Below, in pieces: positions 1 to 64,000 of a stretch of DNA of 64,000 bases. The DNA lies in contig CP000875.1 in the NCBI GenBank assembly GCA_000018565.1, positions 5,161,199 through 5,225,198 of the forward strand. Reading direction: 5' to 3'. Origin of the DNA: Herpetosiphon aurantiacus DSM 785. GTDB lineage: Bacteria > Chloroflexota > Chloroflexia > Chloroflexales > Herpetosiphonaceae. The notes under the pieces are model-generated. The model worked only from the letters and a program-made list of their open reading frames with translations, was not told where the DNA came from and did no database searches. The position numbers and the translations under genes were made by a program. Each line of letters starts with the position of its first letter. Positions within the stretch are counted from its first letter, which is position 1.

Positions 1-1
1 T

Positions 2-838
2 ATTAGTGCTGCGCCGATCGTTGCTAAAGCGGTCTCAACCCGTGGGCTAGCCAGTTGGGCCGCCCGCGATATTGGCCGCATTCGCCGTAATAATCAAGAT
101 AGTGTTTACACAAGCTTGATGAGTTTGCCCGATGGCGAGCACGATATCAGCGTGGGCCTGTTTGTGGTTGCCGACGGCATGGGTGGCCACGAAGGCGGCG
201 AAATCGCCTCGCGCCGTGCGATCGAAACCGTGATGATCGCGGTGTTGGAGCAAATGGCCTTGCCAGCAATGGCCGATGAAGATCCTGGTAACCCACTGCC
301 CTTGCTGATGATGAGCGCCGTGCAAGATGCCAACACCCGCATCTGGAACGAAGCTCAATCGCGTGGCACCGATATGGGCACGACCTGTACTGCTGCCTTA
401 TTGGTTGGCGATGGCTTGTATATTGCCCATGTTGGCGATAGTCGCCTATATGCCATGAGCGATGGCAAACTCCGCCTGATCACCGCTGATCATTCCACCG
501 TGGGGCGCTTGATTGCGATGGGTCAATTGACCGAAGAAGAAACCCGCAATCACCCGCTGCGCAACCAACTCTATCGCACCGTTGGCCAACATCCGGAGAT
601 CCAAGTCGATTCAATCTACCAAAGCCTTGAGGGTATCAGCCATTTGTTATTGTGTAGCGATGGCTTATGGAGTATGGTTGACGACGATGAGATGGCTGCA
701 ATCATCAACGAAACGCCATGGCCGCAAGATGCCTGCCAGCGTTTGATTGCCCGCGCCAACTTAGCCGGTGGCGAAGATAACATTAGCGCGGTGGTTGTTT
801 CATTGCCACCCTTGCAAGGCCAAGGAGCGCTCCGATGA
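2..838 (+). CDS. PP2C-family Ser/Thr protein phosphatase (5' end outside window)
   Basis: A metal-dependent PPM/PP2C phosphatase, expected to remove phosphate from Ser/Thr in the cytoplasm. The reading frame is open from the first bases, and the motif RDIGRIRRNNQDS lies before the first internal ATG at 116. The true start is therefore upstream of the window. Family motifs follow in order: VADGMGG, GTTCTAA, HVGDSRLY, CSDGLW and GGEDNISAVV, which supply the metal-binding aspartates. The stop overlaps the next start in an ATGA, so it is translationally coupled to the vWA gene. With the FHA gene downstream it forms a phospho-signalling operon; a partner kinase may lie upstream, but that is not visible here. 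Confidence 0.95.
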   Translation: MSAAPIVAKAVSTRGLASWAARDIGRIRRNNQDSVYTSLMSLPDGEHDISVGLFVVADGMGGHEGGEIASRRAIETVMIAVLEQMALPAMADEDPGNPLPLLMMSAVQDANTRIWNEAQSRGTDMGTTCTAALLVGDGLYIAHVGDSRLYAMSDGKLRLITADHSTVGRLIAMGQLTEEETRNHPLRNQLYRTVGQHPEIQVDSIYQSLEGISHLLLCSDGLWSMVDDDEMAAIINETPWPQDACQRLIARANLAGGEDNISAVVVSLPPLQGQGALR

Positions 839-2106
839 GTACCCAAGCAATGGTTCAACTGCGCATCACCCCTGGGCGGCCAGCAGTTGCCCAAAGTAAC
901 GATCCGCAAATTGTTTATTTGTTGGTCGAAGCCTCGCCTGCTGGCATTCCCGATGCCGATTTGGCGATTCCGGTCAACCTTGGTTTTATTGTTGATCGTA
1001 GCTCTTCGATGCGCGGCGAACGGCTTTACCAAGTCAAAGAGGCTTGTAATAACGTCGTTAATCAGCTCAATCGCCAAGATTATTTCTCGGTGGTGTCGTT
1101 CAACGATCGGGCTGAGGTGGTTGTACCCTGCCAACGCCCCAACGATAAAGACCAAATTAAACGCGCGATTGGCATGATCGAGGCCAAAGGTGGCACTGAG
1201 ATGGCCACAGGCATGATGATGGGCTTACAGGAAATTTCACGCCCTATGATGAGCCGCGGCATCAGCCGTATGGTCTTGTTGACCGATGGCCGTACTTATG
1301 GCGATGAAAGCCGCTGTGTCGAAATTGCGCGGCGTGCTCAATCCAAAGGCATCGGCATTACAGCCTTGGGCATTGGCGATGAGTGGAATGAAGATCTGCT
1401 CGAAACAATCGCCTCAGCCGAAAACAGCCGCACCGAATATATCACCAATGCTCAGCAAATTGTCAACGTTTTCTCTGACGAGATCAAACGTTTGCAAAAT
1501 GTGATGGCGCATAAAGTTGAAATGCGTTTCCATCTGCACCCGCAGGCTGAAATTCGTTCGCTGTTTCGGGTGCGCCCATTTATTGCCGCGCTCACCCCAC
1601 AATTGCATAACGAAACGCTGTGGCGTATGCCACTGGGCGAGTGGGTTGGCCGCGAAGATCAAATCTTTTTGTTAGAGCTGGTCGTGCCGCCGCTGCCCGC
1701 AGGCAATCAAACGATCTGTCGGATCGAGATGTTTTACGAAGTGCCCAGCATCAGTAGCCAAGCCTTACAAACCAAGGTCGATGTCCAACTGCCGGTACGG
1801 CCTGCCGAGCAAATTCGGCCTGATGTTGATGGCGTGGTTAAACATTGGCTCGAACGCACCGTGGCCTATCGTTTGCAAGCCTCGGCGTGGCAACATGTTG
1901 AGCAAGGCAACATCGAGGAAGCGACCAAAAAGTTACGCATGGCTGGCACACGCTTGCTCGAATCGGGCCAAACTGAGCTTGCCCAAACCGTTCAAGAAGA
2001 GGCCACCCGCCTGTTGCGTAGCGGCACAACCAGCGATGAAGGTCGCAAACGGATTAAATACGGCACCCGTGGCTTGGTCGCTCGCGAACGGGGCGGAGAG
2101 CAATAG
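835..2106 (+). CDS. von Willebrand factor type A domain protein
   Basis: A 423-residue cytoplasmic protein with no signal peptide. After an N-terminal beta-rich segment, a vWA domain (about residues 45-220) has a complete MIDAS metal site: DRSSSM, the GGTEMATGM threonine region and LLTDGRTYGD. The C-terminal part is predicted beta-rich followed by helices (about 350-410), as in bacterial vWA proteins that act as scaffolds for protein complexes. It starts with an ATGA overlap to the PP2C gene, and the FHA gene follows after 9 bases. The vWA domain probably binds partner proteins in a phosphorylation-controlled assembly. The target is unknown. Confidence 0.9.
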   Translation: MSTQAMVQLRITPGRPAVAQSNDPQIVYLLVEASPAGIPDADLAIPVNLGFIVDRSSSMRGERLYQVKEACNNVVNQLNRQDYFSVVSFNDRAEVVVPCQRPNDKDQIKRAIGMIEAKGGTEMATGMMMGLQEISRPMMSRGISRMVLLTDGRTYGDESRCVEIARRAQSKGIGITALGIGDEWNEDLLETIASAENSRTEYITNAQQIVNVFSDEIKRLQNVMAHKVEMRFHLHPQAEIRSLFRVRPFIAALTPQLHNETLWRMPLGEWVGREDQIFLLELVVPPLPAGNQTICRIEMFYEVPSISSQALQTKVDVQLPVRPAEQIRPDVDGVVKHWLERTVAYRLQASAWQHVEQGNIEEATKKLRMAGTRLLESGQTELAQTVQEEATRLLRSGTTSDEGRKRIKYGTRGLVARERGGEQ

Positions 2107-2115
2107 GAAGTTGTT

Positions 2116-2634
2116 ATGATTAAGTGTCCAGCGTGTGAAACCGAAAATTTACCAGGCACCTTCTTTTGCGTTGATTGTGGCTCGTCGTTTTTGCCCTCGC
2201 GCATTCGTGAAACGACTGCCTCACTTGGCGCAGCAACCATGGCGGGTGGCTCTGGTAATTTAGTCATTCCACCGCCTGCGCCACCGCGCGATACGGCAAT
2301 TCCGGTGTTGCGGGTGGTGATTCTGAATAGCGGACGTAAGCTTGGCTTCAATACCAACCAGCCAATTGTGATTGGTCGCCAAGATAGCAAGGGCAGTTTC
2401 TACCCCGATATTGATCTTTCAACCGATGGTGGTTTAGAGGCTGGCGTTTCACGTCGTCATGCAATTATTCGCATTCAAAGCGGCAATGTTTGCACACTCG
2501 AAGATTTAGGTAGCTCGAATGGCACCTTTATCAACCGTGAAAAGCTGGCTGCCAATAGCCCTAAAGCCTTGCGTCATGGCGATGAAGTGCGTTTGGGCAA
2601 TATTCTGTTACGCATTGAGTTGACTAGCCAATAG
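2116..2634 (+). CDS. Zinc-ribbon plus FHA domain protein
   Basis: A 172-residue protein with two parts. The N-terminus has a zinc ribbon (CPAC at residues 4-7 and CVDC near 18-21). A low-complexity linker follows, then an FHA domain (about 75-170). The FHA signature is intact: GRQDS, VSRRHAII and LGSSNGTFIN, the residues that bind phosphothreonine peptides. It sits 9 bases after the vWA gene, so it is probably the phosphopeptide reader of the same module. Zinc-ribbon/FHA proteins of this kind are often substrates or adaptors of Hanks-type kinases. The specific partner is not known. Confidence 0.9.
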   Translation: MIKCPACETENLPGTFFCVDCGSSFLPSRIRETTASLGAATMAGGSGNLVIPPPAPPRDTAIPVLRVVILNSGRKLGFNTNQPIVIGRQDSKGSFYPDIDLSTDGGLEAGVSRRHAIIRIQSGNVCTLEDLGSSNGTFINREKLAANSPKALRHGDEVRLGNILLRIELTSQ

Positions 2635-2663
2635 CTGTTATAGCTGATAAAAGGAGTTTTTCT

Positions 2664-2915
2664 ATGGGTGCTCGAATTGTTATTTTGCACTTGAGCGGCG
2701 AAGATCCAATTGTCGCTGAGATGGAAGAAGATCCCCAGCCAACCGATGCCTTTATTCGGGTTAGCAATATGCGCCGTCGTGATGGCAAAGATGTGCCGTA
2801 TATTGGTGGTGGGGTGCAATCGGTGATTTACCCGTGGCATCGGGTAACGTTTATCGAAATGATGGTCAGCGAAGAAGAACGCGGCAATGTGATCGACTTC
2901 TTCCGCGACGCATAA
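2664..2915 (+). CDS. Small conserved-type protein, function unknown
   Basis: An 83-residue soluble acidic protein preceded by a clear AAGGAG ribosome-binding site (2651-2656). It has no signal peptide, membrane span or recognisable motif. The sequence reads like one compact beta-rich domain with a short C-terminal helix (EEERGNVIDFF). It follows the FHA gene by 29 bases, so it is probably the last gene of the PP2C-vWA-FHA operon. A terminator-like stem follows. I do not recognise a family. Confidence 0.7.
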   Translation: MGARIVILHLSGEDPIVAEMEEDPQPTDAFIRVSNMRRRDGKDVPYIGGGVQSVIYPWHRVTFIEMMVSEEERGNVIDFFRDA

Positions 2916-2946
2916 CGTTCGCCCAAATCGAACAATCTACAATTAC

Positions 2947-2996
2947 AATCCCTTGGTGGTGGCTTCGGTGATGATCGAAGTCAGTGCCAAGGGATT
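2947..2996 (+). terminator. Stem-loop after the signalling operon
   Basis: Arms AATCCCTTGG (2947-2956) and CCAAGGGATT (2987-2996) are perfectly complementary. A smaller CTTCG/CGAAG stem lies inside the loop. It stands just after the small-protein gene and before the next promoter. There is no long T run, so it may be a Rho-independent-like terminator or an mRNA-end stabiliser. Confidence 0.5.
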
Positions 2997-3050
2997 CTTA
3001 ACGATTGTTAATCCTAGTTTCTCATTTTTCACAGAGCGCAAAAGTGGCTG

Positions 3051-3059
3051 TGGTATAAT
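3051..3059 (+). promoter_or_regulatory. Extended -10 promoter for the RodZ-like gene
   Basis: TGGTATAAT is a perfect extended -10 element (TGn plus TATAAT); no good -35 is visible. Transcription would start near 3066. This rules out the GTG at 3065 as the start of the downstream gene and leaves a leader of 120-170 bases. The leader contains a small hairpin (GTGGCA 3144-3149, TGCCAC 3154-3159). Confidence 0.55.
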
Positions 3060-3238
3060 GCGCTGTGGCTGAGGCAAGCATGGCTTGTTTCTTACGGACA
3101 TTCGTCCGATTGGGCCCAGTTATAGTGAACATGAGATTGCTTGGTGGCAGCGTTGCCACAACTGCACCTTCATCCACTCCGTTCCCCATGGACGAATACC
3201 AGCATGCAGACAACCATCATCATGGCACAAGGCAAAGC

Positions 3239-4039
3239 ATGACAAACGCTGGACAAAACAGATTAGGCCTTCGATTTCGCGAAGCCCGCGAAGCCCGTGG
3301 CATTTCACTGGCTCAAGCTTCAAGTGAAACCCGAATTATCCAACGCTATTTGGCGGCCCTCGAAAATGGTGAATATCATCATCTGCCGGGCGATGTTTAT
3401 GCCCGTGGTTTTATTCGCAATTATGCTCAATATTTGAATCTGCCCGCAGATGAGTTGATCGATCTGTATCGGATTGAGCGCGGTGCTTCAACCCCGATCC
3501 GGATTGTGCCAGCCGCAGTGCCACCCCGTCGGAACACGATTTTTCTGCCCAGTCTTTGGACGGTAATTTTGGTGGTGCTGGCGTTGGTCGTCATTGGCTA
3601 TCTGACGCTGAATGCGCTTGGGCTTACGACAATCAATAGTACGTCAGTGTCTGGTGGTGCAACCACGACGTTGGCTATTGCCACCCCAACCTTACTCGCA
3701 ACCCCAACCGCTCAACCAACCAATCCCGATGGTTCTGTCCCATCGCCAATTAATCCATTGGCAACCCCAACCGTTACGATAACTCCGACCCAAGATGTGC
3801 CAGTCCAGGTTGTCTTGCGGATTGATGGCGGTTCGTCGTGGTTGCAGGTCTTGGTTGATGGCCAAAATACGATTGAAGGGATTCAAAATAACGGCTGGAC
3901 GCAGACATTTTCAGCGCAGCAAACGATTCAGGTCAAGGCTGGTAACGCTGCCGTGGTCGAGGTGATTCACAATGGCAAGCCGCCAGTTCGCATGGGTGCA
4001 CCCAACCAAGTTGTGACCACCATCTATACGCCCAACTAA
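3239..4039 (+). CDS. RodZ-like HTH, single-span membrane protein
   Basis: A 266-residue protein from ATG 3239. An N-terminal Cro/CI-type helix-turn-helix of the RodZ class (LGLRFREAREARGISL ... LPGDVYARGFIRNYA) is followed by one transmembrane span (TVILVVLALVVIGYL). Next is a Thr/Pro-rich linker and a C-terminal beta domain like that of RodZ proteins (SWLQVLVDG ... QVKAGN). RodZ anchors MreB filaments to the membrane in cell-shape control, and mreB is in this window at 38.9 kb. An in-frame ATG at 3188 is an alternative start; 3239 was chosen because the HTH follows directly. Ribosome-binding signals are weak for both. Confidence 0.8.
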   Translation: MTNAGQNRLGLRFREAREARGISLAQASSETRIIQRYLAALENGEYHHLPGDVYARGFIRNYAQYLNLPADELIDLYRIERGASTPIRIVPAAVPPRRNTIFLPSLWTVILVVLALVVIGYLTLNALGLTTINSTSVSGGATTTLAIATPTLLATPTAQPTNPDGSVPSPINPLATPTVTITPTQDVPVQVVLRIDGGSSWLQVLVDGQNTIEGIQNNGWTQTFSAQQTIQVKAGNAAVVEVIHNGKPPVRMGAPNQVVTTIYTPN

Positions 4040-4121
4040 ACTCGCTGAATGCTGTTAGCAATTCTTGGGGTATAGTTAAAGCTGCATTCGTAAATCTAGC
4101 AAGTATATGGGGAGGCTTTTT

Positions 4122-4616
4122 GTGGCTGAATTTAGTTTTGATGTGGTTTCAGATTTTGATCGTCAAGAATTGATTAATGCTGTTGATCAAACCAAACGTG
4201 ATGTTGGCACACGCTACGATTTGAAAGATACCAATACCGATATTACGCTTGGCGAGAAGGATATTACGATTGTTACCAGCAGCGAATTGGCATTAAATGC
4301 AGTCCGCGATCTGCTCGAAACCAAAGCATTACGGCGTAATCTCTCGATCAAAATGTTCGATTTTGGCGAGCCAGAGGAAATTGGCGGCATGAAGATTCGC
4401 CAAGTGATTACCTTGCGCAAAGGCATTGCCGATGATATTGCCAAGAAAATTCAAAAATTGATTAAGGCCGAGGTTCCCAAGGCTCAAGCTCGCATCCAAG
4501 GCGATTCGCTGCGGGTTTCATCGAAAAGCAAAGACGAATTACAAGCAGTGATGAGCCTGCTGCGCGAACGCGGCGACGATTTTCCATTGCCATTGCAATT
4601 CAACAATTATCGCTAA
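4122..4616 (+). CDS. yajQ: YajQ-family nucleotide-binding protein
   Basis: A 164-residue protein matching the YajQ family along its whole length: N-terminal FSFDVVSDFDRQEL, central KIRQVITLRKGI, and C-terminal AQIQGD-like ARIQGDSLRVSSKSKDELQAVM ending in LQFNNYR. The family has two ferredoxin-like RNP-type domains; some members bind cyclic di-GMP and affect gene expression. The start is GTG 4122, because GGGGAGG at 4109-4115 is correctly placed before it and family members begin at this point. An ATG at 4107 overlaps that ribosome-binding site and is unlikely. A TATAGT element at 4071-4076 may be its -10. Confidence 0.93.
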   Translation: MAEFSFDVVSDFDRQELINAVDQTKRDVGTRYDLKDTNTDITLGEKDITIVTSSELALNAVRDLLETKALRRNLSIKMFDFGEPEEIGGMKIRQVITLRKGIADDIAKKIQKLIKAEVPKAQARIQGDSLRVSSKSKDELQAVMSLLRERGDDFPLPLQFNNYR

Positions 4617-4679
4617 ACAATCGAATGCCCTCACAAGGGTATGTTTTGTAAGCATGGATTGGGAACACCACCCTTCCGT

Positions 4680-4722
4680 CCCGCCTCGAGGCGGGAAACG
4701 CAGGGGGCTTTAATCCCCCTGC
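4680..4722. repeat. Double-hairpin intergenic repeat
   Basis: Two adjacent stem-loops lie between convergent genes. The first is the 16-base palindrome CCCGCCTCGAGGCGGG (4680-4695). The second pairs GCAGGGGG (4700-4707) with CCCCCTGC (4715-4722) around a 7-base loop. A C-rich tail follows. This resembles dispersed palindromic repeats and may also terminate transcription from both sides. The rest of 4617-4854 shows no gene. Confidence 0.6.
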
Positions 4723-4854
4723 ACCCCCTCAAAGGCAATCAAGGTCTAGCAGAAATCTACTGATGAACCAGAGATTTGGTGGTTCGCAGCAGAAATCTAA
4801 TCTACTCTTTTCAACATTCCCTTACCTGCTGGGTGGGTAAAGGAGTTGAGTTGC

Positions 4855-5895
4855 TTAAATTGTCATTGTGCGTTGTTCAGCTGCACTTTGCTCGGCCAAC
4901 TCAATCAGCCGAATCACGCTTCGAGCTTGGTTGGCCTGAACGATGATCTCAGCCTTACCTTGAATGGCTTGTGCTACATTGCAATAATAGGCCGGATACT
5001 TGCCAGCGATGGTTTCGACTGTGCCACGCAACGCTAAACCATTCAGCTCCGTGTTGATCATACCCCAATCAGTTGCAGGTTCTTGGCCCCAATTTGGGCT
5101 GTTTGGCGCTTGGCCTGCTTTCAAGGCCGCTTCTTGGGGATCAATGCCATATTTGATCCATGAGCCGTTTGTGCCATGGAGACTGAAGCGCGGCCCCAAT
5201 TCGCGCACCAACATACCTGCTTTGAGCGTGACTTGCAACTCAGCATAACCCAAACACAAATCAAAATAATCGACCGTTTGCGCACCCTCACGTTGCTTGG
5301 CAAGCTGAGCTGTGATCGATTGGGGCATGCCAAATAACACCAAGGCTTGATCAATCAAATGTGCGCCGAGATCGTACAAAATCCCGCTGCCAAGGCCAGC
5401 TTGTTCACGCCAAGCCGCTTGTTTTAGTTGCGGTCGATAGCGATCGTAATGGCATTCGTAGCTGACTAAACGCCCCAACCAGCCAGCCTGAATCACAGCT
5501 TGAGCAGTCAAAAAATCGCCGTCCCAACGTCGATTGTGAAAGACGCTTAACACACGTTGTTGCTCTTGGGCTAGGGCAATTAATTGATCAGCCTGTTGAC
5601 TATTGAGCGTAAACGGCTTATCGACCACCACATGTTTGCCTGCCCGCAAGGCTTGGGCTGCCAAATCGGCGTGGGTTTGGTTGGGTGTGGCAATCACTAC
5701 CAACTCTATCGCTGGGTTCGCGAGCGCTTCAGCCAGATCGCTGACAATCTGCACATGGGGATACGTTTCGCGGGCGCTTTGGCTACTGCGTTGAACAATC
5801 GTATGTAAGGTTAATTGTGGTTCGGCCATAATCAGTGGAGCATGAAACACTTGACTGGCCATCCCAAAACCCACCAAAGCCAGATTAATTGGCAT
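4855..5895 (-). CDS. Gfo/Idh/MocA-family NAD(P)-dependent oxidoreductase
   Basis: A 346-residue soluble dehydrogenase. The N-terminal Rossmann fold (LALVGFGMASQVFHAPLI) is followed by the family's VVIATPNQTHADLAAQAL segment and the catalytic-lysine motif GKHVVVDKPF. The C-terminal alpha/beta domain includes GSGILYDLGAHLIDQAL. The family oxidises or reduces sugars, inositols and similar compounds; the substrate cannot be told from sequence. The ATG at 5895 has GGAGG 6 bases upstream; a TTG at 5907 overlaps that site and was rejected. It is the last gene of an operon, 14 bases after the Thg1-like gene. Confidence 0.92.
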   Translation of the reverse strand: MPINLALVGFGMASQVFHAPLIMAEPQLTLHTIVQRSSQSARETYPHVQIVSDLAEALANPAIELVVIATPNQTHADLAAQALRAGKHVVVDKPFTLNSQQADQLIALAQEQQRVLSVFHNRRWDGDFLTAQAVIQAGWLGRLVSYECHYDRYRPQLKQAAWREQAGLGSGILYDLGAHLIDQALVLFGMPQSITAQLAKQREGAQTVDYFDLCLGYAELQVTLKAGMLVRELGPRFSLHGTNGSWIKYGIDPQEAALKAGQAPNSPNWGQEPATDWGMINTELNGLALRGTVETIAGKYPAYYCNVAQAIQGKAEIIVQANQARSVIRLIELAEQSAAEQRTMTI

Positions 5896-5909
5896 CGATA
5901 CCTCCAAGA

Positions 5910-6668
5910 TTAACGATCAAAGTGGCTTGCGAGCAAATTGCTATAGGCTTCGCGTTGCGGTAATTCAAACTCAACATGAATTTTACGTCGTTTGGTGAGC
6001 GTTGGCATTTGAGTTTGTGGATTATAGCCTTGGAGATCGACGGTTTGCCAATAGAACCCAATGCCGCGTTTTTGCCAGGCAACCAGATCGTTAAAATTGA
6101 TGCCATGTTGAAAGAGCAGCTCATTTTTTTGGGCAACCGAAAGATTAGCTATTTGCATATGGGCAGTTTGTGGATCAAGCGCTTGATCACGCAGGCTCCA
6201 ATAGCAATAGGCATTCAGGGCATTCCGATGCGCATCTTCCATGCGCCAGCGAAAATAATCGTGTACCAGTTGATCGGTCGGCAATTGGCAAATTCGGCAA
6301 TCAAAGCTCGCCTGTTGCTGAATCGCTAAACTAAAATGACCACTGGATTCGCCCGCCAAAATCGAGCAATATTTGCGTAACTTGCGGCCAAATACATCAC
6401 AACCATAACTCAGTAGCAGTGAAATCTCATCACTTTGGGTATAGCCATAAAGCACTGGAAAGCCACATTCCATCAGATGTTTGACCGTGCTGATCATTGC
6501 ATCACGAAAGCGTTGATCAAATGGACGTTGATAGTTCATAACATCTTTGGTGAGTCGGGTAAATGAACGTCCATCAATCCGCACTACCATCCAAATATTG
6601 GGTAATACCGCTAAATCGTTGCTTGTCTCATACACCCGCATTAACTGATCAAGTTGATCAAAATTCAT
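5910..6668 (-). CDS. Thg1-like protein (3'-5' RNA polymerase)
   Basis: A 252-residue member of the tRNA-His guanylyltransferase superfamily. These enzymes add nucleotides to the 5' end of RNA, in reverse polarity. The metal-binding carboxylates are present: Asp32 in VVRIDGRSFTRLTK and Asp80/Glu81 in YGYTQSDEISLLL. The C-terminal motif KNELLFQHGINFNDL...WQKRGIG is the bacterial form. Bacterial members mostly act as template-dependent repair enzymes for 5'-truncated tRNAs. The start at 6668 has GGAGGAG upstream and overlaps the kinase stop as ATGA. Coupling to a 5'-kinase gene suggests RNA end repair (inference). Confidence 0.93.
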   Translation of the reverse strand: MNFDQLDQLMRVYETSNDLAVLPNIWMVVRIDGRSFTRLTKDVMNYQRPFDQRFRDAMISTVKHLMECGFPVLYGYTQSDEISLLLSYGCDVFGRKLRKYCSILAGESSGHFSLAIQQQASFDCRICQLPTDQLVHDYFRWRMEDAHRNALNAYCYWSLRDQALDPQTAHMQIANLSVAQKNELLFQHGINFNDLVAWQKRGIGFYWQTVDLQGYNPQTQMPTLTKRRKIHVEFELPQREAYSNLLASHFDR

Positions 6669-7117
6669 TGCTCCTCCCAGGGTGTTACTTGAAATTGGTG
6701 GGCTGGTAATTGGCGAACATACCACAAGCGCTCAAAGCCTTCGGCTAAACTTGGTAATTCAAGTTTTTTGAATGATCCACGGATCGCAAGCTCCGGAATA
6801 TGCTGTTTGCCAGTGCGTTGGCGATTGCGTTCTAAACATGCTGCCAAATTTGATTCAAGCAGATAGCCTTCAATCCTAAAGCCTGCGGCCTGCGCGGCTT
6901 GAATATAGCCGGATCGGCGGTTTCGCTCAAGATTCATCCTATCAATTACAAACGATTGCCTAAGCTCTAAACAGCATGCTATTAATGTTTGTTCGCGATG
7001 CTGAGTACGCAGCATATCGAGATTGATGCGCACATGACTATGCAGAAATTGCTGCACATAAAAGGTCGATTTTCCGCTTGCTTGTAGACCAATTAGTAGG
7101 GTTGCCTGAGGCTGCAT
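6665..7117 (-). CDS. Polynucleotide-kinase-like P-loop protein
   Basis: A 150-residue compact kinase. Walker A is at residues 10-18 (GLQASGKST). A later IDRMNLERNRRSGYI matches the substrate-loop pattern (D-x-x-N-x(4)-R) of the T4 polynucleotide kinase/PNKP group, and an arginine-rich lid (CLERNRQRTG) follows. The family transfers phosphate to the 5'-OH of nucleic acids. It is the first gene of the operon and its stop overlaps the Thg1-like start. A 5'-kinase would supply the phosphorylated ends used in RNA repair. Without assay data, another small-molecule kinase activity is possible. Confidence 0.85.
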   Translation of the reverse strand: MQPQATLLIGLQASGKSTFYVQQFLHSHVRINLDMLRTQHREQTLIACCLELRQSFVIDRMNLERNRRSGYIQAAQAAGFRIEGYLLESNLAACLERNRQRTGKQHIPELAIRGSFKKLELPSLAEGFERLWYVRQLPAHQFQVTPWEEQ

Positions 7118-7292
7118 ATTGAACTCTCAATCGGCTTCGGATGGGCGTTTGGCTTATCTCTTTCAGTGATGAATAATATTCGCAGGGCTTGGCAAAGCAT
7201 ACATCAACAAATCGGCTGATTTGATCAACGAATACTTCACAAATTGCCTCTAGCGTTTATGCTAGCCTTTACTACTAGGCTGACTAAACGAG

Positions 7293-7325
7293 GATTCCCC
7301 TCTTAGCTAGCCATTGGGGGGAATC
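7293..7325. repeat. Inverted repeat in the divergent gap
   Basis: GATTCCCC (7293-7300) pairs with GGGGAATC (7318-7325) around a 17-base loop. It lies between the kinase gene (minus) and the LRR gene (plus), about 25 bases upstream of a likely -10. It could be an operator or a leader hairpin. The rest of 7118-7390 shows nothing else clear. Confidence 0.4.
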
Positions 7326-7342
7326 AATCGCCAAGGGCAGTG

Positions 7343-7351
7343 TGCTACAAT
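7343..7351 (+). promoter_or_regulatory. Extended -10 promoter for the LRR gene
   Basis: TGCTACAAT fits the extended -10 consensus (TGn plus TACAAT) and lies 40 bases before the LRR start codon. No convincing -35 hexamer is seen, as is common with extended -10 promoters. Confidence 0.5.
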
Positions 7352-7390
7352 GAACCAACAATGAAATAACCCGACACAGAGGTCGTTACG

Positions 7391-8593
7391 ATGGCAAAGC
7401 TTAAAAATTACGTAGTCTCCTTGGATGATGTGTCCACCGTCGAAGAACTCAAGGCCGCCTTGCGTGAACGGCGTTTGGTTGGCGTGACCCAACTAACCCT
7501 CAATGGGCGCAATTGGGGTGATGCTGTCGCGCATAGCTTGGCTCGCTCACCGCATATGGCCACCGTGCGCGTGCTTGACCTCAGCGAAAATCAATTAACC
7601 GATGAAGCTGTGATTGCCTTGGCGCAATCGCCCCACTTAAGCCAATTGCGCACGCTGCGCTTGCAACGCAACCAAATTGGCGATGCTGGCTTGATTGCCT
7701 TGGCGCAATCGCCCTACCTGAGCAACCTCAACGAATTAGAGCTGTATCAAAATGCAATTGGCGCGGCGGGTGCTCAAGCACTCAGCCATTCGACCAGCCT
7801 AACCCAATTAACCAAACTACGGCTTTATCGCAATCAACTGGGCGCAGCTGGCGGCGCGGCCTTGGTCGAAGGTCAAGCCTTGGTTAATCTCCAGTTGCTC
7901 GATATTGATCACAACGATTTGGGCGATGCTGGAATTAGTGCTTTGGCCGCCGCCCAACATTTGACCCAACTCACCTCGCTCAATTTAAGCAACAACAATA
8001 TTGGGCCAGCAGGGGTGAAGGCGCTGGCCGAAGATGAACAATTGGGCAACGTAACCCAGCTTGATCTCAGCGATAATGATGTGGGGTTTGCTGGAGCCAA
8101 AGCCTTAGCCGAATCGCCCTATCTGCGCAGCATTGTGACGCTCAATTTGGCCTCAACCAATATCGATGCTGCTGGCATTAGCGCCCTTGCCAATTCGCCA
8201 GTGCTTGCCAACACCGAACGCCTTGATTTGCGCTCGAATGCAATTGGCGATGCTGGGTTGAGTGCCCTAGCTCAATCGAGTCATGTCACTAATCTCAAGG
8301 CCTTGTTGCTCAACGATAATGCGATTGGCGATGCTGGAGTGCAAGCCTTGACCACCAGCACCAGTCTTGGCAATTTGGCGGTGTTGTATCTCGCCGATAA
8401 CGCAATTGGTGATGCTGGCGCAACCAGTTTGGCCAACACAACCAACTTGGGCCAATTGCAAGAGCTTGATTTATGGGGCAATCAGCTAACCCGTAGCAGC
8501 CAAGAAGCCTTTAGTCAATCGCCAACGCTGAATAATTTGGTGCTGCTCGATTTAGGCATCAGCGACGACGAAGACGAGGACGATATCTTCTAA
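7391..8593 (+). CDS. Leucine-rich-repeat protein (ribonuclease-inhibitor type)
   Basis: A 400-residue protein almost wholly built from about 12-13 leucine-rich repeats of 28-ish residues. Each has the pattern L..L.L..N.IGDAG..ALA.S..L, the RNase-inhibitor class also found in NLR sensors. The N-terminus is a short non-repeat cap and the tail is strongly acidic (DDEDEDDIF). It has no signal peptide or membrane span, so it is probably a cytoplasmic protein-binding scaffold. DNA repeats are diverged, so slippage is unlikely. It precedes a patatin-like lipase on the same strand, with a hairpin in the gap. Function unknown. Confidence 0.9.
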   Translation: MAKLKNYVVSLDDVSTVEELKAALRERRLVGVTQLTLNGRNWGDAVAHSLARSPHMATVRVLDLSENQLTDEAVIALAQSPHLSQLRTLRLQRNQIGDAGLIALAQSPYLSNLNELELYQNAIGAAGAQALSHSTSLTQLTKLRLYRNQLGAAGGAALVEGQALVNLQLLDIDHNDLGDAGISALAAAQHLTQLTSLNLSNNNIGPAGVKALAEDEQLGNVTQLDLSDNDVGFAGAKALAESPYLRSIVTLNLASTNIDAAGISALANSPVLANTERLDLRSNAIGDAGLSALAQSSHVTNLKALLLNDNAIGDAGVQALTTSTSLGNLAVLYLADNAIGDAGATSLANTTNLGQLQELDLWGNQLTRSSQEAFSQSPTLNNLVLLDLGISDDEDEDDIF

Positions 8594-8621
8594 ATCGCTT
8601 GGCCTCAACTGACAGATCGAT

Positions 8622-8649
8622 CAGCATTGCTGAACATTGAGCAATGCTG
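8622..8649 (+). promoter_or_regulatory. Perfect 10-bp inverted repeat between LRR and lipase genes
   Basis: CAGCATTGCT (8622-8631) and AGCAATGCTG (8640-8649) are exactly complementary with an 8-base loop. A moderately T-rich stretch (TTATTTG, then GGTTTTC) follows. It lies between the LRR stop and the lipase start. It may be a partial terminator that tunes downstream expression, or a dimeric operator. Confidence 0.5.
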
Positions 8650-8684
8650 TTATTTGCTGTTGGTTTTCAAGCTGCGAGGTTGTT

Positions 8685-9812
8685 ATGGCAAAAAAAGCTT
8701 TGGTGCTTTCCGGCGGCGGTGGCCGTGGAGCTTATCACGTTGGGGTAATGCAAGCTTTGGTCGAACGCGGCTGGATGACCGATGGGCAAGGGCCAGATAT
8801 TATTGCTGGCACTTCGATCGGCGCGGTCAACGGGGCGGCTTTGGCCTCAGGCATGACTGTGGCTCAATTGCGCCAACGCTGGCTGCATATGCACTCCGAA
8901 GATGTTCAGCAGCTTTCAAGCGATCTGCCGTCGATTAGCCGACCACTGATGCGCTTTTTGCTGCGCTCGATTTTGACCTCTGACGAGCATGGCGGCGATG
9001 ATCAGATTGAGGCTGAAACGCCAGAGGCCGATCGCAATTTGCATAGCCCCAGCATTTGGCACAAATTTCGCAGCATTTTCAGCACCACACCGTTTAAAAG
9101 TTTGCTTGATACCACGCCATGGCGACACACCCTCAGCGCTTGGATGAACTTCGAGCGCATCAATAGCCCCGCTGCGCCAACCCTGCTGTTGACCGCCACC
9201 GATGTTCGGCGCGGCACATTGCGGGTATTTTGCAACCATAAACTTGATGGCCAAGCCCAAGATCAGCTCAACATCGAGCATATTATGGCTTCGTCGAGCA
9301 TTCCAGCGGTCTATCCATGGACTCAAGTTGGCGAAGATATGTATTGGGATGGCGCGGTTTTGGCCAATACGCCGCTCGGTCCAGTCATTGAGCATGCAGG
9401 CGGTGATGTTGAAATTATTGTGGTGATGATGACCCCGTGGGATGCCGACCCCAACGATGGCGATCAACATCTTGAGGCCATGCCCAGCGATTTGGCGCAG
9501 TCGTTGTGGCTAACGCTAGATTGGGCATTGTTGGCCTCCTATCGTGCATCATTTAAACTGCTCAAGGTATATAACCAAATTGCTGAGGCGGCCCAACGCC
9601 TGACCGCCGCCGCCGAAAAAACTGGCGATCAATCACTGCGCTGGCCGGGCACGATGCCTTATCGCGTAGCCGAGCCATTAGTGATTGCGCCGCAAAAACT
9701 CATGCCCTTAGAATGGATTGTCGATTACGAGGGCAAAAATCATCAAGCTTTGTTTGAAATGGGCTATCGTGATGCCCTCCGTGCTTTCGATCAACGCCAG
9801 GAGCAAGCGTGA
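8685..9812 (+). CDS. Patatin-like phospholipase
   Basis: A 375-residue patatin-family acyl hydrolase. The oxyanion loop is SGGGGRGAYHVG. The nucleophile Ser44 lies in GTSIGA, and the catalytic Asp is in the motif WDGAVLANTPLGP, so the Ser-Asp dyad is intact. There is no signal peptide. The middle region (about 100-170) is longer than in small bacterial patatins. The start is ATG 8685, with GAGG at 8676-8679; an upstream frame opening at 8637 lies inside the hairpin and lacks such a site. Its stop overlaps the folK start as GTGA. The likely role is membrane-lipid turnover; a link to the LRR protein is only suggested by position. Confidence 0.9.
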   Translation: MAKKALVLSGGGGRGAYHVGVMQALVERGWMTDGQGPDIIAGTSIGAVNGAALASGMTVAQLRQRWLHMHSEDVQQLSSDLPSISRPLMRFLLRSILTSDEHGGDDQIEAETPEADRNLHSPSIWHKFRSIFSTTPFKSLLDTTPWRHTLSAWMNFERINSPAAPTLLLTATDVRRGTLRVFCNHKLDGQAQDQLNIEHIMASSSIPAVYPWTQVGEDMYWDGAVLANTPLGPVIEHAGGDVEIIVVMMTPWDADPNDGDQHLEAMPSDLAQSLWLTLDWALLASYRASFKLLKVYNQIAEAAQRLTAAAEKTGDQSLRWPGTMPYRVAEPLVIAPQKLMPLEWIVDYEGKNHQALFEMGYRDALRAFDQRQEQA

Positions 9813-10291
9813 CCATCGTTTATTTAGCCATCGGCAGCAACCAAGGCGATCGTTTAGCCAACTTACAAGCGGGCTTAGCCGCTTTAGCTCCCGCTGTGCA
9901 ACTAACCAACTACTCAAGCGTTTATGAAACCGCAGCGGCCTACGTTGAAGATCAACCGCCGTTTTTGAATGCGGTGGTTGCTGGCACAACCGAATTAGCG
10001 CCACATGCGCTGTTAGCCTTGCTCAAGCAGATAGAGCACGATTGTGGCCGCCGACCTGGCTTGCGTTACGGCCCGCGCCCGCTTGATCTTGATATTTTGT
10101 TGTATGGCGAGCTTGAATTGCAAACCAATGACTTGATTATTCCACATTTGCGGATGTTCGAGCGTGATTTTGTGTTGCGACCCTTGGCCGAAATCGCCCC
10201 CAACCAGGTCAATGCTGAGCAACTTGCCCAAGCAACCCAAGGCAGCGTTTTAGCTGTTGTCTACTCAGCCAAGCAATTACAGGGCAGATGA
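9809..10291 (+). CDS. folK: 2-amino-4-hydroxy-6-hydroxymethyldihydropteridine diphosphokinase
   Basis: HPPK transfers pyrophosphate from ATP to 6-hydroxymethyl-7,8-dihydropterin in folate synthesis. The 160-residue length is normal. Motifs are LAIGSNQGDRLANL at the N-terminus, the central SSVYETAA...QPPFLNAVV and the signature GPRPLDLDILLYG with the metal-binding DxD. It starts with GTG overlapping the lipase stop (GTGA), so it is translationally coupled to an apparently unrelated gene. No other folate genes are in the window. Confidence 0.97.
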   Translation: MTIVYLAIGSNQGDRLANLQAGLAALAPAVQLTNYSSVYETAAAYVEDQPPFLNAVVAGTTELAPHALLALLKQIEHDCGRRPGLRYGPRPLDLDILLYGELELQTNDLIIPHLRMFERDFVLRPLAEIAPNQVNAEQLAQATQGSVLAVVYSAKQLQGR

Positions 10292-10296
10292 AAAAA

Positions 10297-13200
10297 TTAT
10301 TTTTTAGCGCGTCTGACCACAATAGCAACCATCATCGAGCCACGATTATCGCTCAAACAGACATCGGCACAATGCGCATCATTAATTCCAAGTCGTAAGA
10401 TTCCCTGATAGTTCGGGGCTTGAATGCTCGATTCTTTGCCAATTGCAAACTTCCAATCGCCAATTGAGCCAATTAATTGCCCATAATTTGCAGCTGGCAG
10501 TGTTGTCCAATCGTAATGCTGGTTTTGATACCCATCAGCATTAACGAATGGTAGACTATTCATATCAGTTGTCCAAGAACCTTTTTGAGCTATAAATTCG
10601 ATTGTATCGCCAGGTTGAACATAGATTGGCGTATATTTCCAATCACGATCAGCAGCAACCTCAACGACTTCACTAACAATTGGATTAGTTAAATCGGCCA
10701 CAAAAAACGTAATTCTTGTAAAGTCAGCAATAGCTCGCCAATCACCAGCCTCATCTTCAAACATTGGCTCTAGAAAATAATTACCTGGCTGATCATAAAT
10801 TCGGCTAGCCGTAAATGTATAGGTTTTGTATGGTTCTATCAGAATATTCTGAACTGAAGGAAAATCCATTGTGGAGGCACTCCAGCCTTGTTCTAAGACG
10901 TTAGGACCACGTGCCCCTGCGACTAAGTTTCGGAGTAAAGCTGGTTTAGCCTTATGGTTTCTTAAACTAAATGTCATTGTTACTCTTGTCCCGACGGCGA
11001 TAGTATCATAATTTTGGATAAAACGACTACCATCAAATAAACGAGTTCGCCAAAATTCACCATTCTCAGCTTGTTGATTAACTAAACGAACATCAACATC
11101 AAACCAGACTTTTGGTTGTGAGGCTACTTTTTCTAGCGATAATAAATCGGTTTTTAAAATAAATGTTATGCCAATGCCAAGCATAAATGCCATACAGATT
11201 AATGCTAAATTATATTTCTTGGATTGTTCTTTGACTTGAATATCTGAATGGAGCATTTCTAGCTTGGGCTTTTTAATTAATGGAGTTGCTTGCTCAGTTG
11301 ATTGTTCATGGATCAGAGTCGGAATAGCTATTTCCATTGGAATTGATAACTCGATTGTTGTACCTTGATCGATAATCGAACGTATTTCGATGATACCATC
11401 AATATTTTTTGTGCGCTCATACATCGTCATCAAGCCAGTGCTATTTTGTTTAATATCTTTATCAATCTCAAAACCAACACCATCATCAATGATTGACAAG
11501 GATAACATAGCATTATTTTTACTAAATGTAATATTAATATTTCTTGCTTGAGCATAAGCAAGGGTATTTGCAACTGCTGAATGAATAATCCGAAAAATAT
11601 CACGTTTTTTGTCAATTGATAGATTATTCCAAAGATTCAAATCATCTCTTGGTGGCATTTCCCAATGAAGTTCGATTTGTTGATGTTGAATAAGCTCACG
11701 AATTAGCCGATGAATTTCTGGTAAGAAATTCTTTTTTACACCTGGAATTGCAATTTGTTTTTGAATGATAAAGCGTTTCAGGATTTCTACTGTTTGGTCG
11801 GTCGAAGCTTTGTATTGAACAAGTCGAGCTTTTGTATCAGGTGTAATCTGATCAAACTCACAGATCATATCAATGCCAAGCGTAACCGAGTTTAGTTTGC
11901 CTAAAATATCGTCGTGAATAACATGATTGATATCACCAAAAATACTATCACGCGCCTTGATAATCCTTTGGATAATTTGGTTGATTAAGATTAACTGATT
12001 TTTCGCCAGCACAAACCAACTCAAATATTGAGTGATTAATCGAATAAGCTCATAGTCTTTGGTATCAAAATCTTCATTGGTAATTTTTGGCCCAAGGTAT
12101 AAGTATCCAATTTGATTGTTGTTATTGTCATACACAATTTCTCGATGTTTATAGAACTTACTGAGCGAGTTTGAAAACGATCCTGCTTCAGAATTGTGCT
12201 CAAAAAATAAATCAATTGGCTCGTTTTCCATAATATAAAAATGTTCAGATGTTTTGATAATATTCTTTTCGATCACAAAACGCAAAGATTCTATCTCTAA
12301 TTGCTTAGTCAAATAATCAATTGATGAGTAGATTGCTGAATGAATATCTTTAGTGATATCAAGATGGTTTAACAAGCCAAACAATATTTCAGCATCATTT
12401 TGATGGCGCAGGAAATATTTTTCAAATATTCTACGAAATGGGTTGTCGATATACCAGAAAATTGAGGTAATTACTGCAACAAAGAAGATATTGATAAATA
12501 TAATTCCATTAATTTCAATATAACTATTAATAAGGATTGAAATATCCACAATAACCGCACTAATCAAAATTATCATTAATAAATCTAAGCTAAATGAACG
12601 TTTTGCATGAACTGATTCATAACGTAATAGCGTAAATGCAGTCCCAGCTGCCGGAATGACTAATAGAAATAAGCCAAAAAATATTGATTTCCCGATTATT
12701 GGTAATTTTAAATTAAATTCCTGATACACAATCATCAATATAACGTTGAATAATCCACCTATTAACCAAGTGGTAAACGCAATTTTAGCTTGCAAAATAA
12801 TTTTCGATTTAGTTTGATGGCGATAGGTGATCCAGAGATATGCCCAACGAATTAATGTAAAGCTAAATCCGATGATAAATATGGTCGCAATGATATAGTT
12901 GGCTTGATTGGAAATTGTAGGAATATTACTTTTACCTGAGGCAATATTAATAATAACATAGGTATATAAAGCAATACTAAAGAGCGAAGGGATATACAGC
13001 ACATATTTAAACCCATGATAACGCTCAATCTTTACTGGAAAGATATACCCTAAATGAAAGAAACTTCCACCAAGTAGTGCTAATGGCACTACAGTTGCAA
13101 CAAGGGTAAGATATTCGCCAAAATCTGGTACTCTATGCCGAATACTTGTAATAGCTAAAGCAAGAAACCAAAGAATATAACCAAATACAATATTATTTTC

Positions 13201-13668
13201 CTTATCTGGGTTTGAAATTAATACAATAATACCTAGAATCCATAGTAATGCTGCGGTAAGGATGATTGCTAAATAGATTTGTAAAATATGATGAATACTA
13301 ATTTTTGTGATTGGTAGATAAACGGTAAACTGAGATTGATCGCGTCTAATTTCTACCGGTACAAAGCGATTAGCATAATCTAGCTCTAGTTTCTTCTTCA
13401 GATGATCAATCATTTCTGGCGAATTATAACCATAACCTGAAACACTGAGAATACAATCGCCTGGTGCAACAATTTCTTGGGCAATGGGCATCCATTCAGC
13501 TGGGGTTATAGCATGAATTTCATTACAATTGTTTATTGCAGACCAATAGGTAATTAATTCAAGCGCTGGATCATCAATCGTGTTTAAGCTAGTTCGAACG
13601 GAAATTGCCATTGAGATGACAACAAAACATCCAAAAAAGATGCTAATTACACGCATTATGTATTTCAT
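10297..13668 (-). CDS. Membrane histidine kinase with C-terminal lectin-like domain
   Basis: A 1123-residue sensor kinase with unusual order. There is an N-terminal membrane span and an extracytoplasmic PDZ-like segment (about 25-125). About ten membrane spans follow (125-405), then a GAF-like region (430-560). The dimerisation helix has phosphoacceptor His585 in NHVIHDDILGKLNSV (NarL/ComP type). The ATPase domain (690-780) shows NTLAYAQ, IIDDGVGF and TGLMTMYER. Another span (819-838) comes next, then about 280 extracytoplasmic residues whose last 120 resemble the PA-IL/LecA fold (IYVQPGDTIEF, NYGQLIGSIGDW, LRLGINDA). The gene is visibly AT-richer than its neighbours. It overlaps the response-regulator gene as ATGA. 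Confidence 0.85.
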   Translation of the reverse strand: MKYIMRVISIFFGCFVVISMAISVRTSLNTIDDPALELITYWSAINNCNEIHAITPAEWMPIAQEIVAPGDCILSVSGYGYNSPEMIDHLKKKLELDYANRFVPVEIRRDQSQFTVYLPITKISIHHILQIYLAIILTAALLWILGIIVLISNPDKENNIVFGYILWFLALAITSIRHRVPDFGEYLTLVATVVPLALLGGSFFHLGYIFPVKIERYHGFKYVLYIPSLFSIALYTYVIINIASGKSNIPTISNQANYIIATIFIIGFSFTLIRWAYLWITYRHQTKSKIILQAKIAFTTWLIGGLFNVILMIVYQEFNLKLPIIGKSIFFGLFLLVIPAAGTAFTLLRYESVHAKRSFSLDLLMIILISAVIVDISILINSYIEINGIIFINIFFVAVITSIFWYIDNPFRRIFEKYFLRHQNDAEILFGLLNHLDITKDIHSAIYSSIDYLTKQLEIESLRFVIEKNIIKTSEHFYIMENEPIDLFFEHNSEAGSFSNSLSKFYKHREIVYDNNNNQIGYLYLGPKITNEDFDTKDYELIRLITQYLSWFVLAKNQLILINQIIQRIIKARDSIFGDINHVIHDDILGKLNSVTLGIDMICEFDQITPDTKARLVQYKASTDQTVEILKRFIIQKQIAIPGVKKNFLPEIHRLIRELIQHQQIELHWEMPPRDDLNLWNNLSIDKKRDIFRIIHSAVANTLAYAQARNINITFSKNNAMLSLSIIDDGVGFEIDKDIKQNSTGLMTMYERTKNIDGIIEIRSIIDQGTTIELSIPMEIAIPTLIHEQSTEQATPLIKKPKLEMLHSDIQVKEQSKKYNLALICMAFMLGIGITFILKTDLLSLEKVASQPKVWFDVDVRLVNQQAENGEFWRTRLFDGSRFIQNYDTIAVGTRVTMTFSLRNHKAKPALLRNLVAGARGPNVLEQGWSASTMDFPSVQNILIEPYKTYTFTASRIYDQPGNYFLEPMFEDEAGDWRAIADFTRITFFVADLTNPIVSEVVEVAADRDWKYTPIYVQPGDTIEFIAQKGSWTTDMNSLPFVNADGYQNQHYDWTTLPAANYGQLIGSIGDWKFAIGKESSIQAPNYQGILRLGINDAHCADVCLSDNRGSMMVAIVVRRAKK

Positions 13669-14423
13669 CGATCATTCTCGGATAAATAGGCATAAATCGA
13701 GGCTAGGAAAATCAGGGTATCACGGTGTTCTTCGCGTTTGCGTAAATCTAAATATTCGTAAATATCATCTTTATAAGTTTGAACGGCATGGATTGAAAGT
13801 GATAAGGCTTCAGCAATAAATTTTGGCTTCCAAGCAATCAGAGGCACAATCCGTTGAAGATGATTTGGCATAGTTGGCAGTTGAGGAGCAATCGCTTTAA
13901 CTTGCTCGATCAGGCTCGTATCGATCATTGATAAGAAAATTTTGGTGGCCCCAACCAAGGGAATTTGACGATCTTTGCAAAATAAACGACTCTCACCAAT
14001 CCGCAGGGTTTCGAGGGCTTCACGGTAAATCGCAATTGATGCGCCTTTTTCAACTCCAACAATTCGTCCAAAGCCTTGTGCCCACAATTCAACGATGTGC
14101 TCAAAGAGCCAGCGATATGAGGTAACGACGATAATGCCGAGCCATGGCATTTTTTGCTTGATCTGCTGAATAACCTTGAGGCCGTTGGCGGCATCATTTT
14201 CATAACGCACTTGGTCGCGATATACCTGCTCGCGATATTCCATTGGCATCAGTAAATCAACTACGGCTAAACTCCAATCATTTTGATGAGTATCAAGTTT
14301 GGCAAGCGCCTCATTCACCGAGCGGGCTGAATCTATCGCATATCCCATTCGTTGAAATAGATCAATCGTTCCAGCCAAGAAAATCTCATCATCATCGGCG
14401 ATAAATACTGTTGGTATTGACAT
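13665..14423 (-). CDS. Response regulator with atypical C-terminal domain
   Basis: A 252-residue protein beginning with a receiver domain: acidic pocket Asp10-12, phosphorylation site Asp56 in VVDLLMP, Thr101 and Lys126. About 18 extra residues (MEYREQVYRDQVRYEND) follow the DLLMP loop and are absent from standard receivers. The C-terminal part (160-250) has a weak helix-turn-helix-like stretch (FIAEALSLSIHAVQTYKDDI) that resembles LuxR-type DNA binding but is degenerate. It is the first gene of the operon with the large kinase and is presumably its partner. A GAGGT site precedes the ATG. Confidence 0.85.
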   Translation of the reverse strand: MSIPTVFIADDDEIFLAGTIDLFQRMGYAIDSARSVNEALAKLDTHQNDWSLAVVDLLMPMEYREQVYRDQVRYENDAANGLKVIQQIKQKMPWLGIIVVTSYRWLFEHIVELWAQGFGRIVGVEKGASIAIYREALETLRIGESRLFCKDRQIPLVGATKIFLSMIDTSLIEQVKAIAPQLPTMPNHLQRIVPLIAWKPKFIAEALSLSIHAVQTYKDDIYEYLDLRKREEHRDTLIFLASIYAYLSENDR

Positions 14424-14463
14424 ACGTACCTCATTTAAGCCAATTAGGGTTGCTTAATCGGCT

Positions 14464-14472
14464 ATTATAGCA
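14464..14472 (-). promoter_or_regulatory. Extended -10 promoter of the regulator-kinase operon
   Basis: Read on the minus strand this is TGCTATAAT, a perfect extended -10. It lies 41 bases before the response-regulator ATG, and the -35 position is poor. It defines one side of a 415-base divergent gap (14424-14838) that also holds a terminator-like hairpin and triple direct repeats. Confidence 0.6.
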
Positions 14473-14558
14473 GGCATATTCTGCTCTTTTGGTTTCTCAT
14501 TTCAGAATAATACCCAACAAATTAATCAATGGTCATATTGTAGATGGCGGCACGAATC

Positions 14559-14588
14559 AAAAGTACCCTAAATCTAGGATACTTTTTT
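14559..14588 (+). terminator. Terminator-like hairpin inside a divergent intergenic region
   Basis: AAAAGTACCCTA (14559-14570) pairs with TAGGATACTTTT (14575-14586) with one mismatch and a 4-base loop. Six T residues end the structure. This is a classic Rho-independent terminator shape, yet both flanking genes point away from it. It may end an unannotated short transcript or insulate the two promoters. Confidence 0.55.
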
Positions 14589-14760
14589 GGGCTATTTTTC
14601 TGTGGGTTGATGGATGGGTTCTAGTATCAATATGGTGTTAGGTAAATAGTTGTTTATTTTCCTGACTCTCGCGTAATTTATAGGTTGACTGTGTTAAACC
14701 TGAATCTTCGACCCGCATGCTTGTAATTTGTCACAATAGTTTGGCCAATACGAGGTATGG

Positions 14761-14792
14761 CGTGATCTTCGCGTGATAGTTGCGTGATAGTT
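14761..14792 (+). promoter_or_regulatory. Three CGTGAT direct repeats at 11-bp spacing (putative operator)
   Basis: CGTGAT occurs at 14761, 14772 and 14783, exactly 11 bases apart, so the sites face the same side of the helix. The last two extend to GCGTGATAGTT. They lie just upstream of a weak -35/-10 pair (TTAATC 14791-14796, TAGTAT 14813-14818) before the beta-propeller gene. The layout suits an activator such as a response regulator, possibly the one encoded divergently. Confidence 0.5.
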
Positions 14793-14838
14793 AATCAATA
14801 TCCTGCTTAGCGTAGTATGTGTCGCTAAGGAGGGTTCC

Positions 14839-17800
14839 ATGCCACGGTTGGTGCTTCAACTCGCTTTGCTCGCCGCACTTATCGTTCGTTTTAATCTCCC
14901 CGCCGCGCAAGCGCAACCTCAAGCTTTTGTCGCTCCTGAAGAATTACAGGCTGTCGCCGATGATCAATTTTGGAATAATACAGGCTTGATTGCTGGGGCA
15001 AATAACACGATTCGCGCCATCAGTTCGCAATCAGGCGATTTATTTGTTGGTGGTTTGTTCGATCGCATCGCTGGCATCAGTGCCAATCGGGTGGCTTTTT
15101 GGGATGGCGATCATTGGAATACGATGGGCAGTGGGGTTAACGGCCCAGTCGATGATCTCGATGCTTCAACTGGCGGTTCAGTTTATGTGGTTGGCTCCTT
15201 CAGCAGTGCTGGTGGAATTGCCGCCGATGGCATTGCTCGTTGGAATTCTGGCACAGGCCAATGGTCGGCCTTGGCGACCAACGTCAATGGAGCTGTTACC
15301 GCCGTTTTGGTGCAACAGGTCGCTGGCAGTGATGTGGTGTATGTTGGTGGAACGTTTAGCTCAATTGATGGGGTGAGTGCCAACCGTATCGCTAAATTCA
15401 GCAATGGCTCATGGTCGGCATTAAGCAGTGGGATCGGCGGTGGCACTGCTCCCCAAGTGCTCGATTTAGCGATCAATCCGGCCAATGTCAACCAACTTGT
15501 GGCTGGGGGCACGTTTAGCTCGGCTGGTGGTAGCACTGCCAACAATGTAGCGATCTGGACAGGCTCAGCTTGGCAGAGCCTTGGTACGGGTAGCAGCAAT
15601 GGGGTCAACGGTGCTGTGCGTTTTGTTGATTTCCGTGGCACAAATATGGTGGTCGTTGGTGGGAGTTTTAGCAATGCTGGCACTGTTACCAATGTTGGTG
15701 GTGCAGCGGTTTGGACTGGTGGCAATACCTGGGCAGCCATGGCCGGACGTGGGGTGACTGGCGATGTGCGTGGGATTGTCGAGAACGCCAATTTTACCTA
15801 TGTGATGGGCAATTTTGGCAGCGGTATCAACCCCAATGGCAATAGTGTTTTCTCGCCCAATATCGCCCGTTGGGATGGTAATATCTGGTCGCCTGTACCG
15901 AATGCCACCAATGCCTTTGGCACAAATGGGGCAATTTTACGGGCTGAACGCTTGGGCAGCGGCAGCGATACCTTCTTTATTGCTGGGGCGTTTGGCACAG
16001 CCCATGGCATGGAATTGAATTTTGTGGGCATGGTTGTGCCACAACAGGGCTTCTTGCCTGGCGCAACTGATCGCTTTTTCCCCTTGGCTGGTGGCCTCGA
16101 AGGCTCCAACGCCAAAGTTTTTGCCATTCAGCCACGTTCTGGCGAAATTATTGCTGCTGGGCGCTTCGATCTGGGCAGTAATCGCTTGCTCAATAATATC
16201 GCTCGCTTTGATCCTGTTGATCGAGTCTGGTCGCCGTTGACTGGCTCCAGTGATAGTGGAGTCAACGATGATGTGCGTGATCTTGCGTTGCGCAACACCG
16301 ATTTGATTGTTGTGGGTGAGTTTAGCAAGGCTGGTGGCATTGATGCCGCAGGCGTAGCTAGTTGGAATGGCACAACCTGGACTGCCCTCGCAACCAGCAT
16401 CAATGGTCGGGTCAACGCGGTTGCGATCAGTGGCAGCGATATTTATATTGGCGGCGAATTTACGCTGATTGATGGTGTGCCTGCCAATCGGATTGCCCGT
16501 TTGAGTGGTGGTTCATGGCAAGCTGTCGGCGCTGGCACTGATGGCCCTGTCAATAGTTTGTTGTTCAAATCGAACCAACTCTATGCTGGCGGCTTGTTTG
16601 CCAACGCTGGTGGTGCGCCTGCCAGCAATCTTGCCCGCTGGAACGGCACAACATGGCAAGCAATCGGGGTGGGCACTGATGCCGAAGTGTTAGCTTTGGC
16701 CGATGTTAATAGCACGACTGTGGCAGTTGGTGGGCGGTTTACCAGTGCTGGTGGGGTTGCCAACACCCGCGCAGTTGCTCTGCTTAACCACAGTAGTTTG
16801 GCATGGACGGCGCTTGGCACTGGCACTGATGGCTATGTAACCAGCCTCGTCGTGCGCGGTGACGATTTGTATGCTGGTGGTTTGTTCAGCCGCATGGATG
16901 GCTTGACGGTCAATCATGTGGCGCGGTGGAATGGCACAACTTGGAATGCCTTGGGTAGTGGGGTTGCGGGTGGCAACCTGCAAAATAGCGAAGTTGGAGC
17001 CTTAGCGGTCAATGGCGATAATCTGTATGTTGGTGGACGTTTTGATCGGGCTGGCGATAAAGTTTCGCATCGCTTTGCTGAATGGCGACAACCCGAAGTT
17101 GATCTCAGCCTCAAACTGAGCGAATCGCCTGATCCGGTGACGATTGGCAATCCTATGAGCTATAAAGCCACCGTCAGCAATTTGGGCACGATCAGCGCCA
17201 GCAGCGTCGTGTACGAACAAACCTTTGCCAATACATTAGTTTTTGGTCAAGTTACAACCTCGCAAGGCTCATGTAGTTTCCCCAATTCTACGACCTTACG
17301 TTGTAATTTAGGTACGCTAGCGGCCAATGCTAGTGCCAATATCACAATTAATGCTACGCCCAGCCAAGTTGGCACAATTAGTAGCACGGGCACGGCTTCA
17401 TCGCCTGCGAATGAGGCTTTTCCAAGCAACAATAGTCGTAGCGTTGCAACTCAAGTGATTGTGCCTGGTAATCCAGTGCCAAGCATCAGCAACATCACGC
17501 CTGATCGCTTTATTCGCCAGCCGATTGGCTTTCCACCGCCGCCAGCAGTGCGGATTACAGTCAATGGCACGGGCTTTGTGGCCAATTCCAAGGTTGTGGT
17601 AGCTGGGGTTGAGCGCACGACAACCTTTATCAATAGCAATCGGCTGGAATTTAGTATGGCCGCAACCACCAGCCAAGGCACATACTCGGTTTTGGTGCGC
17701 AACCCCACGCCAGGCGGCGGCGATTCCAACAGCGTAACCTTGGGGGTTTCGGTTGGCATCGTTGGCTTGAGCAGCATCACGCCCAACCTTGGTGGCACTG

Positions 17801-18243
17801 ATGTCGATCTACAAACAACCTTCAATGTAAGCTGGACGCATACCACCGATCCATGGCGAATTATCGAGCACCTCGATTTGCGCTTGGTCGATAGCGATGG
17901 TGTGGCTTTATGGGCACGCTTTACCGAAGGCGTTTCGGGCACATTTAGCCTGCTCGATGCCAATGGCGATGTGCTTGGTTATGCCACGGCTGGCAGCAGC
18001 GATCCATTGGAGAGCGATAGCGCCATCCTCGATTTGGCGGATAGCAACTTTGCTGGCAGCGGGCCGACAGGCTTTAGCATGCAAGTCAATTTCAGCATTC
18101 GCTTCAAACCAAGTGCCGCTGGTCGTCGCTATAACATCGAGTTGTATGCCACCGATGATCATGGCGGGGTACAAGGGCCAGATGTGATGGGCACATTCAC
18201 CGTTGGCATTCACGATGTATATCTGCCAATGACCATTAAATAG
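14839..18243 (+). CDS. Secreted beta-propeller protein with C-terminal adhesion-type domains
   Basis: A 1134-residue exported protein. A Sec signal peptide (LVLQLALLAALIV ... AAQAQ) leads into about 16 short repeats with patterns like VYVGGTFSSIDGVSANRIAKF and W.ALG.G, typical of kelch/delta-60-like propellers (about 45-750). A DUF11-type repeat follows (VDLSLKLSESPDPVTIGN, about 755-870). Then come an IPT/TIG-like domain (PSISNITPDRF, about 880-980) and a final beta domain. The last residues are HDVYLPMTIK, a short tail shared with other exported proteins here. GGAGG precedes the ATG. It probably acts at the cell surface or outside; its ligand is unknown. Confidence 0.88.
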   Translation: MPRLVLQLALLAALIVRFNLPAAQAQPQAFVAPEELQAVADDQFWNNTGLIAGANNTIRAISSQSGDLFVGGLFDRIAGISANRVAFWDGDHWNTMGSGVNGPVDDLDASTGGSVYVVGSFSSAGGIAADGIARWNSGTGQWSALATNVNGAVTAVLVQQVAGSDVVYVGGTFSSIDGVSANRIAKFSNGSWSALSSGIGGGTAPQVLDLAINPANVNQLVAGGTFSSAGGSTANNVAIWTGSAWQSLGTGSSNGVNGAVRFVDFRGTNMVVVGGSFSNAGTVTNVGGAAVWTGGNTWAAMAGRGVTGDVRGIVENANFTYVMGNFGSGINPNGNSVFSPNIARWDGNIWSPVPNATNAFGTNGAILRAERLGSGSDTFFIAGAFGTAHGMELNFVGMVVPQQGFLPGATDRFFPLAGGLEGSNAKVFAIQPRSGEIIAAGRFDLGSNRLLNNIARFDPVDRVWSPLTGSSDSGVNDDVRDLALRNTDLIVVGEFSKAGGIDAAGVASWNGTTWTALATSINGRVNAVAISGSDIYIGGEFTLIDGVPANRIARLSGGSWQAVGAGTDGPVNSLLFKSNQLYAGGLFANAGGAPASNLARWNGTTWQAIGVGTDAEVLALADVNSTTVAVGGRFTSAGGVANTRAVALLNHSSLAWTALGTGTDGYVTSLVVRGDDLYAGGLFSRMDGLTVNHVARWNGTTWNALGSGVAGGNLQNSEVGALAVNGDNLYVGGRFDRAGDKVSHRFAEWRQPEVDLSLKLSESPDPVTIGNPMSYKATVSNLGTISASSVVYEQTFANTLVFGQVTTSQGSCSFPNSTTLRCNLGTLAANASANITINATPSQVGTISSTGTASSPANEAFPSNNSRSVATQVIVPGNPVPSISNITPDRFIRQPIGFPPPPAVRITVNGTGFVANSKVVVAGVERTTTFINSNRLEFSMAATTSQGTYSVLVRNPTPGGGDSNSVTLGVSVGIVGLSSITPNLGGTDVDLQTTFNVSWTHTTDPWRIIEHLDLRLVDSDGVALWARFTEGVSGTFSLLDANGDVLGYATAGSSDPLESDSAILDLADSNFAGSGPTGFSMQVNFSIRFKPSAAGRRYNIELYATDDHGGVQGPDVMGTFTVGIHDVYLPMTIK

Positions 18244-18251
18244 GTTTTGAT

Positions 18252-18430
18252 CCACGAAGCACACGAAGAGCACGAATAATTAACCGCGAAGGACACAAAG
18301 AGCACGAATAGTTAACCGCGAAGGACACGAAGAGCACGAATGTTTTAGTTGGGTTGGAATCCTGAATATTGCAGATATTTCAGCCTACCAATCAACCAGA
18401 ACTTTGTGTTCTTCGTGTCCTTCGCGGTTT
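18252..18430. repeat. Family A repeat: three tandem 32-bp units plus inverted copy
   Basis: Units begin at 18252, 18284 and 18316, exactly 32 bases apart, each a variant of ccgcgaaggacacgaagagc. An inverted copy lies at 18403-18428, so the third unit can form a stem of about 25 bp. The array fills the gap between two convergent genes and probably ends transcription from both. Related copies occur at 29.2, 31.5, 42.9 and 46.9 kb. There are no spacers of CRISPR kind. Confidence 0.85.
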
Positions 18431-18455
18431 CGTTGCCCTCATCCCTGTTATCTCG

Positions 18456-20213
18456 TTACTTCGTTACTGCTGGCAAATAATTGAGTATCAGCGTTGGCGA
18501 GATGCTGACGATGGGATCAACCTCGAATTGCTGCACAATCACTGGCATACGGCTCACCACCTCGCCTGGATTGTTGGCCAGTTCGCTGGTTCCATAAGTA
18601 TCGATACCATAGGTCGAAACGCGCAAGGTTTGGTCAGGCTGGCTAATTTCAAATTCAGTCCAGCCAAAGTAGTGGCCAGCAAAATAGCGCCCTTGCAAGA
18701 GCGTGGTGCGTTCAGCGAACGGCGCATCCTGCAAGCCCACGGGCGTGTAGCCGAATACATTTAATACGGTGTTGAGCCAACCTTCCGCCGCCGCGTCTTG
18801 TTGATCGTTGGGTAGTTGTAAATAATTATTGTAAGTGGTTGAGCTAATAATTCCGGTTGATAAGGCTCCTGCTGCTACTCGCATGCCAAATGGCGAGGTC
18901 GTGGCGACCGAACCAACCGAAATTTCCCAGGCATTGGTGGGGATTTGCGGCTGGCCTGCGGCGGTTTGGTAGCTTAAATTATTGACAACCGTACCATGAA
19001 TATCGGCGGCGATAAACACCACATTTTCAATTGCATGATCGTTGATAAAGCTCAAAATGCGGCTGCGTTCGGCGGCATAGCCCTCAAAGCGATCGTTGGC
19101 CGCTGCTGTGCCAAGGTTTTGAATTGGCTCAGGCACAATCACAAATTTCCAGGTGATATTGGCTTGATCAGCGGCGAGCAAATCGTTTTCGAGTTGGCTG
19201 AGTTGAGCTTGACCAAGCAAGGTGCGGGTTGGGCTAAATACGGCAGTCAAAAAGGCCACAATTTCTGAGGGCGTGTTGTTGGGTGCTGGTAATTTTTGGT
19301 CGCGAAATGAACGGCCATCGAGCACAAAAAAGGCTGCCGTATTACCATATGGTTGGTAGCGGTAAAGTTTACGCTCGTTGGCAGTCCGCAGATCGCCAGT
19401 CGCGCCATAAAACAGCGCATTAACTGGGTTATATTCGACGAAAGCTTGATAGCCCGCTTCAAAATAATCAGTATCATTGATGTAGCTGGCATTGGTCGGC
19501 AAAAAACGTGGATCACTGCTCGGTGCTGCCCCACCAGCGTGATCGTTGGCAACTTCATGATCATCAGTTGTCGCTAGCCATGCGGTGGTCGCGCGTAAAT
19601 CGGCCAGCGTGTTCAAATTCAGCCGCGTGCTATAACTTTCGGTCTGTTTCAAGCGAAATTCGGCTAAAGTTTTGGCGGTTGTGCCCAACACAGGCGAGCC
19701 AATATCAGCATAAATTGAATCGCCAAGATGAATAAACAGATCAAGATCGCGCTGATCGGCGTTGGCTAAAGCTGGAAACGGCGCGAGTGCCCCTTGTTGA
19801 TCGCCGCTTGCGCCAAAGCGTAAATTGCTATAGGTTCCACTGGTTGGGGCGGTGCGAAATCTACCAGCAAATGAAGTATTGCTGAGCGTTGTAGCACGAT
19901 AAAAATAACTAGTAGCCGGTTGTAAATTGCTGATGCTGGTTTTGGCTGGTTGCATCGTGTCGGTGATGCTAACTGTGGCCGAGCCAGCCACTGGATTAAA
20001 ATTGGCGTTGAGACTATATTCAAAGCTAACCGAGCCAAGGCTGGCGGAACGTGCCCAAAGCACCGCGCTGGTAGCAGTTACATCGCCCACAGCCACGCCT
20101 TGCGGCAAATCGGCGGGCGGAAAGAGCAGATTTGTCCGGCCAACGCTTGAACTGCCTGACCAACTTCCAGCTAGCAAGCAACATAAACAACATAGCCCAA
20201 ATAAGCGGCGCAT
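18456..20213 (-). CDS. PhoD-like secreted phosphatase/phosphodiesterase
   Basis: A 585-residue exported metallophosphatase of the PhoD family. A signal peptide (residues 1-25) is followed by the PhoD N-terminal fibronectin-like domain (GVAVGDVTATSAVLWARS ... TSYFYRAT). The catalytic domain shows FGASGDQQG, FIHLGDSIYAD, TTDDHEVANDH and the late FIAADIHGTVVNN. These carry the metal-binding Asp, Asn/His and His residues. PhoD enzymes release phosphate from phosphomonoesters or diesters, including teichoic acids. The C-terminus LILNYLPAVTK carries the YLP tail seen in other exported proteins here. The gene converges on the propeller gene. Confidence 0.93.
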   Translation of the reverse strand: MRRLFGLCCLCCLLAGSWSGSSSVGRTNLLFPPADLPQGVAVGDVTATSAVLWARSASLGSVSFEYSLNANFNPVAGSATVSITDTMQPAKTSISNLQPATSYFYRATTLSNTSFAGRFRTAPTSGTYSNLRFGASGDQQGALAPFPALANADQRDLDLFIHLGDSIYADIGSPVLGTTAKTLAEFRLKQTESYSTRLNLNTLADLRATTAWLATTDDHEVANDHAGGAAPSSDPRFLPTNASYINDTDYFEAGYQAFVEYNPVNALFYGATGDLRTANERKLYRYQPYGNTAAFFVLDGRSFRDQKLPAPNNTPSEIVAFLTAVFSPTRTLLGQAQLSQLENDLLAADQANITWKFVIVPEPIQNLGTAAANDRFEGYAAERSRILSFINDHAIENVVFIAADIHGTVVNNLSYQTAAGQPQIPTNAWEISVGSVATTSPFGMRVAAGALSTGIISSTTYNNYLQLPNDQQDAAAEGWLNTVLNVFGYTPVGLQDAPFAERTTLLQGRYFAGHYFGWTEFEISQPDQTLRVSTYGIDTYGTSELANNPGEVVSRMPVIVQQFEVDPIVSISPTLILNYLPAVTK

Positions 20214-20261
20214 AGTTAGCTCCTTGTTGATAGTGGAAAAATCCCCCCTAGTCTAGCGGCG

Positions 20262-20289
20262 TTGTCAATCCACAAATTGATTAAATAAT
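20262..20289 (+). promoter_or_regulatory. Sigma-70-type promoter of the STAS gene
   Basis: TTGTCA (20262-20267) and AATAAT (20284-20289) are 16 bases apart, each 5 of 6 to consensus. Transcription would start near 20296, downstream of the ATG at 20288, which supports the start at 20330. Confidence 0.55.
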
Positions 20290-20329
20290 GGTAGGATGCA
20301 GCAACAACATCTTGCACCCGAGGCAATTT

Positions 20330-21442
20330 ATGGCAGAAACCATCGCACCGCCCCGTCAGATTGAAGATATGCTGCAAACCTCGAATGAGCAACGGATTAA
20401 GTTGTTTAGTTTGGTTGAAGGTTTAGCATTGTTGGCCGTTATGCTGATTTTGCTGGTTGCTGGCAACGGCCAACAAGTGCAAATTGGCTTGAGCATTTGT
20501 GCGATTGTGGGCACGATGTTGGCCGTTACCTTTGCCTTGCGGCGTTCGCGCTATGTCGAATGGCTGATTTACGTTAATCTAGCCTCGATTACCTTGATGC
20601 TTTCGTTAACTGGGCCAATTATTGGCGAAGTTGATGGCTCGGTCTGGGTTTTGTTTCAAGTTCCACCATTAATTGCCACAATTGTGTTAAACACTTCGCG
20701 GGCAACCACTGTTATTTGCGTTGCATCATCAATTATTCTTTCGATTATTATTGGTGGAGAGTTAGCTGGTTTTATTCCAATTAAATTTTTGGTGCCTAAA
20801 TCGGCCTTATTGATCAACTTCTTTTGCCAATTGCTTGTACTGGGAATTATTGCCACGACCGTGCATTTATTGGTTGGGCGGGCCAAACGTGCGTTTGCCG
20901 TGGTGGCCAAAACTGAGGCCAAGTTGGCCCAGCAATTAGCCAACGAGCGTGAATTGGCGCTGCAACGTGAGCAACTGAATGCCCAATTAAGCCAAAGCCT
21001 GGCTGAAATTAGCCAGCGCGATAGCCAAATTCAAGCCGAACAAGCGGCTCAGGCGGCTTTGCGCGACCAATTGCGTCAACTGAGTTTGCCTGTGATTCCA
21101 GTACTCAAACAAACTGTGGTGATGCCATTAATCGGTGAGCAATTAGCCAACTCCAGCGAGGGGATTGAAGAAACCTTGCTGAATGGGATTAGCCAGCATC
21201 GCGCCAAAATTGCCATTTTAGATGTAACCGGGGTTCCTACGATTGATACCGAGCTTGGGCGGCGCTTAATTCAAGCCACGGCGGCGGCGCGTTTGCTTGG
21301 AGTTCAGACGATTATCGCCGGAATTCGGCCTGAGGTTGCCCAAACCTTGGTGAGTTTGGGGATTGATTTTAGCAGCGTGACCACTGTTGCCAGCTTGCAA
21401 GATGGCGTTGCAATGGCGATTAAACGTTTAGGCCTTGGCTAA
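20330..21442 (+). CDS. Membrane protein with coiled coil and STAS domain
   Basis: A 370-residue protein. About six hydrophobic helices (residues 30-185) make up the N-terminal half. A long coiled coil follows (AKTEAKLAQQLANERELALQ ..., 190-255), then a cytoplasmic STAS domain (260-365) resembling RsbR/RsbS-type proteins (AILDVTGVPTIDTELGRRLIQA ... VQTIIAGIRPEVAQTLVSLG). Thr in the VPTIDT loop corresponds to the region phosphorylated in RsbR-type proteins. The likely role is membrane-linked input to a partner-switching pathway, but no kinase of the RsbT type is nearby. The ATG at 20330 has GAGG 6 bases upstream. Confidence 0.85.
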   Translation: MAETIAPPRQIEDMLQTSNEQRIKLFSLVEGLALLAVMLILLVAGNGQQVQIGLSICAIVGTMLAVTFALRRSRYVEWLIYVNLASITLMLSLTGPIIGEVDGSVWVLFQVPPLIATIVLNTSRATTVICVASSIILSIIIGGELAGFIPIKFLVPKSALLINFFCQLLVLGIIATTVHLLVGRAKRAFAVVAKTEAKLAQQLANERELALQREQLNAQLSQSLAEISQRDSQIQAEQAAQAALRDQLRQLSLPVIPVLKQTVVMPLIGEQLANSSEGIEETLLNGISQHRAKIAILDVTGVPTIDTELGRRLIQATAAARLLGVQTIIAGIRPEVAQTLVSLGIDFSSVTTVASLQDGVAMAIKRLGLG

Positions 21443-21569
21443 TTCATGCTACAATTTGGCAATTCCCCAACCCAACGACAGGATTTAGGCTGAATAGTAC
21501 CTTTGGTGGCTGCATGGGCTGGAACATGCCATATCAGCGATTTATCAGCAGCCAACGAGCAAGGTTTGA

Positions 21570-21599
21570 TTGACGCTAGAATCTGCCACGCCCTATGAT
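21570..21599 (+). promoter_or_regulatory. Sigma-70-type promoter of the VanW gene
   Basis: TTGACG (21570-21575) and TATGAT (21594-21599) are 18 bases apart. The start of transcription near 21606 leaves a very short leader. This favours translation from 21629, where GGGGG (21619-21623) can act as ribosome-binding site. Confidence 0.55.
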
Positions 21600-21628
21600 A
21601 AGAGCATCTAAACATAATGGGGGCAGTT

Positions 21629-23557
21629 ATGATGAGTAGTATGGCCGCAGTTGCGCCGAACCCTCAAGCGCTGGCTTGGGCGAGGGCTGGTTTGTTGGCA
21701 ATCAAATATGGGCGTTATCGTGATAGTGCTGCTTTATTGACTCGCGCAGTTAAGCTTGACCCAATGTTGGGCGAGGCTTGGCGCTGGTTGGGCGCACTGC
21801 ATAGCGGGCAACGTCAAGCCTATTGTTTGCGTTGGGCACAACGATCATTGCCGAGTGCCACCATTCCGCGCTTGCCGAGCGTCGTCGCGGCACCTATAGC
21901 GCCAGTTCGCAGCAAAGCCAAACCGCAACGCCGAGGCAATTGGCGCAAAGTTGCCCGTTGGTCGAGCGCCGCTGCCCTAGCCGCCTTGCTTGGTTTTGGT
22001 GGTTTTCAGGCGGCCTACGCCAATCGGGTTTATCCTGGCATTCAGGCTTTTGGTCAATCGCTGAGTGGCTTGACCAGCAACGAAGCCGCCCAAGCGATTT
22101 TGCCAACCTTGCAAGCTTGGAACAATCATCATTTTAAAGTGCAATTGGGCGATCAAACCGCGATTGTGCCATTTAATGCCTTGACGAGCTTTGACCCTCA
22201 AGTGATTGCTGAGCGAGCGTTGCAAATTGGCCGCGAAGATTCGTGGTCGCAGCGCTTGAGCAACCAAAGTTTAGGAATTGTCGGGACGATTAAGGCCGAT
22301 GGCTTATTGCTCAATCAAGCCTCACTTGATCAGGCCATCCAAACCTTGGCTGAAGCTAGCGATCGTTCTGCCGTCGATGCACAATTTCAGCACAATGCCA
22401 ATGGTGCTTGGGCGGTCAGCAACGATGTGATTGGCCTCAAACTTGATCGTGATCAAACCAAAGCGGCTTTCCAAGCCGCATGGGACAGCATTGATTGGGC
22501 AGCTGCGCCGCATGATTATGAAGTGGTGGTCGTGCAACAGGCCTTACAACCGCAGCAAAAAGCCACTGAGCTTAATGCGCTGTTGCCAACCCTCAATCAG
22601 CAAACTGCTGCTCCGTTGATCATTACGATCAAGGGTAACGAGCATCAGTTTGATCGCACGAGCTTGCTCGATTTACATAGATTACCGCAAGCAGGCCAAC
22701 GTTTTGGCAATAATGATGCTGCAATCAAAGCAATTGTGCAGGAATTAGCTCAAAACTATGATCAACCCGCCCAAGCCTCGCGGCTGGTGCGCAACGGCAA
22801 TCGCGCGATTGAATGGCAATTTGGTCAAATTGGCTACACGCTTGATCAAGCGCAACTGCAAACTCAAATTGGCCAAGCCCTGAACACCGCCAATAATGCA
22901 GCCTTGGATTTCTCGTTGCATGAAACTGTGCCACCTGCTGGTGAGCTTGAAGCCTTGGGGATTTATCAAGTGATTGGGGTTGGCGCATCAGATTTTAGCT
23001 CCTACCCCGATTACAACCGTGATCGCAATGTTGACGTTGGTGGCAAGGAATTTGATGGTCTATTGATTGCTCCTGGTGAAGTGGTATCGTTTGGTGGTAC
23101 GGTTGGCGATATTTCGCTGGAAAAAGGCTACCAAATTGGCGAGATGATTGAAAATGGCGTGGCTGTGCCAAGCATTGGCGGTGGCATTTGCCAAGTTTCA
23201 ACGACGCTATTTCGCGCGGTATTTTGGGCGGGTTTGCCAATTGAGGAGCGCCACAACCATAGCTGGCGTTTGGCTTGGTACGAAGTTGATGCGCCCGCAG
23301 GCATGGATGCGACGATCGCCTTGGGCGGGCCAGATCTCAAATTTCGCAACGATACCAATGGCTATATTTTGATTGATGTTGAAACCGATCTGGTTAAGAA
23401 AAACCAAACTTTTACCTTATATGGCAGCGACACAGGCCGCACGGTGACGATGGAAGCAACCGGCAATGGCTGGAATTTCTTCCAAATTTTTCGTACTATT
23501 ACTGAGCGCGATGGCATAAGCCGCAGCGATCGTTGGGATAGCTATTATACGCAGTAG
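21629..23557 (+). CDS. VanW-family cell-wall protein with TPR-like N-terminus
   Basis: A protein of about 642 residues. The cytoplasmic N-terminus has a TPR-like pair (ALAWARAGLLAIKYGRYRDSAALL). One membrane span (AALAALLGFGGFQAAY, about 115-130) follows, then two peptidoglycan-binding-like domains. The VanW domain is near the C-terminus, with the signature GGGICQVSTTLFRAVFWAGLPIEERHNHSW. VanW domains are linked to cell-wall crosslinking and vancomycin-resistance clusters, though their reaction is unsettled. In-frame ATGs occur at 21617, 21629 and 21632; 21629 was chosen for its GGGGG site. The AI-2E transporter gene follows after 9 bases. Confidence 0.9.
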   Translation: MMSSMAAVAPNPQALAWARAGLLAIKYGRYRDSAALLTRAVKLDPMLGEAWRWLGALHSGQRQAYCLRWAQRSLPSATIPRLPSVVAAPIAPVRSKAKPQRRGNWRKVARWSSAAALAALLGFGGFQAAYANRVYPGIQAFGQSLSGLTSNEAAQAILPTLQAWNNHHFKVQLGDQTAIVPFNALTSFDPQVIAERALQIGREDSWSQRLSNQSLGIVGTIKADGLLLNQASLDQAIQTLAEASDRSAVDAQFQHNANGAWAVSNDVIGLKLDRDQTKAAFQAAWDSIDWAAAPHDYEVVVVQQALQPQQKATELNALLPTLNQQTAAPLIITIKGNEHQFDRTSLLDLHRLPQAGQRFGNNDAAIKAIVQELAQNYDQPAQASRLVRNGNRAIEWQFGQIGYTLDQAQLQTQIGQALNTANNAALDFSLHETVPPAGELEALGIYQVIGVGASDFSSYPDYNRDRNVDVGGKEFDGLLIAPGEVVSFGGTVGDISLEKGYQIGEMIENGVAVPSIGGGICQVSTTLFRAVFWAGLPIEERHNHSWRLAWYEVDAPAGMDATIALGGPDLKFRNDTNGYILIDVETDLVKKNQTFTLYGSDTGRTVTMEATGNGWNFFQIFRTITERDGISRSDRWDSYYTQ

Positions 23558-23566
23558 GGAGGCTTT

Positions 23567-24781
23567 GTGGAGCCAAAAACACCAGAACCAATCATCAAAA
23601 CAATCCCATCTTGGCGCGATTTAGCCCGTTGGACAATCACCGCATTTGCGATTTGGCTGGTGGCGTGGTTGCTTTGGCGCACGGGAAATCAGCTCTTGCC
23701 GTTTGTAGTTGGTTTGGTGTTTGCCTATTTGCTCTTGCCCTTGGTCAACAAGTTAGAGCGCTGGATTCCGCGCTGGGCCGCGATTTTGGTGGTCTATATA
23801 GTTGGCTTGGGAATTGTAACAGGCTCGATTCTCTATATTGTGCCGCCTGCAATCGACCAAGTGAATGGGTTTGGTAAATCATTGCCTGAATTTTATAAAA
23901 ACACCCTCGAACCCAAAATCAATGAAGGTCTAAAGTGGTATCGGAGCGAAGTGCCCGACGAGATTCAAGAAGATATTGATAAGCAAGTGAGTAAAGGCAT
24001 CACTACACTCAAAGAAAATGCTACTAATTATGTTGAAACAGGCGTGAATGGAATTTTGAATGGCTTGGGGGTGATTTTTCAAACAATTATCTTCCTCGCA
24101 GGCTTTTTGATTATTCCATTTTGGCTGTTTTATGTGCTGCTTGATGAACGCAAAGGCAAGGCAGCCCTGATTCGCATGATTCCCAAAGCGGTGCGAACCG
24201 ATGTATTGACCGTGCTATCGATTTTTGATCGGGTGTTTTCGGCTTATATTCGGGGCCAATTAACGCTTGGCTTGATTATCGCAATTATGTCGTACATTGG
24301 CTTGTGGATTGTTGATTTGGTGATGCCTGGCGAAATTCCCTATAAATTGCTGTTGGCCTTGGTTGCAGGCTTCACCGAATTAATTCCGGTGATTGGGCCG
24401 ATTATTGGGGCAATTCCGGCGGTAATTGTTGGCTTAACCACCTCGTTGCCAATGGGCTTAGTCGTCGCTGGCTTGTATATTGTGATTCAGCAAATTGAAA
24501 ATAATTTCCTTGTGCCACGGATTATCGGGGCAATTGTGGAAATTCATGAAGCAGTTTTGATGCTGCTGTTGGTGATTGCTGGTACAGTTTCGGGCTTGCT
24601 TGGGGTAATTATTTTCGCCCCGATGGCGGCAGTGGCCCGCGATAGCTACCAATATATCACTGGTCGCTTGCGCCAACCCAACGATCCACGCTATTTGCGA
24701 GCTGGCGAGTTGCCGTGGGAACATAAAGAAGAACCTGAAACGCCGATGCCGCCGATGTTGGCTTTGCAAAATAAAGCCTGA
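23567..24781 (+). CDS. AI-2E-family transporter
   Basis: A 404-residue polytopic membrane protein of the AI-2E (YhhQ/TqsA/PerM-like) family. There are about eight membrane spans, a large loop after the third span (residues 100-160), and conserved segments FYVLLDERKG, FTELIPVIGPIIGAIPA and QQIENNFLVPRIIG. Family members export autoinducer-2 or act as Na+/H+ antiporters; which applies here cannot be read from sequence. It begins with GTG after a GGGAGG site, 9 bases behind the VanW gene, so it belongs to that operon. A strong hairpin follows the stop. Confidence 0.93.
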   Translation: MEPKTPEPIIKTIPSWRDLARWTITAFAIWLVAWLLWRTGNQLLPFVVGLVFAYLLLPLVNKLERWIPRWAAILVVYIVGLGIVTGSILYIVPPAIDQVNGFGKSLPEFYKNTLEPKINEGLKWYRSEVPDEIQEDIDKQVSKGITTLKENATNYVETGVNGILNGLGVIFQTIIFLAGFLIIPFWLFYVLLDERKGKAALIRMIPKAVRTDVLTVLSIFDRVFSAYIRGQLTLGLIIAIMSYIGLWIVDLVMPGEIPYKLLLALVAGFTELIPVIGPIIGAIPAVIVGLTTSLPMGLVVAGLYIVIQQIENNFLVPRIIGAIVEIHEAVLMLLLVIAGTVSGLLGVIIFAPMAAVARDSYQYITGRLRQPNDPRYLRAGELPWEHKEEPETPMPPMLALQNKA

Positions 24782-24787
24782 TGGATG

Positions 24788-24821
24788 CTGCCCCTTGGTT
24801 TGTTCAAACGCCAAGGGGCAG
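24788..24821 (+). terminator. Hairpin after the VanW/AI-2E operon
   Basis: CTGCCCCTTGG (24788-24798) pairs perfectly with CCAAGGGGCAG (24811-24821) across a 12-base loop. It begins 7 bases after the stop codon. The T content downstream is low, so termination may be partial. Confidence 0.65.
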
Positions 24822-24870
24822 TTGCTTAAGCTGATCGCCGAAGGTCACTGCATAACACCACTCATCGTAG

Positions 24871-24876
24871 TATAAT
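24871..24876 (+). promoter_or_regulatory. Consensus -10 element before the GAF/PAS kinase
   Basis: A perfect TATAAT lies 37 bases before the ATG at 24908; no good -35 is visible at 16-18 bases upstream. It is placed well for the kinase gene promoter. Confidence 0.45.
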
Positions 24877-24907
24877 AGCGCCATCTTGGACTTGGGGAGA
24901 CCGATCC

Positions 24908-27565
24908 ATGGGCCGCAACTCGTCTTTTCGCATTTGGCTAACTCGTATTCGTCCTCTAGCTTGGGCCTTAGCTTGCTTTGCGCTCGTGCTCTTCGGCTAC
25001 ACCTTTACCACCACGATTCCGACGGATCGCCTGACGGTGATTGCGAGTATTTTGGGGGTAGCGGCGCTAGCCTTGCCATGGTTGTTTAATCCTGAGGGCG
25101 ATTGGCGCGAGTTGCGCACGCTGGGAATTTTGGCCTTGCCCTTGAGCGTGGCGATTCTCAGCGAGGGCTATAATACGGCGCTCTGGTCGGTGCTCTTGAT
25201 TCCAGCGATTGCGATTCCGCAAATGTTGCCGCCGCGTTGGGCTTTTAGCGCAATTGCCTTGATGGTGATTGCTTGGGCGGTCAGCAATGTGTTAGTTCCA
25301 GCTGTCGCGGTCGAAACTGTGGCGATTGAAGTTGGCTTGCGAAGTTTGGGCTTTGTGCTGGTGGCGATTGCGGTGTGGTTGGCGGCTCGACCACGTTTTG
25401 ATTATCCGGCCATGCTGCCCGAAGCGCCAATTCGTCGTGCTACACGCGCTGCTGAGCGCTTGCGTGGCTCGCTTAGCCCCGAAGAAACTCTCGAAGAATT
25501 AGCCAGCGCCGCCAAAGCGTGCGGCCCGTTTATTTTCGCCAGCGCCTCAACCGTCGATTGGCGGGCACGAGTGCTGCGTATGGCTGTGGCGATTGGGGGT
25601 AGTGGCCGCACCCTCGGCGCAACCGAAATGCTCTCAATTCCATGGGATGAAATTACGGTGTTGCTGCGCGATGATCGGCGCATTGGCGATAATGCCTATC
25701 TTGCCGATTCGCTGCCCTTCCGCGATATTGCTGGCGAACACTATATGCTGGTGCCAGTCCGCACTGCGACTGGCGAGATTTGTGGTTTGCTGACGGTTGG
25801 CGATGATGACCCCAAAGCCCGCAAGCGCCTGACTGAAACTGCGCCATTGCTTGAATTATTGGCTTCGCAAGCCGCCGCTGTGCTCGAAAACGCGGCGCTC
25901 CAAAACACGCTTGCCCAACGAATCGAAGCCACAACCGCCGAAATGGGCCGCACCGCCGAAGATGCAATGCGGGCACGCACTCGGGCCGAAAGCATGTATC
26001 AGATTGTGCGGGCACTCAGCGGCACGCTCGAACCGCAGCCATTGCTTGATCAAGCCCTGTTGTTGATTGCCCAAGCTACCCAAGCCGAGCGCGGCGGGAT
26101 TATGTTGATCGATCATAAAAATGGGCGTTTGGCTTTCAGCACCAACCTTGATCGTAATATCACCCGTACCGAGGCGATTTCCTTGGAGCGTGGCCAAGGC
26201 TTGGCAGGCTGGGTTGTTGAGCATCGTGCACCCGTGATTATTCCCAATACTGCCGAAGATAGCCGTTGGATGGTGCGCACCGATTACGACAAAAAAGGTC
26301 GTTCAGCGCTGGCCGTGCCGATGGAGCAAGATGGGCGAGTCGCTGGGGTGATTGTGCTGATCAACAGCCGCATCAATCACTTTACCCAAGAGCATATTCA
26401 ATTTGTGCAGGTCATTGGCGATCAAGTGATGACAATGCTCAGCAATGTGCAGCTGTATCGTGCCACGACCGAGCAAGCTCGCCGTTTGAGCCAAGCTCTT
26501 GAACAACGTGAAGAAGAAGTTAGCCGTAGTTTGGCAATTGTACGTTCGATTGGCGATGGTGTAGTGGTTGGCGATCGGGTTGGTCGGATTCGCTTGATTA
26601 ATCCGGCTGCCGAGCAATTGCTGAATATCGAAGCTGCTGAATGGTTGGGCAAGCCCTTGATGAGCCTGCCTGGTGCGCCCGAGAGTGAGCCACGCCTGAC
26701 CGAAAAGCAAACCTACCAGCAATTTGAGCTAAGCGGGCGCATGATTCGCGCTTCGAGCACGCCAGTCTTTACTTCGCAAAGCGAATGGCTGGGCAGTGTG
26801 GTGGTCTATCACGATATTACAGCGTCAGAATTGGCTGATCGCATGAAAACTGAGTTTGTGGCGACGGCCTCGCACGAATTGCGTACCCCATTGACCTCAA
26901 TTAGCGGCTACATTGATTTGCTGATGTTAAACACGCTTGGTCCCTTGACCGAGCAACAACGCCAATTTTTGAGCGTGGTCAAGAACAACATCGAACGTTT
27001 GAATGCGATTCTCAACGATTTGCTCGATGTTTCACGCATCGAATCGGGCAAAGTGCGGTTGCAACGCAAGCCAATTAACCTTGATGAACTGATTCAATCA
27101 ACAGTGATGTCAATTCATCAACAATGGAGTGGCAAGCAAATTTCCTTGGCGCTCGATGTGCCCGATGATTTGCCGCCAATGATTGCCGACCCCGAACGCA
27201 TGCGCCAGATCGTCACCAATTTGATCTCAAATGCCTACAAATATACCCGCGACGGCGGCAGAATTGATGTTGTAGTCAGCAATGGCGGCGATTCGGTGAC
27301 CTTAGCGGTCAAAGATAGCGGCGTGGGCATCGCTGCTGATGATCAAAAGCATATTTTTACGCGCTTCTTCCGCTCGGAAAACCCGCTCAAGGAGCAGGCT
27401 GGTGGCACGGGCTTGGGCTTGAACATCACCAAATCGCTGGTTGAGCTGCACGGTGGCAAAATCTGGTTTGATAGCGAAGAAGGTCGCGGCACAACCTTTA
27501 ATGTCCAACTGCCGGTCGGCGGCGATTCCGACTGGACTCCCGCTTCATGGCTTGAAGGAGTGTAA
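24908..27565 (+). CDS. Hybrid-sensing histidine kinase (membrane, GAF, GAF, PAS)
   Basis: An 885-residue sensor kinase. Six or so N-terminal membrane helices (15-165) are followed by a first GAF-like domain (185-330), a coiled coil and a second GAF (about 365-520, SLERGQGLAGWVVEHRAPVIIPN). A PAS domain comes next (545-655, SIGDGVVVGDRVGRIRLINPAAEQLL). The HisKA domain has the phosphoacceptor His in ATASHELRTPL. The ATPase domain shows N-box LISNAYKYT, DSGVGI, FTRFFR and GGTGLGLNI. It is complete and of the WalK/PhoR class. No response regulator is adjacent, so it is an orphan kinase here. It is followed after 11 bases by the Uma2 gene, on the same strand. Confidence 0.95.
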   Translation: MGRNSSFRIWLTRIRPLAWALACFALVLFGYTFTTTIPTDRLTVIASILGVAALALPWLFNPEGDWRELRTLGILALPLSVAILSEGYNTALWSVLLIPAIAIPQMLPPRWAFSAIALMVIAWAVSNVLVPAVAVETVAIEVGLRSLGFVLVAIAVWLAARPRFDYPAMLPEAPIRRATRAAERLRGSLSPEETLEELASAAKACGPFIFASASTVDWRARVLRMAVAIGGSGRTLGATEMLSIPWDEITVLLRDDRRIGDNAYLADSLPFRDIAGEHYMLVPVRTATGEICGLLTVGDDDPKARKRLTETAPLLELLASQAAAVLENAALQNTLAQRIEATTAEMGRTAEDAMRARTRAESMYQIVRALSGTLEPQPLLDQALLLIAQATQAERGGIMLIDHKNGRLAFSTNLDRNITRTEAISLERGQGLAGWVVEHRAPVIIPNTAEDSRWMVRTDYDKKGRSALAVPMEQDGRVAGVIVLINSRINHFTQEHIQFVQVIGDQVMTMLSNVQLYRATTEQARRLSQALEQREEEVSRSLAIVRSIGDGVVVGDRVGRIRLINPAAEQLLNIEAAEWLGKPLMSLPGAPESEPRLTEKQTYQQFELSGRMIRASSTPVFTSQSEWLGSVVVYHDITASELADRMKTEFVATASHELRTPLTSISGYIDLLMLNTLGPLTEQQRQFLSVVKNNIERLNAILNDLLDVSRIESGKVRLQRKPINLDELIQSTVMSIHQQWSGKQISLALDVPDDLPPMIADPERMRQIVTNLISNAYKYTRDGGRIDVVVSNGGDSVTLAVKDSGVGIAADDQKHIFTRFFRSENPLKEQAGGTGLGLNITKSLVELHGGKIWFDSEEGRGTTFNVQLPVGGDSDWTPASWLEGV

Positions 27566-27576
27566 AGGAGCTTGCA

Positions 27577-28113
27577 ATGCCAACCCAACGGTTGATTGAT
27601 CTTGAACATTTTTTGCAAGCCGATTTTCAGCATGCTGAGTTAGTGCAGGGAGTTGTGCAGCCTGTGAGTCCAGTCCAACTACAACATAGCCTGATTGTTA
27701 CCAAATTGCTGGTTAGCCTCAGCTTATGGAATCAAACCCAAACCCAACCAGGGCTGGTTGGCACAGAATTGGGCTTTATTCTTGGCCCCAACACTTTGCG
27801 TGCTGCCGATGTATTTTTTATTAATTCGAATCAGCTAGGACAACAACAAAGCGGCGATCGATATTGGCAGGGTGCACCAAGTTTGGCGGTCGAAGTTATC
27901 TCGCCCAATGAGCGGGCGATTGATGTTGAAGAAAAAATTAATGATTATTTGGCAGCCAATCTGCAATTAATGTGGATTATCTATCCGCGTTTAGGCAGCG
28001 TACATCAGATTGAGCCAACCCAACCACGCCGAATTTTAGGCCTCAACGATTGTTTGGAGCACGCGCGAATTTTGCCGCAGTTTGTTGTGCCGATTCGGGA
28101 GTTGCTAAGCTAG
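27577..28113 (+). CDS. Uma2-family putative endonuclease (DUF820)
   Basis: A 178-residue protein of the Uma2 family, which has a PD-(D/E)XK nuclease-like fold. Candidate catalytic residues are Asp in LRAADVFFI, Glu in PSLAVEVISPNE and Lys in VEEKINDYLAAN, the last in the typical alpha-helix. Uma2 genes are numerous in cyanobacteria and Chloroflexi and their biological role is poorly known. Here the gene is directly coupled to a helix-turn-helix gene (TAGTG overlap) and a DNA methyltransferase, which suggests a modification-linked nuclease. That link is an inference from gene order. Confidence 0.88.
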   Translation: MPTQRLIDLEHFLQADFQHAELVQGVVQPVSPVQLQHSLIVTKLLVSLSLWNQTQTQPGLVGTELGFILGPNTLRAADVFFINSNQLGQQQSGDRYWQGAPSLAVEVISPNERAIDVEEKINDYLAANLQLMWIIYPRLGSVHQIEPTQPRRILGLNDCLEHARILPQFVVPIRELLS

Positions 28114-28319
28114 TGCGGCGGCGCAAACCACAACCTTTGAACGAGCAACGCCGCGAGGTATTATTGTGGCTGGCTCAACGTGGCTGGACATTAGCCCAAC
28201 TAGCGGCGGCAAGTGGCTGTGATTCGGCAATTTTACGGGCTTGGTTGGAAGGCAAGCGTTCATTGAGTGAAGCCGAACGCTTAGCGATTGAGGAAGCATT
28301 AACATCACACCATGAATAA
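28113..28319 (+). CDS. Small helix-turn-helix protein
   Basis: A 68-residue protein with a Cro/CI-like fold: RREVLLWLAQRGWTLAQLAA, then the recognition-helix region CDSAILRAWLEGKRSLS. It begins with GTG overlapping the Uma2 stop by one base, and its end overlaps the methyltransferase start by 8 bases (ATGAATAA). The frame can be extended upstream to 28050, inside the Uma2 gene, but the HTH begins after 28113. Small HTH proteins next to methyltransferases often act as controller (C) proteins that time expression. Controller function here is an inference. Confidence 0.75.
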   Translation: MRRRKPQPLNEQRREVLLWLAQRGWTLAQLAAASGCDSAILRAWLEGKRSLSEAERLAIEEALTSHHE

Positions 28320-29157
28320 ACTTTATTTTGGCGATAATTTGGCTGTTTTGGCAACCCTGCCAGCGGCCAGCTATGATTTAATTTATATTGACCCGCCCTT
28401 CAACACTGGCAAAATCCAAAGTCGCACCCAACTGCGCACGGTTCGCTCCGAGCAAGGTGATCGGGTTGGCTTTGGTGGTCATCGTTATAGCAGCATCAAA
28501 ATTGGCGAGCGAGCCTATGGCGATAGCTTTGACGATTTTCTGGCATTTATTGAGCCGCGTTTGCTTGAAGCTTACCGTTTGCTGAAACCCCAAGGCAGCT
28601 TCTTTTTTCACATCGATTATCGTGAAGTCCATTATTGCAAGGTATTGATCGACCAAATTTTTGGCCGTGATTCGTTTATCAACGAAATTATTTGGGCCTA
28701 CGATTATGGCGCTCGGTCGCGCAAAAAATGGTCAACCAAGCACGATACCATCTTGTGGTATGCCAAAGATCCCGAAAACTATACCTTTAATTATGATCAG
28801 ATTGATCGCATTCCCTATATGGCTCCAGGTTTGGTTGGCCCCGAAAAGGCTGCCCGTGGCAAAACGCCGACCGATGTTTGGTGGAACACGATTGTTAGCC
28901 CCAATGGCAAGGAAAAAACTGGCTATCCGACCCAAAAACCACTAGCAATTCTCAACCGGATTGTGCGCGTCCACTCCAACCCCAACGATCAACTGCTCGA
29001 TTTCTTTGCTGGCAGCGGCTCGTTTGGTGAGGCGGCTGCGCGGAATGGCCGTAATTTCACCTTGATCGACCAAAATCCCCAAGCAATTGAGGTGATGCGC
29101 CAACGTTTGGCCTTCGCTGAGCCAGAATTTTACGAAATACCCAAGGATATAATTTAA
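28312..29157 (+). CDS. Site-specific DNA methyltransferase (beta class)
   Basis: A 281-residue amino-methyltransferase (N6-adenine or N4-cytosine). Motif order is that of the beta class. Catalytic motif IV IDPPFNTGK comes at residues 25-33, then the variable target-recognition region. Motif X lies in GYPTQKPLAILNRIV, and the S-adenosylmethionine-binding motif I is LDFFAGSGSFGEAA near the C-terminus. Both active-site and cofactor motifs are intact, so it should be active. It overlaps the HTH gene by 8 bases. The stop codon lies inside a 22-bp inverted-repeat arm (29153-29174). Target sequence unknown; it may be an orphan or part of a Uma2-linked system. Confidence 0.92.
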   Translation: MNKLYFGDNLAVLATLPAASYDLIYIDPPFNTGKIQSRTQLRTVRSEQGDRVGFGGHRYSSIKIGERAYGDSFDDFLAFIEPRLLEAYRLLKPQGSFFFHIDYREVHYCKVLIDQIFGRDSFINEIIWAYDYGARSRKKWSTKHDTILWYAKDPENYTFNYDQIDRIPYMAPGLVGPEKAARGKTPTDVWWNTIVSPNGKEKTGYPTQKPLAILNRIVRVHSNPNDQLLDFFAGSGSFGEAAARNGRNFTLIDQNPQAIEVMRQRLAFAEPEFYEIPKDII

Positions 29158-29274
29158 CCACGAAGGACACGAAGTTTCACTAAGGTTTGGGTTATTGGTT
29201 CTCTGATGTCTTGTACAAAACTCAGGTTTCCAACGAGCCTAACATTCGTGCTCTTCGTGTCCTTCGTGGTTAAA
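29153..29274. repeat. Family A inverted repeat between convergent genes
   Basis: Two 22-base arms (29153-29174 and 29253-29274) are exactly complementary and contain the family A core ACGAAGGACACGAAG. The left arm includes the methyltransferase stop codon. The right arm ends 10 bases before the amylase stop. The structure would form a long hairpin in either transcript and probably serves as bidirectional terminator. Confidence 0.85.
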
Positions 29275-29284
29275 AACTCAACAG

Positions 29285-31075
29285 CTATTTCCAGGTATCG
29301 TTGCGGGTGACCGTGCCGCTGCTTGGCGTGGTAAATGTACGGTTACTACCGCTTTCCCAGGTCACATTGCCCGAACCATCTTTCTTGATGTATTTGTATT
29401 CGATGGCGGTGCTGGCTGGCAAGTTGATTGTCTTGCTCCAAACTGGGTAGCTTGCTGATGAGAGCAACACAGCATTGGCGGTGTTCCAGCTACCAAGTGC
29501 CGAGACATTGCCAATCACATAGACATTTTGGCCCCAAACCGTGGTGGCATTTTCGTTGAAGGTGACAGCGATGCTGCCGCTTGGTGGGGTGGTTGGCACT
29601 GGCGTTGGGTTAGTGCCATTGATTTTTGCGCCACCATGAATTGCCACTGAATCCATTGCGGCGACCGTGATTGTTGCTTGGCCACTGCTGTTGACGCTGA
29701 TGGTTGGGCCAGAGCACGAGCCATTGTTGAAATCGCCGTGAATTACATCGCAGTAGGTTCCGGCGGGCAAGCCCGTAGCAAAGGTGCGGCTCAAGCTGCT
29801 GCCTTCGCGGTTGATTGCTACGAAGCCCAAGCTGCCACGGCTGAACGAAATTTGATTATTGCCATTCGACCACCAGTTGCTGGTGCTGAAGGCTGTGCTA
29901 GTGTAGTTGCGGAAGCCAACCATATTGGCGATGCCGCGCCAGCGATGTTCACAAACCCAGTTGCTGCCACCGCAATCGGCGGTGTTGCCATTGTAGACAT
30001 TGCTGCTGGGTGGGCCTTGGTCGCCGTTGCTGAAGTTGTAGCTCGACATGACTTGGGGATAGCCATAGGGCCAAGCTAGAGCGAAGACGTTGGCAAGTTC
30101 GTAGAGTTTGCCATCTTTGAAGGTAACGACATTGCCAGCGCCGCCATGGCCGCGTTGGTTGTCGTGGTTATCGGTGAAAACCACCGCACTATCGCTGGCG
30201 ATAAAGCCCCAAGCTGTGCCGAAGTTGCTCATGTTGGCAAGCTTGTCGGTTTTGAACATGCGGCCAATGTTGGTGCTGTATTTGAACTCAGTCACATCGC
30301 CGTTGCCCGTATATTCGCCTGAGGTAATTGGCTCGCCGCCTTGGTCAATCACTTCTTGATAGATGTAAGGATTGCTGGCGCGGCTCATGATGTTGGCAAT
30401 ATCAGCGGCGGGCATATGCTTGGCAGCATCAATGCGGAAGCCAGCTACGCCCAAACTGCGCAGATCATTCAAATAGGCAGCTAATTTGCCGCGAACATAA
30501 TCTGATTCAGTTTTGAGATCGGCGAGGTTAACCAACTCACAATTTTGAACTTCCCAGCGATCTTGGTAGTTGCTGATATCGTCGTTGCCATTGCGGCCAC
30601 AGTGGTGGAAATCTTGAGTTTGATAATTACCGGGGTAATTGTAGCTGGTGTAGCTTGAGCCAGCTACGCCCGTGCCACTGCCCACGCCGGTCATGTGGTT
30701 GATCACGGCATCGACATAAATATCAACCCCAACAGCTTTACAGCGTGAAACCATGTTGGCGAACTCGGCGCGAGTGCCCGAGCGGCTTTGAATCTGATAG
30801 CTAACTGGTTGATAGCGCGTCCACCATTGCGAGCCTTGGATATGCTCTTGGGGTGGCGAGACTTGAACAGCAGCGAAGCCCTTGGGGCCGAGCCAATTTT
30901 CGCATTCTTTGGCGATGTCAGTCCATTTCCATTCGAATAAATGGACGAAGGCCGTGCGTGGAGTAGTTTGGGCTTGCGTTGCCCGTGGAGCGGTTCCAAA
31001 AAAGCCAACCGAGAAGATGATCACAACCAAGACGAACAGTGTCAGCCGCGCCATTGCGCGAGTGGTCCGTGACAT
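29285..31075 (-). CDS. Secreted alpha-amylase with CBM20 starch-binding domain
   Basis: A 596-residue exported GH13 enzyme that cleaves alpha-1,4 links in starch. A signal peptide with arginine-rich start ends near ATQAQ. The barrel shows VDAVINHM, the nucleophile Asp in GVAGFRIDAAKHM, the acid Glu in IYQEVID and FTDNHDNQRGHG. These and HLFEWKW near the start match the animal/actinomycete type (GH13_32-like). A Thr/Pro linker (NPTPVPTTPP) joins a C-terminal CBM20 (VTFNENATTVWGQNVYVIG ... TVTRNDTWK). AAGGAGGG precedes the ATG. A near-consensus promoter at 31352-31380 gives a leader of about 270 bases. Confidence 0.96.
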   Translation of the reverse strand: MSRTTRAMARLTLFVLVVIIFSVGFFGTAPRATQAQTTPRTAFVHLFEWKWTDIAKECENWLGPKGFAAVQVSPPQEHIQGSQWWTRYQPVSYQIQSRSGTRAEFANMVSRCKAVGVDIYVDAVINHMTGVGSGTGVAGSSYTSYNYPGNYQTQDFHHCGRNGNDDISNYQDRWEVQNCELVNLADLKTESDYVRGKLAAYLNDLRSLGVAGFRIDAAKHMPAADIANIMSRASNPYIYQEVIDQGGEPITSGEYTGNGDVTEFKYSTNIGRMFKTDKLANMSNFGTAWGFIASDSAVVFTDNHDNQRGHGGAGNVVTFKDGKLYELANVFALAWPYGYPQVMSSYNFSNGDQGPPSSNVYNGNTADCGGSNWVCEHRWRGIANMVGFRNYTSTAFSTSNWWSNGNNQISFSRGSLGFVAINREGSSLSRTFATGLPAGTYCDVIHGDFNNGSCSGPTISVNSSGQATITVAAMDSVAIHGGAKINGTNPTPVPTTPPSGSIAVTFNENATTVWGQNVYVIGNVSALGSWNTANAVLLSSASYPVWSKTINLPASTAIEYKYIKKDGSGNVTWESGSNRTFTTPSSGTVTRNDTWK

Positions 31076-31176
31076 AAACGTCCCTCCTTTGGGGCGTGAA
31101 CGGTTGATCGATATGTTAAATCTGCCGTGCCAGCTTCAGGCCTAGGATTGTTGAAACGACACAGCACCTACGGGGA

Positions 31177-31196
31177 ATGAATCAACGATGATTCAT
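31177..31196. promoter_or_regulatory. 20-bp palindrome in the amylase leader
   Basis: ATGAATCA and TGATTCAT flank ACGA, giving a perfect 8-4-8 palindrome. It lies about 100 bases upstream of the amylase ATG and about 150 bases downstream of its predicted transcription start. It could be an operator roadblock for a dimeric repressor or an RNA hairpin. Confidence 0.5.
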
Positions 31197-31351
31197 CGAG
31201 CCACTATCAATTTGTTTATAGATCGAACAAAGTTTTAGCCCTAGAAAAATACCGTCGTACTAAGTTGTGATGTTGTGGAGCGTTGTTGAGTACGATTAGG
31301 CAAATGTCCCGATTTGGGCTGGTACTTTTGGTTCGTTCGTTTGTTGGACGA

Positions 31352-31380
31352 AGTATACACAAGCGATTTAGGCTTGTCAA
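31352..31380 (-). promoter_or_regulatory. Near-consensus promoter of the amylase gene
   Basis: On the minus strand, TTGACA (31380-31375) and TATACT (31357-31352) are separated by 17 bases. Transcription would start near 31345 and run to the amylase ATG at 31075. Confidence 0.75.
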
Positions 31381-31493
31381 GCAAAAATCTTTAGGAAATT
31401 TTAGCTTTTTAATAATTTGTAACAAATAGCAAGCCTTTGAAGGGATGAAGGATGAAAGGCCTGGCACTAAGCTATTGGTTTTGGACTAAGAAA

Positions 31494-31556
31494 CCTTCGC
31501 GATCTTCGCGATCTTCGTGGTTACAACCTTCGTGCTCTGCGGGTCCTTCGTGGATC
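31494..31556. repeat. Family A repeat copies in the atp upstream region
   Basis: Degenerate family A units in the CTTCGTG orientation (cttcgcgatcttcgcgatcttcgtgg, split over 31496-31520, then 31529-31556). They fill part of the 808-base gap 31076-31883, which otherwise holds the amylase promoter, an ATTTGT/ACAAAT palindrome (31415-31427) and the atp promoter. No gene is supported in this gap. Confidence 0.65.
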
Positions 31557-31739
31557 AATGTGCTAATCCATCCTTGCCAAACCCCAGCAAGATTGTTGAG
31601 AGGTTTTTGTGACAATCAGCACAAAGCCAGCCAAATTCATGGCAAATTGATCAAAAATTCATGCTTGCAACCATGGCATTGCAATGATTTCTGCCCGTTG
31701 CAAAGGGATTCAGGCCATTCTTGACTAATGTTAACAAGT

Positions 31740-31768
31740 TTGACAAGAGCATATGCATCCTTTATACT
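31740..31768 (+). promoter_or_regulatory. Promoter of the ATP synthase operon
   Basis: A perfect -35 TTGACA (31740-31745), a 17-base spacer and TATACT (31763-31768) form one of the strongest sigma-70-type promoters in the window. Transcription from about 31775 gives a leader of about 110 bases to the TTG start of atpB. An ATG at 31728 lies upstream of it and cannot be used. Confidence 0.8.
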
Positions 31769-31883
31769 TGAGAATGTGCAAAAAAGCACAAAATCCCACA
31801 GTCGTCTAAAGATTTCGTTGCCCACCGTTGTGCATGACCGACAGAATGCCGCATGGTTGGGCTATAAACGCGGAGGGATCGCC

Positions 31884-32984
31884 TTGTCCACTAAACGAAA
31901 CATATGGATTCCTGTCGGTATTGTCCTCGTTGTGGGGATTCTACTGCGCATATTCCTGCCTGTGGGGAAGCCACTGGTGTCGGTTCGCGCTGAGGAAGTT
32001 TTCCACATAGGATCATACAACGTCACAAACTCCTTGTTGTTAACATGGGTTGTGATGATTTTGCTTGTTGTGCTCTCGTTGGCAGCTACTGCAAAATTGC
32101 GCAGTGGCAACGACGAAGCCTTGAAGCACCCCAAGGGCTTGCAAAATGCCTTGGAATATGGTGTTGAAGTTCTATACAACACCATGCAAGGGGTTAGCCC
32201 GAAATATGTAGCCCGCTTCTTTGTCGTGGTTGCAACCATCTTCTTCTTGGTCTTGCCTTCAAACTGGTTCGGCTTGGTCCCCGGTGTTGGTTCACTTGGG
32301 GTTTGTTTTGCTGAATCAGAATTAGAAGTGATGCACGGCCATACTCCGGTAGCTGGTGCTGGCCCAAGCGAAAAAGTCATCGGTGCTCAAAAAGTTTGGT
32401 CAGATTACACCAACAAGTGTGCTGGAACTGCTGATACCTTGGTGCGGGCTGAAGCTTCAGCCCAAGGCATCGTCTTGCCAGCAACCTTGGAAACGCCTGA
32501 GCAAATTGCCCAATACAAGGCAGTCTCAGCCGAACTCGACCACGCTGGCAAAATCACGCCTTTGTTCCACCCCTTCTTGCGCCCAGGGAGCGCTGACTTG
32601 AATATGACCTTGGCTTTGGCCTTGATCTCATTCGTCGTCACCGAATTCTGGGGCTTCCGCAAGCAAGGCTTTGGCTACTTGGGCAAGTTCTTTATCTTCA
32701 ACCAAGGACCAATTCAGTTCTTCGTCGGGATTATCGAACTCGTTTCAGAATTCGCTCGCATCATCTCGTTTACCTTCCGGCTTTTCGGCAACATCTTTGC
32801 CGGCGAAGTGGTGCTCTTGGTGATGGCGTTCCTGTTCCCAGCCTTGCTTTCATTGCCATTCTATGGCTTGGAATTGTTCGTGGGCTTGGTTCAAGCCTTC
32901 GTGTTTGCAATGCTGACCATGGCGTTTATCGATATGGCTGCTGAATCGCACGGCGATCATGGCCACGAAGAACACGCCCACTAA
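31884..32984 (+). CDS. atpB: ATP synthase Fo subunit a
   Basis: A 366-residue membrane subunit that forms the proton half-channels with the c ring. The essential Arg299 lies in SFTFRLFGNIFAGE, and the later helix VQAFVFAMLTMAFI is typical. A segment of about 95 residues (138-233) with Cys141 and Cys179 sits between the GLVPG and ADLNMTLALAL segments, where most family members are much shorter. The tail is histidine-rich (HGDHGHEEHAH). The start is TTG 31884, with GGAGGG at 31872-31877 in ideal position. It is the first gene of the atp operon; no atpI precedes it. Confidence 0.95.
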   Translation: MSTKRNIWIPVGIVLVVGILLRIFLPVGKPLVSVRAEEVFHIGSYNVTNSLLLTWVVMILLVVLSLAATAKLRSGNDEALKHPKGLQNALEYGVEVLYNTMQGVSPKYVARFFVVVATIFFLVLPSNWFGLVPGVGSLGVCFAESELEVMHGHTPVAGAGPSEKVIGAQKVWSDYTNKCAGTADTLVRAEASAQGIVLPATLETPEQIAQYKAVSAELDHAGKITPLFHPFLRPGSADLNMTLALALISFVVTEFWGFRKQGFGYLGKFFIFNQGPIQFFVGIIELVSEFARIISFTFRLFGNIFAGEVVLLVMAFLFPALLSLPFYGLELFVGLVQAFVFAMLTMAFIDMAAESHGDHGHEEHAH

Positions 32985-33056
32985 TCGCTTGATCGCCATT
33001 TGATCGCATAAAAACGTTCTTTGATACAGATTAAGTTCTTTTGGAGGATAACGCTC

Positions 33057-33290
33057 ATGACGGATACAGGTGCACGTTTGTTGGCTGCGGCTCTCGCAAT
33101 CGGTTTAGCAGCAATTGGCCCTGGTATCGGCGTAGGTTTGTTGGTTGCTGGTGCATTGCAAGCTATTGCCCGCAACCCAGAAACTGAAGGCTCGATTCGT
33201 ACCAACATGTTCGTTGGTATCGCCTTGACTGAAGGTTTGGCAATCTTCGGTTTGGTTATCTCGCTGCTAATCGGGTTCGGCGTGCTCTAA
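33057..33290 (+). CDS. atpE: ATP synthase Fo subunit c
   Basis: A 77-residue hairpin of two membrane helices that forms the rotor ring. The polar loop ARNPE and the ion-carrying Glu59 (GIALTEGLAIFGLV) are present. The residues around Glu59 and the glycine-rich first helix (AIGPGIGVG) lack the Gln and Ser of sodium-type rings, so proton coupling is expected. The start is ATG 33057 with GGAGG at 33043-33047; an in-frame upstream opening at 33021 would add non-family residues. Confidence 0.97.
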   Translation: MTDTGARLLAAALAIGLAAIGPGIGVGLLVAGALQAIARNPETEGSIRTNMFVGIALTEGLAIFGLVISLLIGFGVL

Positions 33291-33369
33291 GCACCACACA
33301 AACGCTACCGCTGACATTCGTTGATGGCGTTTCGCCGCTGCGCAGCGCCATCTCCCAAGGGGGACTTAC

Positions 33370-33864
33370 ATGGATAAGCTTGGGGTTGATCTCCCGCTCC
33401 TTATCTCGCAAATTGTCAACTTCTGCTTGTTGGCATTCTTGCTCAATACATTTCTTTACAAACCAGTTTTGAATGCCTTGCAAGCCCGCTCAGAGCGGAT
33501 TCGCGAGAGCTTAGATAACGCCGAAAAAGTCAAGCAACAATTGGCTCGGGTTGATGCCGACTACGAAGCGAAGCTGCAAGAAGCTCGCCGCGAAGGTCAA
33601 ACCATCATCAGCCAAGCCCAAGAACGCGCTCGTGCCCAAGAAGCCGAGTTGTTGGTTGTTGCTCGCAATAACGCTGCCAAGATCGAAGAAGAAGCTCGTG
33701 GTAAAGTCGAGCAAGAACGCCAACAAGTGTTGCGCGGCTTGCAAGGCCAATTGGCTTCTTTGGTGACCGAAACCGCCAGCAATGTGCTTGGCCGCGAACT
33801 GCAAACCAAAGGTCATGACGAGTTGATCAATAAATCAATTGACCAACTTGGGAGGCTGAACTAA
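33370..33864 (+). CDS. atpF: ATP synthase Fo subunit b
   Basis: A 164-residue peripheral-stalk subunit. One N-terminal membrane span (LPLLISQIVNFCLLAFLLNTFLY) is followed by a long charged coiled coil (SLDNAEKVKQQLARVDADYE ...) that reaches up to F1. There is a single b gene with no b' paralogue. The ATG follows a GGGGGAC site. Its stop overlaps the delta start by one base (TAATG). Confidence 0.96.
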   Translation: MDKLGVDLPLLISQIVNFCLLAFLLNTFLYKPVLNALQARSERIRESLDNAEKVKQQLARVDADYEAKLQEARREGQTIISQAQERARAQEAELLVVARNNAAKIEEEARGKVEQERQQVLRGLQGQLASLVTETASNVLGRELQTKGHDELINKSIDQLGRLN

Positions 33865-34220
33865 TGAGCAGCCGCGAACCCGCAAGCTACGCCCGCGCTG
33901 TCTATGATTCATTAGTTGCAGCGCTCACAGCCGAAGGCCAAGAGCAACTCTTGCCCGCCGTGCTGGATGAGTTGGTGCAGTTGGCGCGTTCGGGCGGCCC
34001 AACCGCGGCAGAAGTTACAAGCGCCGTTGAACTTAGCGCTGAACAACGAACTAAGATCGAAAAAGATCTCAAGGCTCGTTATGGCGCATTGCTTGATATC
34101 GCCTACAAAGTCGATCCAGAAATTCTGGGCGGCTTGTTGGTGCGTGTCGGCGATAAGGTGCTTGATTCAACTCTCCGCCAACGCCTCAACGCAGTCCAAC
34201 GCAATATGATGGCCGGATAA
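33864..34220 (+). CDS. atpH: ATP synthase F1 subunit delta (short form)
   Basis: A 118-residue version of the subunit that links the b stalk to the top of F1. Typical bacterial delta proteins are near 175-185 residues. The C-terminal part is recognisable (TSAVELSAEQRTKIEKDLKARYG ... DPEILGGLLVRVGDKVLDSTLRQRL). The N-terminal six-helix domain that binds subunit alpha is reduced to about 50 residues (REPASYARAVYDSLVAAL ...). No frameshift is visible, and it is coupled to atpF by TAATG with GGGAGG upstream. It is probably a genuine shortened delta rather than a broken gene. Confidence 0.93.
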   Translation: MSSREPASYARAVYDSLVAALTAEGQEQLLPAVLDELVQLARSGGPTAAEVTSAVELSAEQRTKIEKDLKARYGALLDIAYKVDPEILGGLLVRVGDKVLDSTLRQRLNAVQRNMMAG

Positions 34221-34279
34221 CTGTGAGGAGTGATGAGGCTGCCGCTTCATCCTTCATACTTCGATCATAGAGGCAAACA

Positions 34280-35833
<1,554 letters not shown>

Positions 35834-35913
35834 ATAGAGGTTGGGGGCTGGGGGTCAGGGGTCAGTTACCTTGATCCCACCCTCGCCTCAATCTCTTTCT
35901 TTACGAGGATTTT

Positions 35914-36801
35914 ATGGCTTCAGCACGAGAAATTCGGCGGCGGATCAAGAGTGTTAAGAACACTGGCAAAATCACCAAAGCGATGGAGCTAGTGTCGGCC
36001 TCGAAGATGCGTCGCGCTCAACGAAACGTGCTTGCAACCCGTCCCTATGCCGACCGCCTTTACGATGTAATGGGCGAGTTGACGTTACGGTCGATGGGTG
36101 GCGGCACGAAACACCCGTTGTTGCAGCCGCATCCCACAGTAACTCGTGTTGCGTTGATTTTGATCACGCCCGACCGTGGGCTGTGCGGTGCGCTTAATTC
36201 AAACTTGACGCGTGCAGCGGCTCGCTTTATCACAGATCAAAAAAGCCAAGGTCGTAGTGTTTCAGTCATTGCTATCGGCAAAAAAGGTCGCGATTTCATT
36301 TTACGGGTTGGTCAAAAACTCGATTCTGAAATCATTGGCTTGGGCGATGCTCCTCCACTGGTGGATGTTTTGCCCGCAGCCACGACCGCCATCAATGGCT
36401 ACAGCCCCGATGCAAGTGGCAACTACGATTATGATGAAGTCTACTTGCTTTGTGCCGAGTTCGTAAACACGTTGGTGCAACGGCCAAAATTGCGCCGTTT
36501 CTTGCCAGTTGAAGCCCCAGGCAACGCTGGCGCAACCAAAGTCGATTACTCATACGAACCAAGCCAAGAAGATGTGCTTGACCAATTATTGCCACGCTTT
36601 ATTGAAGTGCAGCTTTACCAAGCCATCCTTGAATCAATTGCAAGTGAACATTCGGCTCGGATGATGGCTATGCGCAATGCCAATGACAATGCCAAAGAGT
36701 TGGTGCGCGACCTGACCTTGACCTATAACAAGGCCCGTCAAGCAGCTATCACCACTGAGATTAGCGAAATCGCCGCTGGTGCAACAGCGCTCAACCAATA
36801 A
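35914..36801 (+). CDS. atpG: ATP synthase F1 subunit gamma
   Basis: A 295-residue central-shaft subunit. The N-terminal coiled-coil half is [20 protein letters not shown] and the C-terminal half is [21 protein letters not shown], both strongly conserved. The Rossmann-like middle domain has [16 protein letters not shown]. Length and order are normal. A GAGGA site lies 7 bases before the ATG. Confidence 0.98.
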
Positions 36802-36809
36802 TCAGCTAG

Positions 36810-38261
<1,452 letters not shown>

Positions 38262-38283
38262 TCGATCAATGATTATCTGACCC

Positions 38284-38328
38284 TGCGCCGGCTGGAACGG
38301 GCATTAGTCCCCGCCCCATTCCGGCGCA
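38284..38328 (+). promoter_or_regulatory. Strong stem-loop between atpD and atpC
   Basis: TGCGCCGG (38284-38291) pairs with CCGGCGCA (38321-38328). Inside, GGAACGGGC and GCCCCATTCC can extend the stem with small bulges. No T run follows, and atpC starts 28 bases later. It is more likely a processing or stability element that lowers epsilon expression than a full terminator. Confidence 0.55.
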
Positions 38329-38355
38329 TTGTCTATAATCGCTGTGAGGATGTGT

Positions 38356-38766
38356 ATGCCAATCCAATTGGAAATCGTCACCGCTGAGCGCGTGGTTCTT
38401 TCCGAAGAAGTCGATATGGTCAGTGCGCCTTCAGTCGAGGGTCGGGTGGGGATTTTGCCTCGCCACGAGCCATTGCTGACGGTGTTGCAACCAGGCGAAT
38501 TGCACTATGTGAAAAATGGTGTTAGCATGCCCTACGCTATCAGCGGTGGCTTCATGGAAGTCTTGCCAAATCGCGTGACGATTTTGGCCGATACCGCTGA
38601 ACGCGCTGATGAAATCGATGAAACCCGCGCCGAACAAGCTCGCTTGCAAGCCGAACAAGCTATGCGCGATCGTCAAAGCACCGAGGATCTTGCTCGGGCC
38701 GAGATTGCCTTGCGCCGCGCCACAGTTCGTTTGCAAGTTGCGAAATTGCGCCGCAACCGTCAATAG
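38356..38766 (+). CDS. atpC: ATP synthase F1 subunit epsilon
   Basis: A 136-residue regulatory subunit that rotates with gamma and can inhibit ATP hydrolysis. The N-terminal beta-sandwich (LEIVTAERVVLSEEVDMVSAPSVEGRVGILPRHEPLL) and the C-terminal two-helix arm rich in Ala/Arg/Glu are both present. The start is ATG 38356 with GAGGA at 38346-38350; upstream in-frame starts lie within the leader. It ends the atp operon. Confidence 0.96.
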   Translation: MPIQLEIVTAERVVLSEEVDMVSAPSVEGRVGILPRHEPLLTVLQPGELHYVKNGVSMPYAISGGFMEVLPNRVTILADTAERADEIDETRAEQARLQAEQAMRDRQSTEDLARAEIALRRATVRLQVAKLRRNRQ

Positions 38767-38863
38767 TAGGTAGCATGAGTGTAAAGAACATCAGCTATTA
38801 TCCATGGCCTTTAAACCTGTGATGATCGGTTGGTGTTCTTTATGCGTTTGGAATAATTAAGGT

Positions 38864-39865
38864 ATGGCACGAAAAATTGGGATTGACCTAGGCACGGCAA
38901 ATGTGCTTGTCTACATCAAGGGCAAAGGAATTGTCTTGTCCGAGCCGTCAGTGGTGGCGCTCTCGCGCAAAACCAATAAGATTCGCGCAGTTGGCACTGA
39001 TGCCCTGGCGATGCTTGGCCGTGAACCCGAAAGCGTTGAGGTGATTCGCCCAATGCTCAACGGGGTGATCGCCGATTATGAAACCACCAAGGCGATGTTG
39101 GAGCACTTTATCGATAAAACCCGTGGCTTTGGCAAGCCCGATGTGATGATTTGTATTCCGGCTGGGGTAACCACCGTCGAGATGCGGGCTGTACGTGATG
39201 CCGCTCGTAAAGCTGGCGCACGCCGCGCCTATTTGATTCGTGAGCCACTTGCTGCTGCGATTGGCGCGAATATTCCGGTGGCTCAACCATCTGGCAACTT
39301 GATTATTGATATTGGTGGTGGTACAACTGAAGTTGCCGTGATTTCGCTCAACGATATTGTGGTGAGCAATTCGGTACGGGTTGGTGGCAATAAGTTCGAT
39401 GAAGCCATCGCCGCCTATATCAAACGTAAATATAATATGATGATCGGCGAACGCACGGCTGAAAGTATTAAAATTGAAATTGGTTCAGCCTTGCCGCTCG
39501 ATCGTCCATTGACCATGCAAGTGCGCGGTCGCGACCAAGTTGCTGGCTTGCCACGCACGATCGAGGTCGATTCCAACGAAATTACCGATGCTATCCAAGA
39601 GCCACTTGAGGCGATTATCAGTGCGGTGCGCTCGGTCTTGGTCGAAACGCCCCCCGAATTATCATCGGATATTATTGATAAGGGGATGGTGATGACTGGC
39701 GGTGGCTCGATGCTGCGCCGGATCAACGAATTGTTGACTGAGGTTACGGGTGTACCCTGTTACGTTGCCGACCAGCCCGCCAACTGCGTGGCCATCGGCA
39801 CAGGTCTTGCCCTAGAAAATCTCGAAATTCTCCGCGAAAGTTTGTCGGGGAGTGATATAAATTAG
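38864..39865 (+). CDS. mreB: Rod-shape actin homologue MreB
   Basis: A 333-residue bacterial actin that forms membrane-bound filaments guiding cell-wall synthesis. Phosphate-1 motif [12 protein letters not shown], phosphate-2 [15 protein letters not shown] and the adenosine motif [12 protein letters not shown] are intact. mreC and mreD do not follow, so this is a solitary mreB, next to but transcribed separately from the atp operon. The upstream gap has a TAAAGAACA/TGTTCTTTA inverted repeat (38782-38790, 38834-38842). The ribosome-binding site TAAGG is weak. Confidence 0.97.
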
Positions 39866-39898
39866 GGGTCGGTTGTTGGGGTTGGGGATGCGTGTCTC

Positions 39899-40040
39899 AT
39901 GCCCTCACCCCCTCTCCCGCCGAGCAGGCGAGGGGGAACCACCAACCAAAAGCCCTTCGCCCGCATGCGAGGCGAGGGGGAACCACCAAGCCAAACGCCC
40001 CTCGCTCGCCGCAGTGGGAGAGGGGTTGGGATGAGGGGGA
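39899..40040. repeat. Family B GC-rich repeat
   Basis: The segment opens with GCCCTCACCCCCTCTCCCGC and closes with GGGAGAGGGGTTGGGATGAG, so the ends are complementary. GCGAGGGGGAACCACCAA occurs twice inside. It fills most of the 310-base gap between mreB and the HD gene. No gene is supported in this gap. Confidence 0.75.
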
Positions 40041-40175
40041 CTAATGATTATTCAACGTTGAATGATCACATTGGCAATTGACGTTTATGCAAGCTGGCAG
40101 TGATTGCTGGCCCATTCATTGAAGTAATGAACTGATTAGCCCTGAGCTACTGTTGTTGCTTCAGCGAGGTTCTCT

Positions 40176-41048
40176 ATGGAAATGCGCGATGATGCGCGGC
40201 TCGCCGATGAAGTCGAGAAGCTAAGCCATACAGCGGATACGCTTTCGCTTGATACGAAAGACCGTATGCGCGATGTTGTTGCTCCTAAAATTGAGGCTGC
40301 GGTTGCCCAACGTGAGGCAATGGTCGCCGAATTAACTAGCCAACCTGTCCAGGCTCCAGCCAGCGAATTAGCCAAGGCTGATCCCCGCCGTGTGACAATT
40401 ACCCAAGTGCGCAATCATCCCCATACCTATGCCTACCTTGATGCTGCCAATAATCAGCTTAAGTTGATTGGCTATACTGAGCATGGCCGTCGCCATGCAT
40501 CTTTAGTTGGCCATATTGGGGCAAATGTGTTGCGCCGCCTAAAGTTTTCGGCTCGCGAGATTGAGCTGGCCGAAATTGCGGGCGTGTTGCACGACATTGG
40601 CAATAGCATCAATCGCAATGATCATGGCCAAACTGGGGCGATTTTGGCCAAAGATATTTTGAGCAGCCTCGATATGCCAATCGACGAGATCATCACGATT
40701 ATGGGCGCGATTGGTAATCACGAGGAAGAACGCGGCCATGCGGTTTCAACCGTGGCAGCGGCACTGATTTTGGCCGATAAATCTGATGTGCATCGTTCGC
40801 GGGTGCAAAACAGCGATCCCACCACCTTTGATATTCATGATCGAGTTAATTACGCCGCGACCAAATCATTTTTACGGGTTGATACTGAGCAACGCCGTGT
40901 TACACTGCAATTAACCATCGACACCGAGATGGCCTCGGTGATGGATTATTTTGAGATTTTTCTTTCACGAATGGTAATGTGCCGCCGTGCTGCTGAGTTT
41001 CTTGGTAGCCGCTTTGGCCTCTCGATTAACGATGTATCGGTGTTGTAG
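40176..41048 (+). CDS. HD-domain phosphohydrolase
   Basis: A 290-residue soluble protein. The N-terminal 90 residues are a helical, charged segment. The HD domain (about 100-230) has the metal ligands HGRRHASLVGHI, VLHDIGN (the HD pair) and a later Asp in ILADKSDVHRSR. The C-terminal 60 residues form a beta-alpha extension. HD hydrolases of this kind act on nucleotides or cyclic nucleotides; the substrate cannot be assigned. It is monocistronic, between a repeat and a hairpin. Confidence 0.9.
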   Translation: MEMRDDARLADEVEKLSHTADTLSLDTKDRMRDVVAPKIEAAVAQREAMVAELTSQPVQAPASELAKADPRRVTITQVRNHPHTYAYLDAANNQLKLIGYTEHGRRHASLVGHIGANVLRRLKFSAREIELAEIAGVLHDIGNSINRNDHGQTGAILAKDILSSLDMPIDEIITIMGAIGNHEEERGHAVSTVAAALILADKSDVHRSRVQNSDPTTFDIHDRVNYAATKSFLRVDTEQRRVTLQLTIDTEMASVMDYFEIFLSRMVMCRRAAEFLGSRFGLSINDVSVL

Positions 41049-41069
41049 CTGCTACGCTAGCTGGCTCAC

Positions 41070-41092
41070 CAAGCGCAAGTTGAACGCGCTTG
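41070..41092 (+). terminator. Hairpin after the HD gene
   Basis: CAAGCGC (41070-41076) pairs with GCGCTTG (41086-41092) around a 9-base loop. Flanking GTAGCTGCTAC and GTAGCCGCTAC can extend the structure. It lies 22 bases after the HD stop and before pckA. A T-rich stretch follows only after 25 bases. Confidence 0.5.
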
Positions 41093-41153
41093 TGCTGGTT
41101 GTAGCCGCTACGGCAGCTTATTTTTATTTCTCTTTATCTAAAGGAGCCATCTC

Positions 41154-42734
41154 ATGACCGAACGAGCCGTATTAAGTGAAGGCGACACTGTAGGCGCTAA
41201 TTTACATGTCAAGCAAGCCTATCGCAACTTAACGGTGCCGCAATTGGTGGAAGCTGCTCTCAAACGGGGCGAAGCCGTTTTATCGGCTACTGGGGCTGTC
41301 GTTGCCACCACGGGCGCACGCACGGGTCGTTCTGCAGATGATAAGTTTGTGGTGGAAACACCAGCAGCCGCGTCAATGCACTGGACGAAATTCCATAAAG
41401 CTATGAAGCCCGAAACCTATGCCACGATCAAGGCCAAGGCGTTGGCACACATGGCCGAACGTGAGATGTTTGTTTTAGATGCTAGCGCTGGGGCTGATCC
41501 AGCGTATGCGTTGCCAATTCGCGTGGTGACCGAGTATGCTTGGCATAACTTGTTCGCTAAGCAATTGTTCCGCGATGCGATCAGCAGCGATCAACAACCG
41601 CAATGGACGGTGCTCAACTTGCCAAGTTTGAAGCTTGATCCAGCGGTTGATGGCTCGCGCTCAGAAGTTGCCGCCATGATCAATCTCGATGAAAAATTGA
41701 TTTTGATTGTCGGTACTGAATACGCTGGCGAGATCAAGAAATCGATCTTTACGGTATTGAACATGGTGCTGCCAAGCCAAGGCGTGATGCCAATGCACTG
41801 TTCAGCCAACATTGGCAGCAAGGGCGATGTAGCCTTGTTCTTCGGGCTTTCGGGCACGGGCAAAACCACGCTCTCAGCCGACCCCGAACGGATTTTGATT
41901 GGCGATGATGAGCATGGTTGGAGCGCCAACGGCGTGTTCAACTTTGAAGGCGGCTGCTATGCCAAGTGTATTCGCTTGCGCCGCGAATCGGAGCCAGAAA
42001 TTTTCGACGCAATTCGCTATGGGGCGGTGCTCGAAAACGTGGTGCTCAGCGATAGCCGCGATCCCAATTATGATGATGCGTCGTTGACCGAAAACACCCG
42101 CGCTGCCTATCCCTTGGAATACATTCCCAACGTCAGCGAAACGGGTATGGGCGGCCAACCAGAAACGATCATCTTCTTGACCGCTGATGCCTTTGGAGTT
42201 TTGCCGCCAATCGCCAAACTCAGCCCTGAACAAGCGATGTATCACTTCTTGTCGGGCTATACCGCCAAGCTGGCTGGCACCGAAACGGGCGTTGGCTCAG
42301 AGCCACAAGCAACGTTTAGCACCTGCTTTGGCGCACCGTTTATGCCTTTGCACCCAACTGTGTATGCCGATTTGCTTGGCCAAAAAATGCGCGAACACAA
42401 AGTCCGTGTATTTTTGGTCAACACTGGCTGGACTGGTGGTTCGTTCGGGGTTGGCAAGCGCATGAGTTTGCGCGATACCCGCACGATGGTGCATGCCGCC
42501 TTGGCTGGCAAACTCGATGCTGTGGAAATGTGGCACGATGAGCGTTTCAATCTCGATGTGCCTGTGGCAATCGAAGGCGTTGATAACAGTGTGCTGCAAC
42601 CCCGCCAAACTTGGGCCGATGCCAGCGAATACGATCGGGTTGCCGATGACTTGGCCGCCCGCTTCCGCAAGAACTTCGAGCAATACGCCGAACGCGCTGG
42701 CGAAACCGTGGTAAACGCCGGCCCACAAGCGTAG
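41154..42734 (+). CDS. pckA: Phosphoenolpyruvate carboxykinase (ATP)
   Basis: A 526-residue gluconeogenic enzyme that converts oxaloacetate and ATP into phosphoenolpyruvate, CO2 and ADP. The kinase-1a P-loop is GLSGTGKTTLSAD, with the downstream IGDDEHGWSANGVFNFEGGCYAKCI and RVFLVNTGWTGG segments typical of the ATP-dependent type. The Arg near ATTGARTGRSADDKF binds substrate. AAAGGAG lies upstream of the ATG. It is monocistronic and converges on the CHAT gene, with a composite repeat between them. Confidence 0.98.
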   Translation: MTERAVLSEGDTVGANLHVKQAYRNLTVPQLVEAALKRGEAVLSATGAVVATTGARTGRSADDKFVVETPAAASMHWTKFHKAMKPETYATIKAKALAHMAEREMFVLDASAGADPAYALPIRVVTEYAWHNLFAKQLFRDAISSDQQPQWTVLNLPSLKLDPAVDGSRSEVAAMINLDEKLILIVGTEYAGEIKKSIFTVLNMVLPSQGVMPMHCSANIGSKGDVALFFGLSGTGKTTLSADPERILIGDDEHGWSANGVFNFEGGCYAKCIRLRRESEPEIFDAIRYGAVLENVVLSDSRDPNYDDASLTENTRAAYPLEYIPNVSETGMGGQPETIIFLTADAFGVLPPIAKLSPEQAMYHFLSGYTAKLAGTETGVGSEPQATFSTCFGAPFMPLHPTVYADLLGQKMREHKVRVFLVNTGWTGGSFGVGKRMSLRDTRTMVHAALAGKLDAVEMWHDERFNLDVPVAIEGVDNSVLQPRQTWADASEYDRVADDLAARFRKNFEQYAERAGETVVNAGPQA

Positions 42735-42736
42735 GT

Positions 42737-42914
42737 CATGCCCTCACCCCCTAACCCCCTCTCCCGCAGGCGAGGCGAGGGGGAACCAGCCCACCATGAA
42801 AATTGGAACGCCCCTCGCCCGCCGCAGTGGGAGAGGGGTCGGGGGTGAGGGCATGTAGTTTTTTGCGAACCACGAAACCTAACATTCGCGTCCTTAGCGT
42901 TCTTCGCGGTTAAA
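42737..42914. repeat. Left composite repeat (families B and A) flanking the CHAT gene
   Basis: From left to right: a family B unit (42737-42856) with complementary ends, then a family A unit (42868-42913) with AACCACGAA and TTCGCGGTT arms. The internal segment ATGAAAATTGGAACGCCCCT is shared, in inverted orientation, with the right-hand repeat at 46889-47075 but not with other family B copies in the window. Confidence 0.85.
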
Positions 42915-45900
42915 TTACCCCTTATCCTTTTGACTTTTGCCTTCTGAATTGGCTTCAAGCTCCTCAAGCACCCGTAAGATCAACAATGAATCTTGATTAT
43001 CAAGCTCGGCACACAACCCATGCCAATCGCGCTCGCCTGCCCAGATGCGCTGAATAGCCTTGCTGATCTTCCAACCATTTGCTTCTAATTGCGGTAAGGT
43101 TTGCTCGACTGCTGTGCGTACTTCTTGATTGCCTTGAGTTGCAGTGACAATCGCCGCGATCAAATCTCCAAATTGTTGATCGATATGCCAGCGATTGGCG
43201 GCATGGGCGGCATAGGCAATGCGGGCTTGCTGGCAATACTCTGCTGCTTGGCCTGCTGGATCGGCTAAGTTGGCAAGAATATTAAGCGGTAACCATAAAG
43301 AAGCTTGTGCGGGATCAACCCCTTTAAGAATATTTAGTGCTTGTTCTGCATAGTTTTGAGCTTCAGCCAAGCGGCTCTGCGACCAAGTCCCCGCTTGAAT
43401 TTGGTCGGCAAGGAGATCGGCAAGATTATTGAGCCATTTGGCGCGATTTAACACTGGTAAATCAGGATTTTGTAAAGCCCGTTTAAACCAGCCCTCTGCC
43501 TCAATAGATCTACCAGCACTTTTTGCCAAAAGTGCTAGTTGATTACATGTTTCTGCGACTCCAATGTTATTGTGTAAACCTTCTTTGATTGTAAGACTCT
43601 GGCGATAGTAATTCTCTGCTATAGTCCAGTTCTTTTGCTTTTCGGCAACTCTGCCAAGTTGATGATAGATAGAAGCTACGATACTAGGCTCGTTCAACTG
43701 CTGATAGATTGCTAGCGCTGCATTGTATTTTTGAGTGGCCTCAGCATACTGACGTTGGCGTAGCGCTAACAGCCCAAGTTGGCCTAAACTTACCGCTTGA
43801 CCCCTCCGATCGTCAATGGTTTTTTTGATTTCTAGCGCTTGCTCATAGGAGCTTTTGGCTTGGGCAAATTGGCCTTGATCGGTGTGGCAATCAGCAAGCG
43901 CTGTTATTAGCAGCGCTTGTTGTTTGAGGTAGTCTCGATCATCCAAGCGGTGATTGAGCAATTGCTCAATCACCGCTAAGGCTTGTTCATAAGTTCGCTG
44001 CGATTGAGTAGATTGCCCCATTCGCTGCAAACATCGCCCAATGTGGGTAAGGGTTATGCAATGCTGAAAGTTAAGCAGTTGATCGGGTAATTGTTGCTCA
44101 ATCCGTGCTAGTAACTGCTGAAAACGTTTAAGTGCTAACTCATAATGACCTTGGCTATATTCAACCTCACCAAGCTCACTTTCATACAAATATTCGGCTT
44201 CCGAAAGCTGTTCACTAGAAGAAATATACGGAGCAATTTGCCGATTAAGCAGATTGCGCTCGCGTTGCATGCCAAAATTATTGTAAAACTTATTTAGGTT
44301 ATCAGACATATTCACCGCCGCAGGAATCTCCTTGAAGCGCAATAAGCCTTGGATTGCCCGTTGTAGGTTGGGCAGTTCATAGCGTACCAAGGCGCGAACT
44401 GCTTGCGGGTTTTGGCGATCTTGCTGATAACAATAGCCTGATAACCCATAATAACGCACGGCAAAGCGTTGCTCTAGCTCGGTGCTAGCGGGGTGCTGCT
44501 GGCGTAAATAGGGTGTGAGGGTAGGGTGAAAACGCAAAAATGGTGCTTCGAAACCTGGAATTGCTACAGGCACAATTAATGCCGCATGCTCTAAGGAGGC
44601 ACGGAGTTGCGCCCATTGCTCGGCAGGAATCTCGGTGATCACCAAAAGATCATCTTCACTTGCACCGCCTTCAAATGGTGCGAGCTTAGCCAGCCACTCG
44701 CGCTGTTCAGGGCTGAGGCGTTGCAGCGAGTAGTTAAGCGAGGCTTCGAGTGAGCTATGGCGTTGGTTGGGGCTGGTTTCATCAGTGTATTGCAGCAAGG
44801 CACTGCTATAGTCGCTCAGCAGTTGCTCGATACTCAAGGCTGGGTCGCGCAAGGCGCGTAGAGTCAAGCCCATGGCCAAGGGGTGATGATCGAGCCGCGC
44901 CAACAGGCTGCTTAGTTGTAATTTTGGCGCACGCCGCCGATCAATCGCCAAATCATCGAGCAAGGCTGTGGCAAAGCTGTAAGCCGAGGGGGTATCCAAG
45001 CCGCGCATGGCAATCACGCTGGTGTATTGGCCTTGCTGCAAGCGGCTATCACGCAAATCATAATCGCGGCAGGTCAAAATGATGCCTGCGCCTGCTTGCC
45101 GCAAGCCTAGCACACAATCCCACAAGGCTTGGCGTTCTTGGGCTTCCAACACATTCAGCTCAACATTACCCGCGTTGGGCAAAATGCTCTCCAAATTATC
45201 AGCGATAATTAGCAATGGCTTGTTGTGTAGGTGTGGCTTGAAGCGCTTTAATGCTGCCTGCAAATCGTGCGAATCGGTTTCGGGCAACTCATAATGGCGG
45301 GCAATTGCACTGAGCAGGGCAATTTGGTTGCCGCCATGTTCAAACGAGAGCAGCAATGCGCCTTGATAGAGCTTGGTTTGGGTCAGCCAGGCGGCGGCTT
45401 CGCTGGCAAGGCGGGTTTTGCCAATGCCACCAAAGCCATGCAGCAGGGCAATTTTGCCCTTGAGCAAAGCCCGTTCAAGCTGCAATAGCTCCTTGGCGCG
45501 GCCAACAAATGGGCGTTGATGTGGGTTTTCGATGAAGCCCGAAAGCTTGGTCGGCTTGGATCGCGCTGGCTTGCCGGTTGGGGTGAGATTGATCGCTGCT
45601 TGCTGATAAAAATGCGGCAACCACCAATCGGCCAAGCTAATTGGATCAGGTTCTTGTTCGGCGTTACGGGCGAGGTATAGGCGCACGGGCTGGCTTTGCA
45701 AGGCTTGGCGTGCTCGCTCCAACGCCACGGGCACAGATTGGCCCTCGGCGATCAGGCCATACAATTCGCCAAAAAAGAGCGCCGTGGTCGGCACAATCAC
45801 GCTGGCGCTCATCGCTACCACCGCAGGCACGCCCGCTGTCAACAACTGGGTTGCCACGCTGCTCAAAGCCTGTTGGCGTTGATACTCGGCATCGTCGCTG

Positions 45901-46811
45901 GCGCTGGTATCCATCACGCTGGTTTGGCAGGCATCCAACAAGACCAAACGCACGCCAGCGCCGTTCAACAATTCGGCAAAGCGGCGAGCCTCAACCGTAT
46001 CAACCTGATAATCGGCTTTTTCGAACGATAAAACCCCTTGTGGCACGTTGGCCGATTTATAGAGCGTGCTGGTTGGCTGGATTTTGGGAAAGCCGCCGTG
46101 GCCATCGAAATGCAATATATGTACAGGTTTTGTGGCATCTTGCAGGCGACGCGCCAATTGATCGTAGGTTGGCGGGCGCAAAAACTCCAGCTCGATCATG
46201 CCAGGCTTGAGTTTTTGATCGTTTTCTAATTGCTGTAACTGGCCAAAAATGGTTTGGGCTGAGCTGCGCGGATCGAGAAAATTTTGATCATCAGGCCGTG
46301 CCACAACCACCAGCACCCGCAACGGCATGGCAAATTGCTGGGCTACAATTTTTGAGCGAACGCTGGAAACGGTGCGATAGATCGCGACTGGATTGATCCG
46401 CCGTTGGTTCAAAAAGCCAAAATCATCGTGCAGCAACTCCCATGGCACGCTCAGCACGGCGGGAATCAGGCTTAAAATTTGCAAGGTTGGCACACCAGCA
46501 TCAACCTGCATCCATTCAGCATAGATTTTGGCAGCGTTGGCGCTTGATTCAAAAATTGCGGCAAAGAGTGCCTTGCCAACTGTCGCTAACTCGGCTTCAA
46601 CCCGCATGGCGCGTTCGCGAAACTCCAAAAACGGCCAATCTAAATAGCGCTCAAAATACCATTGAAAATCGGCGCGTTGCTCTTTGGTTGGCAGCGCAGG
46701 CAACAGGCCACTGGCAGTCAATTGATTGAGTCGCAACGTCCATTGGGCTAGATCGGGCGAATCAGCGGCGGCAGCGGTACATTCGAGGGTGAGGATGTTT
46801 GGTTGGCTCAT
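42915..46811 (-). CDS. CHAT protease - STAND NTPase - TPR protein
   Basis: A 1298-residue three-part protein. The N-terminal CHAT (caspase-like) domain has the predicted dyad His238 (HILHFDGHGG) and Cys295 (LVLLDACQTS). A STAND/NB-ARC NTPase follows: Walker A GFGGIGKT at 459-466, Walker B LLIIADNLES near 533, and sensor region TCRDYDLRD. The C-terminal part (about 850-1200) holds many tetratricopeptide repeats such as ALADCHTDQGQFAQAKSSYE. This is the architecture of NLR-like proteins whose repeats sense a trigger and release a protease. It is a candidate defence or cell-death effector (inference). CGAGGAG precedes the ATG; both flanks are mirror-image repeats. Confidence 0.93.
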   Translation of the reverse strand: MSQPNILTLECTAAAADSPDLAQWTLRLNQLTASGLLPALPTKEQRADFQWYFERYLDWPFLEFRERAMRVEAELATVGKALFAAIFESSANAAKIYAEWMQVDAGVPTLQILSLIPAVLSVPWELLHDDFGFLNQRRINPVAIYRTVSSVRSKIVAQQFAMPLRVLVVVARPDDQNFLDPRSSAQTIFGQLQQLENDQKLKPGMIELEFLRPPTYDQLARRLQDATKPVHILHFDGHGGFPKIQPTSTLYKSANVPQGVLSFEKADYQVDTVEARRFAELLNGAGVRLVLLDACQTSVMDTSASDDAEYQRQQALSSVATQLLTAGVPAVVAMSASVIVPTTALFFGELYGLIAEGQSVPVALERARQALQSQPVRLYLARNAEQEPDPISLADWWLPHFYQQAAINLTPTGKPARSKPTKLSGFIENPHQRPFVGRAKELLQLERALLKGKIALLHGFGGIGKTRLASEAAAWLTQTKLYQGALLLSFEHGGNQIALLSAIARHYELPETDSHDLQAALKRFKPHLHNKPLLIIADNLESILPNAGNVELNVLEAQERQALWDCVLGLRQAGAGIILTCRDYDLRDSRLQQGQYTSVIAMRGLDTPSAYSFATALLDDLAIDRRRAPKLQLSSLLARLDHHPLAMGLTLRALRDPALSIEQLLSDYSSALLQYTDETSPNQRHSSLEASLNYSLQRLSPEQREWLAKLAPFEGGASEDDLLVITEIPAEQWAQLRASLEHAALIVPVAIPGFEAPFLRFHPTLTPYLRQQHPASTELEQRFAVRYYGLSGYCYQQDRQNPQAVRALVRYELPNLQRAIQGLLRFKEIPAAVNMSDNLNKFYNNFGMQRERNLLNRQIAPYISSSEQLSEAEYLYESELGEVEYSQGHYELALKRFQQLLARIEQQLPDQLLNFQHCITLTHIGRCLQRMGQSTQSQRTYEQALAVIEQLLNHRLDDRDYLKQQALLITALADCHTDQGQFAQAKSSYEQALEIKKTIDDRRGQAVSLGQLGLLALRQRQYAEATQKYNAALAIYQQLNEPSIVASIYHQLGRVAEKQKNWTIAENYYRQSLTIKEGLHNNIGVAETCNQLALLAKSAGRSIEAEGWFKRALQNPDLPVLNRAKWLNNLADLLADQIQAGTWSQSRLAEAQNYAEQALNILKGVDPAQASLWLPLNILANLADPAGQAAEYCQQARIAYAAHAANRWHIDQQFGDLIAAIVTATQGNQEVRTAVEQTLPQLEANGWKISKAIQRIWAGERDWHGLCAELDNQDSLLILRVLEELEANSEGKSQKDKG

Positions 46812-46888
46812 GGGGCGGCTCCTCGGCTAGCAACACAGGCTTATCCTATCATGGCCTAACTGTGAATGGTAGCCTACGAGCAGCACAA

Positions 46889-47075
46889 GTTTTGATCCAC
46901 GAAGAGCACGAAGAGTTGTAACCACGAAGAACGCGAAGAGCGCTAAGGCTGGTTTCGTGGTTCGCAAGATACTCCCCGACCTCTCTCCTACTACGGCGGG
47001 GCGAGGGGCATTCCAATTTTCATGATGGGATGGTTCCCCCCCGCCTCGCGTGCGGGAGAGGGGGTGAGGGCATGC
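46889..47075. repeat. Right composite repeat (families A and B) flanking the CHAT gene
   Basis: From left to right: family A units (46894-46964), then a family B unit (46973-47075), the reverse order and orientation of the left copy. Its reverse complement matches the left copy in long blocks, including ATGAAAATTGGAA, TTGCGAACCACGAAACC and the GCCCTCACCCCCT end. The remaining gap 46812-47105 holds no gene. Confidence 0.85.
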
Positions 47076-47105
47076 CATTTACTGATCAGCCAATCGCCTA
47101 TAGCC

Positions 47106-49892
47106 TCACTCCACTTTAGCCAAACGTTGTAATTCGTAAAGTTTGGTTAGGGCTTCGATTGGGGTTAGTTGGGTTACATCCATTTCGCGCAATAGCTCAA
47201 CCGCTGGATTTGGCTCGTTGCTCGCAAATAGCGACATTTGGGGCACAGCCGAACTGCCTGCTGCGTTCATGCGACGCATGGCCTCGCGGCGCTGCTCCCG
47301 ATCACCCTTACCTTCAAGCTCGCTCAGCACTTCGGTAGCACGTTTAATCACGGCTGGGGGCAAGCCCGCCATTTGAGCCACATGAATTCCATATGAGCGA
47401 TCAGCCGCACCCTCGATCACTTTGCGCAAAAACACTACATGATCGCCTTCTTCGGCCACCGCCAACGTCCAATTATGCACCCGTGGCAAGATGTTAGCCA
47501 GCTCGGTCAGTTCGTGGTAGTGGGTTGCAAACAGGGTTTTGGCTCGTAAGCGCGGCTGATTATGAATATATTCGACCACAGCGCGGGCAATCGAAAGCCC
47601 GTCGTAGGTGCTGGTGCCACGGCCAATTTCATCGAGAATAATCAGCGATCGTGGTGACCCATTATGTAAAATATTGGCGGTCTCGATCATTTCAACCATA
47701 AAGGTCGATTGGCCGGTAGCAATATCGTCTTGTGCCCCAATCCGCGTGAAAATTCGGTCGAGTAGGCCAATTTCGGCATAATCAGCGGGCACAAACGAGC
47801 CGATTTGGGCCATTAAGCCAATCAAAGCCACTTGGCGCAAAAAGGTGCTTTTGCCCGACATGTTTGGTCCAGTCAGCACAATAATCTGATGGTCAGCATC
47901 AAAATGAGCATCATTCGGGGTAAATGGCTCGTTCAAATTGTGCTCAACCACAGGATGTCGCCCGCCTTGAATCACAAATACATCGTCGAGGCGCAAGGTT
48001 GGCCGCACAAAACGCTGACGCACCGCCACCTCGGCCAAGGTGCTATAGACATCAAACTCGGCGATTGCTCGCGCTAAATCGAGCAAACGATTGCCAGCGT
48101 TGGCCAAATGGCGCAAAATCAGGCGAAATGCTTGGCGCTCTTTTTCGTTCAAGGCTTCTGAGGCATTCAAAATCAGCGATTCATATTCTTTGAGTTCTGG
48201 CGTGATATAGCGCTCGGCATTGACCAAGGTTTGTTTGCGAATGTAATCATCGGGAATGCGGGTTTCGCCGCTGGCCTTGGTTACCTCGATGTAATAGCCA
48301 AAGACTTTGTTATAGCTGACTTTGAGCGTTTTGATGCCAGTGCGTTGCTGTTCCTTGGCTTCAAGTTCGTTGATCCAACGGGCGGCATCGCGAGTAGCCT
48401 CAACAATTGCATCAATTTCGGCAGCATGACCCTTGCGAATCACATTTTCGTCGCTGCGGGCGTTATCCCATGTGCCAAGCAAGGCGGGCGGATCATCGGC
48501 AATCGCCTGTTCGAGTAATTCGCAAATATCGGCACAAGCATCGATTTGATTGCTTGTTGGCTCGTCATCAAACAGATCATCATCACTTGGCGCAGCCTCG
48601 GTTGGGCTGGTTGAGCGCAAACCTGTACGCTCGATTTGGCTCAAAATATCGGGAGTTAGGCGCAGCGCTTCGCGCAATCGCACTAAATCACGCGGGGTGG
48701 CAATGCCTTGCACCACCCGATTGATTGTGCGTTCGATATCGCCAACCCCTTTGAATAAGGCCCGTAACTCGCCGCGGACCAAGGTTTCTTCAACAAAACA
48801 ACTGACGGCTTGTTGGCGCTCGGTCAGTGGGCCAAGCTCAATCAGCGGTTGTGAGATCCATTGGCGTAACAGGCGTGCACCCATCGGCGTGCGGGTTTGG
48901 TCGAGCACCGCAATCAACGAGCCTTTGCGTTGGCCACCAGCACCTTCGGTTAGCTCCAAATTACGCCGCGTTTGGGGGTCGAGAAACATAAAACGAGTTG
49001 TATCATAGACCCGCAAGCTGCGAACTTGGGCCACACTATCGCGCTGCGTTTCATGCAAATATTGAATTAATGCTCCTGCGGCGCGGGTTGCGAGGGCTTT
49101 ATTGCCCAAGCCAAAGCCATCAAGCGATTGGCTTTTAAATTGATTGAGCAAGGCATCGCGAGCGGTGCGGGCATCCCAATGCCAATTAGGCCATTGGGTG
49201 ACATTGCCTTGAACCCACGTGCTTTCGTTATTACCTTCAACTTTTTTGGCGGTGCGTTCGTGGGGTAGCAAGCGTTCGCGTTCAGCCTTGCGCATTGGTG
49301 CAAGATCTTGGGCTAACTGCTTTTTGGCAATTTCCATGCCGGCTGGACGCAACTCAGGAGCATCGGAAACCAAGAGTTCAGCCGCACCCAAACGCGCTAA
49401 TTCGCCTTCAAGTTGCTTCAAAGCCTCGTTGCCGCGCAATTCGGTGGCACAAAACTCGCCGGTGGTTAGGTCGGCATACGCCAAACCAACATTGCCACGA
49501 TCAACCAAAATTGCCGCAAGGTAGCTATTGCGTTCAGCTTGGAGCATGGTTGGCTCGGTCAGAGTGCCTGGCGTGACAATCCGCACAACCTCACGTTTTT
49601 GCAAGGTTTTGTGCACCATCTCATCCATTTGTTCGCAGATTGCCACGCGATAGCCCCGACTGACCAGTTGCTCAATATAATTATCGGCGGCGTGATAGGG
49701 CACACCCGCCATCGGCGTATTTTCATCGCTGCTGAGGCCACGCACCGTCAGGGTAATATCAAGCACCTCGGCAATCAACTTGGCATCATCGCCGAAAGTT
49801 TCGTAAAAATCGCCTAGCCGGAAAAACAGAATCACATCGGCATATTTTTGCTTAATCGACAGATATTGCTGCCACATCGTCATTTTTGACAT
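47106..49892 (-). CDS. mutS: DNA mismatch repair protein MutS
   Basis: A 928-residue MutS1-type protein that recognises mismatches and starts methyl-directed or nick-directed repair. The mismatch-contact motif is GDFYETF (Phe-x-Glu) near residue 30. The ATPase shows LTGPNMSGKSTFLRQ, LIILDEIGRGTSTYDG and FATHYHELTEL. All domains are present, with an acidic insertion near residues 440-460 (PSDDDLFDDEPT). The start ATG at 49892 comes 45 bases after an extended -10. mutL is not in the window. Confidence 0.98.
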   Translation of the reverse strand: MSKMTMWQQYLSIKQKYADVILFFRLGDFYETFGDDAKLIAEVLDITLTVRGLSSDENTPMAGVPYHAADNYIEQLVSRGYRVAICEQMDEMVHKTLQKREVVRIVTPGTLTEPTMLQAERNSYLAAILVDRGNVGLAYADLTTGEFCATELRGNEALKQLEGELARLGAAELLVSDAPELRPAGMEIAKKQLAQDLAPMRKAERERLLPHERTAKKVEGNNESTWVQGNVTQWPNWHWDARTARDALLNQFKSQSLDGFGLGNKALATRAAGALIQYLHETQRDSVAQVRSLRVYDTTRFMFLDPQTRRNLELTEGAGGQRKGSLIAVLDQTRTPMGARLLRQWISQPLIELGPLTERQQAVSCFVEETLVRGELRALFKGVGDIERTINRVVQGIATPRDLVRLREALRLTPDILSQIERTGLRSTSPTEAAPSDDDLFDDEPTSNQIDACADICELLEQAIADDPPALLGTWDNARSDENVIRKGHAAEIDAIVEATRDAARWINELEAKEQQRTGIKTLKVSYNKVFGYYIEVTKASGETRIPDDYIRKQTLVNAERYITPELKEYESLILNASEALNEKERQAFRLILRHLANAGNRLLDLARAIAEFDVYSTLAEVAVRQRFVRPTLRLDDVFVIQGGRHPVVEHNLNEPFTPNDAHFDADHQIIVLTGPNMSGKSTFLRQVALIGLMAQIGSFVPADYAEIGLLDRIFTRIGAQDDIATGQSTFMVEMIETANILHNGSPRSLIILDEIGRGTSTYDGLSIARAVVEYIHNQPRLRAKTLFATHYHELTELANILPRVHNWTLAVAEEGDHVVFLRKVIEGAADRSYGIHVAQMAGLPPAVIKRATEVLSELEGKGDREQRREAMRRMNAAGSSAVPQMSLFASNEPNPAVELLREMDVTQLTPIEALTKLYELQRLAKVE

Positions 49893-49935
49893 AGTAGACC
49901 CTCAAACATGCTGCAAAAACTCGGTTCAACCAGCA

Positions 49936-49944
49936 AAGTATAGC
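49936..49944 (-). promoter_or_regulatory. Extended -10 promoter of mutS
   Basis: On the minus strand this reads TGCTATACT, an extended -10, located 44 bases before the mutS ATG. A TTGACA nearby is only 3 bases away and cannot serve as its -35. The same TGCTATACT occurs in the tRNA-Trp promoter. Confidence 0.5.
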
Positions 49945-50013
49945 ATGTCAACCAGAATTTGAACATCTGTGCTATAGGCCATTTAGGTGATTTGGGGCTA
50001 GCTATCTGGCAAC

Positions 50014-50037
50014 AAAAAACGCTCCGTGATGGAGCGT
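50014..50037 (-). terminator. Rho-independent terminator of tRNA-Trp
   Basis: On the minus strand, ACGCTCC and GGAGCGT form a 7-bp stem with a 5-base loop, followed by six T residues (50019-50014). It begins 2 bases after the encoded CCA end of the tRNA, so the tRNA is a separate unit from mutS. Confidence 0.85.
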
Positions 50038-50038
50038 T

Positions 50039-50113
50039 TGGCAGGGGCGCAGGGATTCGAACCCTGAAATCCGGTTTTGGAGACCAGCGGTTTACCATTG
50101 AGCCTACACCCCT
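50039..50113 (-). tRNA. tRNA-Trp (anticodon CCA)
   Basis: A 72-base cloverleaf plus an encoded CCA end. The acceptor arms AGGGGTG and CGCCCCT pair with one G-T type pair. The anticodon loop CTCCAAA gives CCA, which reads UGG. The T arm is CAGGG-TTCGAAT-CCCTG. The D stem has one apparent C-A mismatch. It has its own promoter and terminator. Confidence 0.95.
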
Positions 50114-50142
50114 TCGCTGGTTGTCTTTATCAGACTTGGCGG

Positions 50143-50171
50143 AGTATAGCATAGTTTGCTGAATTGAGCAA
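50143..50171 (-). promoter_or_regulatory. Promoter of tRNA-Trp
   Basis: On the minus strand: TTGCTC (50171-50166), 17 bases, then TATACT (50148-50143) preceded by TGC as an extended -10. Transcription near 50136 gives a 5' leader of about 22 bases to be removed by RNase P. Confidence 0.75.
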
Positions 50172-50194
50172 GTTTTTGATCTAGGGCTTGCGAC

Positions 50195-51187
50195 CTATTT
50201 TTTCTTGCCACCCCGCAACAGAGCACTGGGGTTGCCAAACAAGCGTTGACCTAAACTTGTACCCAAATCAGTATCATTGAGCTGATCACCTTCGCCTGGG
50301 CGTTGATTTTGCGGCAAGGTCAGCCATTGGTCACGCATGGTTTTGGCATGTTCAAACATGCGTTGCAATTCGTCGATCTGATCATCTTCAAGCGCTGTCC
50401 GCATCTCGACCAAAACCCGAATTGACTCGTTGACCCAATGTTTGAGGGCTGTCCGATTGGTGCTACAAATATCGCGATGCATCACAGGATCGCCCGATGC
50501 CAAGCGCGTGATATCGCGAAAGCCGCTGGCTGCGACCATCTGCATCTCACGCCACGAGGGCGAACGGGTAACCACCTCGGTTTGGGCGGTGGCTAATAAA
50601 AATGGCAAATGGCTAATCCCAGCCACATAAATATCGTGTTCTTCAGGGTCGATATAGTAAGGCTTGGCTCCAATTGTTTCGACAAAGGCTGTCGCTAAAT
50701 CGGTGGCCTCGGCAGTGGCATTCAAGGCCGGACATAAACAATAGACTGCGCCTTTGAACAAATCTAATTCAGCTGCCTCAGCGCCATTTTTTTCGCGGCC
50801 AGCCATGGGGTGACCACCAACAAAACTCACCGTCGTTGGCAATAATTCTCTGGCCCACTGCAAAACGCTGGCTTTGGTACTACAAACATCAGTTACTAAA
50901 GCTTTATAGCGTAGATGTGGGGCAATTTCGCGCATCAAGGCTGGTAGGGTTTGCACCGGAGTTGCCAAGACCACAATATCGGCCTCTTTGACCGCTTCAG
51001 CAGCCGTTTTGGCCTCAGCATCGATCGCCAAACGACCACGAGCAATCCGCAATTGTTGACTACTGCCATCGTAGCCAATCACCTTACACCGCCCCAAGGG
51101 AGCGCTCTCAGGATCAGCCGTGCCCAACGCTAAGCCCAGCGACGCGCCAATCAGCCCAGTTCCAAGAATTGCAACGGTATATGCCAT
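50195..51187 (-). CDS. tyrA: Prephenate dehydrogenase
   Basis: A 330-residue NAD(P)-dependent enzyme of tyrosine synthesis that decarboxylates prephenate to 4-hydroxyphenylpyruvate. The Rossmann motif is VAILGTGLIGASLGLAL. Substrate-binding segments include TDVCSTKASV, FVGGHPMAGREKNGAEAA and ISHLPFLLATA. There is no ACT or chorismate mutase domain; the last 40 residues are a charged tail. It is the last gene of a minus-strand operon that includes aroC, 31 bases after the membrane-protein gene. Confidence 0.97.
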   Translation of the reverse strand: MAYTVAILGTGLIGASLGLALGTADPESAPLGRCKVIGYDGSSQQLRIARGRLAIDAEAKTAAEAVKEADIVVLATPVQTLPALMREIAPHLRYKALVTDVCSTKASVLQWARELLPTTVSFVGGHPMAGREKNGAEAAELDLFKGAVYCLCPALNATAEATDLATAFVETIGAKPYYIDPEEHDIYVAGISHLPFLLATAQTEVVTRSPSWREMQMVAASGFRDITRLASGDPVMHRDICSTNRTALKHWVNESIRVLVEMRTALEDDQIDELQRMFEHAKTMRDQWLTLPQNQRPGEGDQLNDTDLGTSLGQRLFGNPSALLRGGKKK

Positions 51188-51218
51188 AGAACAACTCCCA
51201 TCCGTCCATGCAAGCCGA

Positions 51219-52235
51219 CTATTTGGCCTGTAACGATAAAATCACCATTTCGCTCAATACCAAAATGGCGATTAACAATAACACTGTAACTGGCTCGAAA
51301 ATGTTCATTGCTGCCAAAAGCACACACAAACTGCAAAAAATTCCAGCCTCGGCTGCTTGGCGATGCGAACGCCGCACATCAAAGCGCTGCGCCCGATTAT
51401 GATAACGCCGAATGCCCCAGACATAGACGATTGGCAAAACCATGGCATTGCTAGCCAAAAATACCCCACTCAGAAAGATCAAGTAGATCGGCAAATCGGG
51501 CAATCCTGCGGCAATCGTGGTAGTTGGTGCGGGCACAAAAGCCAAGATCCAGAAAATGATGGCCCAACCAACCGTGCCACGCCACGTTAATGCTGGCAAA
51601 CGCAAGGCCCATTGCATTGGCAGCCACGTGGTTAAGCCCAACGCCACAGTTGCCAGGCCAAACAAACTACGCACTCCAAAGCCCGATTGCGGCGAAAGCC
51701 CGCCAAAAAAGACCCATAGCAACATCGCTGTCCAACCTAAGCCTGCCACGAAGGCCACCCACAATGGCGGGCGCTGAATTTCTGGTGCGGGCAGGCTATC
51801 GGGCTGCAAGGCTGCGACAACTGCGGCTGGCAATTCGCGCCGCACCGGTTGATCGGTTGGCAGTTTGGGCAAAGGTTGGTTAGGCAAGGTTGGCGGGCGC
51901 AACCGAGTACGAGTGCGATCACGGCCTCGGTTGCTGGTTGAATTAGCAATCTGTGGAGTTTCACTGCTTGGCCGCAAACGACTTAATGCGCGACTTGCCG
52001 CCACCCGATAACGCTCTTGCCGTAGCGGCATCGGCGGCTCTGGCTCGGCAACGATAGTTGGCGCAATTTCAACAGCTACCGTTTCCTCAGCAACGCTTTG
52101 GCTTTGCAATTCAGCTTTGCGCCGTGATAATGCCCGACTGATCGCCGCACGTAATTGAGGTGGGGCCGAGCTACTCCGACGTGGCTCGGCCTCTGCTAAT
52201 TCTGCTTGGTTTGAGGTTAACGGATCGTCTGTCAT
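51219..52235 (-). CDS. Membrane protein of unknown function
   Basis: A 338-residue protein. The first 150 residues are soluble, Arg/Pro/Ser-rich and carry an imperfect duplication (AAISRALSRRKAE near 28, AASRALSRLRPS near 80). The second half has about five or six membrane helices (WVAFVAGLGWTAMLLWVFFGG ... VTVLLLIAILVLSEMVILSL). No family is recognised. It lies 6 bases after aroC and 31 bases before tyrA in the same operon, so it may be expressed with aromatic amino acid synthesis. No functional link is seen in its sequence. Confidence 0.8.
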   Translation of the reverse strand: MTDDPLTSNQAELAEAEPRRSSSAPPQLRAAISRALSRRKAELQSQSVAEETVAVEIAPTIVAEPEPPMPLRQERYRVAASRALSRLRPSSETPQIANSTSNRGRDRTRTRLRPPTLPNQPLPKLPTDQPVRRELPAAVVAALQPDSLPAPEIQRPPLWVAFVAGLGWTAMLLWVFFGGLSPQSGFGVRSLFGLATVALGLTTWLPMQWALRLPALTWRGTVGWAIIFWILAFVPAPTTTIAAGLPDLPIYLIFLSGVFLASNAMVLPIVYVWGIRRYHNRAQRFDVRRSHRQAAEAGIFCSLCVLLAAMNIFEPVTVLLLIAILVLSEMVILSLQAK

Positions 52236-52241
52236 TCAGGC

Positions 52242-53312
52242 CTACAATCGGGCGGCACGTTGTTGCAAGACACAATCGACCAGCACCAAGGCCAACATCG
52301 CCTCGGCAACTGGCACTAAACGCGGCAAGACGGTTGGGTCGTGGCGGCCTTTGACCACAATTGTGGCAGGTTCGCCCGCTTGATCGACCGTGGTTTGTTC
52401 TTGGGCGATTGAAGCTGGTGGTTTGGCCGTCAGGCGCACCACAATCTCCTCGCTGCTGCTGATGCCACCCAAAATCCCGCCAGCATGGTTGCTGCTTGTG
52501 CCAATGCTACCATCTGCTCGCTGGATAAATGGATCGTTATTTTGCGAACCACGGGCATTGCCTGCCTCGATGCCTGAGCCAATTTCGACTGCTTTGACTG
52601 CGGGAATACTAAACATGGCATGACCAATCAAAGCATCAAGTTTATCAAACACTGGCTCGCCTAGCCCAGCCGGAACTCCACGTGCCCGCACCTCAACCAC
52701 GCCACCCAGCGAATCCAAATCGCGGCGGGCTTGATCGACATAGGCGATCATCTGCTCGGCCACAGCGGGGTCTGGGCAGCGCATAATGTTATTTTCAATT
52801 TCGTTTTCGTCGATGATTTGGGCTTTGAGATGGCCTAAACTCAGCGTATAGGCCACCAAGCTAATGCCCATTGTGGCCAAGATTTGGCGGGCGACTGCGC
52901 CAGCCGCAACCCGCGCGGCGGTTTCGCGTGCGCTCGAACGACCACCACCACGATAATCACGGAAGCCATATTTAGCATCGTAACTATGGTCAGCATGGCC
53001 AGGTCGATATAAATGTTTGATTGCATCGTAATCGCTGGATCGGGCGTTGGTATTGCGAATCAGCATTGCCAAGGCTGTACCAGTCGTGCGACCCTCAAAC
53101 ATGCCCGATAAAATCTCAACTTCATCAGGCTCCCGCCGAGCCGAAGTCATGCGGCTTTGTCCAACCCGACGGCGATCCAATTGGGCTTGGATGGCAGCCA
53201 AATCAAGCTCCAAACCTGCGGGGCAACCATCGATCACCACGCCCAAGCCAACTCCATGGGATTCGCCCCATGTTGAAATTCGGAACAACCGACCAAAACT
53301 ATTTCCAGGCAT
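52242..53312 (-). CDS. aroC: Chorismate synthase
   Basis: A 356-residue FMN-dependent lyase that converts 5-enolpyruvylshikimate-3-phosphate to chorismate, the branch point of aromatic synthesis. Signatures are [18 protein letters not shown], the central [31 protein letters not shown] and the late [12 protein letters not shown]. Length is normal. The gene lies in an operon with a glycosyltransferase and TPR gene upstream and tyrA downstream. Confidence 0.98.
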
Positions 53313-53345
53313 GCATGCCTCGCTTATTGAAAGCCATGGCTCAGA

Positions 53346-54824
53346 CTAGGCTTGCAATGTTTGCACCAAACGATCACGATCTTGGCTAATCCGCAGATTA
53401 TTGGGATCTTCAGTGAGGGCTTGCTCAAATTGCTGCAAGGCATCAGCAGGCCGCTTCAGCTGCTCATAAATCAAGCCTAGGGCATGGCGATAGGTCGAAT
53501 CGCGTGGGTTAAGCTTAACTGCTCGTTCCCACTCTAGCATAGAAAGATACCACATCCCACGCTTTTGATAGACAACTCCACGATTGAAATGGCCATCGGC
53601 TTCGGCCAACTCCTCGAATTGGGGCACAAAACGCACAGCCTTCTGCGAGATCGTGCGCCACGCAAAACCAAGCATAAGCACAATCAACGTATACAAACCT
53701 ACTGCAATAAAGAGCAAATTAATATTAATATAGGCCCAAGCCAATAGAAAAATGAGATAGGTTGCTAAGATTGGATTTTCCATGGCCCATGGTAATATAT
53801 CGAGCAAGGTTTGTTGCGAGGATTCTTCATCCAAAAGCTCTAATCTCTTCAGGGTCACTATAAGGGCAATAAATATAAATAAGAAGATACCATTGTATAT
53901 TAACGTGCCCCAAAAACCATATTTTTTACGACGCATTAAAGCGATTGCCATAATTATGCCAAAAATACCAATTAATAACAGGCTAACAGCTATATTAAGT
54001 GGTGGCGTAATAAAATCGAACAATACTTCTTCTAACTCAGCAATTTTTTCATCTTGAATCTTTTTTTCTTCCTCGGATACAATTTTATTCATTGGTGCAA
54101 TCACCCTAACTTGGGCTTGAAAATCGCTATATTCCTCAAATGCTCTTACAAAAATGTTTCCAGCAAGAAATATCCATAATAATGCTGGTAGAAGGCTTAA
54201 TAAGCCAGGAATCAGGATTGGTATTTTAGATTGGGTTTGGCGCTCGGTTTTGATCGTCAAGTTCATCCCACATTTGCGACAACGCTGCTCGACATAGCGG
54301 GTTGGTGCACCACAGCGCGGGCAGGGCAACACATCGGGCACTTCGCCTACGGCTGGGGGAGCCAATGGCTGGGTTGCAGGCAACGGTCCGTTCCCAAGCG
54401 GCTGGGTCGCTGGTAACGAGGCTTGACCCAGCGGCTGGGTCGCCGGAAAAGGCGTTGGCGTGATCGGTTGGTCTGGTAGTGGGTTGTCAGCTAATGGCAA
54501 ATCAGCCAAAGCCACAGTTGCCCCAGTATAAGCAGGTGCTGTGGCTGCTGGCAAGGCTGGTGTTGGCTCAACAAAAATCGCTGGATGTTGCTTGCGCAGC
54601 CATTCTAAGCCCTGTTGCGCTCGCTTACTTTGCGGATTAATGTGCAGCGCATTTTCTAAACTAATTCGCATCTCAGCCGGATCTTCCAATGCCCCCGCCA
54701 GATAGAGCCAGGCTTGTTCGTTGGTTTCGTCTTGCTCAACAACCTTCATCAGATGTTCGCGGGCCAAGGCTTTATTGCCACTTTTCAGCGCCGCAACCCC
54801 AGCCTGAAATGCCTCAGTGCTCAT
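53346..54824 (-). CDS. TPR / zinc-ribbon membrane protein
   Basis: A protein of about 492 residues. The N-terminal TPR region (SGNKALAREHLMKVVEQDETNEQAWLYL) is followed by a Pro-rich linker in which LPATQPLG-like units occur three times. A zinc ribbon (CPRC ... CRKC), one membrane span, a charged coiled coil, three or four more spans and a C-terminal TPR pair (AEADGHFNRGVVYQ ... ALGLIYEQLKRPADAL) complete it. The membrane-spanning middle is clearly AT-richer than both ends. The start at ATG 54824 has GGGGA upstream; ATG 54833, overlapping the glycosyltransferase stop, is an alternative. Function unknown. Confidence 0.82.
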   Translation of the reverse strand: MSTEAFQAGVAALKSGNKALAREHLMKVVEQDETNEQAWLYLAGALEDPAEMRISLENALHINPQSKRAQQGLEWLRKQHPAIFVEPTPALPAATAPAYTGATVALADLPLADNPLPDQPITPTPFPATQPLGQASLPATQPLGNGPLPATQPLAPPAVGEVPDVLPCPRCGAPTRYVEQRCRKCGMNLTIKTERQTQSKIPILIPGLLSLLPALLWIFLAGNIFVRAFEEYSDFQAQVRVIAPMNKIVSEEEKKIQDEKIAELEEVLFDFITPPLNIAVSLLLIGIFGIIMAIALMRRKKYGFWGTLIYNGIFLFIFIALIVTLKRLELLDEESSQQTLLDILPWAMENPILATYLIFLLAWAYININLLFIAVGLYTLIVLMLGFAWRTISQKAVRFVPQFEELAEADGHFNRGVVYQKRGMWYLSMLEWERAVKLNPRDSTYRHALGLIYEQLKRPADALQQFEQALTEDPNNLRISQDRDRLVQTLQA

Positions 54825-54829
54825 ACAAT

Positions 54830-56029
54830 TCATCCCCACATACTAGTTGCACGCTCGTCGCAAACCCGTTGATAGACGGCTTGGGTCTGGCAGGCAATTA
54901 ATGGCCAATTATAAATCTCAACCACCGTTTTGAAGGCATTTTCAACTCGTTGCTGGGTCCATTCGGGGTGGGACAGCGTATGCAAAATGCCCCAAGCCAA
55001 CGATTCAGGGTTATCAGGGTAAACCGTTAAGCCTGTTTCGTGAATTTGCACCACCTCACGCAAACCACCAGTATCCGAAACAATGACCGGGCAATGTGCC
55101 GCCATCGCTTCCAAGGCTACAATCCCAAATGGCTCGTAGATGCTGGGAAATACTGCCACATCAGCAACATTGTAGAGATAATTGCGATCTTGATCGGTCA
55201 CGAAGCCCGTCCAATAAACATGTGCATCGATGCCAAGCTCACGGCTGCGGTTGCGCAATTGTTCGGCTAACGGCCCCATGCCCGCAATCACAAATTTGAT
55301 ATCGCGGCGTTGCGCCAAGACATGTGGAATTGCCTCAACCAACACTTGAATGCCTTTTTCGTAGACCATGCGGGCAATGCTAAACACTACTTTTTCGTTA
55401 TCAGCGGCATATTTTTGGCGAAATTGCTGGCGCTCTTGGCTCGGCCATTCAATCGTTGGCACATTCACGCCGTTGGCAATCACATCGAGTTTATCAAAGG
55501 GCGTGCCAAAAAATTGATGCAACTGGTCGGCCATAAAATCGCTGCACACAATTACCCGCCAACTTTCGTGGGCCAACCACCATTCCAAGCCATTAATCGT
55601 TTTGGCATGATCGCCGCCCAGCGAGCCACGTCCACGCCCGCGTTCAGTTGCATGAATCGTTGTAATCAAGGGAGTATGCCAAGCATATTTCAAAGCGACG
55701 CTACAATAGCTGGTCAGCCAATCATGGCCATGAATCAGATCAAATGGGCCATGGGTTTTGCCCAAATCGTGGGCGAAGCGCTCAAGATAGCGGTTGGTTT
55801 CTTGGGTAAACGAAACAAAGCCATAATCGGGCATGGCTGGTGGCTGAACCCGCCAAATATGGCTGTGCATGCCAAAACGCTCATGTTGGGGGCCGCCACG
55901 CAACCATGGCGTAAGCACATGCACTTCGATTCCAGCCGCATCAAGCACTGGAACCAACTCAGCAATATGCTTGCCCATCCCGCCAACAATATGCGGTGGA
56001 TATTCCCAAGCCAACATCAAGACGCGCAT
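54830..56029 (-). CDS. GT4-type glycosyltransferase
   Basis: A 399-residue GT-B fold transferase. The N-terminal acceptor domain has YPPHIVGGMGKHIAEL and LIHGHDWLTSY, as in glycogen-synthase-like enzymes. The C-terminal donor domain has SIARMVYEKGIQVLVEAIP and the nucleotide-sugar motif PSIYEPFGIVALEAMA. It may build glycogen, a trehalose-type sugar or a surface polysaccharide; the donor is not clear. It is the first gene of the operon that continues with the TPR gene, aroC and tyrA. Confidence 0.93.
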   Translation of the reverse strand: MRVLMLAWEYPPHIVGGMGKHIAELVPVLDAAGIEVHVLTPWLRGGPQHERFGMHSHIWRVQPPAMPDYGFVSFTQETNRYLERFAHDLGKTHGPFDLIHGHDWLTSYCSVALKYAWHTPLITTIHATERGRGRGSLGGDHAKTINGLEWWLAHESWRVIVCSDFMADQLHQFFGTPFDKLDVIANGVNVPTIEWPSQERQQFRQKYAADNEKVVFSIARMVYEKGIQVLVEAIPHVLAQRRDIKFVIAGMGPLAEQLRNRSRELGIDAHVYWTGFVTDQDRNYLYNVADVAVFPSIYEPFGIVALEAMAAHCPVIVSDTGGLREVVQIHETGLTVYPDNPESLAWGILHTLSHPEWTQQRVENAFKTVVEIYNWPLIACQTQAVYQRVCDERATSMWG

Positions 56030-56159
56030 GGATGCTCTACTCCTATGATTGAGTTAGGTCTCAAACAACGTTGTTGGGCCATTATACCAAGTTTAAATGG
56101 CGATAAACCTAGCAATTTCGCTAGGCCTACAGCCATAGTGTGCCTCAGCATCAAGCGGG

Positions 56160-57554
56160 TTAGTAGGAATGTTGAGCGAGTGGCAGCATAACGAGGTACG
56201 TGGCCTGCAACGGGTGGGTTTGGCGTTGCAATTCAATCAAATTATTCATGCCATCGCTATCAGGGTCGCCATTGGCTCCGTTTACCCCAAATCCATCAAG
56301 TGGATCAAGCGTATACTGCACTTCCCAACCATCGTCTAAGCCATCGCCGTCGCTATCCGCCAGCAACGGTCGGGTGCTATTGCGATATTCAGCTAGATTG
56401 GTTAATCGATCAGCATCAGGATCGCCATGTGTGCCAACTTCGCCACTTGCCAGCAACGGATCAAGTTGCTGTTGCAATTCCCAAGCATCGGGCAATTGAT
56501 CATTATCACTATCGGCGTTGCGTGGGTTGGTGGCAAAGCCTTGTTCGGCAAGGTTACTCAGCGAATCGCTATCGGGGTCGGCGTTGGCTCCATCAGCGGC
56601 CAAACTACTGAGCGGGTTCAAATGATGCTGCACTTCCCAACCATCGAGTAAGCCATCGTCATCACTATCGGCCTGATGTGGGTTGGTTTGATGCAGATAT
56701 TCTTGCAATTGGCCCAAACCATCTGCATCGCCATCGCCATTGGCTCCATGAATGCCAGCAACACTCAAGGGATTGAGCTGCTGCGCCACTTCCCAGCCAT
56801 CGGGCAAACCATCACCATCACTATCAGAATTAAATGGATTGGTTGCCAAAGCCAGTTCTGGCTGATTCTCCAAACCATCTGCGTCAGCATCCAAATCACA
56901 ATCTAAGGGATTCGAACCATGCTCAATTTCCAAGCCATCGGGCAAGCCATCGCCATCGCTATCGGGGTGACGGGGGTTAGTATCTGCTGCTTGCTCTTGA
57001 AAATTATTCAGATTATCAGTATCAACATCGCCTGCGCTGCCGTGATAACCAGTGGTATTAATCGGCGAAAATTGATGATCAACTTCCCAGCCATCACGTA
57101 ACCCATCGCCATCTGTATCAGGATTGTTCGGGTAAGTATTACTAAATAATTCCTCTTGATTGGTCAAGCCATCGCGATCAGCATCGCCAGTGGCTCCATG
57201 ATCGCCGATTGCGCTGGTTGGATTCAGCCAATAGCGCACTTCCCAGCCATCATTCAGCCCATCAGCATCGCTATCAGGGTTACGCGGATTGGTCGCGTGA
57301 ATTTGCTCATTGGCATTACTCAAGCCATCGTGATCAGGGTCGCCCGCCGCGCCATCGTCGCCAAGTGCGCTATAGGGATTAAGTTGATGGTTGGTTTCCC
57401 AGCTATTGGTCAAACTATCGCTATCACTATCAAGTTGCTCATTTGTGGTATTTCGTGAAATTTCAGCTATTTTTTGGGCGTTTACCTGATTGATTGATTG
57501 AATTGGCAGAAAAATAATTGCAAGTAGTAAAATCTTCACTCGAAGCATGGGCAT
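56160..57554 (-). CDS. Secreted calcium-repeat (TSP3-like) protein
   Basis: A 464-residue exported protein. A signal peptide (RVKILLLAIIFLPIQ, ending near VNAQ) is followed by eight tandem units of about 45-52 residues. Each has DSDGDGLPDGWEV and GDPDSDGLNNL-like motifs, which coordinate calcium as in thrombospondin type 3 repeats. The fourth unit is shorter. The last residues YLVMLPLAQHSY end in a variant of the LP tail seen on other exported proteins here. There is no catalytic domain; it is probably a calcium-stabilised surface or matrix rod. AAGGA precedes ATG 57554. Confidence 0.88.
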   Translation of the reverse strand: MPMLRVKILLLAIIFLPIQSINQVNAQKIAEISRNTTNEQLDSDSDSLTNSWETNHQLNPYSALGDDGAAGDPDHDGLSNANEQIHATNPRNPDSDADGLNDGWEVRYWLNPTSAIGDHGATGDADRDGLTNQEELFSNTYPNNPDTDGDGLRDGWEVDHQFSPINTTGYHGSAGDVDTDNLNNFQEQAADTNPRHPDSDGDGLPDGLEIEHGSNPLDCDLDADADGLENQPELALATNPFNSDSDGDGLPDGWEVAQQLNPLSVAGIHGANGDGDADGLGQLQEYLHQTNPHQADSDDDGLLDGWEVQHHLNPLSSLAADGANADPDSDSLSNLAEQGFATNPRNADSDNDQLPDAWELQQQLDPLLASGEVGTHGDPDADRLTNLAEYRNSTRPLLADSDGDGLDDGWEVQYTLDPLDGFGVNGANGDPDSDGMNNLIELQRQTHPLQATYLVMLPLAQHSY

Positions 57555-57823
57555 AATCCTTCAAAAAAGAACAGAAATTAATAATCCGAAGGAATTATGC
57601 GCTGATCAAGAATGATATACAATTAATTTGCTAGTACTTTATTCTCTCAATACAATATCTAATCTGGTGGTACTGGAATAATGCTATGACCATTGGGAGT
57701 TATTTTAGTTGATTATTTAATTAATTGATAAATGCTATAGCTGATTTAGCACCAATTTGAAATGCCAACTAGGCTATTAGCTCACAGCCAAAGTACTAAC
57801 GATCAATTAATCGAAAGCATCGT

Positions 57824-57853
57824 TTGGAGTAGCAGGAGATTAGGGTGTATAAT
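57824..57853 (+). promoter_or_regulatory. Promoter of the VOC operon
   Basis: TTGGAG (57824-57829) and a perfect TATAAT (57848-57853) are 18 bases apart. The predicted start near 57860 supports ATG 57888 as the first codon. The rest of the 333-base gap 57555-57887 is AT-rich with no gene. Confidence 0.65.
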
Positions 57854-57887
57854 AGCACAAATGTTTGCAATTCAACGGAGGACGCTC

Positions 57888-58268
57888 ATGTTTGATATGA
57901 TTGGGATTGTGGTTGCCGATATGGCCAAGGCCTTGGATTTTTATCGGTTGTTCGATTTGGATTTACCCAGCGATCCTGGCGGCGAAGATCATGTTGAAAC
58001 AACCTTGCCCAATGGCATGCGCCTCGCTTGGGATAGCCAAACCTTGATGAAGCAATTGCAGAGCGATTGGCAGGAACCACGCGGCCATCGTATGGGTCTC
58101 GCCTTCAAATGTGCTAGCCCTGCGGCAGTTGACCAACTCTATGCTAAGATTTTAGCAGCAGGTTATCGTGGTTCAAAAGAGCCATGGGATGCCTTTTGGG
58201 GTCAGCGTTATGCCGTGGTGCTTGATCCCGATGGAAATTTGATTGATTTGTTTGCGCCGCTCGATTGA
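57888..58268 (+). CDS. VOC/glyoxalase-fold protein
   Basis: A 126-residue single-domain protein of the vicinal oxygen chelate superfamily. It has the paired beta-alpha-beta-beta-beta modules: MIGIVVADMAKALDFYRLFDLDLP at the start and VVLDPDGNLIDLFAPL at the end. Metal ligands are less clear than in glyoxalase I, so it could be a binding protein, for example of the bleomycin-resistance type. ATG 57888 has GGAGG 6 bases upstream. The next gene starts 9 bases after its stop. Confidence 0.88.
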   Translation: MFDMIGIVVADMAKALDFYRLFDLDLPSDPGGEDHVETTLPNGMRLAWDSQTLMKQLQSDWQEPRGHRMGLAFKCASPAAVDQLYAKILAAGYRGSKEPWDAFWGQRYAVVLDPDGNLIDLFAPLD

Positions 58269-58277
58269 GGAGGCTCG

Positions 58278-58910
58278 TTGAGTACTGTCATTGAAGAACC
58301 GCCGATTGTCGGTTTGTGTCGTTGGTTGAAATTGCTTGATGAATGGGCTACGTTTTACGAAACTGACCCCAAATCCGAACGCACGCCTAGCCGTGAAGAC
58401 CTCAGCGCCTTTGATCGGGCGCAATCCCTCTATTTGCTCAAAGAACGGGCGATTCAAACGCTGTATCTCAGCGAATCGCCCTCGGTTAGTTTGGGTATTC
58501 TCGAAGGCCCAACGCCTAAAACGCGAATTTGGCTCTGTGAGAATTGCCGTAATCAAGCTCGCCGAGCCAACCTATCGCCCGCTGAATATGCAGAACTTTC
58601 CGGTGGTTGCGCTAAATGCCAACGCGAAGGCCTCGAAAACGATTATTATAGTTTGTACATATTGAATGTTGATTATGGTGCGCTGGGCAACTGGCAGTTT
58701 CATACGCCAGTGCCAATTGGCCAGAGCTATTTTCCTGCACCACGCTCGGAAGCAGCGCCCGTAGTTGGCCGCCGCCCAGTTGATCGCCAAGGTAAAATGA
58801 CCCGCCTCGGCCAGCCGATAAGCGCCGCTAACCGCCGCCAATACCCTGAGCATAGCGTTGTTTGGCATGTCTGGGATGCGATTAAAACGCTCAAAGCGGA
58901 GATTGTCTAA
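58278..58910 (+). CDS. Zinc-ribbon protein, function unknown
   Basis: A 210-residue soluble protein. A treble-clef or zinc-ribbon-like segment in the middle has four cysteines in two CxxC pairs (CENC near 88 and CAKC near 111). The flanks are not assignable to a family. The C-terminal part has a basic stretch (GRRPVDRQGKMTRL). It starts with TTG behind GGAGG (58269-58273). It is cotranscribed with the VOC gene and the lipoprotein gene that begins right after its stop. Confidence 0.75.
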   Translation: MSTVIEEPPIVGLCRWLKLLDEWATFYETDPKSERTPSREDLSAFDRAQSLYLLKERAIQTLYLSESPSVSLGILEGPTPKTRIWLCENCRNQARRANLSPAEYAELSGGCAKCQREGLENDYYSLYILNVDYGALGNWQFHTPVPIGQSYFPAPRSEAAPVVGRRPVDRQGKMTRLGQPISAANRRQYPEHSVVWHVWDAIKTLKAEIV

Positions 58911-59435
58911 ATGCAAAAATCAATTTGGTTGGTGTTGATCTTGATATTAGCCAGTTGTGGTGCGGAGATTATTACTCCGCAAGCACCATATCAGGTGATC
59001 GAGGTGTTGCAAACGGTCGATAGCCAGCATGCCCAGGTCGAGCTGCGCCTGGAACGTGATAGCACCAACCAAATGATTTTGGCCGCAACCTATCAACCCA
59101 AAGAACCACATTTGCACTTGTATTCCAAAGATTTGCCGCGCAATGGGGTGGATGGCTTGGGTCGGCCAACCCTGCTTGAGCTAAGTCAGGCTGGTCAAAT
59201 ACGCTCAATTGGGCCAATTGTGGCCGATGCGATTGCCGCGCCCGATCCAACAATTGAAACTGCCAAATTGTTGATTTACCCAGCGGGGCCAGTAACCTTA
59301 CGCATGCCAGTTGAACTTGATTTGCAACAGCCAAATCAGCAAATTTTGCTGACGTTTATGCTCTGTAGCAGCAAAGGTTACTGTACCTCGTCGGTCGAAC
59401 AATTGCCAGTCACAATTCAGCTAAGCAACTCCTAG
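58911..59435 (+). CDS. Lipoprotein, possibly DsbD-alpha-like
   Basis: A 174-residue lipoprotein with a hydrophobic leader and lipobox LASC, so it should be membrane-anchored outside the cytoplasm. The mature part is beta-rich. It contains LLIYPAGPVTLRMP and a late pair of cysteines, FMLCSSKGYC, which resembles the N-terminal redox domain of DsbD proteins. That assignment is tentative. The ATG follows the upstream stop directly. Its 3' end overlaps the convergent sirtuin gene by 15 bases. Confidence 0.8.
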   Translation: MQKSIWLVLILILASCGAEIITPQAPYQVIEVLQTVDSQHAQVELRLERDSTNQMILAATYQPKEPHLHLYSKDLPRNGVDGLGRPTLLELSQAGQIRSIGPIVADAIAAPDPTIETAKLLIYPAGPVTLRMPVELDLQQPNQQILLTFMLCSSKGYCTSSVEQLPVTIQLSNS

Positions 59436-60155
59436 CAGCGTGGGCAATAGCTCTTCAGCTCGCCCGATCTGCTGTTCTTCAAAGGCTGAATCGTCGGCAG
59501 CATGTGGCTCCAAATTGACCAACATTGTGCGTGCACCCAACATTTGAGCAGTACGCGCAAAGGCTGCCGCAGGAAACACCGTACCCGACGTGCCCACCGC
59601 CAAAAAGAAATCGCATTCGCGCAGGCTGCGTTTGGCTTGGGTTTCGGCCCAAACTGGAATCGCCTCTTCAAACAGCACAATATCTGGGCGTAAAGGCTTG
59701 CCACAGGTTGGGCAGAGCGGCAGCGTTTGGGTGTGCGCCCGCTGATCAACAAAACTTGGCTGGTCACATTGCTCGTCACTACAGCGGCTTTGGCGCAGGC
59801 TACCATGAAACTCGACCAAATTGCGGCTGCCAGCGAGTTGGTGCAAGCCATCAATATTTTGGGTGATGAGGGTAAAACGTTGATGCTTACCCAACGATTG
59901 TTCAAAGCGAGCCAAAGCTCGATGGGCGGCGTTGGGCTGAGTCGTTTGTAGCTGGCTGCGTAGTGGCCCAAAAGCTTGCCAAACCAACTGGGGAGATTGC
60001 TCCAGTGCTGTGCGGGTGGCGCAGCGTTCAATATCCCACTCGTTCCAGACTCCATTCGGGCCGCGAAACGGTCGCACCCCTGAAGCGACCGAAATTCCCG
60101 CCCCCGTCAATACGACGATATTGCGATAGCGCCGTAGATCAAGTGATAACACCAT
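59421..60155 (-). CDS. Sir2-family NAD-dependent protein deacylase
   Basis: A 244-residue sirtuin that removes acyl groups from lysine using NAD. Motifs are VVLTGAGISVASGV..FRG, TQNIDGLH, the catalytic His in LVEFHGSL and the late GTSGTVFPAA. The zinc site has two pairs: CSDEQC and CPTC. It is of the bacterial CobB group. The start is ATG 60155 with a GGAAG site. Downstream it overlaps the lipoprotein gene end by 15 bases in convergent orientation. Confidence 0.96.
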   Translation of the reverse strand: MVLSLDLRRYRNIVVLTGAGISVASGVRPFRGPNGVWNEWDIERCATRTALEQSPQLVWQAFGPLRSQLQTTQPNAAHRALARFEQSLGKHQRFTLITQNIDGLHQLAGSRNLVEFHGSLRQSRCSDEQCDQPSFVDQRAHTQTLPLCPTCGKPLRPDIVLFEEAIPVWAETQAKRSLRECDFFLAVGTSGTVFPAAAFARTAQMLGARTMLVNLEPHAADDSAFEEQQIGRAEELLPTLLGVA

Positions 60156-60310
60156 GATTATTCTTCCGCAGTGAAGTTAGCACCAGCATGGTGCGGGTTA
60201 ACATCCAGATATCATCACGACACCTTCAACTCTATTGTACCGCGTTCTGTACCGATCAACTAGTGAGTGGGATTTTGCATGCCCTCACCCCAACCCCTCT
60301 CCCACTGCGG

Positions 60311-61617
60311 TTTAAGGGCGGACAGGTGTGCCGCATGAGGGTCCACAGAACGACCTCGGGTGGTATACTGGATGGTGCAACCCTATCCGTTAACCAACCG
60401 AGGTCGTATGCCGAGTATACCAGCCCTTGCCCAGTGGATCAACACCATCCTGCTGACCGCCGTGCCTACCCTCTCGCCCTGGACGGCCCGGCGGCTCACC
60501 GATTGGCTGCTCAGCATCCTGCTCATGCCGTCCATCACCACCCGCGTCGTGGCCTGGGGCTGTGCCCTTGGACTGTCCACCGCTGCCCGCGCCGCCAGTC
60601 ACGAACGGCGATTGCGCCGCACCTATCGGGATTCCCAGCTGTCGTGGTCGCTCCATCGGGCCATCCTGACCACCACCCTGCGCTTCGCCCCTGCCGAAGC
60701 AGTCACCGTCATCATTGATGAGACCACGCATACTGACCACTGGACGCTCCTCACCGCCGCCCTCTGGTATCACGGGCGTGCCATTCCGCTTGCTTGGGTG
60801 CTCCATCCCGGCAATACCCGCCGTACCACCGCCTTCTGGATGGATACCGCCACCCTACTCGATCGCGTGCAGCAGGTATTGCCAGCCACCACGGACGTGG
60901 TTGTGGTGGCCGACCGTGCCTTTGGTTGTCCCGCCTTTACCGATCAGGTGGCGGCCCACGGCTGGAGCTGGGTCGTGCGCGTCCAAGGCCACACCCGTAT
61001 GCTCCTACGGGGCCATACCGAAGTCCCGATTCGCACGCTGGTGGGTCGGGGCCAGCGGGTGGTGCGGCGGGGGCAGGCCTTCAAGAAGGCGGGCTGGCGG
61101 ACGGTGACGGTGGTCGCGGAGTGGACAGCGGTGGCGCAGGAACCGTTGCTGCTGGTCAGCACTCTCGCGGGGATTGGGGCGATCCGCCACGCCTATGGGC
61201 GGCGCTCTGCGATCGAAGCGCTGTTTCGCGATTGGAAAACGGGCGGCTGGCAATGGGAGGCGAGCCAGTCGCGGAGCCAGACGACGCAGGACGCACTGGT
61301 GCTGGGCATGGCGATCGCGACGGTGCTGGTGCTGCTGGTCGGGACGGCGGAGGCGCAGGCGGTGCTGGCCGAACGCGGGGATCGCCCCAGCCCGCGCCGC
61401 CCATGGGCGGCACGAGAAAGTCTGTTTCGGTTGGGGCGGTATGGGGTGCTGCGCTGGCTGTGGACGGGAACGCAGCCAGCGCTGGGAGCGCGACTGTCGT
61501 TGGCGGGAACGGCGCTGCACGAACGGTGGGCCACGACGGTGACGCGGGGTGGTCGGCTCGGGACGGCCATCCCCTAACACTGATGAATACCCATTCCCCA
61601 ACCTGTCCGCCCTTAAA
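60311..61617 (+). mobile_element. Complete insertion sequence (IS4-like), 1307 bp
   Basis: Both ends carry the 17-base terminal inverted repeat TTTAAGGGCGGACAGGT (60311-60327; complement at 61601-61617) without mismatch. Flanking direct repeats CCCACTGCGG (60301-60310 and 61618-61627) are a 10-bp target duplication. One transposase fills the element. Its base composition is more GC-rich than nearby genes. Perfect ends, intact gene and intact duplication suggest recent insertion. The 10-bp duplication fits the IS4 family; the subgroup is not assigned. Confidence 0.95.
60408..61577 (+). CDS. DDE transposase of the insertion sequence
   Basis: A 389-residue transposase. The catalytic residues fit a DDE set: Asp in VTVIIDETTH, Asp in VVVVADRAFG and Glu in YGRRSAIEALFRDWKTGGW, the last being an IS4-type C1/YREK-like region. 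The N-terminal 90 residues are helical and basic, suited to end binding. The start is ATG 60408 with GAGG at 60400-60403. No stop or frameshift is seen, so it is probably active. Confidence 0.92.
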   Translation: MPSIPALAQWINTILLTAVPTLSPWTARRLTDWLLSILLMPSITTRVVAWGCALGLSTAARAASHERRLRRTYRDSQLSWSLHRAILTTTLRFAPAEAVTVIIDETTHTDHWTLLTAALWYHGRAIPLAWVLHPGNTRRTTAFWMDTATLLDRVQQVLPATTDVVVVADRAFGCPAFTDQVAAHGWSWVVRVQGHTRMLLRGHTEVPIRTLVGRGQRVVRRGQAFKKAGWRTVTVVAEWTAVAQEPLLLVSTLAGIGAIRHAYGRRSAIEALFRDWKTGGWQWEASQSRSQTTQDALVLGMAIATVLVLLVGTAEAQAVLAERGDRPSPRRPWAARESLFRLGRYGVLRWLWTGTQPALGARLSLAGTALHERWATTVTRGGRLGTAIP

Positions 61618-61795
61618 CCCACTGCGGCGGGCGAGGGGAGCACTGGTGATGCGGTTCCCCCTCGCCTCGCGGGCTGGAGAGGGGTTGGGGTGAGGGGCTA
61701 ATTCAGCGTGGTTCATGCGAATAATTATATCAACTAGTCATTTGGCTAGGTTGAAACCTCGCTGGCTGACTGATCTCAAGCAGATTGTGCTTGGC

Positions 61796-61801
61796 TATAC
61801 T
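61796..61801 (+). promoter_or_regulatory. -10 element before the HtrA-like gene
   Basis: TATACT lies 31 bases before the ATG at 61832. No clear -35 is found 16-18 bases upstream. It is the best placed promoter element for the protease-regulator pair. Confidence 0.4.
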
Positions 61802-61831
61802 GCTCAACAGTTAATCATTTAGGAGGCTGTT

Positions 61832-62707
61832 ATGAGCTTACAAGAATTTTCGAGCGAACTAGCTGATGCCGTGGAACAGAGCGGGGCAGGCATCGTGACG
61901 ATCTATGCTCGCCGTCGCCAAAGTGCCAGCGGGATCGTTTGGCAAGCTGATTTGGTGCTGACCGCTGATCATGTCATCCAACGCGATGAGCATATCAAGG
62001 TGGTTGGGCCAGATGGCACGGAGTATCAAGCCCACGTCGTTGGTCGCGACCCGAGCAGCGATGTGGCGTTGCTGCGCGTGCCCAACGCCAATTTTCCCCC
62101 CGCAACTTTGGCCAAAACCGAGCCACGGGTTGGTCAGTTGGCCTTGGCAGTCGGTCGTCCAAGCACGGTACAAGCCAGTTTTGGTATTATTAATGCGATT
62201 GGCGGCCCAGTCCCAACCCGCCGTGGCACATTAGCTCAATATTTGCGCACCGATGCCACCCCATATCCAGGCTTCTCGGGGGGCGGCTTGGTCAATGTTA
62301 AAGGTGAAGTCGTTGGTTTGTTTACTTCCGGCTTTGCAGGCGGCGAGCCAATTGCAATTCCAGTGGCTGTGCTGACCAGCGTCGCCGATACCTTGCTCAA
62401 CCATGGCCGCGTGCGCCGTGGCTTTATCGGGATTGCCAGCCAAACTGTCAATTTGCCCGATAACCAACGCGCTGGCCGCAACCAAGCGACTGGTCTGTTG
62501 GTGATTAGCGTCGAAGCCGATAGCCCAGCTCAACACGCTGGCTTGTTGGTTGGCGATATTTTGGTGGGCTTAGATGGCCATGAATTGGGTGAACCACGCG
62601 ATTTGCAAATGCTCTTGGCAAGCGATCGAGCGGGCAAGACTGTAACGCTTGATGTGCTACGAGCTGGCCAATTGCAAAACCTGAGCATCACAATTGGAGC
62701 AAAATAG
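61832..62707 (+). CDS. HtrA-like trypsin-type serine protease with PDZ domain
   Basis: A 291-residue S1C-type protease. The catalytic triad is His47 (LTADHV), Asp78 (SSDVALLRV) and Ser150 (PGFSGGG); the usual Asn before Ser is Phe here. A single PDZ domain ends the protein (GLLVISVEADSPAQHAGLLVGDILVGLDG). There is no signal peptide or N-terminal membrane anchor, unlike most DegP/HtrA proteins, so cytoplasmic location is expected. It is preceded by TAGGAGG and followed after 3 bases by a LuxR-type regulator, suggesting a two-gene operon. Confidence 0.92.
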   Translation: MSLQEFSSELADAVEQSGAGIVTIYARRRQSASGIVWQADLVLTADHVIQRDEHIKVVGPDGTEYQAHVVGRDPSSDVALLRVPNANFPPATLAKTEPRVGQLALAVGRPSTVQASFGIINAIGGPVPTRRGTLAQYLRTDATPYPGFSGGGLVNVKGEVVGLFTSGFAGGEPIAIPVAVLTSVADTLLNHGRVRRGFIGIASQTVNLPDNQRAGRNQATGLLVISVEADSPAQHAGLLVGDILVGLDGHELGEPRDLQMLLASDRAGKTVTLDVLRAGQLQNLSITIGAK

Positions 62708-62710
62708 CCC

Positions 62711-63310
62711 TTGAGCGAAGCAGGATTAAAACTCATGTTGATTGGCGGAACGACGCTGACTCGCGCGGGTATGCGCAGTGTGTTGGCCGAGTACGAGGCC
62801 GAAATTGTGGCAGCAGCCTCAAGCATCGAGCCATTAATCGAACAATTGGGAGTTGTCGATGTAGTGATTTTGCTCGATGATCAAGCGCTGCCCTTGCTTT
62901 TGCAGCAAACCAACGATCAACCTGCGATTTTACTGATTAGCCAAGAATTACCACACCCCATGCCACAGCAACGGGCATGGGGTGTGGTTTCAACCGATGC
63001 TTACCCTCAAGAAATTTGGGCCAGTTTGCAAGCGCTCCAGCTTGGTTTATGTGTGCTATCGCCAAGTATTTTGGCCCAAATTCACAGCCCACCCCAGCCA
63101 GAACCCTTGGATAATCAACTGAGCGAGCGTGAACATGAAGTGCTGCAACTGCTAGCCGAGGGCTTGACCAATCGCCAAATCGCCCAGCGCTTAATCATCA
63201 GCGAGCATACCGTGAAATTTCATGTTTCAGCGTTGCTCGGCAAGTTGGATGTTAGCTCGCGGACTGAAGCGATTCGGGTTGGCGCTCAACGCGGCTTAAT
63301 TATTTGGTAG
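62711..63310 (+). CDS. LuxR-type regulator with degenerate receiver
   Basis: A 199-residue protein laid out like a NarL response regulator. The C-terminal LuxR HTH is intact (LSEREHEVLQLLAEGLTNRQIAQ, then TVKFHVSALLGKLDVSSRTEAI). The N-terminal domain has the receiver pattern but lacks the acidic pocket: LMLIGGTTLTRAGM replaces the usual DDH. The conserved Lys is also not evident. It is likely a phosphorylation-independent pseudo-receiver. It begins with TTG 3 bases after the protease stop, with GGAG 11 bases upstream. Its 3' end overlaps rsmA by 11 bases. Confidence 0.88.
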   Translation: MSEAGLKLMLIGGTTLTRAGMRSVLAEYEAEIVAAASSIEPLIEQLGVVDVVILLDDQALPLLLQQTNDQPAILLISQELPHPMPQQRAWGVVSTDAYPQEIWASLQALQLGLCVLSPSILAQIHSPPQPEPLDNQLSEREHEVLQLLAEGLTNRQIAQRLIISEHTVKFHVSALLGKLDVSSRTEAIRVGAQRGLIIW

Positions 63311-64000
63311 CAAGGCCCAGCGTTTCAGTTAATCTGGCCCATTGCTCCAAGGTCAGCACCTCGGCTCGCAAATTAGGGTCAATTTCGGCCTGAACAATTG
63401 CCGCCAGCACTTGCTCCTTGCCAAAGCCTTGACCAGCCAAACCACCAGCCAACGAATTGATCAGCTTTTTACGGGCTTGGCTAAACCCTGCGCGAATCAC
63501 CTTAAACAAAGCTTTGGGTGCAGTCGGCACAGCGTTGGTAGCACGGCGGCGCATCAGCACTAACGCCGAATCGACAGCCGGCGCGGGCAAGAACGAAGCG
63601 GCTGGCACCCGCGCAATAATTTCAGCAGTAGCATAGAGTTGCACACTATGCGCCAAAATACTCAGATCGCCTGGTTTAGCCGTAATGCGATCGGCAACTT
63701 CCCACTGCATCAACACCATCATCAAGCTAGGCGGGCTATCGCCTTCAAGAAAATGGCGCAACAAGGGCGACGTAATCGCATAGGGAATATTTGCCACCAA
63801 TTTATAAGATGTATCGGCGGGCAAACCAGCCGCCGCCAACATCGCGCTAGGAGCAATTTCCAGCACATCGCTTTCAACAATCGTCAAAGGGCGCTCGGCA
63901 AATTCGGTGCGCAAGCGTCCAGCCAATCGCGGATCAAGCTCAATGCTAATCACGTGACCAGCGGCATTCAATAATTCCCAAGTCAGCACGCCCAAACCAG
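63300..64000 (-). CDS. rsmA: 16S rRNA dimethyladenosine transferase (5' end outside window)
   Basis: RsmA/KsgA dimethylates two adjacent adenines near the 3' end of 16S rRNA. The visible 233 residues begin within the S-adenosylmethionine motif (GLGVLTWELL). They include IELDPRLAGRL, the catalytic-loop motif VANIPYAITSPLL, and the C-terminal FFPAPAVDSAL-like SFLPAPAVDSALV followed by GFSQARKKLINSL. The N-terminal 40-50 residues lie beyond base 64000. It is convergent with the LuxR gene and overlaps its end by 11 bases. Confidence 0.95.
   Translation of the reverse strand, partial: GLGVLTWELLNAAGHVISIELDPRLAGRLRTEFAERPLTIVESDVLEIAPSAMLAAAGLPADTSYKLVANIPYAITSPLLRHFLEGDSPPSLMMVLMQWEVADRITAKPGDLSILAHSVQLYATAEIIARVPAASFLPAPAVDSALVLMRRRATNAVPTAPKALFKVIRAGFSQARKKLINSLAGGLAGQGFGKEQVLAAIVQAEIDPNLRAEVLTLEQWARLTETLGLATK

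Follow-up and report, generated by a model that had tools for sequence, protein, structure and literature searches.

Why should a bacterium keep a reverse polymerase of the Thg1-like family (Thg1-like protein, TLP), and why should the gene for a small kinase directly precede it? The question is raised by a locus of Herpetosiphon aurantiacus (genome of 6,785,430 bases in 3 contigs; nearest named relative in our genome scan, Herpetosiphon llansteffanensis), located in the 64,000-nucleotide stretch of DNA that we refer to as the window, where three genes are arranged head to tail on the minus strand in the order kinase, TLP, Gfo/Idh oxidoreductase. The kinase gene (6665-7117, minus strand), predicted to encode a PNKP-type 5'-OH polynucleotide kinase domain protein, is a stand-alone open reading frame (ORF) of 150 aa, with its ATG start at 7117 and its TGA stop at 6665-6667; the TLP gene (5910-6668, minus strand; 252 aa), predicted to encode a 3'-5' RNA polymerase, runs from the ATG at 6668-6666 to the stop at 5910-5912. 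The kinase stop and the TLP start overlap in the ATGA at 6665-6668, and GGGAGGAG (6671-6678, minus strand), located inside the kinase gene and directly 5' of the TLP start, may function as a Shine-Dalgarno-like element. The TLP gene is followed, after a gap of 14 bases, by the gene of a Gfo/Idh/MocA oxidoreductase (4855-5895, minus strand, ATG at 5895; Pfam GFO_IDH_MocA; NF008607 PRK11579 subfamily). The first-pass annotation of this DNA had described both the ATGA overlap and the third gene 14 bases on, in agreement with the coordinates given here; it had also called the first two genes "fused by overlap", of which the overlap stands and the fusion does not, the two being separate ORFs in different frames. 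Promoter and terminator scans returned nothing clearly above shuffles, and PADLOC returned no match for the kinase, the TLP or the Gfo/Idh protein.

Some features of the surrounding window are mentioned in their own right. A leucine-rich-repeat protein of 400 aa is encoded at 7391-8593, divergent to the kinase; at this place, other Herpetosiphon loci carry another gene, apparently (by eye) for a sugar-binding ABC protein, and the region has therefore been rearranged in the H. aurantiacus genome. A patatin-like phospholipase gene (8637-9812) and a folate-pathway HPPK gene (9809-10291) are oddly paired through a 4-base overlap (GTGA), and a very long ORF for a membrane-protein-like sensor kinase (10297-14423; 1123 aa, by eye) is overlapped by a response-regulator-like gene.

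The identity of the kinase is concerned with the choice between a polynucleotide and a small molecule as its substrate. The protein matches Pfam AAA_33 (E 4.8e-14), and its best NCBIfam match is TIGR01663 PNK-3'Pase (6e-11), below the cut-off and with the phosphatase part absent; against the whole multi-domain models it scores 41.4 vs 502.8 bits (TIGR01663) and 22.4 vs 750 bits (TIGR04075, bacterial Pnkp), and since both cut-offs are missed, the protein corresponds to the kinase domain only. Mouse PNKP is the first match of the single sequence (E 2.3e-8) and the best PDB match of a profile built from 49 relatives (1.5e-19), followed by Clostridium thermocellum Pnkp, fungal kinases, L-seryl-tRNA kinase and T4 polynucleotide kinase. 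The AlphaFold2 model (pLDDT 93.9) superposes on PNKP (1yj5/3u7f) with Z 18.6 (VIA) and rmsd 1.6-1.7 over 139-141 residues, with a Foldseek match to the PNKP fold of 3.9e-12; lower Z values are obtained for L-seryl-tRNA kinase (15.2), zeta toxin (14.8), T4 polynucleotide kinase (13.7), PFKFB (13.5) and gluconate kinase (13.0). The kinase is thus closest to PNKP, then to the C. thermocellum Pnkp kinase, above PSTK, zeta, PFKFB and gluconate kinase, and the polynucleotide-kinase-like identity given in the first-pass annotation is borne out. The P-loop (GLQASGKS) and the catalytic Asp motif (INLD) both align with mouse PNKP; among 77 paired kinases, D34 (the counterpart of the Asp in the NRD motif of mouse PNKP) and R101 occur in 77/77 and the P-loop Lys in 76/77, the otherwise common DNTN motif having drifted to D[RK]MN in Herpetosiphon. 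With the mammalian kinase domain, the protein shares the predicted fold, the P-loop, the catalytic Asp motif and a LAEGF stretch near the C-terminus; it differs in having neither phosphatase nor FHA domain, at ~25% identity.

Fold and sequence therefore favour a polynucleotide over a small molecule as the predicted substrate. The opposite view, that the kinase acts on a small molecule or nucleotide and that its placement beside the TLP reflects regulation and not a shared substrate, draws on a fold superfamily that includes zeta toxins, gluconate kinase and PFKFB, and on the stand-alone copies of the kinase that occur without TLP; we consider it distinctly improbable, as polynucleotide kinases are the best fold and profile matches by a clear margin, the overlapping coding sequences are kept across phyla, and RNA-repair families are found among the neighbours of the pair, as described below.

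The TLP passes the curated cut-offs of both Pfam families, i.e. Thg1 (1e-31; 110 vs 29.2 bits) and Thg1C (1.8e-13; 51.1 vs 26.3 bits); its best PDB match is 5axk (1.7e-27), human THG1 is matched at 1.6e-24, and its AlphaFold2 model has a pLDDT of 92.4. Residues D32, D80 and E81 of the RxDGR and SDE motifs, which we take to be the metal-binding carboxylates of the polymerase, are invariant in 42 relatives and align with human THG1; judging from its sequence, the protein is predicted to be a polymerase that adds nucleotides in the 3'-5' direction on a template.

The association of the two genes extends far outside this genome. The survey of bacterial TLP neighbourhoods that had been proposed with the first-pass annotation found the kinase upstream of the TLP in 72 of 80 loci, the best 80 of 540 relatives in a genome scan with the TLP, a sample biased towards the class of the query; 8 loci were without it, and among the 72 the kinase lies more than 500 bases upstream in two (L046, L062) and is partial in two others (L044, L031). 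In a phylum sample of 400 genomes, TLP occurs in 11, with the kinase beside it in 7; in a second phylum, TLP occurs in 4 of 296 genomes, all 4 with the kinase, these few cases including the centre genome, itself picked for its TLP. The coding sequences overlap in 78 of the 83 paired loci from all sources (by 11 bases in 60, 4 bases in 11, 14 bases in 6 and 8 bases in 1) and are without overlap in 5. A programmed frameshift that would fuse kinase and TLP was considered and is ruled out by these lengths, since the relative frame of the two genes differs between overlaps of 4 bases and those of 11 or 14. The pair and its overlapping coding sequences recur across many bacterial phyla, so that the pairing is not unique to this genome, and the arrangement is far beyond chance. 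Kinase and TLP distances are correlated (Mantel r 0.753, with none of 2000 permutations as high; r 0.55 when the pairs are restricted to less than 70% TLP identity), a correlation that is partly explained by shared descent, which alone could give part of it.

In a quick TLP tree of 116 rows, 12 phage and plasmid TLPs, all without the kinase, branch apart from the remaining 104, which comprise 83 paired TLPs and 21 with no adjacent kinase; unpaired phage and plasmid TLPs had been considered as possible broken pairs, and these 12 form a separate clade. The B. thuringiensis TLP (PDB 4kgk) is of the Thg1-like family and differs from the H. aurantiacus protein in belonging to the class of phage and Firmicutes-plasmid TLPs, with the kinase in 0/12 sampled loci: it matches the TLP of an unpaired-class locus (L112) at E 1.1e-123 and the paired-class profile at 5.4e-30. 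The best PDB match of the paired-class profile is 5axk; the paired class is without a close solved structure, because the bacterial structure in hand belongs to the unpaired class.

The genus Herpetosiphon itself reveals which genes belong together. Each of the 4 intact Herpetosiphon pairs found in the phylum sample is followed by the Gfo/Idh gene, as is the pair of L012; this gene adjoins the pair only in Herpetosiphon. It was found in all 4 genus genomes searched, including two without a TLP match (G078, G102), and at the same threshold in neither of the 2 genomes searched outside the genus. In G078, neither kinase nor TLP lies beside it; in G102, one in-frame deletion joins ~15 residues of the kinase to the C-terminal part of the TLP, and the resulting ORF of 158 aa begins like the kinase and is without the TLP polymerase motifs. 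With 2 of 6 Herpetosiphon genomes lacking an intact pair, the pair is dispensable; in these two cases, kinase and TLP have been lost together, with the Gfo/Idh gene staying in place. The suggestion of the first-pass annotation that the third gene may widen the pathway is thus not upheld: a Gfo/Idh pathway member was ruled out by its retention in G078 and G102 without an intact pair, and we judge it to be a bystander, outside the repair pair. The in-frame deletion remnant at L187:4886-5362, kinase start joined to TLP end, has its junction in an Ala-Ser stretch common to both proteins.

The family name of the TLP and the function of eukaryotic Thg1, as covered by the available part of PMC6471195, would suggest that the pair matures or maintains tRNA-His through the addition of G-1. 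Rfam gives 52 tRNA matches in the genome, and the 30 loci scanned contain one tRNA-His, in which G-1 is encoded, opposite C73; the TLP is therefore not needed to supply G-1 there. Since, in addition, sister genomes live without the pair, we hold this role to be highly improbable.

The reading that we prefer, with a probability of roughly 0.7, is that kinase and TLP form a two-enzyme module for the repair of 5' ends of RNA, most likely tRNA. A metal-independent ribonuclease or ribotoxin would cut the RNA, leaving a 5'-OH on the 3' fragment; the PNKP-type kinase would phosphorylate this end, and the TLP would then use ATP or GTP to activate the 5'-phosphate so formed and restore the lost nucleotides in the 3'-5' direction, with the other strand of the stem as template. 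The gene overlap may couple the translation of the two enzymes. The kinase partner makes it probable that the natural substrate carries a 5'-OH, and so points to damage by an RNase or ribotoxin and not to normal processing. Weighing against this reading are the kinases that occur without TLP, the 21 TLPs of the paired class with no adjacent kinase, the drift of the DNTN motif in Herpetosiphon and the dispensability of the pair.

In their accessible portions, PMC6471195 and PMC3701042 describe the repair of 5'-truncated tRNAs by bacterial TLPs in vitro; in the same portions, the word "kinase" has no occurrence in the former (a 2019 review) and one in the latter (2013), as a labelling reagent. 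The pair is a member of a published, predicted kind: as far as the accessible part of PMC2904730 (Anantharaman, Iyer and Aravind 2010) goes, this paper gives the kinase as the most persistent bacterial Thg1 neighbourhood, proposes the same 5'-phosphate mechanism, draws links to macro-domain and RNA ligase genes, and has Herpetosiphon aurantiacus among the organisms it abbreviates. The Thg1-polynucleotide kinase operon of that part of the paper and the pair described here are alike in the two families, their adjacency in predicted operons and the proposed mechanism, and the idea put forward in the first-pass annotation is not new; in the comparison with the same part, the present analysis adds the overlap statistics, the kinase model, the joint loss and the link to Pnkp, Hen1 and RlaP. 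Altogether, the present work contributes scale, the overlap, the two TLP classes, the joint loss and the tie to Pnkp, Hen1 and RlaP. Our literature search found the kinase-TLP pair as a prediction, in the 2010 paper, and no test of it. No macro-domain gene was found among the 20 neighbours scanned.

Several RNA-repair genes are associated with the TLP. In the phylum sample, the Pnkp ligase occurs in 10/11 genomes with TLP vs 34/389 others (by genus 7/8 vs 25/216, Fisher 4.7e-6) and RlaP in 7/11 vs 27/389 (by genus 4/8 vs 18/216, p 0.004), figures in which genome size and kinship are uncontrolled and 4 of the 11 TLP genomes are of one genus; the co-occurrence of Pnkp and TLP stems partly from shared descent and perhaps from large genomes. 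At least one of the RNA-repair genes searched for lies in the flanks of 13 of the 80 genome loci (best 80 of 540); RlaP does so in 7 of them, vs ~0.02 expected, a rough estimate that rests on a phylum frequency of 34/400. Pfam assignments of the neighbours place RlaP next to the pair or TLP in L032, L044 and L075, Pnkp in L075, RtcB in L023, NADAR in L080, and an RNA ligase, an HD plus AAA_33 protein and a NIF phosphatase in L050; a homology scan of the flanks adds RlaP (L023, L041, L050, L078, L108, L123), RtcB (L018, L059, L073, L078, L088, L090, L101; some on the opposite strand), RNA ligase (L072, L104) and Hen1 (L075, L123). On a Deinococcus taeanensis plasmid typed as mobilizable (L123:5235-10861), kinase, TLP, Hen1 and two RlaP-type nucleotidyltransferases are located within 6 kb.

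These neighbours also bear on a sealing role, in which the kinase would make a 5'-phosphate and the TLP only an activated 5'-App end that aids RNA ligation, a possibility that PMC2904730 itself raises in its section 6. In its favour, RNA ligase, RtcB, Pnkp or HD-Pnk adjoin the pair in some relatives, and the Pnkp ligase goes with TLP across the phylum sample; against it, the RNA-repair genes searched for are absent from the surroundings of most of the 80 loci (best 80 of 540), and the TLP polymerase acids (D32, D80 and E81) are invariant in 42 relatives. RtcB, moreover, is not known to use 5'-phosphate or App ends. We regard sealing without rebuilding as unlikely. RNA repair, for which the first-pass annotation had proposed the pair, is the most likely role, supported by the predicted fold, the conserved pairing and overlap, the correlated divergence, the joint loss and the association with RNA-repair genes.

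In the H. aurantiacus genome, a single gene run (C1:3.766-3.771 Mb) contains Hen1 (460 aa), Pnkp (854 aa) and an RlaP-like gene; Hen1 and Pnkp score above the NCBIfam cut-offs, and RtcB is also present in the genome. PADLOC matches this Hen1 to the model mad2 (mads_2; 1.1e-10). Like the bacterial Hen1-RlaP-Pnkp RNA repair system, the pair would heal and fill RNA ends; in contrast to it, the H. aurantiacus pair comes without its own ligase or phosphatase and is unlinked, with Pnkp at C1:3766471 and the pair near C1:5167-5168 kb, ~1.4 Mb apart. Linkage is seen only in some relatives: the Hen1-RlaP-Pnkp genes adjoin the pair in L075, and Hen1 and RlaP are also on L123.

The kinase is also found without TLP. 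Among 26 phylum genomes with a kinase match above 100 bits, TLP is absent from 17, and the kinase therefore has other uses; the strict dedication to the TLP implied by the first-pass annotation is not borne out, unlike its kinase identity, pairing, conservation and RNA repair role. In the TLP-less genomes, most kinases inspected are of a second subtype, with VSKDLL replacing RINLD, several of them beside a methyltransferase-like gene (neighbours named by eye); L137 has a first-subtype kinase without TLP. Pnkp is present in 10 of the 17, a hint that the Pnkp system may make use of the kinase as well. Among L137-L151, several second-subtype kinases without TLP are preceded by the same methyltransferase-like gene, and in L140 the kinase is followed by a nucleotidyltransferase resembling that of L011; these kinases are possibly a separate repair module.

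The link of the pair to the larger tRNA-repair toolkit looks less explored than the pairing itself. Our literature search found no paper that connects Thg1 to Hen1 or Pnkp in the context of RNA repair; the work of Burroughs and Aravind in NAR (2016), on RNA damage in biological conflicts, may already note some such links. The accessible part of a 2021 jumbo-phage review (PMC7824862) reports Thg1 as sporadic in jumbo phages and names Thg1 and RlaP in one section. We tentatively propose, as a possibility well short of an even chance, that kinase and TLP together act as the 5'-end arm of Hen1-RlaP-Pnkp tRNA repair, in which RlaP would rebuild the 3' end and TLP the 5' end, starting from the healed 5'-phosphate, Pnkp would seal, and Hen1 would protect the joint. 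If this is true, the gap left by a ribotoxin at the cut would be filled from both sides before Pnkp sealing; the co-occurrence with Pnkp gives the pair a concrete, testable setting, and what is at stake is the reason why bacteria that encode G-1 in tRNA-His keep a reverse polymerase.

Follow-up and report, generated by a model that had tools for sequence, protein, structure and literature searches.

A histidine kinase of Herpetosiphon aurantiacus DSM 785 carries, behind its ATPase domain, a predicted further membrane span followed by an Ig-like and a LecA-like domain. In our best explanation, to which we give an even chance, a PDZ-10TM-HisKA_3-HATPase kinase, which forms a two-component system of the NarL class with the adjacent response regulator, has been fused to a module of single span, Ig-like and LecA-like domain, and this tail would tune the kinase. 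Of this explanation, the following is read directly from the sequences: the domain order, which two species share, a C-terminal fold of the LecA type, and the occurrence of the module on other membrane signalling proteins.

Kinase core, response regulator and predicted topology

The window, i.e. the whole stretch of 64,000 nucleotides that was analysed (C1:5161199-5225198), belongs to a genome of 6,785,430 bases in three contigs (among them C1 with 6,346,587 and C2 with 339,639 bases). The features of the locus are listed in Table 1.

Table 1. Features of the kinase locus with their positions in the window. Residue numbers refer to the kinase.
Feature	Position	Strand	Basis
Histidine kinase gene, 1123 aa, ATG start	10297..13668	-	ORF + Pfam
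Membrane span 1, residues 4-25	13594..13659	-	Hydropathy
PDZ-like extracytoplasmic loop, residues 26-125	13294..13593	-	Weak: PDZ_2 E 0.13
Membrane spans 2-10, residues 129-408	12445..13284	-	Hydropathy + flanking charges
Cytoplasmic GAF-like linker domain, residues 416-560	11989..12423	-	Assigned by eye
Dimerisation/H-box region, residues 561-685, His585 in HVIHDDILGK	11614..11988	-	Conservation in homologues
HATPase_c, residues 688-779; N701, DDGVGFE 728-734, GLMTMYER 745-752	11332..11607	-	Pfam + motifs
Predicted membrane span 11 after the ATPase, residues 819-838	11155..11214	-	Hydropathy + homologous spans
Ig-like beta-sandwich domain, residues 857-993	10690..11100	-	AlphaFold model + fold match + identity
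LecA/PA-IL-like domain, residues 998-1123	10300..10677	-	Profile + fold
Cognate response regulator (receiver with insert + LuxR-like HTH)	13665..14423	-	Response_reg E 3e-9 (Pfam, receiver)
Block absent at the site in five other Herpetosiphon genomes; inversion breakpoint	10282..14725	.	Genome comparison

The HATPase_c match lies above the Pfam cut-off (E 2e-6), the N, G1 and G2 boxes were all located, and the nearest solved ATPase domain is that of VraS (4gt8, E 1.6e-9). His585-Asp586 aligns with the H-boxes of the homologues, and the His-Asp pair is kept in every homologue covering this region. The kinase itself has no direct Pfam match to HisKA_3; a homologue from another Chloroflexota family (genome G262) matches this family with E 2e-10. 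The regulator gene overlaps the start of the kinase gene by 4 bp. Its HTH was assigned by homology, the copy in H. llansteffanensis matching GerE with an E-value of 6e-4 that lies below the cut-off.

Two further peculiarities of the pair were observed. In the receiver, the phospho-acceptor Asp is followed by an unusual insert (about residues 60-80), which is also found, in a shorter form, in the regulators of H. llansteffanensis and G262. In the kinase, the Gln position of the DxxxQ phosphatase motif after the H-box (window 11899-11916, residues 585-590) is occupied by Gly590, by Ala in H. llansteffanensis and by Gln in G262. With Gly590 in place of the Gln, the phosphatase activity of the kinase may be reduced.

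At the N-terminus, the PDZ-like loop gave eight weak PDB matches (E 0.14-0.34), which are PDZ fragments of an aq_1964 site-2 protease homologue or YlbL. The motif PGDCI is kept in the loops of both Herpetosiphon kinases, and GDCI in all homologues. The Pfam search returned no match for the GAF-like linker.

Hydropathy analysis indicated about ten N-terminal spans within residues 4-408 and one further span at about residues 820-838, the most hydrophobic stretch behind the N-terminal ones (mean Kyte-Doolittle value 2.3). In this Ile-rich protein, 7% of composition shuffles reach the observed maximum, and in the H. llansteffanensis copy 17% do. Hydropathy by itself does not decide on span 11, and a proof by hydropathy only was rejected as too weak. 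The peak is, however, found at the homologous place in both Herpetosiphon kinases, 97-99 residues ahead of a common motif of the Ig-like domain, and in three XRE-type proteins that share this Ig domain, spans of much higher hydropathy lie 79-86 residues ahead of that motif. That residues 819-838 are not inserted into the membrane and the tail stays in the cytoplasm, as the 7-17% of matching shuffles would allow, is therefore very improbable in our view, given the span in the second species, the far more hydrophobic spans of the XRE proteins, and the conserved cysteine pairs and lectin and Ig folds, which are typical of exported domains. The span proposed at this place in the sequence-only reading is thus supported by its relatives, its hydropathy being marginal. 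From the even number of N-terminal spans and the positive stretch after span 10 we infer that the kinase core lies inside and, with the 11th span, that residues 840-1123 face the outside. The predicted topology hence agrees with the proposal of a kinase core held between two membrane regions with about 280 residues outside.

The outer domains and their occurrence on other proteins

The proposal of a LecA/PA-IL-like C-terminal end was borne out for the last 126 residues by a sequence profile and a predicted fold. LecA-like copies were gathered by searching Chloroflexota genomes with both Herpetosiphon tails, followed by a search with profile A2, which comprises 13 Chloroflexota LecA-like domains including that of the window kinase. 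Against the PDB, LecA-type lectins were the sole matches of A2 above background (1e-7 to 1e-4), namely PllA (5odu, 1.1e-7; 6ygq, 3.2e-7; 30ew, 2.4e-6) and LecA (1l7l, 1.3e-4; 3zyb, 1.4e-4); the next chain followed at 0.43. The last 126 residues of the window kinase do not themselves match Pfam PA-IL (PF07828), which is matched by 3 of the 13 profile members (best E-value 2.8e-6), and a Pfam search with the tail alone gave chance matches only (LysM, CusF). Because its own PA-IL match is absent, we call the domain LecA-like on the strength of profile and fold and do not count it as a member of PF07828.

For structure prediction, an AlphaFold model of the tail was built from a 4-sequence alignment (pLDDT 69.6); a full-length model from two sequences reached a pLDDT of 37.8 and was discarded. 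Residues 161-286 of the tail model (998-1123 of the protein) match PllA 5odu (Z 8.9, rmsd 3.8, 98 residues, 29% identity) and LecA 4cp9 (Z 8.9, rmsd 4.0, 102 residues, 28% identity), a Z-score near the level that common arrangements also reach. This lectin match emerges in the VIA re-alignment and not in the raw Foldseek ranking, where Ig-like, complement and transglutaminase folds lead and no lectin is among the top 50 for the whole tail model. Model residues 20-156 (857-993 of the protein) match Ig-like sandwiches, and the Ig-like domain has 30-40% identity to its counterparts in H. llansteffanensis and in the XRE proteins. The fold search suggested for the tail has thus yielded a LecA-type fold, preceded by an Ig-like one. 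Taking profile and model together, the LecA-type fold of the C-terminal domain is well supported.

D1097 and D1107-N1108 align to residues of the LecA calcium site. The sugar-contact loop of LecA (His50/Gln53 region) is not alignable to the tail domain, and the corresponding part of the tail model is the least confident one (pLDDT 37-46, model residues 201-220). The calcium loop holds an insert with two cysteines (C1100 and C1104, C-x3-C) that are conserved in both species. Owing to the unaligned sugar-contact loop and the cysteine insert, sugar specificity or sugar binding is only putative.

The outer domains are not restricted to histidine kinases. Three HTH_3/HTH_31 (XRE-type) proteins (L025, L039 and L040) carry the Ig-like domain behind one span, with 32-40% identity to the window kinase. 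These membrane-bound HTH proteins probably represent a family of one-component regulators in Chloroflexota. A Ser/Thr kinase with one span and a PASTA domain ends in a LecA-like domain (L064, G020:C35:42745-43110), and in a Ser/Thr-kinase-like protein with one span and repeat-propeller-like stretches in its outer part, a LecA-like domain was recognized by eye inside that part (L055, G427:C2:56833-57174). Also by eye, a TPR protein (L026) was found to end in such a domain, which is likewise present on several one-span or secreted proteins. The presence of Ig-like and LecA-like pieces behind a single span in XRE regulators and Ser/Thr kinases indicates that the tail is a shuffled extracellular module. 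On the predicted architectures, the plan of cytoplasmic effector, one span and outer Ig and/or lectin-like domain recurs in Chloroflexota, and the kinase has adopted it. No second domain of this type was found in the own genome, a scan of viral contigs, limited to the Ig-like domain by the high variability of the LecA-like alignment, gave no relative, and a plasmid search gave no match.

Relatives of the kinase and origin of the gene pair

The search for other kinases of this domain order, proposed in the sequence-only reading, led to H. llansteffanensis CA052B, where the same order of regulator, kinase, span, Ig-like and LecA-like domain is present in a copy that is split over a contig break. 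Identities amount to 43% for the core, 41% for the tail and 42% for the response regulator. Since the domain order is intact at about 40% identity, it was kept by selection over a long divergence. Homologues lacking the tail were found in one genus of the same taxonomic order (three genomes), with open frames of 794-816 codons ending shortly after the ATPase, and in G262, where a regulator with a similar receiver is followed by a kinase ending at the ATPase domain. Because of these tail-less homologues elsewhere in Chloroflexota, the tail is most simply regarded as an addition to an older PDZ-10TM-GAF-HisKA_3-HATPase kinase, of which the PDZ part is weakly supported and the GAF part assigned by eye; tail loss in the other lineages would be a less simple alternative. 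Of 101 ATPase-type loci inspected in this genome, no other continues behind the ATPase into a span and an outer tail; what looked hydrophobic at these loci belongs to receiver, PP2C-like or unrelated regions.

The claimed AT-richness of the gene was confirmed: its GC content is 34.6% (GC3 28%), compared with 43% for the response regulator and 48-54% for nearby genes. Throughout the kinase, in core and tail alike, GC3 stays at 0.24-0.33, and different sources for core and tail were rejected on account of these uniformly low values. The homology that the other Herpetosiphon genomes show to the window ends at 10278-10281 and resumes at 14725-14727. Two of them (G001 and G003) have the folK end joined to window position 46947-46965, and a third (G002) has position 14727 joined to 47116. 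It follows from these junctions that a block of 14.7-47.0 kb is inverted relative to the congeners and that the kinase/regulator pair sits at a breakpoint. The inverted block spans about 32 kb (window 14725-46965), with breakpoints at 10281/14725 and about 46965/47116. In H. llansteffanensis, the pair lies at another locus with unrelated neighbours. The simplest reading is that kinase and regulator were acquired horizontally as a two-gene cassette. The suggested separate origin thus stands for the gene pair, whose site is empty in five congeners and whose GC content is unlike that of the neighbours, but not for the tail as opposed to the core.

Divergent from the regulator lies a gene (14839-18243) for a predicted secreted Rax2-like propeller protein with DUF11. 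The gene is conserved across the six Herpetosiphon genomes, at 88-97% in the five others, and has a 55% paralogue. It is a candidate target of the regulator; its promoter region predates the insertion.

Proposed role of the tail and comparison with known systems

In the proposed mechanism, an ancestral PDZ-10TM-HisKA_3-HATPase kinase would have gained the shuffled module at its C-terminus, so that the ATPase domain, linked to span 11 by about 40 residues, would be tethered to the membrane at both ends. The LecA-like domain may bind a glycan or another surface ligand via the retained acidic/Asn cluster. A tail with bound ligand would hold back the ATPase domain or make it cluster, and would thereby alter the phosphorylation of the adjacent response regulator, an input that would add to that of the N-terminal PDZ/10-span region. 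Glycan sensing by the tail is a plausible hypothesis. More tentative, and falling short of an even chance, is the wider reading that a glycan signal enters via the lectin domain at the ATPase end, that both membrane ends control the core, and that a swappable cassette of span, Ig and LecA domain serves histidine kinases, Ser/Thr kinases and XRE regulators in Chloroflexota.

Among the alternatives, the one we take most seriously, at about one chance in four, is that the tail is an anchor which binds a glycan of the cell wall or sheath, or an exopolysaccharide, and localises the kinase without signalling, while the N-terminal PDZ/10-span region acts as sensor. This N-terminal region is kept in the tail-less homologues, so the kinase can work without a tail, and the LecA-like fold is also seen on one-span and secreted proteins that have no signalling domain; in the Ser/Thr kinases and XRE regulators, however, the same type of module sits after a single span, which is the usual place of an outer C-terminal sensor domain. 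Rather improbable is a LecA-like domain that has lost sugar binding and recognizes a protein partner, e.g. a lipoprotein or a secreted peptide: the non-conserved sugar-contact loop and the additional C-x3-C insert would fit, but both species and most of the family retain the Asp and the Asp-Asn that match the calcium ligands of LecA. Hardly credible, and the least probable of the readings considered, is a decaying, horizontally acquired gene that is functionless in this strain. The AT-richness, the position at a species-specific breakpoint, the degenerate ERxR motif before the His and the lacking Pfam HisKA_3 match speak for decay; against it stand 1123 open codons with every catalytic motif kept, the orthologue of the same order at about 40% identity, and the operon-like overlap of regulator and kinase.

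Models of kinase signalling mostly assume an ATPase domain that can swing freely and a signal arriving from the N-terminal or DHp side. In the present kinase, by prediction, a C-terminal span of its own fixes the ATPase domain to the membrane and links it to a lectin-like ectodomain. The effect of a tail of this kind could be judged against the tail-less homologues, which form a natural control. Beyond this kinase, the finding suggests that three signalling classes share an outer sensor cassette in a phylum on which few experiments have been done. Our literature search, with most subscription journals outside its coverage, gave no histidine kinase with a C-terminal lectin domain and no report on this gene.

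The order of core, span and outer C-terminus is not unprecedented. For AbsA1 of Streptomyces coelicolor, GFP fusions mapped four spans at the N-terminus, a single one towards the C-terminus and a C-terminal domain outside the cell (McKenzie and Nodwell 2009, as cited in PMC3881020, PMC9739842). According to these citing descriptions, it resembles the window kinase, whose own regulator is probably of this type, in its pairing with a NarL-type regulator and in the order of core, span and outer C-terminus, and differs in having four N-terminal spans instead of ten; they mention no lectin-like domain in its outer part, and the likeness considered here is one of topology. The window kinase shares this plan by prediction, with a span after the ATPase and then a large outer domain, and within the literature found, as far as these descriptions go, AbsA1 is the only experimental case of a tethered ATPase domain. 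PASTA-type membrane Ser/Thr kinases likewise combine a kinase, one span and outer C-terminal ligand-binding domains, and the Chloroflexota member in G020 even ends in a LecA-like domain, but they have a Hanks-type kinase instead of a histidine kinase. In the RsgI anti-sigma-I factors of Clostridium thermocellum, outer C-terminal polysaccharide-binding modules are found (PMC4711584). These proteins have an N-terminal cytoplasmic effector, one span and an outer C-terminal carbohydrate-binding domain linked to polysaccharide sensing; the effector is an anti-sigma factor, not a kinase, and the modules are CBM3, PA14 or GH10, not of the LecA type. The galactose-binding lectins LecA (PA-IL) and PllA share the fold as well as the aligned Asp and Asp/Asn-Asn of the calcium loop, but they are small and free-standing, whereas the domain described here forms the end of a membrane kinase, and its sugar loop is altered and a C-x3-C has been inserted. 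An outer C-terminal domain on a kinase is thus already known from AbsA1, and a lectin-like outer tail on a histidine kinase appears to be new.
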